A DNA stretch of 38,635 nt from Halorussus amylolyticus (GTDB lineage: Archaea; Halobacteriota; Halobacteria; Halobacteriales; Haladaptataceae). A program made the position numbers and the translations under genes. Shown one piece after another: positions 1 to 38,635 of the stretch. A model generated the notes under the pieces. It had not been told where the DNA came from. It ran no database searches and saw nothing but the letters and a program-made list of their open reading frames with translations. Location: assembly GCF_004143485.2 (NCBI RefSeq), contig NZ_RXOB02000049.1:1-38635 (forward strand), in the 5' to 3' direction. Position 1 is the stretch's first letter. The number at the start of each line of letters is the position of its first letter.

Positions 1-126
1 CTGTGCGGAGTGCATTTGAAGCCCTGTCAGTCGCACGCCCGGAACGGCCGGTGCGAGGCGCTTCGCGCCTCGCACCCGCCGCATGCCCGGACCGTCTGAC
101 TCCGGGTTCAAATCCCTGTCCCGGCG
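1..126 (+). tRNA. 3' part of a tRNA gene, identity unresolved, possibly intron-containing
   Basis: Positions 98-126 read as a TpsiC arm and the 3' side of an acceptor stem: loop TTCAAAT at 107-113 and acceptor half TCCCGGC followed by discriminator G at 126, with no encoded CCA. The T stem has one C-U mismatch. No matching 5' half (expected GCCGGGA) is visible, so it lies before the window or the copy is partial. A perfect 11-bp hairpin at 50-76 sits where an intron could be, and haloarchaeal tRNA-Trp and tRNA-Met carry long introns. The G discriminator and CCCGGC end would also fit a serine tRNA. Type uncertain; the tRNA-like 3' end is clear. Confidence 0.5.
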
Positions 127-139
127 TCTTCTCTCGTAT

Positions 140-172
140 GCGGCGCGACGAGCGTCCCGCTCGTCGCGCCGC
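140..172 (+). terminator. 15-bp GC-rich hairpin after the tRNA
   Basis: The arms at 140-154 and 158-172 are perfectly complementary with a TCC loop. It begins 13 bases after the tRNA end and 154 bases before the next start codon, so it most likely ends or processes the tRNA transcript. No clear T run follows. Confidence 0.5.
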
Positions 173-325
173 GAGCGGACACCGGACGAGAAGCGGCGTC
201 TCCCGTCCACCAGACGTTCCCGTCCACCATATATCGTTCAATCCGGCGTTTCGATATCGCCCTCCCTGCGGGTGGTTTCGTTACCCTGAGATACGGTAGT
301 TGTAACAAAATAGGATAGTCCCCTC

Positions 326-1471
326 GTGTCCTCCGTGAACGCGACCGATTTTCGACGGGGCAGAGACGACCCGTACACGATTCAGCCCTACGCGAGAGAA
401 CACAGAGACGGCGTGCTCGACCTCGACGAGACCGTCTGGAACAGGCGGCGGTGTACCGAGTGGTTCGCGTGGAAGTACGAACGCAACCCCTATTTGTCGG
501 AGGTACCCGTCTACGTCGCCACGTTCGACGGCAAAATCGTGGGGGCGAGACCGCTGCTCGCGTTTCGACTCGCCGCGAACGGCACCGAGTTCCTCGCGCT
601 CCAGCCGTCCGACACGATGGTCCATCCCGACCACCGGGGGCGCGGGCTGTTCACTCGGATGACCGAGCGAGCGATAGACGACTACACCGACCGGGAGCCG
701 GCGCTGTTTTTCAATTTTCCGAACGGACAGGCCCGACCGGGATACCGAAAGCTCGGGTGGCGGACCGTCGGCGACCGAGTCACGTACTACCGGATTCAGA
801 ACCCGAAACCGCTGTTGTCCGCGTACGTCGATTCGGACCTCGGGACCGCAGTCGGGTCGGTAGCCGACCCCGCGCTCGCGGGCTACAACGGACTGCACGA
901 CTGGGCCGCGGACGCCGCGAGCGAGTTCCGAGTCGAGCGTGTGGACGGCGTTCCGGCGGATTCGCTCGCGGCGCTGTACCGGCGACGAGTCCCCGACCGG
1001 ATTCACGCGGTGCGCGACGAGGAGTTCTATCGCTGGCGGTTCGCCAGCCCCGAGTGGACGCGGCGGACGTATCTCGCGGTCAGGGACGGCGACCCCGTGG
1101 CGGGTGTAATCGCTCGGACACGGACCAACGCCGACGGGATTCGACTCACGCAGGTGGCCGACGTGGTCCCGCTCGTCGGCGACGAGGGGCGACTCGGCGC
1201 GGTCGCGAGCGTCTTCGGCCGTCTGCTCGCCGACCACCGGAACTCCGACCTCGTGGCGATTTCGGAGTCCCCGCTTCCGCACTCGTTTCTGCGCGAACGC
1301 GGCTTCCACAGGAACGACCGGTTCCCGTTCTCGCGGCTCAAATCCCACCATCGGGTACTCGCGGTCCGGCCGCTCGACGCGAATCCCGCGACGCCGTGGG
1401 CGGCGAACGGGGTCTCGTTGACCGACGAGTCGAACTGGCTGGTGTCGTTCGCCGAGCGGGACACCGCGTAG
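326..1471 (+). CDS. GNAT family N-acetyltransferase
   Basis: 381 residues, predicted to move an acetyl group from acetyl-CoA to an unknown amine. The acetyl-CoA pyrophosphate-binding motif HPDHRGRGLFTRM (residues 100-112) follows the strand SDTMV, as in the GNAT fold, and the phrase FFNFPNGQARPGYRKLGW (about 130-147) fits the second half of the domain. The rest (about 150-381) looks like a second, degenerate acetyltransferase half, giving twice the length of a single GNAT domain. The start is a GTG at 326; no better ATG lies upstream in frame. It is followed by a TylF-like methyltransferase on the same strand after 105 bases. The substrate cannot be read from the sequence. Confidence 0.8.
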   Translation: MSSVNATDFRRGRDDPYTIQPYAREHRDGVLDLDETVWNRRRCTEWFAWKYERNPYLSEVPVYVATFDGKIVGARPLLAFRLAANGTEFLALQPSDTMVHPDHRGRGLFTRMTERAIDDYTDREPALFFNFPNGQARPGYRKLGWRTVGDRVTYYRIQNPKPLLSAYVDSDLGTAVGSVADPALAGYNGLHDWAADAASEFRVERVDGVPADSLAALYRRRVPDRIHAVRDEEFYRWRFASPEWTRRTYLAVRDGDPVAGVIARTRTNADGIRLTQVADVVPLVGDEGRLGAVASVFGRLLADHRNSDLVAISESPLPHSFLRERGFHRNDRFPFSRLKSHHRVLAVRPLDANPATPWAANGVSLTDESNWLVSFAERDTA

Positions 1472-1576
1472 CGACGGGGGGTCCGAACCGACTCGTAGTT
1501 CGGACCGACTCGGTTTTAAGCTCGGACTGTCCAAGTCGCAGACCGCACTTAGGCCGGATACAGCGCGTAGAACAAA

Positions 1577-2506
1577 ATGAGCCACGGACGACTATCGGGT
1601 CGAATGGGCGCAGTTCAAAATGCGGTCGGGACGTTTCAGCGGTTGTATCGGATAGCGCTCGTCGGTCTCTGCTCGCCGGTCATCCTCGCGGAGTACTTCC
1701 GGCCCGAGACCGGGAGCGAGTACGGCGTGGGACTGACGGACAAGCTGGTGCTCGCGGCGAAGATGCTTCGGAACAATCGCCGGATATCGACCGGGTCGAC
1801 GTTTCTGGAACATCTCGTGATGGCGACGAAGATTCTGAACGTCCCGGCCGACATCGACGGCGGTATCGTCGAGTGCGGGTGCTACAAGGGCGGGAGCACC
1901 GCGAATCTGTCGCTGGTCGCGGGGCTGTGCGGGCGGCGGCTCGACGTGTTCGATTCGTTCGAGGGGATGCCCGAGCCGACGGCGGGCGACGAGGCCCACA
2001 CCCTCGTGGCCTCCGAACAGGTCCACACCTACGAGGCGGGGAGCTGGCGGGCGACGCTCCGGGAGGCCCGAGGGAACGTCTCGAAGTACGGCGACGCCTC
2101 GGCGTGTCACTTTCACGTCGGCTACTTCGAGGAGACGCTCCCGGCGTTCGACCGGCCCTGCGTCGTCGCGTTCCTCGATGTCGGACTCCGCGACTCGGCC
2201 GAGACGTGCCTCGCGAATCTGTGGCCCCAGTTGGCAGACGGAGGGTACCTGTTCACGCACGAGGCGAAGCACATGGAAATCGCGAGCCTCTTTTTCGACG
2301 CCGAGTGGTGGCGCGCGAACCTCGACCGCGAACCGCCGGGGTTAGTCGGCGCGGGAAGCGGACTGGGGCTTCATCCCGGTCCCAACGGATTCACGAGTCT
2401 GCTCGCGTACGTGGTGAAGAACCCCGACGCGCGCGAGTTCGACGTGGTCTCCGAGACCGGCGAGGGGAACAACTGTATCGACGTGAGCCTCGTCGGAAAC
2501 GAGTAG
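1577..2506 (+). CDS. TylF/MycF-family O-methyltransferase
   Basis: 309 residues. The SAM-binding region reads GIVECGCYKGGSTANLS (about residues 96-112), and the acidic strand with FDSFEGMPEP (125-134) matches the TylF/MycF macrocin O-methyltransferase family; a DVGLRDS stretch in the middle corresponds to the metal-binding region. An N-terminal hydrophobic stretch (about 25-40) is outside the catalytic fold. Family members methylate sugar hydroxyls of antibiotics or glycans; in a haloarchaeon the more likely target is a surface glycan, but that is inference. The start ATG at 1577 follows a TTTTAAG box at 1513-1519. A perfect palindrome follows the stop codon immediately. Confidence 0.8.
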   Translation: MSHGRLSGRMGAVQNAVGTFQRLYRIALVGLCSPVILAEYFRPETGSEYGVGLTDKLVLAAKMLRNNRRISTGSTFLEHLVMATKILNVPADIDGGIVECGCYKGGSTANLSLVAGLCGRRLDVFDSFEGMPEPTAGDEAHTLVASEQVHTYEAGSWRATLREARGNVSKYGDASACHFHVGYFEETLPAFDRPCVVAFLDVGLRDSAETCLANLWPQLADGGYLFTHEAKHMEIASLFFDAEWWRANLDREPPGLVGAGSGLGLHPGPNGFTSLLAYVVKNPDAREFDVVSETGEGNNCIDVSLVGNE

Positions 2507-2508
2507 AA

Positions 2509-2544
2509 CGGTCGCGCCGACTTCGGCCGAAGTCGGCGCGACCG
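2509..2544 (+). terminator. 36-bp perfect palindrome after the methyltransferase
   Basis: Positions 2509-2544 equal their own reverse complement (18-base half sites, no spacer). It starts 3 bases after the stop codon, so it is most simply a transcription-end hairpin of the TylF-like gene. Its perfection is unusual; see findings. Confidence 0.6.
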
Positions 2545-2553
2545 CCCGCTGCA

Positions 2554-2600
2554 GATATATAAACCCCGTAACGGTGGCGGTTCGACTCCGCCAGAGTTCT
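2554..2600 (+). other. TATA-like box followed by an orphan tRNA T-arm-like hairpin
   Basis: GATATATAAA at 2554-2563 is a good archaeal TATA box. It is followed by a six-base-pair stem at 2575-2593 with loop TTCGACT, which has the form of a TpsiC arm, then AGAGTTCT. No D arm, anticodon arm or matching acceptor 5' half surrounds it, so it is not a complete tRNA. It could be a tRNA fragment or chance. Confidence 0.3.
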
Positions 2601-2703
2601 TGCGAATCATTCACACATAATCGGCGGGATTCGGGCCGTACTCCACCTATCTCCGTGCGAGAGCGTGCCAGTCGTTCGCATTACTTCCCGGCGGGAACGC
2701 AAA

Positions 2704-2741
2704 CTTTTATATAGAATCACAATCATACTTTCGTCTGTACT
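2704..2741 (+). promoter_or_regulatory. Thermosome promoter
   Basis: TATA box CTTTTATATAG at 2704-2714, preceded by a purine-rich BRE-like GGGAACGCAAA. Spacing to the ATG at 2742 implies a leader of only a few bases. Haloarchaeal cct genes are heat-inducible; CGTTCGC and GGGAACG at about 2674-2699 could belong to that control, which is inference. Confidence 0.65.
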
Positions 2742-4394
2742 ATGAGTCAGCGAGGACAGCGAATGCAAGGTCAGCCGATGATAGTAATGAGCGACGAGTC
2801 CCAGCGCGTGAAGGACAAGGACGCGCAGGAGCACAACATCACCGCGGCCCGCGCGGTCGCCGACGCGGTGCGCTCGACGCTCGGACCCAAGGGGATGGAC
2901 AAGATGCTCGTCGATTCGATGGGCGACGTGACCATCACGAACGACGGCGTCACCATCCTTCAGGAGATGGACATCGACAACCCGACCGCCGAGATGATTA
3001 TCGAGGTCGCCGAGACCCAAGAGGATGAGGCGGGCGACGGCACCACGACCGCAGTCGCGGTCACGGGCGAACTCCTCAAGAACGCCGAGGACCTCCTCGA
3101 ACAGGACATCCACCCGACCGCCATCATCAAGGGCTTCCACCTCGCCAGCGAGAAGGCCCGCGAGGAAATCGACAACGTCGCCGAGGACGTTGACACCGAC
3201 GACGAGGACCTCCTCCGGAAGGTCGCCGAGACATCGATGACCGGCAAGGGCGCGGAACTCAACAAGGAGCGCCTGAGCGAAATCATCGTGGACGCGGTCA
3301 AGCAGGTCACGGTCGAAGGCACCGTGGACCTCGAGTTCATCAAGACCGAGACCCAGACCGGCCGGTCGTCCGGCGAGTCCGAACTCCTCAAGGGCGCGGT
3401 CATCAGCAAGGATCCGGTCCACGACAACATGCCCACGAACGTCGAGGACGCCGACGTGCTCCTCCTCAACGAAGCGGTCGAAATCGAGGAGACCGACGTG
3501 GACACCAGCGTCAACATCGAGAACCCCGACCAGCTCCAGCAGTTCCTCGACCAGGAGGAGAAACAGCTCAAGGAGAAGGTCGAGCAAATCGTGGACACCG
3601 GCGCTGACGTCGTCTTCTGCCAGAAGGGCATCGACGACATGGCCCAGCACTACCTCGCGAAGGAGGGCATCCTCGCGGTCCGCCGCGTGAAGAAGTCCGA
3701 CGTCGCCTTCCTGAAGGAAGTTCTCGGTGCGAACGTCGTCTCAGACCTCGACAGCGCCTCCGCCGACGACCTCGGTCACGGCGACGTGACCCGCGACGAG
3801 GGCGACGAACTGTTCTACGTCGAGGGCGACGACAGTCACGGCGTCACCCTCCTCCTGCGCGGTTCGACCGACCACGTCGTGGACGAGCTCGAACGCGGCG
3901 TCACCGACGCGCTCGACGTCGTGGCCCAGACCGTCTCGGACGGCCGCGTCGTCGCGGGCGGCGGAGCCATCGAGGTCGAGGTCGCGGGCCGACTCCGCGA
4001 CTACGCCGACTCCGTTTCGGGCCGCGAGCAGCTCGCGGTCGAAGCGTTCGCCGACTCGCTCGAACTCGTTCCCCGCGTCCTCGCGGAGAACGCCGGACTC
4101 GACTCCATCGACACGCTCGTCGACCTGCGCTCGGCCCACGAGTCGGGCGACGAGCGCGCCGGTCTCGACGTGTACAGCGGCGACGTGGAGGACACCTTCG
4201 ACGCGGGCGTCGTCGAACCCGCCCACTCGAAGGAGCAGGCCGTCTCCAGTGCCACCGAGGCCGCGAACCTCGTGCTGAAAATCGACGACATCATCTCGGC
4301 TGGCGACCTCTCGACCGACAAGGGCGACGACGAAGGCGGTGCTGGCGCTGGCGGCATGGGCGGTATGGGCGGCGGCATGGGCGGCATGATGTAA
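2742..4394 (+). CDS. thsA: Thermosome subunit (group II chaperonin)
   Basis: 550 residues, the usual length for an archaeal CCT subunit. These form double-ring cytosolic complexes that fold proteins using ATP. Visible signatures: [13 protein letters not shown] (47-59), TNDGVTIL (66-73), the nucleotide-binding GDGTTT (98-103), an apical-domain helical protrusion in the middle, GGGAIE before the C-terminal equatorial domain, and a flexible Gly-Met-rich tail ending GGMM. Acidic residues dominate, as expected in a halophile. Haloarchaea usually have two or three paralogues (thsA/thsB or cct1-3), and the paralogue cannot be fixed here. It has its own promoter and two hairpins follow the stop. Confidence 0.97.
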
Positions 4395-4414
4395 GGCGAC
4401 CGTTTACTGCGCTC

Positions 4415-4439
4415 GGAAATTCGCCGAAGGCGAATTTCC
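4415..4439 (+). terminator. Hairpin after the thermosome gene
   Basis: Perfect 11-bp stem (4415-4425 with 4429-4439) and a GAA loop, 21 bases after the stop. Likely the first of two end-of-transcript structures. Confidence 0.6.
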
Positions 4440-4467
4440 TCGCTGGTAAAAGCCCGACCAAAAACAC

Positions 4468-4488
4468 CGTCAGAGCGAAGCTCTGACG
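4468..4488 (+). terminator. Second hairpin after the thermosome gene
   Basis: Perfect 9-bp stem (4468-4476 with 4480-4488) and again a GAA loop, preceded by an A-rich stretch at 4459-4464. Tandem GAA-loop hairpins after a highly expressed gene suggest a two-step terminator. Confidence 0.5.
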
Positions 4489-4700
4489 AGCAGTCGGTCG
4501 CGGTAGAATTGGTAACGTGCGACCGCAAACCGCATCACCGACCGCAGATCGCACCGCCGAGTCCGGGGGCGAACCCCGGTTCGTGTTCTCACTTTCGGGT
4601 TCCGGAATCTTTTGAGTCACAGCTGAATAGACGTAACGAAAGGCGGCAGTCGAAAGACCATTTAGGTAATTTATAGTGGGGCCGGTGGAAACTCTCGAAT
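4489..4700 (+). promoter_or_regulatory. Intergenic region with promoter of the alanine dehydrogenase-like gene
   Basis: An AT-rich TATA element (TAATTTATA at 4667-4675) lies about 26-34 bases before the ATG at 4701, which fits a leaderless or near-leaderless transcript. No gene is visible in the rest. Confidence 0.55.
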
Positions 4701-5696
4701 ATGGACACACTCCTGCTGAATCAGGACGCCGTGGACGAGAACACCCAGATGGACGAGGTCATCCGGGCGGTCGAGGACGCGTTCGCCGCGTACGCGCTCG
4801 GAAACGCTCAGATGCCCGCGAAGTCGTACATCGACCTTCCCCAGTACAACGGCGACTTCCGCTCGATGCCCGCGTACATGGAGGCCGACGACTGGGACGC
4901 GGCGGGCATCAAGTGGGTCAACGTCCACCCCAACAACCCCGACGACTTCGACCTCCCGACCGTGATGGGGACGATGGTGTACTCGGACCCCGAGAACGCC
5001 TTCCCGCTCGCCATCATGGACGGCACCGAACTCACGATGAAGCGGACCGGCGCGGCCGCCGCGGTCGCCACCGACCACCTCGCGGTCGAGGACGCCACCT
5101 CGCTCGGCATCGTGGGCGCGGGCGTCCAGTCGTACACCCAGCTGGAGGCCATCGCGGAGGTCCGGCCCATCGAGGAGGTCGTCGTCAGCGACTTGGATGA
5201 GGAGGCGGTCGCGAAGTTCATCGACTACTTCGACGACGACTTCGACGTGCGCGCGGGATCCATCGCGGAGGCCGCGTCCTGCGACGTGCTCTCGACGGTC
5301 ACGCCGGTCGAGACACCCATCGTCTCCCGGGAAGACGTGGGCGAGCACACCCACATCAACGCGATGGGCGCGGACGCCGAGGGCAAGCACGAACTCGCCG
5401 ACGAGATTCTGCTCGACTCGAAACTGGTCATCGACGACCACGCCCAGACCACCCACTCGGGCGAAATCAACGTCCCGTACCACGAGGGCGTCCTCGCCGA
5501 CGACGACATCGACGCCGAACTCGGCGACATCGTGGTCGGCGAAAGCGAGGGCCGAACCGAGACCGACGGCGTCTCCGTGTTCGACTCCACCGGTCTCGCG
5601 ATTCAGGACGTTGCCGCGGCTCACGTCGTCTACGAGCACGCCGACGAGAACGACAACGGCTACCCCTTCGACCTCATCGGGTCGAACGTAGAGTAG
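4701..5696 (+). CDS. Ornithine cyclodeaminase / archaeal alanine dehydrogenase family protein
   Basis: 331 residues, NAD(P)-dependent. Substrate-binding residues of the mu-crystallin/ornithine cyclodeaminase family are present: K41 in MPAKSYIDLP, R54 and K71 in GIKWVNVHPNNP. The Rossmann dinucleotide motif is GIVGAGVQSYTQ (136-147) with an acidic residue at the end of the next strand (VVSDLD), which points to NAD preference. Family members deaminate ornithine to proline or interconvert alanine and pyruvate. Overall form and length resemble the archaeal alanine dehydrogenase described from Archaeoglobus, but the two activities cannot be separated from sequence alone. It stands alone with its own promoter. 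Confidence 0.85.
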   Translation: MDTLLLNQDAVDENTQMDEVIRAVEDAFAAYALGNAQMPAKSYIDLPQYNGDFRSMPAYMEADDWDAAGIKWVNVHPNNPDDFDLPTVMGTMVYSDPENAFPLAIMDGTELTMKRTGAAAAVATDHLAVEDATSLGIVGAGVQSYTQLEAIAEVRPIEEVVVSDLDEEAVAKFIDYFDDDFDVRAGSIAEAASCDVLSTVTPVETPIVSREDVGEHTHINAMGADAEGKHELADEILLDSKLVIDDHAQTTHSGEINVPYHEGVLADDDIDAELGDIVVGESEGRTETDGVSVFDSTGLAIQDVAAAHVVYEHADENDNGYPFDLIGSNVE

Positions 5697-5722
5697 TCGC
5701 CTGGTCGCGTTTCAGGCCGAGG

Positions 5723-5992
5723 CTACCGCGACGACCCGCCGCCGGGGAGTCGCTCGGTGGGCGTCCGCCGCGCAATCGCGCCCGTGATTTTCGAGATGAG
5801 CCACACCACGACGAGAAACGGCAACAGCGGGACGAGCAGTACCACCAGTCCGAGGAAGTACGCGATGCCGATGAGCGTCATCTCGCTGTCCGGGCGTCCG
5901 CGATAGCCCGGCGTCACCGTCCGTAGGACCTTCTTCGCGGGCATCGGAAGGCCACCGTCGTCCGTCTCGCCGCCGGAATCCCCCTTGCTCAT
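5723..5992 (-). CDS. Small haloarchaeal membrane protein, unknown function
   Basis: 89 residues. An acidic, glycine-rich N-terminus (1-15) is followed by KKVLRTVTPGYRGRPDSE and one long hydrophobic segment (about 40-68, rich in Leu, Val and Phe), then a basic tail. The pattern suggests a single or hairpin membrane anchor with the ends in the cytosol. A TATA-like CGCTTATTCG lies about 25-30 bases before the ATG, which supports a leaderless start at 5992. It is convergent with the alanine dehydrogenase-like gene. I do not recognise a named family. Confidence 0.65.
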   Translation of the reverse strand: MSKGDSGGETDDGGLPMPAKKVLRTVTPGYRGRPDSEMTLIGIAYFLGLVVLLVPLLPFLVVVWLISKITGAIARRTPTERLPGGGSSR

Positions 5993-6052
5993 ACGAGATG
6001 TATCGACGACCGAGCGAATAAGCGTTTGTGGCGGATTCGACGCGAGTTCGGA

Positions 6053-7333
6053 TTAGCGCTGGAGCAGATTCACGAGCGCGGTCGTCGCTTGCGTGGCCCG
6101 TCCCGGTCGTCGCATCGGCGACTCGGCCGGTCGGTCGAACATCGCTCCGAACACGCTCTCGATGTCCCGAACGAACGGTTCGGGGTCGTCGAGGTCGAGG
6201 TAGTCGAACCGGGGATGGCGCACCATAGACGCGGCGACGTGAGCCGCAGTTTTGACGAACGACGGTCGCTCGACCACCGGGTAGTCCTCGCACGCGATGC
6301 TGTGGAGGTGGAGGAGTTCACCCCGGACGAGGTGGCCCGCGACCCCGACCTCGTATTCGGGCGGGTCCTCCGGCGGGTCGCCTTCCGCCATCGACCAGTA
6401 GAGGTTCGGGAAGTCCACGCCCGCCTGCACGGTGAACGGGAGCGACGACCAGAACCGCGGATTCACTTCCATGAGCTCGAACTCGCCGGTCTCGTCGTTC
6501 CGGAGGAACTCGACCATCGCGACCCCGTGCCAGTCGAGTTCGTCGAGGAGCGCCAACCCGGCGGCTTCGAGTTCGGGGATGTCCACCGACTCGCGGTACG
6601 AACTCGGGCCGCCACAGTACTTGTACCCCCGGCGCTGGCGGTGCTGAAACGTGGCGACCGGTTCGCCCTCGTCGTAGAGCGCGAAGAACCCGTACTCGTC
6701 GGTTCCGGGCACGTACTCCTGCACGAGCGGGACGTGACCCATCTCCGAGACGACGGTCTCGCGGTCGGGCGCGCTATCGGATTCGACGTACGTCGTGGAC
6801 GGGCGTCGAAACGCCGCCGCGGCGTCCTCGCCGACGTACTCCGGCGCGGGAATGGTGTATCGTCCCTTGATTATTGTTTCCTCGCTCCAGTCGTCCCAGT
6901 CGTCGAATTTCGCGGTTTCGGGCATCGAGACGCCCGCGGCGTCCGCAGCGTCGAACAGCTCGATTCGGTCCTGTGCGCCCCGGAGCGTCTCGAACGACGG
7001 CCACGGCGTCCCGACGTGGTCCGAGAAGGCGTCGCGATGTTTCGCCAGCGCGTACACGTCAGTTTCCCGGAACGGGACGATAGTCCGGACGTCCTCGCGC
7101 TCGGCGAGGCCGAGGAGCGCCTCGGCGTACCCCGAGAGGTCCTTGCACGGGTCGGGTACCCGGACGGTCTCGTCAGCGTACTTCGACCGGAACCCCGGCG
7201 GGTCCGGGAGTTCCGAGACCGCAATCGTTCGAACCCCGCTTCGGCCGAGCGACCGAAGGCAGGCCGTACTGCTCGCCACGTCGATAGCGGGTACGACGGC
7301 GGTGCGGTCGGGTCGTGATTCGTTCGCCCCCAT
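6053..7333 (-). CDS. ATP-grasp domain protein (carboxylate-amine/thiol ligase type)
   Basis: 426 residues from the ATG at 7333; a GTG three codons upstream gives a longer but less likely start. The N-terminal part (ATAVVPAID to about residue 110) is a pre-ATP-grasp domain. The middle contains ETIIKGRY (lysine for ATP binding), LVQEYVPGTDEYGFF, and the metal-binding phrase FELMEVNPRFWSSLPF, all typical of ATP-grasp ligases that join a carboxylate to an amine through an acyl phosphate. Similar stand-alone proteins in haloarchaea lie near glycan or cofactor genes, but no partner is adjacent here. AT-rich DNA at 7346-7372 supplies the promoter. The substrate is unknown. Confidence 0.8.
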   Translation of the reverse strand: MGANESRPDRTAVVPAIDVASSTACLRSLGRSGVRTIAVSELPDPPGFRSKYADETVRVPDPCKDLSGYAEALLGLAEREDVRTIVPFRETDVYALAKHRDAFSDHVGTPWPSFETLRGAQDRIELFDAADAAGVSMPETAKFDDWDDWSEETIIKGRYTIPAPEYVGEDAAAAFRRPSTTYVESDSAPDRETVVSEMGHVPLVQEYVPGTDEYGFFALYDEGEPVATFQHRQRRGYKYCGGPSSYRESVDIPELEAAGLALLDELDWHGVAMVEFLRNDETGEFELMEVNPRFWSSLPFTVQAGVDFPNLYWSMAEGDPPEDPPEYEVGVAGHLVRGELLHLHSIACEDYPVVERPSFVKTAAHVAASMVRHPRFDYLDLDDPEPFVRDIESVFGAMFDRPAESPMRRPGRATQATTALVNLLQR

Positions 7334-7342
7334 TACCACCAC

Positions 7343-7560
7343 ATCGGTTACATTATTACTTTGTTATGACCGTGCTGTCGCGGTACTCGGTTCGTGGGGA
7401 GGAACGAAGGGAGACGGTATCACTACCCCCTCCGGTCGTAATCGACGCCTAAGCGCGACGAGAAGCCGAAAGCGAGCGGATTTGGAAGGCTACTCCGAGC
7501 GAATCGCACCTACCGGCGAAGATTTCGAATTGCGGCGAAACACTGAGGTGGCCCCCGTGA
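7343..7560. promoter_or_regulatory. Divergent intergenic region
   Basis: Separates the leftward ATP-grasp gene from the rightward gene at 7561. The AT-rich run at 7346-7372 fits the promoter of the ATP-grasp gene. I see no clear TATA box for the rightward gene. Confidence 0.35.
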
Positions 7561-8037
7561 GTGCGCCAGCTCGTGGGCGAGTTCGCCGAGGCAGTGCGCG
7601 ACCGACTCCGGGACGCCCTCGCCGAGCGACGGCCGTCGCTCGACTGGGAGACCGAGCACCGAATCCGCCGGACCCCCGTGGACGTGGTGGGCCGCGACTC
7701 CGACCGATTCGTCGCGGTCGAACTGGAGTGGCGGCGCGCCGACCCGGCGAACAACACCGCGAAACTGTTCTACTACGCCGACGACGGCGACCTCGACGCC
7801 GACGAGGTGGTCGTCTGCCAGCTTTTCTCGGGCTACTACGACCTCGAGGACGTCGGGGTGTCCTCCAAACGCGAGGTCGCGGAGTTCGTGGGCGAAACCG
7901 CCGCCGAGAGCGTCGAGCGCGTCTCGTTTCATCCGCTTCGACTCGCCATCGACCCGCCGAAGCGGGGCGGCGACCGGCCCGCAGGATGGCAAAAGCGAAC
8001 CGACGGGACCGCCGACGAAATCGCGTCACTCCTCTAA
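7561..8037 (+). CDS. Uncharacterised protein, possible PD-(D/E)XK-like fold
   Basis: 158 residues with a GTG start. No family is recognised with confidence. Residues 30-75 read E-x-E-H-R...TPVDVVG...RFVAVELEWRRADPANNTAKLFYY: an aspartate (D41) on one strand followed by an ExE (E54, E56) on the next is the layout of PD-(D/E)XK nucleases, with Glu replacing the usual Lys. The remaining sequence is soluble and acidic. Its 3' end overlaps the convergent membrane gene by 12 bases. Both the coding call and the start are moderately supported by codon pattern and acidic composition; the nuclease idea is a hypothesis. Confidence 0.6.
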   Translation: MRQLVGEFAEAVRDRLRDALAERRPSLDWETEHRIRRTPVDVVGRDSDRFVAVELEWRRADPANNTAKLFYYADDGDLDADEVVVCQLFSGYYDLEDVGVSSKREVAEFVGETAAESVERVSFHPLRLAIDPPKRGGDRPAGWQKRTDGTADEIASLL

Positions 8038-8565
8038 ATCCGGGCGCTCTGCCGACGCGCGGCCGAGAAACGGCCGCGCGTCGAGACCGTAGACGAGACC
8101 GTACGAGAGAGCGAGATTCAGGCCGTAGGCCGCGCCCGGCACGACGAAGAACGGAAGCGCGGCCATCGACGTTCCGAGGAGTTCGAGGAGCGCAAGCGCG
8201 CCGAACGGAAGCAAGAATCCGAGGACGAGCAGGAGGAGCGTGACCTCCACGCGCCGGGCGTGGGGGGGGGGCCCCCCCCCCCCCCCCCCCCCGGGGGGGG
8301 GGGGGGGGCGGCGCCCCCCCCCCCCCCGCCCGGCGCTGGTCGGCGTTCGGAACGCGACCCAGAGATAGCCCCCAACGAACGCCCCGAGCAGGAAGCCGAC
8401 GAACTCCCACCGGGCCGACACCGAGAACGCCCGGCGAGTCGCGCTCAGATACCACCCGACTGCGAGGAAGCCGAGCGCGAACACGTAAAAGCCCGTCACT
8501 ACCCACTGGACCCCACCGACCAGTTTCTCGCGGAGCGAGGCGTCGTGGCTCGCCGAATCGGTCAT
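8026..8565 (-). CDS. Multi-pass membrane protein interrupted by a G/C homopolymer block
   Basis: 179 residues with about four hydrophobic segments (near 19-40, 54-72, 107-130 and 134-158), so an integral membrane protein with no recognised family. Between segments 2 and 3, residues about 81-101 are only Gly, Arg and Pro, encoded by the homopolymer block at 8262-8327. The flanking residues (TPTSAGR before, HARRVEV after) look like an ordinary cytosolic loop, and the frame is kept across the block. The true loop is probably shorter or different. It is convergent with the gene ending at 8037. Confidence 0.6.
   Translation of the reverse strand: MTDSASHDASLREKLVGGVQWVVTGFYVFALGFLAVGWYLSATRRAFSVSARWEFVGFLLGAFVGGYLWVAFRTPTSAGRGGGGRRPPPPPGGGGGGGPPPHARRVEVTLLLLVLGFLLPFGALALLELLGTSMAALPFFVVPGAAYGLNLALSYGLVYGLDARPFLGRASAERPDLEE
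8262..8330. repeat. Alternating poly-G / poly-C homopolymer block
   Basis: G10 (8262-8271), C21 (8272-8292), G16 (8293-8308), five mixed bases, then C14 (8314-8327). Nothing like it occurs elsewhere in the window. Runs of this kind are unlikely to be read or assembled correctly, so this is probably a sequencing or assembly artefact. Confidence 0.9.
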
Positions 8566-8604
8566 GCCGAGCGTTCGATTCGTCGGAGAAAAACGTTGTT
8601 GGCG

Positions 8605-9057
8605 CTATTCGAGCGCGACGAGACCGTCGTCGAGCATATCTCCGAGCACGTCGCGAGCGTGGCCGTCGGGGTCCACGCCGCCGTAGACCGCCCGGACCTC
8701 ACCGTCCGCGAGCACGAACGTCGTGCGCGCGGCCGCGCCACGCGAGGTGTCTACGCCGAAGGCGTCGGCGATTTCGGCGTCGGGGTCGGCGAGCAGGTCG
8801 AACCCGAGGTCGTACTTCTCGGCGAACGCCTCGTGGCTCTCGACGTCGTCGGTCGAGACGCCGTACACCGCGACGTCCGCGTCTCGGTACGTCTCGAGTT
8901 CGGCGTCGAACTGCTCGGCCTCGACAGTGCATCCCGGCGTGTCGTCGCGCGGGTAGAAGTACACCACCGTCGGCTCGTCGAAATCGAGCGCGACGGTCTC
9001 ACCGCGCTGATTCTTTGCCTCGACCGTCGGCGCGCCGTCGCCAGTTTCGAGCGTCAT
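8605..9057 (-). CDS. bcp: Peroxiredoxin of the Bcp/PrxQ type
   Basis: 150 residues from the ATG at 9057; an upstream in-frame ATG would add nine residues unlike the family start. A thiol peroxidase that reduces hydrogen peroxide and organic peroxides in the cytosol. The peroxidatic cysteine is C43 in YFYPRDDTPGCTVEAEQF; the residue five places later, where many Bcp proteins have a resolving cysteine, is Glu, so this looks like a 1-Cys form. VYGVSTDDVESHEAFAEKY and the conserved Arg near ARTTFVLADG complete the fold. It precedes the Hsp20 gene on the same strand, both stress-related. Confidence 0.93.
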   Translation of the reverse strand: MTLETGDGAPTVEAKNQRGETVALDFDEPTVVYFYPRDDTPGCTVEAEQFDAELETYRDADVAVYGVSTDDVESHEAFAEKYDLGFDLLADPDAEIADAFGVDTSRGAAARTTFVLADGEVRAVYGGVDPDGHARDVLGDMLDDGLVALE

Positions 9058-9116
9058 GCCCGGGGATTCCGGACCCGCGGGCAAGGCGTTTGCGCTTCGC
9101 GGGCGGTCGGTGTCGC

Positions 9117-9596
9117 TCAGGAGATGTCGATGTGGTGCGATTCGTCGTCGTGTTCGGCCATCTTGGGGAGCGTGACCGTCAGCACGCCGTTCCGGTACGT
9201 CGCGGAGACGGTCTCCTCGTCCACCCGTTCGGGAAGCGTGACCGACCGGCTCACCGACTGGTGACGGCGCTCCTGTCGGAGATATCTCGCCTCGTCGCTC
9301 TCACCTTCGACGGCCTCACCCTCGCCGCCCTCACCCTCGCGCTCCTCGGCCTCCTCGTGATGCTCGGCCTCGATTCGGAGCGTGTCCTCGTGAATCGACA
9401 CGTCGATGTCGTCGGTGTCGAACCCCGGCAGGTCGGCGGTCACGACGTACTCCTCGCCGTGGTCGGCCACGTCGATGGACGCGCTCGCGTCGCCCATCAT
9501 CCGCCAGTCCGACCCGCCCATCGACTCCTCGAACTGGCGGCTCATGCGGTCTATCAGCTCTTCGAGTTCTCGAAACGGATTGGTTCGTCGTGCCAT
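9117..9596 (-). CDS. Hsp20/alpha-crystallin small heat-shock protein
   Basis: 159 residues from the ATG at 9596. An ATP-independent holdase that forms oligomers. The alpha-crystallin domain runs from about residue 40: SIDVADHGEEYVVTADLPGF, then VSIHEDTLRIEAEH, and the closing YRNGVLTVTLPK (GVL is the family hallmark). An unusually acidic Glu/Gly-rich insertion (about 78-100) sits in the loop between the domain strands. A TATA-like TTTTTAAGA at about 9649-9657 lies roughly 50 bases upstream, giving a short leader. The C-terminus ends IDIS rather than the usual IxI tail motif in mid-chain. Confidence 0.95.
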   Translation of the reverse strand: MARRTNPFRELEELIDRMSRQFEESMGGSDWRMMGDASASIDVADHGEEYVVTADLPGFDTDDIDVSIHEDTLRIEAEHHEEAEEREGEGGEGEAVEGESDEARYLRQERRHQSVSRSVTLPERVDEETVSATYRNGVLTVTLPKMAEHDDESHHIDIS

Positions 9597-9683
9597 AGTT
9601 TCCCCCACGGGCGTTCGGTCGCCCGAAGCGGGTTCGACGCGAACGGTCTTAAAAATTCAGTCCGATTCGGAGGGACGCGACGC

Positions 9684-10490
9684 TCAGTAGAGGACGTGTT
9701 CGGTATCGTAGGACCCGAGTCGCCGGACCCACCCGTTCTCGGCGAGGTTCTCGATGTCCTCGATTGCCTCCTGCGTTCGGCCCTCGTACAGGCCCGCGGC
9801 GAAGTCGATGTGGAACACGTAGTCGCCGAGGCGCTCGCCGCTCGGTCGGGACTCGACTCGCGTGAGGTTGATGTCGCGGTCGGCGAACGGTTCGAGGAGT
9901 TCGAGCAGGAGTCCGGGGTAGTTCGCGTCGGGGTACACCACGAGCGACGACTTGCCGCCCGCCTCCGACCGCTGGTCGGCGGGCGCGATGACGAAGAATC
10001 TCGTCGCGTTCGAGGTCCGGTCCTGAATCCCCTCGGCGACGATTTCGAGGTCGTCGCCCGCGTTATCGGGGTGGCCGATACCCGCGACCGAGGGGTTTTC
10101 GCGGGCGTACTCGACGCCGCGGGCGGTGCTGGCGACCGCTTCGAGGTCGGCGTCGGGGTACTCGGTTTCGAGGTACGACCGACACTGCGCGAGCGCCTGG
10201 GAGTGGCTGGCGACCGTCGAGAAGTCGTCGCTCTGGGCGAGCAGCGCGTGGCGGATGGGGGTGACGATTTCCCGAACCACCGAGACCTCGCGGTCGGTCA
10301 GCGCGTCGAGCGTCTCGGTGACGCTCCCCTCGATGCTGTTCTCGATTGGGACGACTCCGCGCTCGAACTCCTCGTCGGCGACCGCTTCCACGATGGCCGT
10401 CACCGACTCTCGGAACGCCACGTCGTCCGCGACCGCGCTGGCGGCCCGGTGGGAGTAGGTGCCCGCCGGACCGAGCGTGACTGCTTGCAT
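9684..10490 (-). CDS. pheA: Prephenate dehydratase
   Basis: 268 residues from the ATG at 10490; the open frame extends upstream but that part is not protein-like. Converts prephenate to phenylpyruvate in phenylalanine synthesis. The start TLGPAGTYSHRAA (5-17) is the conserved N-terminus of the catalytic domain, PIENSIEGSV is the second signature, and NATRFFVI contains the catalytic Thr-Arg-Phe. A C-terminal ACT domain for feedback inhibition by phenylalanine is seen in ESRPSGERLGDYVFHIDF. No chorismate mutase domain is fused, as usual for archaea. No aromatic pathway neighbour is present. Confidence 0.96.
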   Translation of the reverse strand: MQAVTLGPAGTYSHRAASAVADDVAFRESVTAIVEAVADEEFERGVVPIENSIEGSVTETLDALTDREVSVVREIVTPIRHALLAQSDDFSTVASHSQALAQCRSYLETEYPDADLEAVASTARGVEYARENPSVAGIGHPDNAGDDLEIVAEGIQDRTSNATRFFVIAPADQRSEAGGKSSLVVYPDANYPGLLLELLEPFADRDINLTRVESRPSGERLGDYVFHIDFAAGLYEGRTQEAIEDIENLAENGWVRRLGSYDTEHVLY

Positions 10491-10779
10491 GTGGAGGTGT
10501 GTTTCGCGGTTGACGGTAAAAGGGCGTCGGGTGTGACAGATTTTCGGAGGGCGACTGCTCCGATTCGTCTCCGAACGCGCTGGACTGCAACGAGCGCACT
10601 CCCCCGGCATGGCCGGAGAGTACAACAAGTACGACCGTCAACTAGTAGGCATCGGTCAATCAGTAGGCGTTGTCGATGGTGCGCACGACACCGGGGACAG
10701 ATTGCCATGCCGGAACTGCGTTCCAGCGTACGGGAAACCCAAGCAGGGTGCGCGTGCTGACACGCGTTTCGAAATTTAG
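10491..10779. other. Intergenic stretch with a 56-residue orphan reading frame
   Basis: About 290 bases of normal GC between pheA and the AT-rich island. A plus-strand frame 10609-10779 would encode 56 residues beginning MAGEYNKYDRQLVGIG and containing CRNC, with no family I recognise. It may be a gene remnant or chance. No tRNA or clear terminator is seen. Confidence 0.35.
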
Positions 10780-10852
10780 CGCATATGTAACAATAAATAT
10801 GGACTTGGGAGAAGTTTAAGTCACGGGAATCGAACCTATTCAGGACGTTTAG

Positions 10853-10927
10853 TGACTTTCTAGGAGATCCATAAATAGTATAGATACAGATAATTATATA
10901 AATGTATAATATAAAATTAGAAAGTCA
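10853..10927 (+). promoter_or_regulatory. Inverted repeat around the AT-rich promoter region of the halocin-like gene
   Basis: TGACTTTCTA at 10853-10862 recurs as its exact reverse complement TAGAAAGTCA at 10918-10927. The arms flank an AT-rich segment with several TATA-like sequences. A TTTATTT at 10927-10933 is about 25 bases before the ATG and could serve a leaderless transcript. The arms may be regulator sites. Confidence 0.45.
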
Positions 10928-10954
10928 TTTATTTGATTAGGTACTATAAAAAGT

Positions 10955-11818
10955 ATGGAAAATAAAAATGGCAAAAGAAATAAAACGGAGAATCGAACGT
11001 CGGCCACTCGACGAGGAGTTCTCGGGGCGTTAGGTACTACCGCTGGCGCAATTGCAAGCACTGGGTTCGTGAGCACAGTCTCAGCAGATTCCGCGAACGT
11101 TAATGACATCCAAGGTACGAAACAAGTAGAAACCCTATTGTCTGAAGTTGGAAATCCGAAAATAACTGGAGGTGACCAGCTGGTCCGAGAAATAGATGGC
11201 GTCAGTATACTTGCAACAAACCTGAAAACTGAAATTGGAACACTGGTCCATCTGAAAGTTCTGAGCTCGGAGCGTGAGAAGTTTGATCGCGGATACTCCT
11301 CGGCGACCTTTAGGATTGGAAATCTGACTCAGGAGATACTGGAGAAACTCCCAACGAAGTTCAGTAGCACTCCAGTGGGTACCTCCCTTTCGTTCCTGCA
11401 AAAGGATAAAGAAACGACGCTTGTGACTACTGTAACGGAGGACGAGAAAGAGCAAATAGCGGAGTTAGTCGATACGGAGGAGTTCGTCGCTCAGTACGTC
11501 AACGGCCACTACGAGATTCATACATCCAAAAGCGCACGGTACAATGTTTATCCTGCGGGAGGAACGGAGAGGAAAGTAAAGGGGTCGTCCGTCGAGACAC
11601 TCGCAACTACACAAATCAACGAAGATGCCTGTTTTGACTGTGTGGCGAATTCGCCTCTCGCAAAATGTGGAACGTGTATACAACACTGTACGCCGGGCGA
11701 TGCTTTCGCTCCACTACAGTGTCCAGCATGTATTGTAGACAACTGTGCTGATTCGGATGTAATAGCCTGTGGCAAGTGCATCGCAAGTGCCGCAGGCGAT
11801 ATCCCGAATCCGTTCTGA
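10955..11818 (+). CDS. Halocin C8-like two-part precursor (predicted antimicrobial peptide with immunity domain)
   Basis: 287 residues. A Tat signal peptide starts the protein: TRRGVLGALG at 18-27, a hydrophobic stretch, then SADSA around 43-47. Residues about 48-220 form a cysteine-free soluble domain. Residues 221-287 hold ten cysteines (226, 229, 238, 241, 245, 256, 259, 264, 272, 275), including four CxxC pairs. Known halocin C8 precursors are about 283 residues, Tat-exported, with an N-terminal immunity part and a C-terminal microhalocin of 76 residues with ten cysteines; this protein has the same plan and size. I match architecture, not aligned residues. The predicted role is killing competing haloarchaea while protecting the producer. 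No processing protease or transporter gene is adjacent. Confidence 0.7.
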   Translation: MENKNGKRNKTENRTSATRRGVLGALGTTAGAIASTGFVSTVSADSANVNDIQGTKQVETLLSEVGNPKITGGDQLVREIDGVSILATNLKTEIGTLVHLKVLSSEREKFDRGYSSATFRIGNLTQEILEKLPTKFSSTPVGTSLSFLQKDKETTLVTTVTEDEKEQIAELVDTEEFVAQYVNGHYEIHTSKSARYNVYPAGGTERKVKGSSVETLATTQINEDACFDCVANSPLAKCGTCIQHCTPGDAFAPLQCPACIVDNCADSDVIACGKCIASAAGDIPNPF

Positions 11819-12116
11819 TTCATCACCTCTCGTCCCAGTCACTCACGAAACTAGGTCGTTCGAACGTAAACCGCTGAGATTTCACAGCTTCAAATCTTAA
11901 CACAGTTACTATATAACCCCATAAAATTATATTTACACGGTAGGAATATATAAAACCGCCATTTATAAATTATATTGAATTTATTATCATGTATATCGGA
12001 GTGATCGGGATTTTCAGAATTATTAGCGGAAAAGCTTAAAGCGGTTGTAGGTGGGGCAGGAAAGAATCGTAAATCAATCAACGTCGTCGAAAGGGTGCGA
12101 CTTATCGAACAACTAC
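11819..12116. other. AT-rich intergenic region, no gene seen
   Basis: About 300 bases between two convergent genes, AT-rich especially at 11890-12000. A minus-strand frame of 63 codons exists but has no protein-like character. I see no repeat or RNA gene. Confidence 0.5.
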
Positions 12117-12836
12117 TTACTCAACGCGTTCTGAGTCTTCTGGTAGGCGAAACCGAAAGTCCTCCATGCCTGTATTAAACTCAACCTCTTCGAGCTTTTC
12201 GGTTTGGAAATACGTCTCGTCCTGGAGGTCCGTGTCTGTGTTAGGTTCTAATAGTCCTCCCTCTCGGATGTCGTGAACCACTTCGCGTTTGAGTGGAAAC
12301 CAATACGTTCCGTCTACCCATAAAGTGACAAAATCTATACCTCTATGAGGGACATCGGCGTCCTCCGTGGGTCGAAACGTCAGGACATGCGTCTCGCGAC
12401 CCGCGACGGCGTCCGTCCCGTCGTAGGTCACGTCGAAGTCCGTTTTGGGGGAAGAACCGATGAGTGTCACCCCACCAATATATCCGCGTCCGTCGTCCGG
12501 TGTTTCGAACTCAATCTCATGGTACCGGTTCGTTTCGCTATCGTACAATGCTATACCACCCTCATTTTTTATCAATACATCAGAATCACCGCCCAGTGTA
12601 TCAGTTGGGATGTTCATAACCTCGAAATTGGGGTCGCGCACAGTCTTCGCGGATACGACTTCCTTGCGAAGCTCAACTGGAGGTCGTTCCCAAATTTCAA
12701 GTCGTGTCTCCATGCGTCCGCCGCCGAACTCTTGGGCTTTGCGTTGGACACCGTGAATCTCTTCGGGGAGGTTATCCGTTGCGAGTAGTTGTTCAATTAT
12801 CTCGTTTGTCGGTAGTGCATCGCCGTCCGCAGACAT
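12117..12836 (-). CDS. LolA-like lipoprotein-carrier-fold protein lacking a signal peptide
   Basis: 239 residues. Phrases typical of haloarchaeal LolA/DUF2092-like proteins are present: HGVQRKAQEF near the start, LEIWERPPVELRKEVV, DVTYDGTDAVAGRETHVLTF and VTLWVDGTYWFPLKREVV, then a final EVEFNTGMEDFRFRLPED. Most relatives are exported lipoproteins with an N-terminal signal and lipobox Cys; here the protein begins MSADGDALPTNEIIEQLL with neither. The start is backed by a TATA box (TATAAATC on the plus strand at 12861-12868) 25-32 bases upstream, so a signal peptide has not been missed through a wrong start. It may act in the cytosol or be a truncated form. Codon use is AT-richer than in flanking genes. 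Confidence 0.7.
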   Translation of the reverse strand: MSADGDALPTNEIIEQLLATDNLPEEIHGVQRKAQEFGGGRMETRLEIWERPPVELRKEVVSAKTVRDPNFEVMNIPTDTLGGDSDVLIKNEGGIALYDSETNRYHEIEFETPDDGRGYIGGVTLIGSSPKTDFDVTYDGTDAVAGRETHVLTFRPTEDADVPHRGIDFVTLWVDGTYWFPLKREVVHDIREGGLLEPNTDTDLQDETYFQTEKLEEVEFNTGMEDFRFRLPEDSERVE

Positions 12837-12908
12837 GAATAGTCATCTCTTCTACGACAGTATAAATCTTGTTTCAGTGAAACGTATCTCTACGAGAAGG
12901 AGTCCAAC

Positions 12909-14333
12909 TTAGCGATTCAGCGTGTGAATCGCGTGCCCCAACGCATTCTCGGCGGCCTCCATCACGGCCTCCGACAGCGTCGGATGCGTGTGAATCGTCA
13001 TCGCCACGTCCTCCAAGGTCGCACCCATCTCGATAGCCAGACCCAATTCGGCAATCAACTCCGATGCCTCCGGCCCCACAATCTGCGCGCCCAAAATAAA
13101 GCCACTTGGCTCGTCGGCCACGATGCGGACGAAACCGTCGGCGTGGCCCGTCGTCAGGGCCCGACCCGAAGCGCGGAACGGGAACTGGCCGACCGCTGGC
13201 TCGAAGCCGTTCTCCTCGGCCTCTTCCTCTGTCATACCTACGGTTCCGATTTCGGGGTCGGTGAACACCGCGGCGGGGACCGCCTGGTAGTCGAGCGCCG
13301 AGGGTTCGCCCGCGATGACCTCCGCGGCGACGGTGCCTTCTTTGCTCGCCTTGTGCGCGAGCATGGGTTCGCCCGCTACGTCGCCGATTGCGTAGATGTG
13401 GTCTTGGTTCGTCCGCGCGCGGTCGTCCGTCTCGATGAAGCCCGCGTCGTTCGTCTCGACGCCCGCGTTTTCGAGTTCAAGGGTGTCGGTGACAGGGGAG
13501 CGACCCACCGCGACGAGGACCTTCTCCGCGCCGAACTCAGAGATTTCGTCGTCCGCGTTCTCCGTGCGGACGGTGATGCCGTCGCCCGACTCCTCCCAGT
13601 CCTTCGCGGCCTCGCCGAAGTGGAAGTCGATGCCGAGTTCCTCGGCCTTCTTCTTGACCGGTCGCGCGAGGTCGTCCTCGTAGCCCGGTAGCACCGAGTC
13701 GAGCATCTCCACGACGGTCACGTCGGTGCCGAGTTTGGCGAACACGCCCGCCAACTCCATCCCGATGTAGCCCGCGCCCACGATGACCAGACTCTCGGGA
13801 ACCTCGTCCAAGTCGAGCGCCTGCCGGGAGTCCAGCACGGGGTCGTCGCCGAAGTCGAAGCCCGGGATCTCGATGGGACGACTTCCAGTCGAAACGATGG
13901 CGTGTTCGAACTCCACCGTCTCGGAGCCTTGGCCCTCGCCGCCGTGGACGACGCGGGCGGTGTTCTCGTCGGCGAACTCCGCGCGGCCCTCCATGAGTTC
14001 GACGCCGTTGGCCTTGCAGAGCTTCTCGACCCCGCCCGTGAGTTGGTCTACGACGCCGTCCTTCCAGCCGACCATCTCGCCGAGTTTCACCTCGGGGTCG
14101 GCGTAGATACCCATCTCCTCGGCGTCGCCCGCCTCGTGGGCGAGGTCCGACGCCGTAATCATCGCCTTCGAGGGGATGCACCCGTAGTTCAGGCAGACCC
14201 CGCCGAAGGCGTCCTTCTCGACCAGCGTCACGTCGAGGTCGAGCTGTCCCGCGCGGATGGCGGCGACGTAGCCGCCCGGTCCTGCGCCGATTACCAACAC
14301 GTCCGTTCCAGTCGAGATGTCTCCGACGACCAT
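12909..14333 (-). CDS. lpdA: Dihydrolipoyl dehydrogenase (E3)
   Basis: 474 residues from the ATG at 14333. FAD enzyme that reoxidises dihydrolipoyl groups with NAD+ as the E3 part of 2-oxoacid dehydrogenase and glycine cleavage systems. FAD motif VLVIGAGPGGYVAAI (12-26), redox-active disulfide C47/C52 in GGVCLNYGCIPSKA, NAD-binding VIVGAGYIGMELA in the middle, TNQDHIYAIGDVAGEPMLAHKA for FAD, and the C-terminal catalytic HTHPTLSE with His-Glu. Its usual partners E1 and E2 lie 5.5 kb away on the same strand, separated by unrelated genes. The start is chosen by family N-terminus. Confidence 0.97.
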   Translation of the reverse strand: MVVGDISTGTDVLVIGAGPGGYVAAIRAGQLDLDVTLVEKDAFGGVCLNYGCIPSKAMITASDLAHEAGDAEEMGIYADPEVKLGEMVGWKDGVVDQLTGGVEKLCKANGVELMEGRAEFADENTARVVHGGEGQGSETVEFEHAIVSTGSRPIEIPGFDFGDDPVLDSRQALDLDEVPESLVIVGAGYIGMELAGVFAKLGTDVTVVEMLDSVLPGYEDDLARPVKKKAEELGIDFHFGEAAKDWEESGDGITVRTENADDEISEFGAEKVLVAVGRSPVTDTLELENAGVETNDAGFIETDDRARTNQDHIYAIGDVAGEPMLAHKASKEGTVAAEVIAGEPSALDYQAVPAAVFTDPEIGTVGMTEEEAEENGFEPAVGQFPFRASGRALTTGHADGFVRIVADEPSGFILGAQIVGPEASELIAELGLAIEMGATLEDVAMTIHTHPTLSEAVMEAAENALGHAIHTLNR

Positions 14334-14399
14334 ATGTTCGGCACGTCGGGCTTGGAGGTGAAAAATCAGGCGGATTTTGCCGTGCCGAATCGACGCCAC

Positions 14400-14875
14400 G
14401 ACCCGTCCCCACAGGAGCCTCCGCGAACCGGCTCGTCGAACCTCCGACCCGCGCGTAGTGAGCGGTTCCCGCGATGGAAACGTATTAGTGAGTGGTACCG
14501 GTAGCAGTCGGTACGTTGAACAGTGGCCCTAGGTCGGCCCTGTCGTCCCGCTGACTCGCGGGACCGCTTCAGGTCGACCGGCTTGCCGACTGTGGGTCGT
14601 CCGACGACGCGGCCGAGAACGCGAACGGCCGCGGTCCCCGTCGTTCGGTCACGCTGCTCGGCATCAGGCTCCATGCCCCGCGCGTAGCTCTGCGTGAGCC
14701 GTTTCTTTCGGCTGTAACCGGCTAGCCCGGGGCGTGGGTCGCTCCGTCCGTCAACCGCCGAGCAAGCCGACCCCACGTCAATGAAAGCCACCGTTCGACC
14801 ACGACAGCATCGCCACCGACAGCACCGCGACCGACGCCGCCGACCGATTCGACCCGACCGGAAGCCCGCCCGGAG
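14400..14875. other. 476-bp gap with strong potential RNA structure
   Basis: No convincing long gene. Multiple short inverted repeats crowd 14520-14760, for example 7-bp stems at about 14546-14565 and 14619-14642, and a closing stem GCCCCG/CGGGGC around 14682-14740 enclosing further hairpins. I tested for SRP RNA and RNase P RNA hallmarks by eye and did not find them. A short frame 14781-14888 would encode a 35-residue Arg/His-rich peptide whose stop overlaps the next ATG. May be a structured leader or small RNA. Confidence 0.4.
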
Positions 14876-14884
14876 GTGGCGTCG

Positions 14885-16012
14885 ATGAACCGCACGCCGT
14901 ACGAACTGACCCTGAAATCCCAGGTGACGGACGCGCGACCGGAGTATCGGTTCCGCACCGCCGACGGCGTCGTCTCCAAGCAGTCGTTCAGACACGCCGA
15001 ACTCCGTCTGCTCGATTCGCTGTGGGACCGCGACCTCGGTCGACTCCTCTGCCCGCAGGCGAACTACGGCGTCACCGGTGTCGTTCTCGCTGACGCCGCC
15101 GAGAGCGTCGAGATGACCGAGACGAGCGCCCGCGCGGCGCGGCTCTGCGAACACAATAGCAGGCAGAACGGCGTCGAGACGTCGGTCTCGATTCGGACCG
15201 ACCTCACGGCAATCGACCGGGAGTTCGACGCCGTCGCCTACGCACCCAAGCGGTACGCGCCGGTCGCCGTCGCCAAACAGCGAATCGCCGACGCCCTCTC
15301 GTCCCTTCGGCCCGGTGGGAGTCTCTACCTCGCCGCGTCGGCGGAGACCGGACTCTCCCGGTACGAGAGCCAACTGCGCGACGTGGCGGCGAGCGTAACG
15401 TCGCTCGACGAACGCGACGGCTGTCGGGTCCTCGAAGCGACCCGCCCTCAACGCGTCGACCCGCCGACGTACGTCACCCCCCGGACCCTCCGTCCGACCG
15501 TCGGCGGCGAGACGCTGGCGCTGACGACGGTTCCGGGCGTGTTCTCCGCGACCGGTCTGGACGACGGGACGAGACTACTCATAGAAACCGTCACCGTCGC
15601 CGACGGCGACCGGGTGCTCGACCTCGCCTGCGGATACGGGGCCGTCGGAACGTACGCCGCTCGGACGGCCGACTGCGAGGTCTGGCTCAGCGACGACGAC
15701 GCGGTCGCGACGGCGTGTGCCGAACGCAGCCTCGATGCGTCCGGCATCGACGGAACCGTCGTGACCGCGGACTGCGTCGAGGGCGTCACCGACCGGACCT
15801 TCGACCGAGTGTTCTGCAACCCGCCGACCCACGCGGGCGACGGGGTCCTCTCGGAACTGTTCGCCGGGGTCCGAGACGTGCTCGCGCCGGACGGGGAGTT
15901 CGCGTTCGTCCGCCACCGCGAGCTATCGCTCCGAAACCATCTCGCTCCGTTCCGCCGGGTTGAAACCCGCCGTACCGGGACCGAACACGTCGTAGTCACC
16001 GCGAAGCCGTAG
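14885..16012 (+). CDS. RsmC-like class I methyltransferase with two domains
   Basis: 375 residues from the ATG at 14885, which has a good Shine-Dalgarno GGAGGTG at 14872-14878. Two methyltransferase-like halves: a degenerate N-terminal one (about 1-185) and a catalytic C-terminal one with SAM motif VLDLACGYGAVG (about residues 240-251) and the active-site FCNPPTHAG, the NPP(W/F/T) signature of enzymes that methylate exocyclic amines of bases. The same duplicated plan occurs in bacterial RsmC, which makes m2G in 16S rRNA, so an rRNA or tRNA guanine is the likely target. It interrupts the otherwise minus-strand dehydrogenase region. Confidence 0.8.
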   Translation: MNRTPYELTLKSQVTDARPEYRFRTADGVVSKQSFRHAELRLLDSLWDRDLGRLLCPQANYGVTGVVLADAAESVEMTETSARAARLCEHNSRQNGVETSVSIRTDLTAIDREFDAVAYAPKRYAPVAVAKQRIADALSSLRPGGSLYLAASAETGLSRYESQLRDVAASVTSLDERDGCRVLEATRPQRVDPPTYVTPRTLRPTVGGETLALTTVPGVFSATGLDDGTRLLIETVTVADGDRVLDLACGYGAVGTYAARTADCEVWLSDDDAVATACAERSLDASGIDGTVVTADCVEGVTDRTFDRVFCNPPTHAGDGVLSELFAGVRDVLAPDGEFAFVRHRELSLRNHLAPFRRVETRRTGTEHVVVTAKP

Positions 16013-16069
16013 TTCGCGTCTCGGGCGGAATCGATGGTACGCTTCGGTTCGGAAAACGTAGCGGTCGGG

Positions 16070-16726
16070 TCAGTAACCGAGCTGTTCGCGGACGAGAACC
16101 ACGGTCGTCCGGCCCTCATCGTTCTCGTACCGATAGATAAGCTGCTTCGCAATCGCGCTTCCGACGCCGTACGCCTCCTGTGCGCGGGCGTCTTCGAGCG
16201 GGTACGCGACGTTCTCCAGTCGGTCGAGCGCGGCGTCGAGGTCGGCGACGACCTTGTTGGCCCCGGTGACGAGCAGAAGATTCTCGGCCGCGAACGGGTA
16301 CGCGCCGACTCGACTTCCGGAGGCGTCGGCGGCGACGAGTTCGCCCGATTGGGCAACCGCGTTCACGCCACCGAGGAAGTACTCGGCGGTCTGGGCCTCG
16401 CGGCGCGCTCGCGCGCGCTCGGCGTCGTCGTCGATGTCGAACACCTCGGCGTGGAGGTTCTCCCAGTCGTGGTCGCCCTCCATCAGGTAGTCGGCGAATC
16501 CGACCTCTTCGAGCGTGGTCGAGTGGCCGTTCATCACCGACGCGCCCGCGGGAATCCGGGACTTGAGTTCGGCGAGCGCGTCCTCGGCGGTGTCGGCCAC
16601 CACGACTTCGAAGCCCCGAGATTCGAGGTTCGAGACAGTCTCGTCGAGTTCGTCGTCGGTCGGAAGTTCGTCGAGCGATTCGTCGTACGATACGTCGTCG
16701 GCGTAGGCTGCTTTGTCCTGTGACAT
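16070..16726 (-). CDS. LUD domain protein (LutC/YkgG-like)
   Basis: 218 residues from the ATG at 16726, beginning MSQDKAAYADDVSYDESL. LUD proteins such as LutC take part in lactate or 2-hydroxyacid oxidation with iron-sulfur partners. Visible features: VVVADTAEDALAELKSRIP, the signature ASVMNGHSTTLEEVGF, the helix DAERARARREAQTAEYFLGGVNAVAQSG and LLLVTGANKVVADLDAALDR. No LutA or LutB gene is adjacent, so the partner is unknown and a stand-alone role is possible. The long frame upstream of 16726 runs through a palindrome and is not coding. Confidence 0.85.
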   Translation of the reverse strand: MSQDKAAYADDVSYDESLDELPTDDELDETVSNLESRGFEVVVADTAEDALAELKSRIPAGASVMNGHSTTLEEVGFADYLMEGDHDWENLHAEVFDIDDDAERARARREAQTAEYFLGGVNAVAQSGELVAADASGSRVGAYPFAAENLLLVTGANKVVADLDAALDRLENVAYPLEDARAQEAYGVGSAIAKQLIYRYENDEGRTTVVLVREQLGY

Positions 16727-16739
16727 GTGTCTCGCGAAC

Positions 16740-16780
16740 GACTGCTCGGCGGTCGCATCGGATGCGACCGCCGAGCAGTC
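16740..16780 (-). promoter_or_regulatory. 20-bp leader hairpin of the LUD gene
   Basis: Arms 16740-16759 and 16761-16780 are perfectly complementary with a single central base. It lies between the TATA box and the start codon, ending 14 bases before the ATG, so it would fold in the mRNA leader. Candidate translational or attenuation control. Confidence 0.55.
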
Positions 16781-16810
16781 GCCTCTCGACATTCGCTTGT
16801 CGCGCTGAAG

Positions 16811-16820
16811 ATATAAGCGC
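16811..16820 (-). promoter_or_regulatory. TATA box of the LUD gene
   Basis: On the minus strand this reads GCGCTTATAT. It is about 85 bases before the ATG, so the transcript should have a leader of roughly 60 bases, unlike the mostly leaderless neighbours. Confidence 0.5.
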
Positions 16821-16877
16821 TCGCGGACACCGGTGTCGCCGGGTGACACCGCCGTTACCCGGTGGTTCGGATGATAC

Positions 16878-18095
16878 TCACGCCACGCGCTCGACCCCGT
16901 AGCCCGCGTCTCTGACCTTTTGGATGATGTTCTCGGCGTGCCCGGTTCCGCTCGTGACGACCTGAAAGACGAGGTAGGCCTCCCCGACTCGGAGGTCGTC
17001 CACGGCGCGCTCGTGGCGCACCGTCCGGATGTTCGCGTCCGTGTCGGCGATGATTCCCGAGAGCTTCGTCATCTCGCCCGGTTGGTCCTCGATGCGGACC
17101 CGGAGCCGAACGAGCTGACTTCGCTCGGTCAGCGCCTGCGTGAGGACGGTCTGAAGGAGCGAGATGTCGATGTTGCCCCCGGACAGAATCGGAACGACGG
17201 TTTCGCCCGTCACGTCCACGTCGTCGGAGAGGAGCGCGGCGACCGAGGAGGCTCCGGCGGCCTCCACCAACTGCTTGGCGCGTTCGAGCAGGAGGAGTTC
17301 GGCCCGCGCGATTTCGTCGTCGGTGACGGTCACGATTTCGTCCACGTGGGCTTCGATGAGGTCGAGCGTCAGTTCCGAGATGCCGCCCGTGGCGATGCCG
17401 TCGGCGATGGTCTTGGGCGACTCGACGGAGGCGGGGATGCCCTTGTCCAGACTCTCGGGGACCGTGGCGGCCCGCTCGGCCTGCACGCCGACAACTCGAA
17501 TCTCGGGGTCGAGTTCGGCCAGCGCGGCGCTCACGCCGCCAATCAATCCGCCGCCGCCGATGGGGACGACGACGGTGTCCGCCTCTGGCATCTGCTCGTG
17601 GATTTCGAGTCCGATGGTGCCCTGCCCCGCGACGATGGCGGGGTCGTCGTAGGCGTGGACGAACGCGGTGTCGTCGTCCTCGGTCAGCGACTCGGCGTAC
17701 GCCATCGCGGCTTGGAAGTCCTCGCCCCGGAGTTCCACGGTCGCGCCGTACTCGCGGGTGGCATCGACCTTGGCCTGGGGCGCGTTCTCGGGCATCACGA
17801 TGGTCGAGTCGATTCCGGCGTTGGTCGCCGCAAGTGCGACTCCCTGCGCGTGGTTGCCCGCGCTCGCGGCCACGACGCGCGACGCCTCGCCGCGTTCTGC
17901 GACCTGCCGAATCTTGTTCGACGCGCCGCGGGTCTTGAACGACCCGGTGCGCTGGAGGTGTTCCATCTTGAGGTGGACCTCCGCACCGACCACCTCGCTC
18001 AGCGACCGACTCCGCTCGATGGCGGTCCGCTGGACCACCGCGTCGTCGAAGCGGTCGCGCGCGGCCTCGACCTCCCGGAGTGTGACTTCGGCCAT
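16878..18095 (-). CDS. ilvA: Threonine ammonia-lyase (dehydratase) with ACT domain
   Basis: 405 residues. PLP enzyme that turns threonine into 2-oxobutyrate and ammonia. The Schiff-base lysine is K54 in QRTGSFKTRGA, the substrate loop is SAGNHAQG (78-85), the phosphate-binding glycines are in PIGGGGLIGG, and the C-terminal part (about 325-405) is an ACT domain with RIEDQPGEMTKLSGIIADTDANI. Length is that of the single-ACT catabolic/biosynthetic type. Its product 2-oxobutyrate is a possible substrate of the nearby 2-oxoacid dehydrogenase, so the linkage may be functional. A TATA-like TGATATACT lies about 25 bases upstream. Confidence 0.95.
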   Translation of the reverse strand: MAEVTLREVEAARDRFDDAVVQRTAIERSRSLSEVVGAEVHLKMEHLQRTGSFKTRGASNKIRQVAERGEASRVVAASAGNHAQGVALAATNAGIDSTIVMPENAPQAKVDATREYGATVELRGEDFQAAMAYAESLTEDDDTAFVHAYDDPAIVAGQGTIGLEIHEQMPEADTVVVPIGGGGLIGGVSAALAELDPEIRVVGVQAERAATVPESLDKGIPASVESPKTIADGIATGGISELTLDLIEAHVDEIVTVTDDEIARAELLLLERAKQLVEAAGASSVAALLSDDVDVTGETVVPILSGGNIDISLLQTVLTQALTERSQLVRLRVRIEDQPGEMTKLSGIIADTDANIRTVRHERAVDDLRVGEAYLVFQVVTSGTGHAENIIQKVRDAGYGVERVA

Positions 18096-18190
18096 ATTTG
18101 CCAGTATCGGGGGTGCAGTATATCAGTTTCTCAGTCCGATGGGTCGAGGTCCGCTCTATCGAGACGGTGGTTCGGCCGTCTCGGCGCGAC

Positions 18191-19579
18191 CTACGGGGCT
18201 GGCTCGACGTTCTGATTCACGTGGAAGAAGTTGTCTGGGTCGTACTTCGCCTTGATTTCCTGCAATCGGTCGTAGTTGTCACCGTACGTGGCTCGAATCC
18301 GGTCCTGACCCTCTTCCATCATGAAGTTGACGTACGCGCCGTCCTCCGAGTGGTCGTGGACCGCCTGCCAGTAGTTTCGGGTCCAGTCCGTGAGTTTCTC
18401 GCGGTTGGCCGGGTCCGGGTCCACGCCGACGATGACCATCGACCAGTTGGCGTCGCGGTAGTTCCACGCCGTCTCGTCCGGACCGACGCGGTGGACGGCA
18501 CCGTCGATGGGATAGAGATGCATCGACGACTTGGGAGTCGGCACTTCGGCGAAGCGTCGGTGCTCCGCGATGGCGTCGTCGCTCAGGTCACGCACGAAGT
18601 CGCCCTTCCAGTACCACTGGTCGCCCGGCGGATAGAGGTCGTCGAACATGATTTGGAGCGCCGAGTAGGGCATCGCCTCGATGTGTTCGAACACCGGGTC
18701 GGCGACGTTTCGGGCGGGTTGGACCACCTCCTCGATTCGGTCCTCCGGGCCGAGATAGCACCACATCAGTCCGCAGACGTTCTCGCCGTGCAACGCCTCG
18801 GGGAACGGGTCGCCCGGCACCTCGGCGGTCATGTAGAACGCGTACACGTCCTCGGGTGCCTGCGGGAGCCACTCGCGGTACCAGCGCATGATGGCTTCGA
18901 GGTCCTCGATACGCCAGAACATCGGCCCGGCGACGACCGTTTCGACCGGATGCAGCTCGAACTCGAACGAGGTGACGACGCCGAAGTTGCCGCCACCGCC
19001 GCGAAGCGCCCAGAACAGGTCGGGATGCTCGTCTTCGCTCGCGTGGAGTAGTCGGCCGTCAGCCAACACGATGTCCGCGCTCAGCAGATTGTCGATGGTC
19101 AGCCCGTGCTTGCGGGTCAGATAGCCGTGTCCCCCGCCGAGGGTCAGTCCCCCGACGCCGGTCGTGGAGATGACCCCGCTGACCGTCGCCAGTCCGAAGG
19201 CTTGGGTGGCGTGGTCCACGTCGCCCCAAGTGCACCCGGGTTCGACGCGCGCGGTCCTCGCGTCCGGGTCGACTCGGACGCTCGTCATCTCCGAAAGGTC
19301 GATGACCATTCCCTCGTCCACCAGCGACAGGCCGGGACCGTTGTGACCGCCGCTCCGGATTGCGGTATCGAGGTCGTGTTCGCGGCCGAAATCCACGGCT
19401 GCTATCACGTCCGCCACGCTCGCGCACGTGACGATTGCGTCCGGGCGCTTGTCTATCATGGCGTTGTAAATCGTGCGCGCCTCGTCGAACGTCGGGTCGT
19501 CGGGGCGTATCAGTTCGCCTCGAAGCGTGCCCTCTAGTCGCTCTATCTCCGCGTCGTAGTCCGTTGGTGCTGTGGTCAT
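18191..19579 (-). CDS. FAD-linked oxidoreductase, berberine-bridge-enzyme type
   Basis: 462 residues from the ATG at 19579, which has a strong Shine-Dalgarno GGAGG six bases upstream. The N-terminal PCMH-type FAD domain contains DTAIRSGGHNGPG, where H79 is the histidine that bonds covalently to FAD in this family, and VEPGCTWGDV and GLTLGGGHGYLTRKHGLTIDNL. The site that carries the second, cysteinyl FAD bond in doubly linked members reads TTGVGGLTL here, with no Cys, so mono-covalent attachment is likely. The C-terminal BBE segment ends KYDPDNFFHVNQNV. No Tat or Sec signal, so cytosolic. Substrate unknown (sugars or alcohols in relatives). Confidence 0.9.
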   Translation of the reverse strand: MTTAPTDYDAEIERLEGTLRGELIRPDDPTFDEARTIYNAMIDKRPDAIVTCASVADVIAAVDFGREHDLDTAIRSGGHNGPGLSLVDEGMVIDLSEMTSVRVDPDARTARVEPGCTWGDVDHATQAFGLATVSGVISTTGVGGLTLGGGHGYLTRKHGLTIDNLLSADIVLADGRLLHASEDEHPDLFWALRGGGGNFGVVTSFEFELHPVETVVAGPMFWRIEDLEAIMRWYREWLPQAPEDVYAFYMTAEVPGDPFPEALHGENVCGLMWCYLGPEDRIEEVVQPARNVADPVFEHIEAMPYSALQIMFDDLYPPGDQWYWKGDFVRDLSDDAIAEHRRFAEVPTPKSSMHLYPIDGAVHRVGPDETAWNYRDANWSMVIVGVDPDPANREKLTDWTRNYWQAVHDHSEDGAYVNFMMEEGQDRIRATYGDNYDRLQEIKAKYDPDNFFHVNQNVEPAP

Positions 19580-19823
19580 TGGTTTCCTCCCCCCTCGTGA
19601 ACGGTTGCGAACGTTCGACAGCAAGTGTCGTGTTGCCAAGGAGAATGGAAGCTACCACACCGAGGATGAGATAGCTATCTGGTGCCGTTCCGACAGCGAC
19701 TGACTCCCGGGCAGACTGTGCAACGCGGTCACTCGCTGCAACCGGAAAGGCTCGCGACGGGTCGGCGCTGGACCGACGCCAAGTGCTCCCGAATCGCGAT
19801 GCTCGAAAAAGAGTTCTCGAAAG
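19580..19823. promoter_or_regulatory. Intergenic region upstream of the FAD oxidoreductase
   Basis: Contains two short palindromes, AGATAGCTATCT at 19669-19680 and CGAACGTTCG near 19606-19618, that could be regulator sites. No good TATA box is obvious. The E2 gene ends at its far side. Confidence 0.35.
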
Positions 19824-21323
19824 CTACTCCAGCAGCAGGAGTTCGGGATTCTCGACGTACTCCATGAACGTGTTGGCGAACGACGCGGCGTCCGCGCCGT
19901 CCACGATGCGGTGGTCGATGGAGAGCGAAATCGGGAGCGTGTACCGCGCGACGACCTCGCCGTCCTCGACGACCGGGCGCTGTTTGAGTTCGCCGATGCC
20001 CAGGATTGCGGCCTCGGGGTAGTTCAGAATCGGGGTGGCGTACTCGCCGCCGATTGCGCCGAAGTTAGTGACGGTGAACGTCGAGCCCTGTAGCTCCTCC
20101 ATCGAGATGGAGCGGTCCCGAGCCTTCTGAACGAGTTCGTTGACCTCGCTCGAAATCTGGAGCAGGCCCTTCCCGTCCACGTCGTCCACGACCGGCACCA
20201 TCAGTCCGGCGTCGGTCGCGGTCGCGATGCCGATGTGGTAGAAGTTCTTGCGGAGGATTTCGCCCGCCTCCTCGTCCAACTCGGCGTTGAGTTTGGGGTG
20301 CTGTTTGAGCGCGGCCACGACCGCCTTCATGACGAACGGCATGTAGGTGAGGCGGATGCCCCGCTCCTCGCCCTTCGGCTTGAGTCGCTCGCGGGTCTCG
20401 ACCAGCGAGTCCACGACCGCGGTGTCCTGGTGGGTGACGTGCGGTGCCGTGAATTTCGAGTTCGACATCGCATCGCCGATGGTCTTCCTGACGCCCCGGT
20501 AGGGGATGCGCTCGACCCGTTCGCCCGCGCTCGCACCCGCCACACCGGCCGCGTCGGCCTGTTGGGCGGCCTGCTGTGCTTCGGCGTACTCCATCACGGC
20601 TTCGGGCGTGACGAACGCCTCGCCGTCGCGCTGTTCGGTCGCGGGCACGGCGTTCAGGTCCACGCCCTGCTCGTCGGCGATACGCCGGGTCGCTGGCGCG
20701 GCCAGCGTCTTGTCGCGGTCGGCCGACGACGCTGCGGACGGCGCGGGACCGCCCGAACTGCCCGAACCGTCCTCTGGTTCGGTCAGTTCGGCGGGTTCGA
20801 ACTCCGACTCCTGTTCGGCCGCGGGCGTCTCTTGGCCGCCCTCGTCGCCGGATTCGGCGGCGGCTTGGACGTCCTGCTCGGTCACGCGACCGCTCGGGCC
20901 GCTCCCCTCGACCGCCGCGATATCGACGCCGAGTTCGCGGGCGAGTCGGCGCGCGCTCGGCGCGGCGAACACCCGGCCCTCGCCGGTCGAAGTCTCCTCG
21001 GCGTCTGCCGGTTCGGCTTCGTCGTCTGAGGCTTCCGAAGCCTCGGAATCGGCCGGTTCGGCTTCCGCGGGTTCGTCCTCCTCTCCCTCGACGTTGAACG
21101 TGATGATGACGTTGCCGACGGGGACGACCTCGCCCGCCTCTGCCAGAATCTCCCGGACCGTGCCGTCCACGGGCGAGGGGACCTCCACGATGGCCTTGTC
21201 GGTCTCGACCTCGGCGACTGCCTGGTCCTCGGAGACCTCGTCGCCCTCCTCGACCAGCCAGCCGACGATTTCGCCCTCGCTGACGCCTTCGCCCACGTCG
21301 GGGAGTTTGAACTCTCGAACCAT
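19824..21323 (-). CDS. Dihydrolipoyl acyltransferase (E2) of a 2-oxoacid dehydrogenase complex
   Basis: 499 residues. Core of the complex; transfers the acyl group from lipoate to CoA. Domains in order: lipoyl domain (1-78) with the lipoylated lysine K43 in VETDKAIVEV; an acidic linker; a subunit-binding domain VFAAPSARRLARELGVDI; a second copy-like segment LAAPATRRIADEQGVDL; then the catalytic domain, with the active-site HRIVDG at 471-476. Two binding-like segments are more than the single one common in bacteria. ATG follows the E1beta stop by one base, so it is the third gene of one operon. Confidence 0.95.
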   Translation of the reverse strand: MVREFKLPDVGEGVSEGEIVGWLVEEGDEVSEDQAVAEVETDKAIVEVPSPVDGTVREILAEAGEVVPVGNVIITFNVEGEEDEPAEAEPADSEASEASDDEAEPADAEETSTGEGRVFAAPSARRLARELGVDIAAVEGSGPSGRVTEQDVQAAAESGDEGGQETPAAEQESEFEPAELTEPEDGSGSSGGPAPSAASSADRDKTLAAPATRRIADEQGVDLNAVPATEQRDGEAFVTPEAVMEYAEAQQAAQQADAAGVAGASAGERVERIPYRGVRKTIGDAMSNSKFTAPHVTHQDTAVVDSLVETRERLKPKGEERGIRLTYMPFVMKAVVAALKQHPKLNAELDEEAGEILRKNFYHIGIATATDAGLMVPVVDDVDGKGLLQISSEVNELVQKARDRSISMEELQGSTFTVTNFGAIGGEYATPILNYPEAAILGIGELKQRPVVEDGEVVARYTLPISLSIDHRIVDGADAASFANTFMEYVENPELLLLE

Positions 21324-21324
21324 G

Positions 21325-22326
21325 TTAGAAGCCCACCGCGTCGCGGATGCCTTCCTTGATACGAGCCGGTTCGGGCAGGTAGTAGTCCTCGATGGCGTAC
21401 AGCGGGAACGGCGTGTCGAAGCCGGTGATGCGCTCGACGGGCGCTTCCTGATAGAGGAGCGCCTCCTCCTGGATGATGGACGCGATTTCGCCGCCGAGGC
21501 CGCCCGATTTGGGCGCTTCGTGAACGACCGCCGCGCGACCCGTCTTCTTGAACGATTCGACGATGGTGTCCTCGTCGAGCGGCGAGACCGTCCGGAGGTC
21601 CACGACCTCCACGTCGATTTCGCCCTCTAGCTGCTCTGCGGCCTCCATCGTCGGGCGGGTCATCGCGCCCCACGTGAACACCGAGATGTCAGCGCCTTCC
21701 TTCCGAACCGCGGCCTCGCCGATGGGCACCTCGTAGGATTCGGTCGGCACGTCGCCCCGGAACGCCCGGTAGATGAGCTTCGGTTCGAGGAACATCACGG
21801 GGTCGGGGTCCCGAATCGCGCTCGTAAGCAGGCCCTTGGTGTCGTAGGGCGTGCTCGGGATGACCACCTTGAGTCCGGGTTGGTGGGCGAAGAACGCCTC
21901 GGTGGACTCGGAGTGGTGTTCGGGCGCGCGGATGCCGCCGCCGTAGGGCGCGCGGATGACCATCGGGCAGGTGAACCGCCCGCGACTCCGGGTGCGGAGG
22001 CGCGCGGCGTGGCTCACGATTTGGTCGAACGCGGGGTAGATGAACCCCATGAACTGAATCTCCGGAACGGGCTTCAGCCCGTAGGCCGCCATCCCGATGG
22101 CGGTTCCGATGATTCCCGACTCGGCGAGCGGGGTGTCGATGACGCGGTCCTCTCCGAACTCGTCGTAGAGGCCCTCGGTGGCGCGGAACACGCCGCCGTT
22201 CTTGCCAACGTCCTCGCCCATCACGAGTACGTCGTCGTCCTGTTGCATCTCGGTGTACAGTCCATCGCGGACCGCCTGCACCAGCGTGAGGTTCTCGGTT
22301 TCTTGGGTGGTCTCGGCCTGACTCAT
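21325..22326 (-). CDS. 2-oxoacid dehydrogenase E1 component, beta subunit
   Basis: 333 residues. Pairs with E1alpha to decarboxylate a 2-oxoacid with thiamine diphosphate. Conserved stretches: LTLVQAVRDGLYTEMQQDDDVLVMGEDVGKNGGVFRAT (written in part), DTPLAESGIIGTAIGMA with the TPP-activating Glu, QFMGFIYPAFDQIVSHAAR, RAPYGGGIRAPEHHSES, and VVDLRTVSPLDEDTI at the C-terminal domain. It starts three bases after the E1alpha stop and ends one base before E2. Substrate may be branched-chain oxoacids, 2-oxobutyrate or pyruvate; haloarchaea oxidise pyruvate mainly with a ferredoxin enzyme, so a non-pyruvate role is favoured. Confidence 0.95.
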   Translation of the reverse strand: MSQAETTQETENLTLVQAVRDGLYTEMQQDDDVLVMGEDVGKNGGVFRATEGLYDEFGEDRVIDTPLAESGIIGTAIGMAAYGLKPVPEIQFMGFIYPAFDQIVSHAARLRTRSRGRFTCPMVIRAPYGGGIRAPEHHSESTEAFFAHQPGLKVVIPSTPYDTKGLLTSAIRDPDPVMFLEPKLIYRAFRGDVPTESYEVPIGEAAVRKEGADISVFTWGAMTRPTMEAAEQLEGEIDVEVVDLRTVSPLDEDTIVESFKKTGRAAVVHEAPKSGGLGGEIASIIQEEALLYQEAPVERITGFDTPFPLYAIEDYYLPEPARIKEGIRDAVGF

Positions 22327-22329
22327 GTC

Positions 22330-23451
22330 TTAGTCCTCCAAAAGTGCCTCGTCGCCATAGTCCTCCCGAATCCGGTCAAACCATTCGAGTTGTTCCTGCA
22401 ACCGTTTCGGCATGCCTTCGTAGACGTGCGCGAACATCTCCTCGGGTTCGGGTCGGGAGACCGCCTCGGCCGCGTCGATGGCGTCTGCGACTTGCTGTTT
22501 GTTCTCCTGTTTGATGGCTTCGACCCGCTCGTCGTCGAGCGCGCCGCGGTCGCGCAGGAACGATTCGAGGCGCGGAATCGGGTCCTTCTGCTTCCAGCGC
22601 TCGACCTCCTCGTCGTCGCGGTACACCGAGGGGTCGTCGGCGGTGGTGTGGGCACCGAAGCGGTACTGGACCGCTTCGATGAGCGTGGGTCGGCGCTCGT
22701 CTTCGCCGGGGTTCTTCGCCTTCTCTACGGCGTCCTTCGTGACCTGATACACCGCGAGAGGGTCCATGCCGTCCACCTGCACGCCCTCGAAGCCGTACGC
22801 TTGGGCCTTCTGCGCGATGGTCTCGCTCGCGGTCTGGCTCTCGCGCGGGACCGAAATCGCCCACTGATTGTTGTTGCAGAAGAACACCGCGGGGGCGTCG
22901 AACACGCCCGCGAAGTTCAGTCCCTCGTGGAAGTCTCCCTCGCTGGTCGCGCCGTCGCCGAAGTAGCAGAGGAACGCCTTCTCGTCGCCCTTGAGCTTCG
23001 ACCCCCAGGACATACCGGTCGCGTGGGGAATCTGAGTCGCGATGGGAACCGCGACGGTGAACAGATTGACGCCCTCGGGGATGGCGTTGCCCCGCTCGTG
23101 GCCCATCCAGTACAGCAAGGTCTGTTCGAGCGACACGCCGCGGACGAGCGCCGCGCCGTGTTCGCGATAGCTCGGGAACACCCAGTCGTCCTCGGCGAGC
23201 GCGTGAGCGCTCCCGATTTGGGCACCCTCCTGTCCGGACAGCGGCGGGTAGGTTCCCATCCGGCCCTGTCGCTGGAGGCTGACCGCGCGCTCGTCGAAGT
23301 GGCGGGCCAGTCGCATCTCGCGGTACATCTCCACCATCTCCGACTCGGAGATGTCGGGGACTTCCGCGCCCTCGACTACGTTGCCGTCCTCGTCCAGCAC
23401 CCGTACCTGCTCGTCGGGGTCGTGGTGTATGACGCTCACGGTCGAACCCAT
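22330..23451 (-). CDS. 2-oxoacid dehydrogenase E1 component, alpha subunit
   Basis: 373 residues. The thiamine diphosphate motif is [19 protein letters not shown] followed by VFFCNNN, and the conserved active-site region includes [15 protein letters not shown], where phosphorylation occurs in mitochondrial relatives. [15 protein letters not shown] and SYREHGAAL match the family. First gene of the E1alpha-E1beta-E2 operon; AT-rich sequence with TGATTTATCG lies 14-25 bases before the ATG, so the transcript is probably leaderless. The sequence resembles branched-chain E1 rather than single-chain AceE pyruvate E1. Confidence 0.95.
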
Positions 23452-23764
23452 CCTGACATATTCGATAAATCATCGGCGCGCATTATAGGGTTTTCGTAAC
23501 TAACTTTCCATAGGTACGGTTCTCGTGCTACATCGTCACAGGAATACCGAATTGTGGCGAGGAAACACCTGCTTTTCAAAATTTTCTCGGCTCGTAGTAG
23601 ACGTTTGTCCGTCAGTCGTTGCAGTTCGCGGGGGGCAGCTGGACGAACGGCAAAAATTGCGGGAACCGATACGGGTCGTCGGAGGGTGGCTCGTAGAACT
23701 CGATTTCGCGACTCGCTCAGACCGAGGCCCGTCGCGCATCCCTGCTCGCGGTTTCACCGCTCGC
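23452..23764. promoter_or_regulatory. Intergenic region between E1alpha and lipA
   Basis: The E1alpha-proximal part is AT-rich (TATA-like elements at 23462-23490 on the minus strand). The lipA-proximal part carries two imperfect direct repeats of GCTCAnACCGAGGC at about 23716 and 23763. No gene is visible. Confidence 0.4.
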
Positions 23765-24703
23765 TCAAACCGAGGCTCTCCGAGCCTCGCGCCTCGCCTG
23801 CTCGACCGACTTCCCGTCCCGAATCACGGCGTCCACGAACAGCTCTCCGGCCTTGTACGACGACCGGACCATCGGCCCGCTCGCACAGTAGAGGAAGTCG
23901 AGTTCGTCCTCGGCGACCTGCCGCCACGTCTCGAACTTCGAGGGGTGGACGTACGAGTCCACGTCGAGGTGGTCGCGCGACGGCTGGAGATACTGGCCGA
24001 GGGTCACGATGTCCACGTCGGCCTCCCGGAGGTCCGAAAGGGTCTGGTACACCTCGTGGTCGTACTCGCCGACACCGAGCATGATGGAGGTCTTGGTGTA
24101 GACGTCTGATTCGCGGTCGGCCTGTTCGAGGACTCGGATGCTCTGCTCGTAGCCAGCACGGGGGTCGCGCACTGGCTGTTGGAGGCGCTCGACGGTCTCG
24201 ACGTTGTGGGCCAGCACGTCGGGTTCGGCCTCGATAATCTTCCGAATCAGGTCCGCATCGCCCTGAAAGTCCGGAATCAGCACTTCCACGAGAATCGAGG
24301 GGTCGCGCTCCTTGATTTCCCGAATCGTCTGCGCGAAGTGGGCCGCGCCTTGGCCCTCCAAGTCGTCCCTATCGACCGACGTGAGCACCACGTAATCCAA
24401 GCCGATTTCGGCCACCGCGCTCGCCACGTTCGCGGGTTCGTCGGGGTCGAGGGGCTGACCGCCGCCCGTGTCCACGTCGCAGAAGCCGCAGTTTCGGGTA
24501 CACTGGTCGCCCAACAGCATGAACGTCGCCGTGCCGCCAGAATCCGAGTTCCGGCCGGACCAACACTCGCCCAAATTCGGACAGTTGGCCTCCTCGCAGA
24601 CGGTGTGGAGGTCGTGGTCCCGAAGCGTCTGTTTGATGCCCGTGAACTCCTGCCCGGCGGGCGGCCGCATCTTCAGCCAGTCGGGTTTCCGGCGGCGACT
24701 CAT
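23765..24703 (-). CDS. lipA: Lipoyl synthase
   Basis: 312 residues. Radical SAM enzyme that inserts two sulfurs into octanoyl groups on lipoyl domains such as that of the nearby E2. Auxiliary iron-sulfur cysteines are C36, C41 and C47 in CEEANCPNLGEC, the radical SAM cluster cysteines are C68, C72 and C75 in CTRNCGFC, and the C-terminal RSSY serine that ligates the auxiliary cluster is present (MVRSSYKAGE). Length and order are standard. A small 8-bp hairpin at 23771-23789 overlaps the last codons and may mark the transcript end. No lipoate ligase or LipB gene is seen beside it. Confidence 0.97.
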   Translation of the reverse strand: MSRRRKPDWLKMRPPAGQEFTGIKQTLRDHDLHTVCEEANCPNLGECWSGRNSDSGGTATFMLLGDQCTRNCGFCDVDTGGGQPLDPDEPANVASAVAEIGLDYVVLTSVDRDDLEGQGAAHFAQTIREIKERDPSILVEVLIPDFQGDADLIRKIIEAEPDVLAHNVETVERLQQPVRDPRAGYEQSIRVLEQADRESDVYTKTSIMLGVGEYDHEVYQTLSDLREADVDIVTLGQYLQPSRDHLDVDSYVHPSKFETWRQVAEDELDFLYCASGPMVRSSYKAGELFVDAVIRDGKSVEQARREARRASV

Positions 24704-24794
24704 TGGGCGAGTGTTCGGGTCGGGTCGTCAAAAGGATACGGTATTCGAAGGTGGACACGAGGTTCGAACGCGTGAACTCCTGCTTTAGTCGATT

Positions 24795-24936
24795 CGGCGC
24801 GCGCGAGCAACGCGCGCGAGGGACGAGTAGCACAGGCCGGAGCAACGCGGAGGCCGAGCAACACAGGAGGCTGGGGAGGACGAGGTGCGGTGCTGTCGCG
24901 GTGCGGTCTTCCCTAGGCTCAAGGAGTAGCTAGCTG
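24795..24936 (+). repeat. Dispersed intergenic repeat, copy 1
   Basis: Begins with a 26-base block CGGCGCGCGCGAGCAACGCG... (24795-24820) that recurs exactly at 30141-30166, and ends with a block at 24864-24936 (CAGGAGGCTGGGGAGG..., GGTGCGGTCTTC, GGCTCAAG, GTAGCTAGC) that matches 30263-30332 with few changes. The segment between differs between copies. Non-coding. Confidence 0.75.
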
Positions 24937-25153
24937 ATTCAGTCGAGGCTATCCACCACTCGGAACACGGCCGTCCGGTCGAGAGGTGGATTTTTTACTA
25001 GACTGTCCCGCTCCCGTTACCGAAGACGAACAAACGACCCAAAACCTTCCCAAGTCACCACAACCGAGCGAAACGAACCGAAACCGAGGTACCCCGCGCT
25101 TCCAGAAATCTAAGCGACCAATAACAAAGCACGCCCGGTACCTACCCCCGACC

Positions 25154-25501
25154 ATGAACACCAACGGTCTCGATTGGGTCGCGATTCTCCTCGCGGTCTT
25201 CGGCGCGGTAGCGTGGGGCATCCTCGGCCTGACCGGTCTGCTGGGCGACCCCGTGAACGTCGTCGAACTCGCGCTCGAACCCATCTTCCGGACCGGACCC
25301 GCCCGGACCATCGAGAACATCATCTACGTCCTCGTCGGCCTCTCGGGAATCTACCTGCTCTACACCGCCTCGAAGATGGGCCGGGCGAGCAGGCGCGCGA
25401 CCCGCGAGCGCCGCCGGGACGACGCCACCCGAAGCGAAGTGACGCGGGCCGACACCGCGACCCGCGAGCGAGAGAACACGACCGACAACACGGATTCCTA
25501 A
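25154..25501 (+). CDS. DUF378 membrane protein
   Basis: 115 residues from the ATG at 25154; the open frame upstream is not coding. Two membrane segments: about 8-28 (VAILLAVFGAVAWGILGLTGLLG) and about 47-65 (IIYVLVGLSGIYLLY), with the DUF378 phrase GLDWVAILL...GAVAWGILGL at the start. A long charged cytosolic tail (66-115) rich in Arg, Thr and Asp is larger than in bacterial members. Function unknown. The stop codon overlaps the convergent aldolase gene by 4 bases. AATAACAAAG about 25-30 bases upstream may be its TATA-like element. Confidence 0.8.
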   Translation: MNTNGLDWVAILLAVFGAVAWGILGLTGLLGDPVNVVELALEPIFRTGPARTIENIIYVLVGLSGIYLLYTASKMGRASRRATRERRRDDATRSEVTRADTATRERENTTDNTDS

Positions 25502-26136
25502 GTGTCGTCTTCCTGCCCGTAGCTCTCGAACTTCTCCGCGACTGCGGCCATCTCCTCTGCGCTCAGTTCCACCGGGTCGCCCAGCGCCTTGGCCTGACAG
25601 TAGATTCGGGCGGTGTACTCGACGTTGAGCGCGGTTTCGAGCGCGGCGTCGATGTCGTCGCCCGTGACCAGCAGGCCGTGGTTGGCGAGCAGGCAGGCGG
25701 TCGCGTCGGCGGCTTCCATCGCCTCGACCGCGTTTTCGGCGAGCGCCTCGGTGCCGTAGGTCGCGTAGTCGGCGACCGGGACGGTCGTGCCCGCCAGCGC
25801 GAGCATGTAGTGGACCGGCGGAATCGGCTCCTGTAAAATTGCGAGCGTCGAGGACCACGGCGAGTGGGTGTGGACGATGGCACCGGGTTCGAACTCCCGA
25901 TACACAGCGGTGTGCATCGGCGTCTCGCTCGACGGCGCGGTGTCGCCCGCGACCCGCTCGCCCGCGAGCGAGACCACCGGTACGTCCTCGGCGTCGATGC
26001 GGTCGTAGGCGACCCCGGTCGGTGTGACGGCGAAGCCATCGCCCCGGCGGACGCTCAGATTCCCGGTCCGGCCGGGCGTGAGGGTGGCGAGGTCGGGTGC
26101 GCGCATCGCGACGGCACGTCGTTCTGCTCCGAGCAT
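25498..26136 (-). CDS. fucA: Class II aldolase, L-fuculose-1-phosphate aldolase-like
   Basis: 212 residues, close to the length of bacterial FucA. Zinc-dependent cleavage of a sugar phosphate to dihydroxyacetone phosphate and an aldehyde. GRTGNLSVR (22-30) binds phosphate, SSETPMHTAVYRE carries the catalytic Glu, the zinc ligands are in VHTHSPW and LLANHGLL, and the C-terminal segment VAEKFESYG resembles the FucA end. A TATA box (GCATATATCC on the minus strand, about 26162-26171) lies about 27 bases before the ATG. Other class II aldolases (ribulose phosphate or methylthioribulose forms) are alternatives. Confidence 0.85.
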   Translation of the reverse strand: MLGAERRAVAMRAPDLATLTPGRTGNLSVRRGDGFAVTPTGVAYDRIDAEDVPVVSLAGERVAGDTAPSSETPMHTAVYREFEPGAIVHTHSPWSSTLAILQEPIPPVHYMLALAGTTVPVADYATYGTEALAENAVEAMEAADATACLLANHGLLVTGDDIDAALETALNVEYTARIYCQAKALGDPVELSAEEMAAVAEKFESYGQEDDT

Positions 26137-26282
26137 GCGACCCTGTACGGTCGTGGGACGGATATATGCTCCTCTCCCGACATCGAGCGAACCGTGGTGG
26201 TCTCACCCATGAGAACGCCAACACATTTCGAAAAATCTATAAATACACGTGGGATTTTACCAGTATCTCCGGAGATTAAACA
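26137..26282. promoter_or_regulatory. Divergent promoter region of the aldolase and MATE genes
   Basis: Leftward: TATA for the aldolase at about 26162-26171 and an interrupted dyad CGACC-CTGTA-GGTCG-like at 26139-26153 over its start. Rightward: TATA CTATAAATAC at 26237-26246 and a 12-bp palindrome ATCTCCGGAGAT at 26265-26276 where the MATE transcript should begin. Confidence 0.6.
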
Positions 26283-27680
26283 ATGCTGGACGTGTCCCGT
26301 GAGGAAATAACCGACGGCTCGCTCACGCGCGCGTTGTTGATTTTGGCGGCCCCGCTCGTAGTCCAAAATCTCGTGCAGGTAGTCCAGAACGTCGTGGACA
26401 CGTTCTGGGTCGGACGCCTCGGTGAAAACGCGGTCGCGGCGGTCGGCGGGAACTTCCCAATCGTCGCGCTCGTTTCGAGCGCCATCATCGTCCTGCTGAC
26501 CGGAACGCAGGTCCTCGTCTCCCAGCGCGTCGGCGCTGACGACCTCGATGGCGCACGTCGCGCGGCGTTCCACGGCCTGACGCTCGCGCTCGTCGTGGGT
26601 ACTGTCGTCGGTGCGATAGTGGTAGTCGGTGCCGACACCATCGTTAGCCTCGTGTTGACCGAATCCGAGGTCGTCCCGCTCGCGGCCACCTACCTCGCGA
26701 CGTACATGCTCGCGTTCCCGTTCATGACGATGAGCGACGCGCTCGAAGGCGGGTTCGTCGGGTGGGGCGACTCGCGGGCCGCGATGTACGTCAACGTCAC
26801 CGCGGTCGTCGTCAACATCGGACTTGACCCCTTCCTCATCCTCGGCTACGGGCCGTTCCCCCGAATGGAGGTCGAAGGCGCGGCGCTCGCGACCGCAATC
26901 GGTTACACCGCCGGGTTCTCCCTCGCGCTGACGATGTACCTCCGGGGTCGCGACGGCTACACCCTGACCCGCGAGAGCATCGACTTCGATACCGCGGAGT
27001 ACCGCGAAATCCTCGACATCGGGCTCCCCCGAGGCGGCCAGCAGGTCGCCAGCCAGTCGGTTCGGGTCGTCATCGTCGCGCTCGTCTCGGCGGTTGGCGG
27101 CGCGGCCGGAGTCGCGGCCTACACGGTCGGTGCGCGAATCGCCGCCGTCGCGTTCATCCCAGCGCAGGGCCTCTCAGGGGCGGCCCAGAGCATCGTCGGC
27201 CAGAACCTCGGCGCGAACAAGCCCGAGCGCGCGCGCCGGACGACGTGGGTCGGCGTGGCAATCGCGGCGGTCGGTCTCACGCTCGTCGGCGTCGTCCAGT
27301 GGTTCGTCCCGGAACTGCTCGTCAACGTCTTCGTCCCCGACATCTCGCCGCGCGGCTTCGAACTCGCGGTCGATTACCTCCGGATTCTCGTCCTCGGCTA
27401 CTGGGGTATCGGCGCAATGTACATGTTCAGCGCCGGATTCAACGGCGCGCGCCGGACCAAGGTCAGCATGATGGCGGGCCTCCTGAAGTACTGGGCGGTC
27501 AGGCTCCCCATCGCGGTGGTCGGCGCGTACTGGCTCGACTACGGCGTCCACGCCGTCTTCTGGGCGGTCACCGTCTCGAACGTCGTGGCCGCGGTCGGTG
27601 CCGGACTCTACTACTACCACACCACCAACAACGGGATGTTGAAACGGGCCGCCGAAAAGGCCGCCGCGACCGCGGACTGA
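26283..27680 (+). CDS. MATE family multidrug exporter
   Basis: 465 residues with about twelve membrane segments in two halves. MATE carriers expel cationic drugs or metabolites in exchange for Na+ or H+. The family signature is in the first segments (VVQNLVQVVQNVVDTFWVGRLG, given in part; ALAAVGGNFP-like start), and the second half opens with IGLPRGGQQVASQS and continues with IPAQGLSGAAQSIVGQNLGA, both standard. The start ATG at 26283 follows a TATA box by about 40 bases. The palindrome between them suggests repression that is lifted by a ligand, as in many exporter genes. A short Lys/Ala tail closes the protein. Confidence 0.93.
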   Translation: MLDVSREEITDGSLTRALLILAAPLVVQNLVQVVQNVVDTFWVGRLGENAVAAVGGNFPIVALVSSAIIVLLTGTQVLVSQRVGADDLDGARRAAFHGLTLALVVGTVVGAIVVVGADTIVSLVLTESEVVPLAATYLATYMLAFPFMTMSDALEGGFVGWGDSRAAMYVNVTAVVVNIGLDPFLILGYGPFPRMEVEGAALATAIGYTAGFSLALTMYLRGRDGYTLTRESIDFDTAEYREILDIGLPRGGQQVASQSVRVVIVALVSAVGGAAGVAAYTVGARIAAVAFIPAQGLSGAAQSIVGQNLGANKPERARRTTWVGVAIAAVGLTLVGVVQWFVPELLVNVFVPDISPRGFELAVDYLRILVLGYWGIGAMYMFSAGFNGARRTKVSMMAGLLKYWAVRLPIAVVGAYWLDYGVHAVFWAVTVSNVVAAVGAGLYYYHTTNNGMLKRAAEKAAATAD

Positions 27681-27691
27681 GGCCTCGTCGG

Positions 27692-30034
27692 TCAGTCCAC
27701 CAGAACGGTTCGCGACTCGCGGACCGGAAGCAGGGGGAGGTCAGGAAACGTCACTTCGACCGTGTACTCCATCTCGTCGTCGGTGCCGCCGAACACGCCG
27801 ACCGGGACGGTCGTCTCCCCGTCGAGGTACGTCGAGGTCGCGGTCATCTCGACGCCGTTGACCGTCACGCGAACTCCGGCCTGCGTTCCGGCCGCCGCGT
27901 TCCGAACCGTCACCTCGCGCATGTCGTTCTCGCCGCGGGAAATCGAGTCGGGGAACGCCCCCCACTCGACCGAGATTCGGGGGAGGTCGCGGGCGCTTTC
28001 GAGGACGCGCTCGGCCACGCCTTCCGAGAGTCCGGCGTCTTCGAGACCCTCGACACCCGCCTCGCGCACGTCCGCGGGCGTAGCGATTCCTTCCGTTGCG
28101 AGTTTGCTCGCGCGACCCGACCCCACGCCGTCGATGGCGGTGAGTCCGACCGCGTCGCCGCTGATGCCGTGGTCGATTCGGGCCTCGGTCCGGCGCGCGA
28201 GGTTGGCCGCGCGCGGGCGGTCGAACCGTTCGAGGAACGCCCGGAGCGCCGCGAGCAGTCGGAGACCGTTCGTGGTGATGACCCACGCGTCGCTCCGGAG
28301 TTCGCCGGGCGTCGTGCCCGTCATCGACGACCGGAGGATGGCGAGCACCTTCCGCGCGCCGGGGTCGAGGTCGCCCGCCTCCTGCCCGACGAGGACGGAG
28401 TTGACCGCCTCGCGTTCGGACTGGCGGGCGCTCACGCTGTCGAACTCCGCGGCGGTGGCGACGGTTCGAAGCACGTCGCCCGTCTCGATGTCCTCCGATT
28501 GGGCGAGGTCGTGAAACTCCACCGCGGTTTCGAGTCTGAGGTAGAACTTCGAAGCGAGGCGGCCGAGCGGCGTGCCCGACACACCGAGGTCGTCGCCGAT
28601 GTCAACGAAGCCGCGGGCTTCGAGTCGTTCGAGTGCGGTCCGAACTCTGTCGCGCAGGCTCTCGAAATCGTAGTCGTCGGGGTTGTTGCGCGCCCGGACG
28701 TAGTAGAACGTGGTTTCGAGCCAGTCCATCACGTCGCCGAGGTCCCGGATGGTTCCCATCGAGATTTCGGCGTTGAGGTGGGCGTCCAAGTCGTCGGCGA
28801 GTCGGGACTCGATTTCCTTGCCCTCTCGGAGGAGTCGTCGGTACTTGTCGGCCTCCGCGTTGTCGGCGACGACCCACCCGTAGCCCACGTCGTCGTACTC
28901 GGGTCGGCCCGCCCGCCCGAGCATCTGGAGGACGTCGAGCGGACTCATATCGACCTCGCCTTCGAGCGGGTCGTGGACCTTCGTGTCCCGGAGGACGACG
29001 CATCTCGCGGGGAGGTTCACCCCCCACGCCAAGGTCGAGGTCGAAAACAGGAGCTGAATCTTGCCCTGCTTGAACCACTCCTCCACGAGGTCCTTGTCGT
29101 TCTTCGAGAGGCCCGCGTGGTGGAACGCCACGCCGTCGAGGACCGACTTCCGGAGCGTCTCGTTCTGGAGGTCGGTGGTGTCGGTGTGGAAATCGTAGTC
29201 GCCGCGCGACCCGACCGGAATGTCGCGCTCGGCGATTTCGTCGCGGGCTTTCTTGGCGGCCTGCACGGTGTCTTGACGCGAGGAGACGAACACGAGCGAC
29301 TGGCCGCCGTCGCGGATGTGGGGTTCGGCGAGGTCGAGCGCGCGGTAGAGCCGCCGGTACTTGTCGGCGAAGGAGTTGTCGCCGTGAGTGTACGTCTCGA
29401 CGCCCGAGTGGAGGTCCACCGGGCGGTAGTCGTCGCCGAACGCGAACGTGGTCTCCGGCGGGGCGTCGAGCCACGCCGCTACGTCCTCGACGTTCGGCAT
29501 CGTGGCCGAGAGCGCGACGATTCGCGGGTCACAGAGCCGCCGGAGCCGCGAAATCGTGACTTCGAGGACGCTCCCGCGCTTGTCGGAGTCGAGGAGGTGG
29601 ACCTCGTCGATGACACAGCAGTCGATGTCCCGGATGAACGAGTAGCGCCGCGAGTCGTGCTTTCGGGTCGCCGAGTCGGTCTTCTCGGGCGTCATCACGA
29701 GGATGTCTGCGCGCTCGGCCCGCCGGGGGTTCAGGTCGCGCTCGCCCGTGACGACGTACACCGAGTAGCCCAACTCCTCGAATCGCTCCCACTCGCTCTC
29801 CTTCTCGTTGGTGAGCGCGCGCATCGGCGCGACGAACAGCGCGGTGCCGCCCGCCTCCAGCGTCCGGCAGATTGCCAACTCCGCCAGCGCGGTCTTGCCG
29901 CTGGCGGTCGGCGCGCTCGCCACCACGTTCTCCTCGGTGTCGAGGAGCGCGGGCAGGACCTCGCGTTGCATCCGGTTGAACTGGTCGAACGGGAACGCCT
30001 CGGCGAACTCGGGAACGACCTCGGCGACTTCCAT
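27692..30034 (-). CDS. Ski2-family (Mer3/Hel308-like) ATP-dependent helicase
   Basis: 780 residues from the ATG at 30034; the frame runs further upstream but through non-coding repeat sequence. Walker A ASAPTASGKTAL (39-50), DEVH at 143-146 and SATMP at 176-180 are the helicase motifs; SSRQDT, STLAWGVNLPA and QMLGRAGRP belong to the second helicase domain. Then a winged-helix and ratchet region, helix-hairpin-helix-like GLTAIDGVGSGRASKLATEGI, and a C-terminal beta-rich segment resembling the Ig-like domain of Brr2/Mer3 helicases. Likely acts on stalled forks or in recombination, by analogy. It is longer than archaeal Hel308 mainly through this last domain. Confidence 0.9.
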   Translation of the reverse strand: MEVAEVVPEFAEAFPFDQFNRMQREVLPALLDTEENVVASAPTASGKTALAELAICRTLEAGGTALFVAPMRALTNEKESEWERFEELGYSVYVVTGERDLNPRRAERADILVMTPEKTDSATRKHDSRRYSFIRDIDCCVIDEVHLLDSDKRGSVLEVTISRLRRLCDPRIVALSATMPNVEDVAAWLDAPPETTFAFGDDYRPVDLHSGVETYTHGDNSFADKYRRLYRALDLAEPHIRDGGQSLVFVSSRQDTVQAAKKARDEIAERDIPVGSRGDYDFHTDTTDLQNETLRKSVLDGVAFHHAGLSKNDKDLVEEWFKQGKIQLLFSTSTLAWGVNLPARCVVLRDTKVHDPLEGEVDMSPLDVLQMLGRAGRPEYDDVGYGWVVADNAEADKYRRLLREGKEIESRLADDLDAHLNAEISMGTIRDLGDVMDWLETTFYYVRARNNPDDYDFESLRDRVRTALERLEARGFVDIGDDLGVSGTPLGRLASKFYLRLETAVEFHDLAQSEDIETGDVLRTVATAAEFDSVSARQSEREAVNSVLVGQEAGDLDPGARKVLAILRSSMTGTTPGELRSDAWVITTNGLRLLAALRAFLERFDRPRAANLARRTEARIDHGISGDAVGLTAIDGVGSGRASKLATEGIATPADVREAGVEGLEDAGLSEGVAERVLESARDLPRISVEWGAFPDSISRGENDMREVTVRNAAAGTQAGVRVTVNGVEMTATSTYLDGETTVPVGVFGGTDDEMEYTVEVTFPDLPLLPVRESRTVLVD

Positions 30035-30140
30035 CGTTCGTCTGAGGGGGCGGCGACGGGAAATGCGTTTCTCTATCGGAACGACCCATCCGTGCGACTC
30101 GGTTTTGGGGGTCGGCGTGCTGTAGACGACTGCACTACTC

Positions 30141-30332
30141 CGGCGCGCGCGAGCAACGCGCGCGAGGTCTTCGTGAGCGGAGCGAACGAAGGCCCGGCGG
30201 ATGCGGTTTGTCCGCCGGTGGACGAGGACCGAAGGGAGGAGCGAAGCGACGACTGAGGACCGCAGGAGGCTGGGGAGGTACGAGGTGCGGTGCGGAAGCG
30301 GTGCGGTCTTCATTGGCTCAAGAGGTAGCTAG
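30141..30332 (+). repeat. Dispersed intergenic repeat, copy 2
   Basis: Shares an exact 26-base start with copy 1 (24795-24820) and a 70-base end (30263-30332). The middle is longer here and includes GAGCGGAGCGAACGAAGG and a CCGGCGGA/TCCGCCGG inverted pair at about 30195-30216. It sits between the 5' end of the helicase gene and the 3' end of the HAD gene. Confidence 0.75.
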
Positions 30333-30422
30333 TCTGCTCGAAAGTACACCCGAACACATAGCCGAAACACGTACACCCGAAACACCGGGTTCGAAGCCCG
30401 AGACACGTGATGGAGATTCGAC

Positions 30423-31070
30423 TTACGATTCGAACAGTACTTCTCGCAGTTCCTCGGGCGACTCCACGACCACGTCAGCTGCCGACAAGTCCAACACCGA
30501 ATCCGACTGATTCCGATACCCCACTACTGTCATCCCCGCCCGTTTCGCCGACTCGACGCCGTTCTCCGAGTCCTCGACAGCAACACAGTCCTCTGGCGCG
30601 ACACCGATTTTCTCGGCGGCGTACTCGTACACGTCGGGTTCGGGCTTGCCGTCGCCGTCGATTTCCTCGGCACTGACGACGTGGTCGAACGCGGCTCGAA
30701 TCGCGAACCGGTCGAGCACGCGGGCTATCCAATCGTGGGGCGACGACGAGACCAAGCCGATTCGGCGGCCGTCCTCGTGGAGGTCGGCGGCGAGTTCGCG
30801 GAAGCCGTCCATCAGTTCGACTCTCTCGCCGTAGAGTTCGCGGGCGGCCTCCTCGTAGCGTTCGACGAACGCCTCCTTGTCGGCGGTCATCTCGTGGCGT
30901 TCTTCGAGGTAGTCGTATATTTCCCGGAAGTTCATCCCGGTGGTCTCGTCGGCCGAGACCTCGCCCGCGACTACCGCGGGATAGATTTCGTTCTCCTCGA
31001 TTTCGACCCAGTAGCGCTCGGAGTTCACGACGACTCCGTCCATGTCGAACAGGACTGCGTTCGATTGCAC
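30423..31070 (-). CDS. HAD superfamily phosphatase/phosphoglucomutase-like protein
   Basis: 215 residues. Nucleophile motif FDMDGVVVNSE with D9 and acid/base D11, motif II VSSSP (about residues 105-109), the motif III lysine in GKPEPDVYEYAAEKIG, and motif IV VEDSENGV. A four-helix cap lies between motifs I and II, as in the beta-phosphoglucomutase / CbbY subfamily. It would dephosphorylate or isomerise a small sugar phosphate. It ends 90 bases before repeat copy 2. Specific substrate unknown. Confidence 0.92.
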   Translation of the reverse strand: MQSNAVLFDMDGVVVNSERYWVEIEENEIYPAVVAGEVSADETTGMNFREIYDYLEERHEMTADKEAFVERYEEAARELYGERVELMDGFRELAADLHEDGRRIGLVSSSPHDWIARVLDRFAIRAAFDHVVSAEEIDGDGKPEPDVYEYAAEKIGVAPEDCVAVEDSENGVESAKRAGMTVVGYRNQSDSVLDLSAADVVVESPEELREVLFES

Positions 31071-31111
31071 GCCTCGACCGACGGGCGCGACCGAAATAGG
31101 CGTTCGTGTCG

Positions 31112-31151
31112 CTCGACCTGCTCGACGCGCGAGCGCGTCGAGCAGGTCGAG
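31112..31151. promoter_or_regulatory. 19-bp hairpin in the divergent HAD/Spondin_N region
   Basis: Arms 31112-31130 and 31133-31151 are perfectly complementary with a GA loop. It is 42 bases upstream of the HAD start and 126 bases upstream of the next rightward start, so it cannot be a terminator for either gene. Confidence 0.55.
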
Positions 31152-31276
31152 ACGGATTCGTTCGGGAGCGAAATCGCGGCTTTCCCGGACCGAATCGACG
31201 TTACCGAGCCGAACTGCCGACGTTCCGGCGTGAACGACGGGCGCGGTTTATCTCTCGATTCGGCGTTCTCGGGACG

Positions 31277-32140
31277 ATGACAGACAGATTCGAGACGACT
31301 CGCAGGACCGTCCTCGCCGGAGTCGCGGGCACCGCGCTGACGGTTGCGGGCGTCGCTCACGCGCAGGAGACCACCACCGAGGAGGGCGAAACCACGACCG
31401 AGGGAAGCGAGACGACCACGGAAGAGGGCGCGACGACCGCGGAGGCCGACGAGCAGACGACCGCCGCGGACGGTGAGCGGACCACGTTCTCCGTTCGAAT
31501 CGTAAACGTCTCCGAGCAGGACGCGATCCAGCCCGACGAGGGCGACCCTCAGCCGGTCGTGCTGTCGCCGGGCGCGTACGCGACCCACACCGAGTCCGGG
31601 CCGCTGTTCGCGCCCGACGAGTCGGCGAGCGAGGAACTCGAAGCCCTCGCGGAGGACGGCGACCCCACCGAACTCGGCGACTCGCTGGCGGGCGCGTCGG
31701 GCGTCTCGGCCAGCGGCGTCTTCGACACGGCGGTCGAGGGCGGAGACGCCGGACCGATTGGCCCCGGCGACGCCTACGGCTTCGAGGTGGCGGCCGCGCC
31801 CGGCGAATCGCTCTCGTTCGCCACGATGTTCGTGCCGTCGAACGACCTGTTCTTCGCGCCGGGACCGTCGGGCATTCCCTTATTTCGCGACGGCGAGCCG
31901 ATTTCGGGCGGCGTGACCGACCAAGTCCAGCTCTGGGACGCTGGCACCGAGGAGAACGAAGCGCCCGGCGTCGGCGAGAATCAGGCCCCGCGCCAGTCCG
32001 AACCCGACACCGGCTCGGACGAGGACGCCGCGGTTCGTCCCATCGACGCCGTCGAGGACGGCTTCAGCTATCCGAGCGTGACCGACTCGATTCGAATCCT
32101 CGTGGTTCCGTTGGGTGGAAACGTCGGGGCGACGGACTGA
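31277..32140 (+). CDS. Secreted Spondin_N-domain protein
   Basis: 287 residues from the ATG at 31277. Twin-arginine signal peptide TTRRTVLAGVAGTALTVAGVAHA (residues 7-29, given here in part by its ends), followed by a Thr/Glu linker of repeated TTTEEG-type units (about 31-60) typical of exported halophile proteins. The body begins FSVRIVNVSEQD and has the Spondin_N pattern: LSPGAYATHTESGPLF, AGASGVSASGVFDT, GPGDAYGFEVAAAPGESLSFATMFVPSNDLFFAP. Spondin_N domains occur in extracellular adhesion or unknown proteins. A TATA-like TTTATC lies about 27 bases upstream. Function beyond secretion is not clear. Confidence 0.85.
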   Translation: MTDRFETTRRTVLAGVAGTALTVAGVAHAQETTTEEGETTTEGSETTTEEGATTAEADEQTTAADGERTTFSVRIVNVSEQDAIQPDEGDPQPVVLSPGAYATHTESGPLFAPDESASEELEALAEDGDPTELGDSLAGASGVSASGVFDTAVEGGDAGPIGPGDAYGFEVAAAPGESLSFATMFVPSNDLFFAPGPSGIPLFRDGEPISGGVTDQVQLWDAGTEENEAPGVGENQAPRQSEPDTGSDEDAAVRPIDAVEDGFSYPSVTDSIRILVVPLGGNVGATD

Positions 32141-32202
32141 GACCGAAAACGGCCGGGGGAGTACCCGAGCATTTAAATCCGAAGACGGGACCAACCCGGC
32201 CC

Positions 32203-32955
32203 GTGACCGAAACCGTCCACATCTACGCCGGAGACTGCACGACGACCTACCACTCCGAGGCCGACCCGCGACGCCAGCGCGGCCGTGTCGTGGTCGTCCA
32301 CAAGCCCGACGACACCGTCCTCGTCCACGACTCGAACGGGTATCAGCCGGTCGCGTGGCTCACTCGCGCGAACGCGGTCCACCGCGAGCAGGGACCGGAG
32401 GGGAAGTTCGCGCTCGTCGCGGTCAAGGACGGCGAACAGCTCCGGGTCGAGAGCCACGGCGGCGGCGAGCGCGCCCGTCACGACGCGACCGCGGCGGGGA
32501 TTCCGGTCGGCGTCTGTCCGACCTGCGACGGACGTCTCGTTCGCGCCCGCGGCGCGGTGACGTGTCTCGACTGCGACACAGACCACGGCTTGCCGCGCGA
32601 CGCCGCGATTCTCGATTCGACGTGCGACTGTGGCCTGCCGGAGATGTCGGTCGAGCGCGGCGCGCGATTCGAACTCTGTATCGACCGCACCTGCGAGAGC
32701 CTCGACGCCGCGGTCCGCGAGCGCTTCGACCGCGAGTGGTCGTGTCCCGACTGCGGCGGCGACCTCCGGGTCCTCCGCGAGCGCGCGCTGTTTCTGGGCT
32801 GTGAGAACTATCCCGACTGCGAGGGGAGCTTTCGACTTCCCGACGCCGAGGTGGTCGGCGAGTGTGCGTGTGGCTTGCCCGAGATTCCGAGCGATTCGGG
32901 CGACGAACCGCGGTGTCTCGACGGCGACTGCGCCGAAACACCGGAGGTCATTTGA
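32203..32955 (+). CDS. NucS N-terminal-like (DUF91) domain fused to topoisomerase-type zinc ribbons
   Basis: 250 residues, GTG start at 32203 with TATA CATTTAAATC about 27 bases upstream. Residues 1-60 match the DNA-binding half of NucS/EndoMS: RGRVVVVHKPDDTVLVHD and GYQPVAWLTR. The nuclease half that should follow, with its PD-(D/E)XK residues, is absent. Instead there are cysteine clusters: CPTCDGRL...CLDC, CDCGLPEM...C, and CPDCGGDLRVLRERALFLGCENYPDC, the last a classic topoisomerase C4 zinc finger. A nucleic-acid-binding protein is the best reading. It lies 23 bases before endA on the same strand and may be co-transcribed with it. Confidence 0.75.
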   Translation: MTETVHIYAGDCTTTYHSEADPRRQRGRVVVVHKPDDTVLVHDSNGYQPVAWLTRANAVHREQGPEGKFALVAVKDGEQLRVESHGGGERARHDATAAGIPVGVCPTCDGRLVRARGAVTCLDCDTDHGLPRDAAILDSTCDCGLPEMSVERGARFELCIDRTCESLDAAVRERFDREWSCPDCGGDLRVLRERALFLGCENYPDCEGSFRLPDAEVVGECACGLPEIPSDSGDEPRCLDGDCAETPEVI

Positions 32956-32978
32956 CGGCGCGAATCGGAACCACGACC

Positions 32979-34013
32979 ATGAACGGACGCCTGCGAGACG
33001 GCGAGGTGGTGGTCGGCGGCGACGCCCGCCAGCGCTACTACGACTCCAGCGGATACGGTCGGCCCCTCGGCGGGCAGGAAATCGCACTCTCGCGGGTCGA
33101 AGCCGCGTACCTGCTGTTCCGCGGCGACATCGAGGCGGTCGAAGGCATGGACTTCCGGGCGTTCCTCGCGGACGCGGGCGACGAAATCGCCACCCGGTTT
33201 CTGGTGTACGCCGACCTGCGCGACCGGGGATTCTACCTCTCGCCCGACCGCGCCGACTGGGTGAGCGCGCCCCGGTCTGACTCGGATTTCGTGGTCTACC
33301 CGCGCGGGAAGGGACCGTGGGACGACGAGGAACTCTATCGGGTCCGGGTCGTGGGCGAGCGCGCGGACGTGCCCGCGGCCGACCTCGGCGACGTGGTGCT
33401 CGCGGTGGTGGACGAGGAGAGCGAACTCACGTACCTCGAAACCGACCGCGCCGACCTCCGGGGCACGTCCGGAATCGACCCGCCGAAAGGCGTCCCGGCC
33501 GACCTGCTGGCCGACCGCGTGCTGGCGTGGGACCCGCCCGAATCGCTCCACTTCCGGGGGTTCTACGGCCAACCGCTCGACGGCAAGGACTCGAAGCGCG
33601 ACCGACCGACCGCGCTCCAGCTCTCGCTGGTCGAGGCCGCGTACCTCGCCGAGGAAGGCGTTCTCGCAGTCGAACCCGGGGCGGAGGGCGTCGTCGCTCG
33701 CGGCCGCAAAGTCGAAGGCGAGCGGTTCGACCGCCGACTCCGGGTGTACCGGGCGCTCCGCGAGCGCGAGGTCGTCCCCAAGACCGGGTTCAAATTCGGC
33801 GCGGACTTCCGGACCTACGCCGACGTGGAGTCGGTCGATAATCTCGGTCACTCGGAATGTCTGGTCCGGGTGCTTCCTGCCGACCACGCCTTCTCGCCGC
33901 GCGACCTCGCGCTCGACGTGCGACTCGCTCACGGCGTGCGAAAGCGAATGATTTTCGCGCTGGTGGACGGCGACGGTCTCTCGTGGATTTCGGTCGGTCG
34001 GCTGACGCCCTGA
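32979..34013 (+). CDS. endA: tRNA-splicing endonuclease
   Basis: 344 residues from the ATG at 32979. Cuts the bulge-helix-bulge structure to remove introns from tRNA (in haloarchaea tRNA-Trp and tRNA-Met among others). Two endonuclease-like halves: residues 1-160 are a degenerate copy and 165-344 the catalytic one. The catalytic triad fits Y280 (DFRTY), H291 (GHSECLV) and K322 (VRKRM), with spacing near that in the Methanocaldococcus enzyme. GFKFGADFRTYADVE and VPKTGFKF are family phrases. The two-repeat form is expected to assemble as a homodimer. The next gene is trpS, on the same strand 86 bases later. Confidence 0.95.
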   Translation: MNGRLRDGEVVVGGDARQRYYDSSGYGRPLGGQEIALSRVEAAYLLFRGDIEAVEGMDFRAFLADAGDEIATRFLVYADLRDRGFYLSPDRADWVSAPRSDSDFVVYPRGKGPWDDEELYRVRVVGERADVPAADLGDVVLAVVDEESELTYLETDRADLRGTSGIDPPKGVPADLLADRVLAWDPPESLHFRGFYGQPLDGKDSKRDRPTALQLSLVEAAYLAEEGVLAVEPGAEGVVARGRKVEGERFDRRLRVYRALREREVVPKTGFKFGADFRTYADVESVDNLGHSECLVRVLPADHAFSPRDLALDVRLAHGVRKRMIFALVDGDGLSWISVGRLTP

Positions 34014-34099
34014 GGCGTGTACGGTTGCGAAGCGAACCCTTTTTGCGGCGACGGGCACCTACACTGCAGTAGATTGGCTCGCCGCCAGTCGATTCCGCT

Positions 34100-35743
34100 A
34101 TGAACGGTGACGAACCCAGCCACGAGACCGAGGTATCGTCCGACGACCACAGCAGCGCGTCGGGCGAGACCTGGCGCGAGTTCGACGACTCGCCGCCGGT
34201 TCGGGCCGACGGTGGGGCGGCGAGCGACGGTGACGAGACGGCGAGCGACGAGACGACCCTCGACCCGTGGGGGTCGGCGACGGTGTCCGACTACCGAAAG
34301 CTGTTCGAGGAGTTCGGCATCGAGGAGTTCGACGAGGTGCTACCCGAAGTCCCCGACCCGCACTACCTGATGCGCCGGGGGGTCATCTTCGGCCACCGCG
34401 ACTACCGAAAGGTGGCCGACGCGATGCGGAACGACGACCCGTTCGCCGTGCTGTCGGGATTCATGCCGACCGGCGACCCACACATCGGTCACAAGCTGGT
34501 GTTCGACGAGATTATCTGGCATCAAGAGCGAGGCGCAGACGCCTATGCGCTCATCGCCGACCTCGAAGCCAACAGCGCCCGCGGGATGACGTGGGACGAA
34601 ATCGACGGCCACGCCCGCGATTACCTCCTCAGCCTGCTCGCGCTCGGGTTCGACCCCGAGGAGGGCACCCTCTACCGCCAGTCCGACGACCGCAAAGTGC
34701 AGGACTTGGCGTTCGAACTCGGCGCGCACGCCAACTTCTCCGAGTTGGAGAACATCTACGGCTTCTCGGGCGAGACGAACGTCTCGCACATGCAGAGCGT
34801 CGTGACCCAGATGGCCGACATCCTCTACCCGCAGTTGGAGGAGCCGAAACCCACGGTCATCCCGGTCGGCCCTGACCAGGACCCCCACGTCCGACTCGCG
34901 CGCGACCTCGCGGCCCGAACCCAGTTTTTCGGCGTGACGAAGGCGTACGCGAGCTTCGAAGCCGACGCCGAAGAGCGCGAACTCCTCGCGGCGGCGTACG
35001 CCGCGCTCTCGGAGGACGCCGACGAAGGTGAAACAGTTCGGTGCGAGGACGCGGCCGACTGGCTCACAGAGGAGGTCGCGGCCGACAGCGCGCGCACGAG
35101 CGCGGTCCGAAAGCTCCGCGAGGCCGGGAAAGAACCCCTCCGTCCGCGCGTGCGATTCCTCGACCGAAACGCGACCGACGACGCCTTCTCGGCGCTCATC
35201 GGGGCGGTCGAGGGCGAAAAGCGGGTGTTCGACGAGCACATCGACTCGTTCGACCTCGCCCGGGAGGAAGCCGAGTCGTTGGCCCGCGAGGTCGAACTCG
35301 ACCACGGCGGCTACGGCTTCGTGATGCCCTCGTCCATCTACCATCGGTTCATGACCGGACTGACCGGCGGAAAGATGTCGTCGTCGGTCCCAGCGAGCCA
35401 CATCAGCCTGCTCGACGACCCCGAGGACGGCTACGACAAGGTGAAGGCCGCGACTACGGGCGGCCGCGAGACCGCCGAACGCCAGCGCGAACTCGGCGGC
35501 CGGGCCGACGAGTGCCCGGTGTACGAACTCTACGCTTACCTGCTCGCGGGCGACGACGACGAGTTCGCAAAGCGGGTGTACGACGAGTGCGTCGGTGGCG
35601 AGAGACTCTGTGGCGACTGCAAGGAGCAGGCCGCCCAACTGATGAAAGAGTTCCTCGCCGACCATCAGGAGAAACGCGAGGAGGTCGAACACCTGCTCGA
35701 AGCGGCCGATATCGACCTCGACAGCGACCGCAAGCGAAACTAG
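34100..35743 (+). CDS. trpS: Tryptophan-tRNA ligase
   Basis: 547 residues, well above the roughly 370 of many archaeal TrpRS. The excess comes from a disordered acidic N-terminus (1-60) and an acidic helical insertion (about 290-385). Catalytic signatures: HIGH at 128-131 in FMPTGDPHIGHK and KMSSS beginning at K425 in GGKMSSSVPAS. IADLEANSARG, VGPDQDPHVRLARDLA and CGDCKEQAAQLM are also typical. Charges tRNA-Trp in the cytosol. Adjacency to endA is notable because the haloarchaeal tRNA-Trp precursor is spliced by EndA. A perfect 30-bp palindrome follows the stop. Confidence 0.97.
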   Translation: MNGDEPSHETEVSSDDHSSASGETWREFDDSPPVRADGGAASDGDETASDETTLDPWGSATVSDYRKLFEEFGIEEFDEVLPEVPDPHYLMRRGVIFGHRDYRKVADAMRNDDPFAVLSGFMPTGDPHIGHKLVFDEIIWHQERGADAYALIADLEANSARGMTWDEIDGHARDYLLSLLALGFDPEEGTLYRQSDDRKVQDLAFELGAHANFSELENIYGFSGETNVSHMQSVVTQMADILYPQLEEPKPTVIPVGPDQDPHVRLARDLAARTQFFGVTKAYASFEADAEERELLAAAYAALSEDADEGETVRCEDAADWLTEEVAADSARTSAVRKLREAGKEPLRPRVRFLDRNATDDAFSALIGAVEGEKRVFDEHIDSFDLAREEAESLAREVELDHGGYGFVMPSSIYHRFMTGLTGGKMSSSVPASHISLLDDPEDGYDKVKAATTGGRETAERQRELGGRADECPVYELYAYLLAGDDDEFAKRVYDECVGGERLCGDCKEQAAQLMKEFLADHQEKREEVEHLLEAADIDLDSDRKRN

Positions 35744-35760
35744 CGTTCTGTTTTTCGGTT

Positions 35761-35790
35761 CGAGCGCGGCGGCCGCGGCCGCCGCGCTCG
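35761..35790 (+). terminator. 30-bp perfect palindrome after trpS
   Basis: Positions 35761-35790 equal their own reverse complement, entirely G/C in the centre (GGCCGCGGCC at its core), and begin 18 bases after the stop codon just behind a T5 run at 35751-35755. Likely transcript end of trpS. Confidence 0.6.
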
Positions 35791-35811
35791 GTGTCAGGGT
35801 CATCGAGAAAC

Positions 35812-35889
35812 GGCCGGTGAGTCAGCCGCCGGAAAGCGGCTGGTGGGTCAGCCGCCAGAAAACAGCCGGTGAGCCAACCGCCAGAGAAC
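35812..35889 (+). repeat. Three tandem copies of a 26-bp unit
   Basis: Units at 35812-35837, 35838-35863 and 35864-35889 share the pattern GGCnGGTGrGTCAGCCGCCrGAAArC with a few changes. A weaker fourth copy follows at 35890-35908. Non-coding and between trpS and the small membrane gene. Confidence 0.8.
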
Positions 35890-35959
35890 GCCAGCGAGTC
35901 GAACCGACGCACGGACTATCCCGTAAAGAGTTAACCGACCGCGACGAAATCACTCCGTC

Positions 35960-36160
35960 ATGGCAACCGCAACTACGGACCGGCTCGAACCGCTCGGAAT
36001 CGGATTCGGCGTCCTGCTCGTCCTCGTCGGCATCGCGACGCTCGTCGGAACGCCGTGGGCGCACAAGTCGGGCGGGGCACTCCTGCTCGTCGGACAGGCG
36101 TTCGGCGCAATCGCGGCCGTCGGAATCGGTGCCGGACTCGCGTGGCTCGCGAAGGCGTAA
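35960..36160 (+). CDS. Small two-segment membrane protein, unknown function
   Basis: 66 residues. Two hydrophobic segments (about 12-30 and 39-63) with a short TPWAHKSGG loop between. The segment order and the closing lysine suggest N- and C-termini on the inside. A TTAACC/AGTTAAC-like box at about 35927-35935 lies roughly 25 bases upstream, which fits a leaderless start. No family recognised; similar short proteins are common in haloarchaea. It is convergent with the next gene. Confidence 0.7.
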   Translation: MATATTDRLEPLGIGFGVLLVLVGIATLVGTPWAHKSGGALLLVGQAFGAIAAVGIGAGLAWLAKA

Positions 36161-36181
36161 CGGAAAAGTAACGGACTGCTT

Positions 36182-36991
36182 CTACTTGTTCGGCAGGAAC
36201 GCGAAGGCGATGAGCAGCATGACCGTGACGATGCTGAGGATGATGATGCCCCACAGTCCCTGGACTCGCTCGTCGAAGTCGGCCTGCGCGTTGAGTTGCT
36301 GCTGATACTCGTTAGTCTGCGTCGAGAGAACGAGTTCACCCTCGCTCGGGAAGTGCGGGACGAACGTCCGGTTGTCCTCCTCCGGGCCGAGCGTGGCGTT
36401 CTCGCCCTCCGCGAGGCTCACGTCGTTCGTCCGCGGGTCGTTCCACGTCAGGGTGGCGGCGTCGGTGGTGACGTTGCTGATGGTGGTCTGATTACCCTCG
36501 TACTCGACCTCGTCGCCCTCGGAGTACTCGCGAGTCTCGGGTTCGCCGAACTGCTGGCTCTTGTACTCGTCGACCGGAACGAGGGTTCTGTTCTCGCCGT
36601 CCTCGACGACGACGTACTTCGTCTCGTTCTCGGTGACCGTCGAGACGTTGTCACCCAGTTCGAACTCCTGGCGGAGCGTCACGTCGTCGGGGTCGGACTC
36701 GTTCGGGATGGAGACGCGGAACGTCGTGTTCCCCTCCATTTCGAGCGTGGAGTTGTTCTCCCACGTCGCCGAACGGATGGCCGACTCGTTGGTCCACGTC
36801 AGCGTCCCCTCACCGTCGCCGACGGACGAGACCGTGTACTCGCGGTCGTTGACAGTCAGGGTCTGATTCTCCGAGTAGCTCTGTCCGTCAACGCTGATGT
36901 CGGGCTGTTGGGCCGCCCCGATGAGTGAGTACGCCCCACCAGCGACTACGAGAAAGAGGACGGCGTACACCGTCGCCGAGCGTCGTTGCAT
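36182..36991 (-). CDS. Membrane-anchored surface-domain protein, unknown function
   Basis: 269 residues from the ATG at 36991; the longer upstream frame is unlike coding sequence. An N-terminal signal-anchor (YAVLFLVVAGGAYSLIG, about 9-25) and a C-terminal membrane segment (WGIIILSIVTVMLLIAFAFL, about 248-267) bracket an extracellular domain. The domain is acidic with beta-strand repeats and more than a dozen N-x-S/T sites, so it may be N-glycosylated. Internal similarity (EYTVSSVGDGEGTLTW and TISNVTTDAATLTW) suggests two related beta modules. TATA ATTAAACGG lies about 25 bases upstream. I recognise no named family. Confidence 0.75.
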   Translation of the reverse strand: MQRRSATVYAVLFLVVAGGAYSLIGAAQQPDISVDGQSYSENQTLTVNDREYTVSSVGDGEGTLTWTNESAIRSATWENNSTLEMEGNTTFRVSIPNESDPDDVTLRQEFELGDNVSTVTENETKYVVVEDGENRTLVPVDEYKSQQFGEPETREYSEGDEVEYEGNQTTISNVTTDAATLTWNDPRTNDVSLAEGENATLGPEEDNRTFVPHFPSEGELVLSTQTNEYQQQLNAQADFDERVQGLWGIIILSIVTVMLLIAFAFLPNK

Positions 36992-37098
36992 ATTCGGAAC
37001 GACGGACGCGCTCCGTTTAATGGTTACTTTTTGGCGGAGAGCGGTCGGGGCGTTTCCGGGAGGGGGTTTTTTCGGTGCTGCGAGTCTCTCGATACGAC

Positions 37099-37809
37099 AT
37101 GGACAAACGAGACCTGCGCGAGCGCGTGTGGGACCGGCTCGAATCCGACGGACTCGCACGATTTCCCTTTCCGCCTCACGGCCGAATTCCGAACTTCGCG
37201 GGAGCCGAAGACGCCGCCGAGCGCCTCACCGAAACGCCGGAGTGGCGAGACGCGAACGTCGTCAAAGCCAATCCCGACGCGCCCCAGCTCCCGGTCCGAC
37301 GGCGCGCGCTCGACGCGGGCAAGACCGTCTACATGGCGGTGCCGCGGCTCCGCGACGAGAAGCCGTTCTACGAACTCGATCCGACCGAGATTCCGGCCGA
37401 CGACCGCGACCGCGCGCCGACGGTCTCCCACGTCGAGGAGTACGCCCAGCAGGTCGGGCCGGACGACGTTCCCGGACTCGACCTCGTGGTCTCGGGGAGC
37501 GTTGCAGTCACGGACGACGGCGCACGAGTCGGCAAAGGAGAGGGCTACAGCGACCTCGAATACGCGGTCCTCCGAGAGTTGGGACTCGTGGACGACGCGA
37601 CTACCGTGACCACGACAGTTCACAACGTACAAGTGGTCGAGACGTCGGTCGAAGTCGAGGCCCACGACGTTCCGATGGACATCGTAACGACGCCGACCCG
37701 AACGATTCGGACCGAAACCGAGTACGACCGTCCGGAAGGCGTGTTCTGGGACGACCTCTCCGACGAGCGAATCGACGAGATGCCGGTGCTGGCAACGCGA
37801 CAGCCGTAG
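37099..37809 (+). CDS. 5-formyltetrahydrofolate cyclo-ligase family protein
   Basis: 236 residues from the ATG at 37099; an upstream start would add a few residues. The family converts 5-formyl-THF to methenyl-THF using ATP. Visible: N-terminal RDLRERVWDRLESDG, VKANPDAPQLPVRRRALDAGKTVYMAVPRL, and the nucleotide/substrate motif GKGEGYSDLEYAVLRELG in the position of the canonical GxGxGYYD. The C-terminal part (VHNVQVVE, TTPTRTIRTE) holds the family's TP-x-R-xI phrase. In haloarchaea this enzyme may serve methanopterin-like or folate one-carbon carriers; the exact cofactor is uncertain. Confidence 0.85.
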   Translation: MDKRDLRERVWDRLESDGLARFPFPPHGRIPNFAGAEDAAERLTETPEWRDANVVKANPDAPQLPVRRRALDAGKTVYMAVPRLRDEKPFYELDPTEIPADDRDRAPTVSHVEEYAQQVGPDDVPGLDLVVSGSVAVTDDGARVGKGEGYSDLEYAVLRELGLVDDATTVTTTVHNVQVVETSVEVEAHDVPMDIVTTPTRTIRTETEYDRPEGVFWDDLSDERIDEMPVLATRQP

Positions 37810-37814
37810 CTTCG

Positions 37815-37844
37815 GTGCGACAGCGAGCCGAAGGCTCGCGCACC
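37815..37844 (+). terminator. Hairpin after the cyclo-ligase gene
   Basis: GCGAGCC/GGCTCGC stem around a GAA loop (37823-37839), extended by GGTGCG and CGCACC (37815-37820, 37839-37844). It begins 6 bases after the stop. Confidence 0.6.
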
Positions 37845-37850
37845 AGCGAT

Positions 37851-37912
37851 TGTACCGCGAGCGAGGGAGCGACCGAGTGAGCGGGTGTTTTTGGTGCAGA
37901 TTTTTACGAGGA
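37851..37912 (+). repeat. Haloarchaeal intergenic repeat-like sequence ending in T-rich blocks
   Basis: A run of GCGAGCGAGGGAGCGACCG-type words (37859-37880) is followed by GTTTTTGG and GATTTTTAC at 37887-37908. Similar words are, from memory, frequent in haloarchaeal intergenic DNA. It contains T runs that could help transcript ends. Confidence 0.4.
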
Positions 37913-37915
37913 GCG

Positions 37916-37956
37916 GCGGCCGCGGTGCTCGAATGAAGTGAGAGCACTGCGGCCGC
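37916..37956 (-). terminator. Hairpin beyond tRNA-Cys
   Basis: A 15-base arm at 37916-37930 pairs with 37942-37956 with one mismatch (G opposite T). It lies 19 bases past the tRNA 3' end on the minus strand, so it is a plausible end of the rRNA operon transcript, and could also act for the plus-strand gene. Confidence 0.5.
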
Positions 37957-37974
37957 TCAACGAAATGAAAATGA

Positions 37975-38050
37975 AGCCAAGGGCCGGATTTGAACCGGCG
38001 ATGGGCGGCTCTGCAGGCCGCTGCGTTCGGCCGGACTCTGCCACCTTGGC
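37975..38050 (-). tRNA. trnC: tRNA-Cys (GCA)
   Basis: 76-base cloverleaf, 5' GCCAAGG pairing with 3' CCTTGGC, discriminator U at 37975 (the cysteine identity base). Anticodon GCA at 38012-38014 in loop CTGCAGA, D arm and T arm with TTCAAAT loop all present. No CCA is encoded. It is the last gene of the rRNA operon, where haloarchaea commonly place tRNA-Cys. Confidence 0.97.
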
Positions 38051-38117
38051 GCGATTTCTGCTACTCGCTCGCCGCGCTTAAATATAGCGGTCCAGTGTGG
38101 AAGCAGTCTGCGAACAG

Positions 38118-38196
38118 CGAGAGCTCTGGCTGTGCGATAGCAGTGGCTCTCGAATAATAAATGAACGAACCCCACACAGCGCGGTGCTGTGTGGGG
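38118..38196 (-). other. Hairpins in the 5S to tRNA-Cys spacer
   Basis: A perfect 11-bp stem (38170-38180 with 38186-38196) lies 14 bases past the 5S end. A weaker stem (38118-38124 with 38146-38152) follows, separated by an AT-rich stretch. Probably processing signals or an attenuator between 5S and tRNA-Cys. Confidence 0.5.
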
Positions 38197-38210
38197 TGTG
38201 GTATGAATGG

Positions 38211-38332
38211 GTAGGCGGCGAACCGGTGTTTCCAGAGGCTCGCGCACTCCAGTACTGGCCGGAACGCAGGCGGGCTTAACTTCCGTGTTCGGGATGGGTA
38301 CGGGTGGTGCCCCGCCGCTCTGGCCGCCTTAA
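38211..38332 (-). rRNA. rrf: 5S ribosomal RNA
   Basis: 122 bases, the normal haloarchaeal length. It starts TTAAGGCGGCC and closes with GCCGCCTAC, forming helix I; the internal CACCACCCGTACCCATCCCGAACACGG region (38286-38312, given here in part) is the conserved 5S core. Directly preceded by a tRNA-like element and followed by a spacer with hairpins and tRNA-Cys. Confidence 0.96.
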
Positions 38333-38385
38333 CGCCGACTCGCGGAATCGAACCGCGAACACTGTCCAACGTCGGTTGGTTCAAC
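38333..38385 (-). other. tRNA-like processing element before the 5S rRNA
   Basis: On the minus strand CCGAC (38371-38375) pairs with GTCGG (38335-38339), enclosing a T arm CGCGG-TTCGATT-CCGCG. This mini-tRNA abuts the 5S start. In Haloferax volcanii such an element directs tRNase Z to cut the 5' end of 5S, so the same function is expected here. Confidence 0.75.
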
Positions 38386-38388
38386 AGT

Positions 38389-38462
38389 CCGGAACGCAGG
38401 CGGGCTTAACTTCCGTGTTCGGGATGGGTACGGGTGGTGCCCCGCCGCTCTGGCCGCCTTAA
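38389..38462 (-). pseudogene. Truncated second 5S rRNA copy
   Basis: The first 74 bases of 5S are repeated exactly here (38462 down to 38389), then stop and join the upstream flank of the real 5S. Without the 3' half, helices I, II and IV cannot form, so it is not a functional 5S unless this is an assembly fault. Confidence 0.85.
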
Positions 38463-38515
38463 CGCCGACTCGCGGAATCGAACCGCGAACACTGTCCAAC
38501 GTCGGTTAGTTCGAC
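38463..38515 (-). other. Second copy of the tRNA-like processing element
   Basis: Same mini-tRNA as 38333-38385 at an offset of 130 bases, with two differences (38378 versus 38508 and 38383 versus 38513). It precedes the truncated 5S. Confidence 0.75.
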
Positions 38516-38587
38516 GAACGACCGTATGATTGTGTGCAATCCAGTTTGCGCCTGGATCCGTTTAAGCGGATACAGTGCATGAGTGTG
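38516..38587 (-). other. 23S-5S spacer
   Basis: Holds two small inverted repeats, ATCCG/CGGAT at about 38554-38569 and CCAG/CTGG at 38531-38554, which may belong to the 23S processing stem. No gene. Confidence 0.5.
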
Positions 38588-38635
38588 TGGCATTGACCAG
38601 TTAGTACTCGCGGACTGAACGCCTCGTTGCCTCGG
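38588..38635 (-). rRNA. rrl: 23S ribosomal RNA, 3' end only
   Basis: Read on the minus strand, the segment CCGAGGCAACGAGGCGTTCA and GTCCGCGAGTACTAACTGGTC are the characteristic closing bases of haloarchaeal 23S rRNA. The exact 3' end near 38588 is an estimate. The rest lies beyond the window. Confidence 0.8.

Follow-up and report, generated by a model that had tools for sequence, protein, structure and literature searches.

Archaeal antimicrobial peptides known at the gene level are few, and halocin C8 is the best described of them. The analyzed stretch of Halorussus amylolyticus DNA (38,635 nucleotides, hereafter the window) encodes a protein with a Tat signal and a cysteine-rich end, which the initial annotation took for a halocin C8-like precursor. 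The locus raises the question of whether this protein belongs to the halocin C8 family and, if it does not, what it is likely to do.

Architecture of the precursor

The gene begins with ATG, spans 10955-11818 on the plus strand and encodes a 287-aa pre-pro-protein for which full-length relatives exist. The initial annotation described this protein correctly but placed its start at 10853; positions 10853-10954 are upstream sequence with in-frame stops. The reading frame is not a chance one, because a full-length relative from the same genus matches it at 39% identity (E 3e-53; weaker matches in other families were found in the same protein search) and two close relatives, at 38-44% identity, retain all ten cysteines, with one cysteine displaced by one residue.

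Translation of the open reading frame confirmed the layout proposed earlier, comprising a Tat signal, a cysteine-free middle and a C-terminal part with ten cysteines and four CxxC pairs. The Tat signal (residues 1-44; 10955-11086, plus strand) carries the motif T-R-R-G-V-L-G, with the twin arginines at 19-20, and is probably cleaved after residue 44, between VSA and D. R19 and R20 are invariant in 12 relatives, and TIGR01409 matches the window precursor alone weakly, at 11.5 bits, under the 16.7-bit cutoff. The central domain (residues 45-225; 11087-11629, plus strand) contains no cysteine, and its residues G95, T161 and E164 are invariant in the alignment of relatives. The C-terminal part (residues 226-287; 11630-11815, plus strand) is the presumed active peptide. 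It holds all cysteines of the protein (226, 229, 238, 241, 245, 256, 259, 264, 272 and 275), arranged in four CxxC pairs, with C245 and C264 in addition. Residues 221-287 have a GRAVY of 0.38, a pI of 4.05 and a mass of 6.8 kDa. Single-sequence AlphaFold prediction yielded no usable model (pLDDT 36-38).

A family of CxxC precursors in haloarchaea

A profile built from 12 sequences (A1) identified 55 loci of this family in 41 of 391 haloarchaeal genomes at E < about 5e-11; the longer tally of 224 genomes obtained with the same profile consists mostly of Tat signals. The window protein, itself one of the 12 seed rows, scores E 5e-76. A profile of the cysteine domain only has matches in 32 genomes at E 1e-3. 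The relatives share the three-part architecture and the motifs of the central domain, and the window protein possesses the Tat signal, the central GTL and (R)xxTxxE motifs, the C-terminal CxxC array and the six cysteines (C229, C241, C245, C256, C259 and C272) that are invariant across 18 aligned diverse members. The number and spacing of the cysteines otherwise differ between members. A Gly/Ala-rich core, TGIGAVACVACL, is found in many sister members and is missing from the window subfamily, as was noted for the window protein at the outset.

No Pfam or NCBIfam model beyond Tat matched any scanned member, and nothing credible was found among PDB sequences. Judged by these searches, the family is unnamed and has no model in either collection, although it may have been described in earlier literature. 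Tandem copies occur in four genomes (G113, G203, G326 and G370), and plasmid pHl5678-1 of Haloferax larsenii NCIM 5678 carries four family members.

The four CxxC pairs call to mind an exported metal-binding or redox protein, one that would be loaded with metal at its CxxC knuckles before Tat export and would have no antimicrobial role. The Tat pathway fits such a protein, as it exports folded proteins that often bear cofactors. However, no metalloprotein family or structure matches above noise in Pfam, NCBIfam or PDB sequences, the number and spacing of the cysteines vary, and a hydrophobic core rich in Gly and Ala is present in several members. Nor are the patchy presence of the family, its tandem paralogs and the decay of the gene in one relative what one would expect of a housekeeping cofactor protein. 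We consider a metal or redox function unlikely, while giving it some weight.

Relationship to halocin C8

At the sequence level, the window protein has one of the features by which halocin C8 precursors are recognized, the plan of a Tat-exported precursor ending in a ten-cysteine peptide. The claim of membership in the halocin C8 family nevertheless failed. In the NCBIfam scan, TIGR04449 (model cutoff 24 bits) gave no match to the window protein even at E<=10, and none of the 12 scanned relatives matched at E<=1. The hhalign probability between the window family and TIGR04449 was 0.4% for the cysteine domains and likewise 0.4% for the middle domains, where the HalI-like middle was tested. In a profile-profile comparison with 22 TIGR04449 precursors, the Tat signal region alone aligned. 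The model itself works, since it detects members in 43 of the 391 haloarchaeal genomes, including the genome analyzed here, where a genuine TIGR04449 halocin C8-like precursor lies on another contig (G000:C2:201184-201384, L028; 37.5 bits).

Two signs had been named in advance as speaking against the initial annotation. Absence of halocin homology at the profile level was indeed what the TIGR04449 scan and hhalign returned; the other sign, a known metal-binding enzyme that contains the cysteine domain, did not turn up in Pfam, NCBIfam or PDB sequences. By profile, the window protein falls outside the halocin C8 family, and the suggested new microhalocin subfamily of halocin C8 type gives way to a separate family with no profile homology to it.

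It could still be argued that the protein is a true halocin C8 member that has diverged very far. The order of the parts, the ten cysteines and the type of neighboring gene are the same, the length is similar (ProC8 has 283 aa, PMC11509114), and a similar N-terminal leader, a pre-Tat extension of about 40-60 residues with a DxGGC motif, occurs in L039 of the new family and in L012 and L020 of TIGR04449. Given the silence of TIGR04449 up to E 10, the noise-level hhalign values for both domains and the different spacing of the cysteines, we regard so distant a membership as quite improbable.

Genes of the two families occur together in 13 genomes, which is above expectation (Fisher p 1e-4, uncorrected for phylogeny and genome size).

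The AT-rich insert and the pheA-lpd site

The precursor gene lies in an AT-rich insert between pheA on the left and lpd on the right (10760-12905, no strand), which two relatives lack. The GC content is 0.47-0.49 across the two genes of the insert versus about 0.66 in the surroundings, and GC3 is 0.47 in the precursor gene and 0.53 in the second, LolA-like gene versus 0.84-0.87 in the neighbors (pheA, 0.86; lpd, 0.85), so the early description of an AT-rich island is borne out. In genomes G024 and G391, the pheA-lpd gap is just 94 and 75 bp, respectively, and both genes are missing there. Searches for carriage of the precursor by viruses and phages, and a tblastn search of plasmids with the window protein as the query, gave zero matches.

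Across the genus, the pheA-lpd gap measures between 75 bp and more than 2 kb (L121, L122, L123, L125, L126, L127, L129), and the cargo of this variable site differs, including a zinc-ribbon ORF, an HTH-type ORF and others. In G400 (L124), the 3' end of lpd is present three times, at 1089-1118 (30 bp), 3960-4201 (242 bp) and 6657-8126 (the whole gene), and a 5' piece of pheA adjoins the 242-bp copy. The 3' end of lpd may be a hot spot of recombination or integration. Elsewhere in the window, positions 8262-8330 consist of alternating G and C runs of up to about 25 within a membrane-protein gene (8026-8565, minus strand), possibly an assembly artefact.

A LolA-like partner gene

The second gene of the insert (12117-12836, minus strand) is convergent with the precursor gene and encodes a 239-aa protein of the LolA_like type, which we consider a candidate immunity protein from its pairing with the precursor. 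Its matches to PF17131 (LolA_like) reach 16.3 and 23.8 bits, below the gathering threshold of 30 bits. The precursor and partner are paired at three Halorussus loci: in the window and in G400, both at the pheA-lpd site, and at another site in G171. The G400 and window genes at the pheA-lpd site share 43% (precursor) and 46% (partner) identity. The partner also occurs alone, with no precursor, in Halorussus aquaticus, which counts against the interpretation favored below.

G171 has an intact partner at its pheA-lpd site, next to a precursor cut down to its last 44 codons. Over 142 bp, this remnant shares 94% DNA identity with the G400 gene, and one CxxC cysteine is changed. Between G400 and G171, the copies of the partner gene differ with a dN/dS of 0.41 (p 0.009). 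An intact partner beside a decayed precursor is the pattern expected of an immunity gene that outlives its toxin, which is suggestive only, because the loci are so few. No signal peptide or membrane anchor is visible in the partner, so that protection against an external peptide would be hard to explain.

Homology between the partner and the middle domain of the precursor was considered and rejected: BLAST gave E 9e-5 in a tiny database, but hhalign returned noise, and a reversed-sequence control produced an E-value of the same order as most matches. A cysteine-free ORF lying upstream of the H. aquaticus partner gene at first resembled a stand-alone middle domain; it does not match the family, and by eye it resembles ribosomal protein eS1.

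A membrane-protein neighbor shared with halocin C8 loci

Members of a further gene family, A3, encode an 'EYTGxNRC' protein with two probable membrane helices and a cysteine-rich C-terminal region (L081, L082, L083, L017, L133, L134), and a subset of these genes adjoins cysteine-rich precursors of two families. An A3 gene lies within 3 kb of at least 9 of the 55 family loci (expected, 0.09), a figure inflated because the window family's own loci supplied three of the four A3 seed sequences, and within 3 kb of at least 4 of 55 TIGR04449 loci (expected, 0.08); both counts are lower bounds, drawn from the best A3 matches listed. Without the seed genomes, at least four family loci and at least three TIGR04449 loci remain, and one of the four family loci, in G210, carries a near copy of the gene in seed genome G113. 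At one TIGR04449 locus, the A3 gene is directly 3' of the precursor on the same strand. A3 genes are common in themselves, occurring in 350 of 381 haloarchaeal genomes, and the A3 partner is missing at the window locus.

Proposed function

An antimicrobial precursor is probable, because the family is built and positioned like halocin C8, and antagonism is the likeliest role given the tandem and plasmid copies, the A3 adjacency and the co-occurrence with TIGR04449. The earlier idea of a transferred antagonism gene also holds up. A halocin-like mode of action has indirect support in the patchy presence, the tandem copies, a partner in common with TIGR04449 loci and the precursor lost beside a kept neighbor. 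A secreted signalling or self-recognition peptide would look alike, as its precursor would also be secreted, end in a short cysteine-rich part that varies between members and have partners specific to each lineage, but the association with TIGR04449 loci and the loss of the precursor with its neighbor kept point to a killer and leave that alternative little likelihood.

We favor, with a probability of roughly 0.55, a Tat-exported precursor that would release a halocin-like, disulfide-rich antimicrobial peptide, with the LolA-like protein as its likeliest immunity or partner protein. The folded precursor would be exported by the Tat pathway and then cut outside the cell by a protease near residue 220, which would separate the central domain from the last 60 or so residues. 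For HalC8, a protease not yet identified has been reported to free a C-terminal fragment (PMC12893001). The product would be a hydrophobic and acidic peptide with disulfide links and a mass of about 6-7 kDa. It would target competitor membranes and, like halocin C8, inhibit related haloarchaea, while belonging to a family that is either unrelated to halocin C8 or diverged past recognition. The central domain probably holds the peptide inactive in the producer, which could be protected by this domain, by the LolA-like protein or by both; the halocin C8 precursor has been reported to yield an immunity part, HalI (PMC11509114). In the Halorussus subfamily, the best candidate for a dedicated immunity or partner protein would be the LolA-like protein.

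More broadly, the family could represent a second large haloarchaeal class of antimicrobial precursors without a family model, present in about a tenth of the genomes sampled. Its members would evolve in tandem and move from one locus or plasmid to another, and in Halorussus the precursor would form a unit of two genes, the second encoding a cytoplasmic LolA-like protein dedicated to immunity. We offer this view tentatively and consider it possible rather than probable. The family, with no fewer than 55 loci spread over 41 of the 391 genomes and with a reported halocin producer among the strains that carry it, supplies a concrete list of genes for testing, and the LolA-like gene is a candidate stand-alone immunity gene to be tested against it.

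Comparison with known systems

Several known proteins resemble parts of this system. Halocin H4, which is activated by the halolysin HlyR4, is by description also a secreted precursor whose C-terminal fragment becomes active after protease cleavage (PMC12893001); it is larger, about 30-35 kDa (PMC11509114), and is set beside the window protein by description only. Halocin HA3, reported at about 13 kDa, has as its listed producer Haloferax larsenii NCIM 5678 (PMC11509114), whose plasmid pHl5678-1 carries the four family members mentioned above; the common strain is the sole link. Among the LolA-like proteins (PF17131, PF09865), the G400 copy of the partner matches PF17131 at E 4e-5, below the gathering score. 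In contrast to these proteins, the partner has no visible signal peptide or lipobox, and its similarity is much lower than that of a family member.

The closest counterpart in design is halocin C8 (ProC8/TIGR04449), which shares with the window family the Tat signal, the cysteine-free middle, the C-terminal ten-cysteine peptide, a similar length and, at some loci, the same type of membrane-protein gene nearby. The two differ in that neither the middle nor the cysteine domain shows profile similarity, and in the spacing of the cysteines, the six invariant ones of the window family lying in CxxC-x3-C blocks versus CxxC-x7-CxxxC-x7-C in TIGR04449. Unlike halocin C8, the window subfamily is devoid of a Gly/Ala-rich hydrophobic core and has an extra convergent LolA-like gene. 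Halocin C8 uses one gene for both purposes, peptide and immunity; the two-gene unit of Halorussus, if true, would differ in dividing them.
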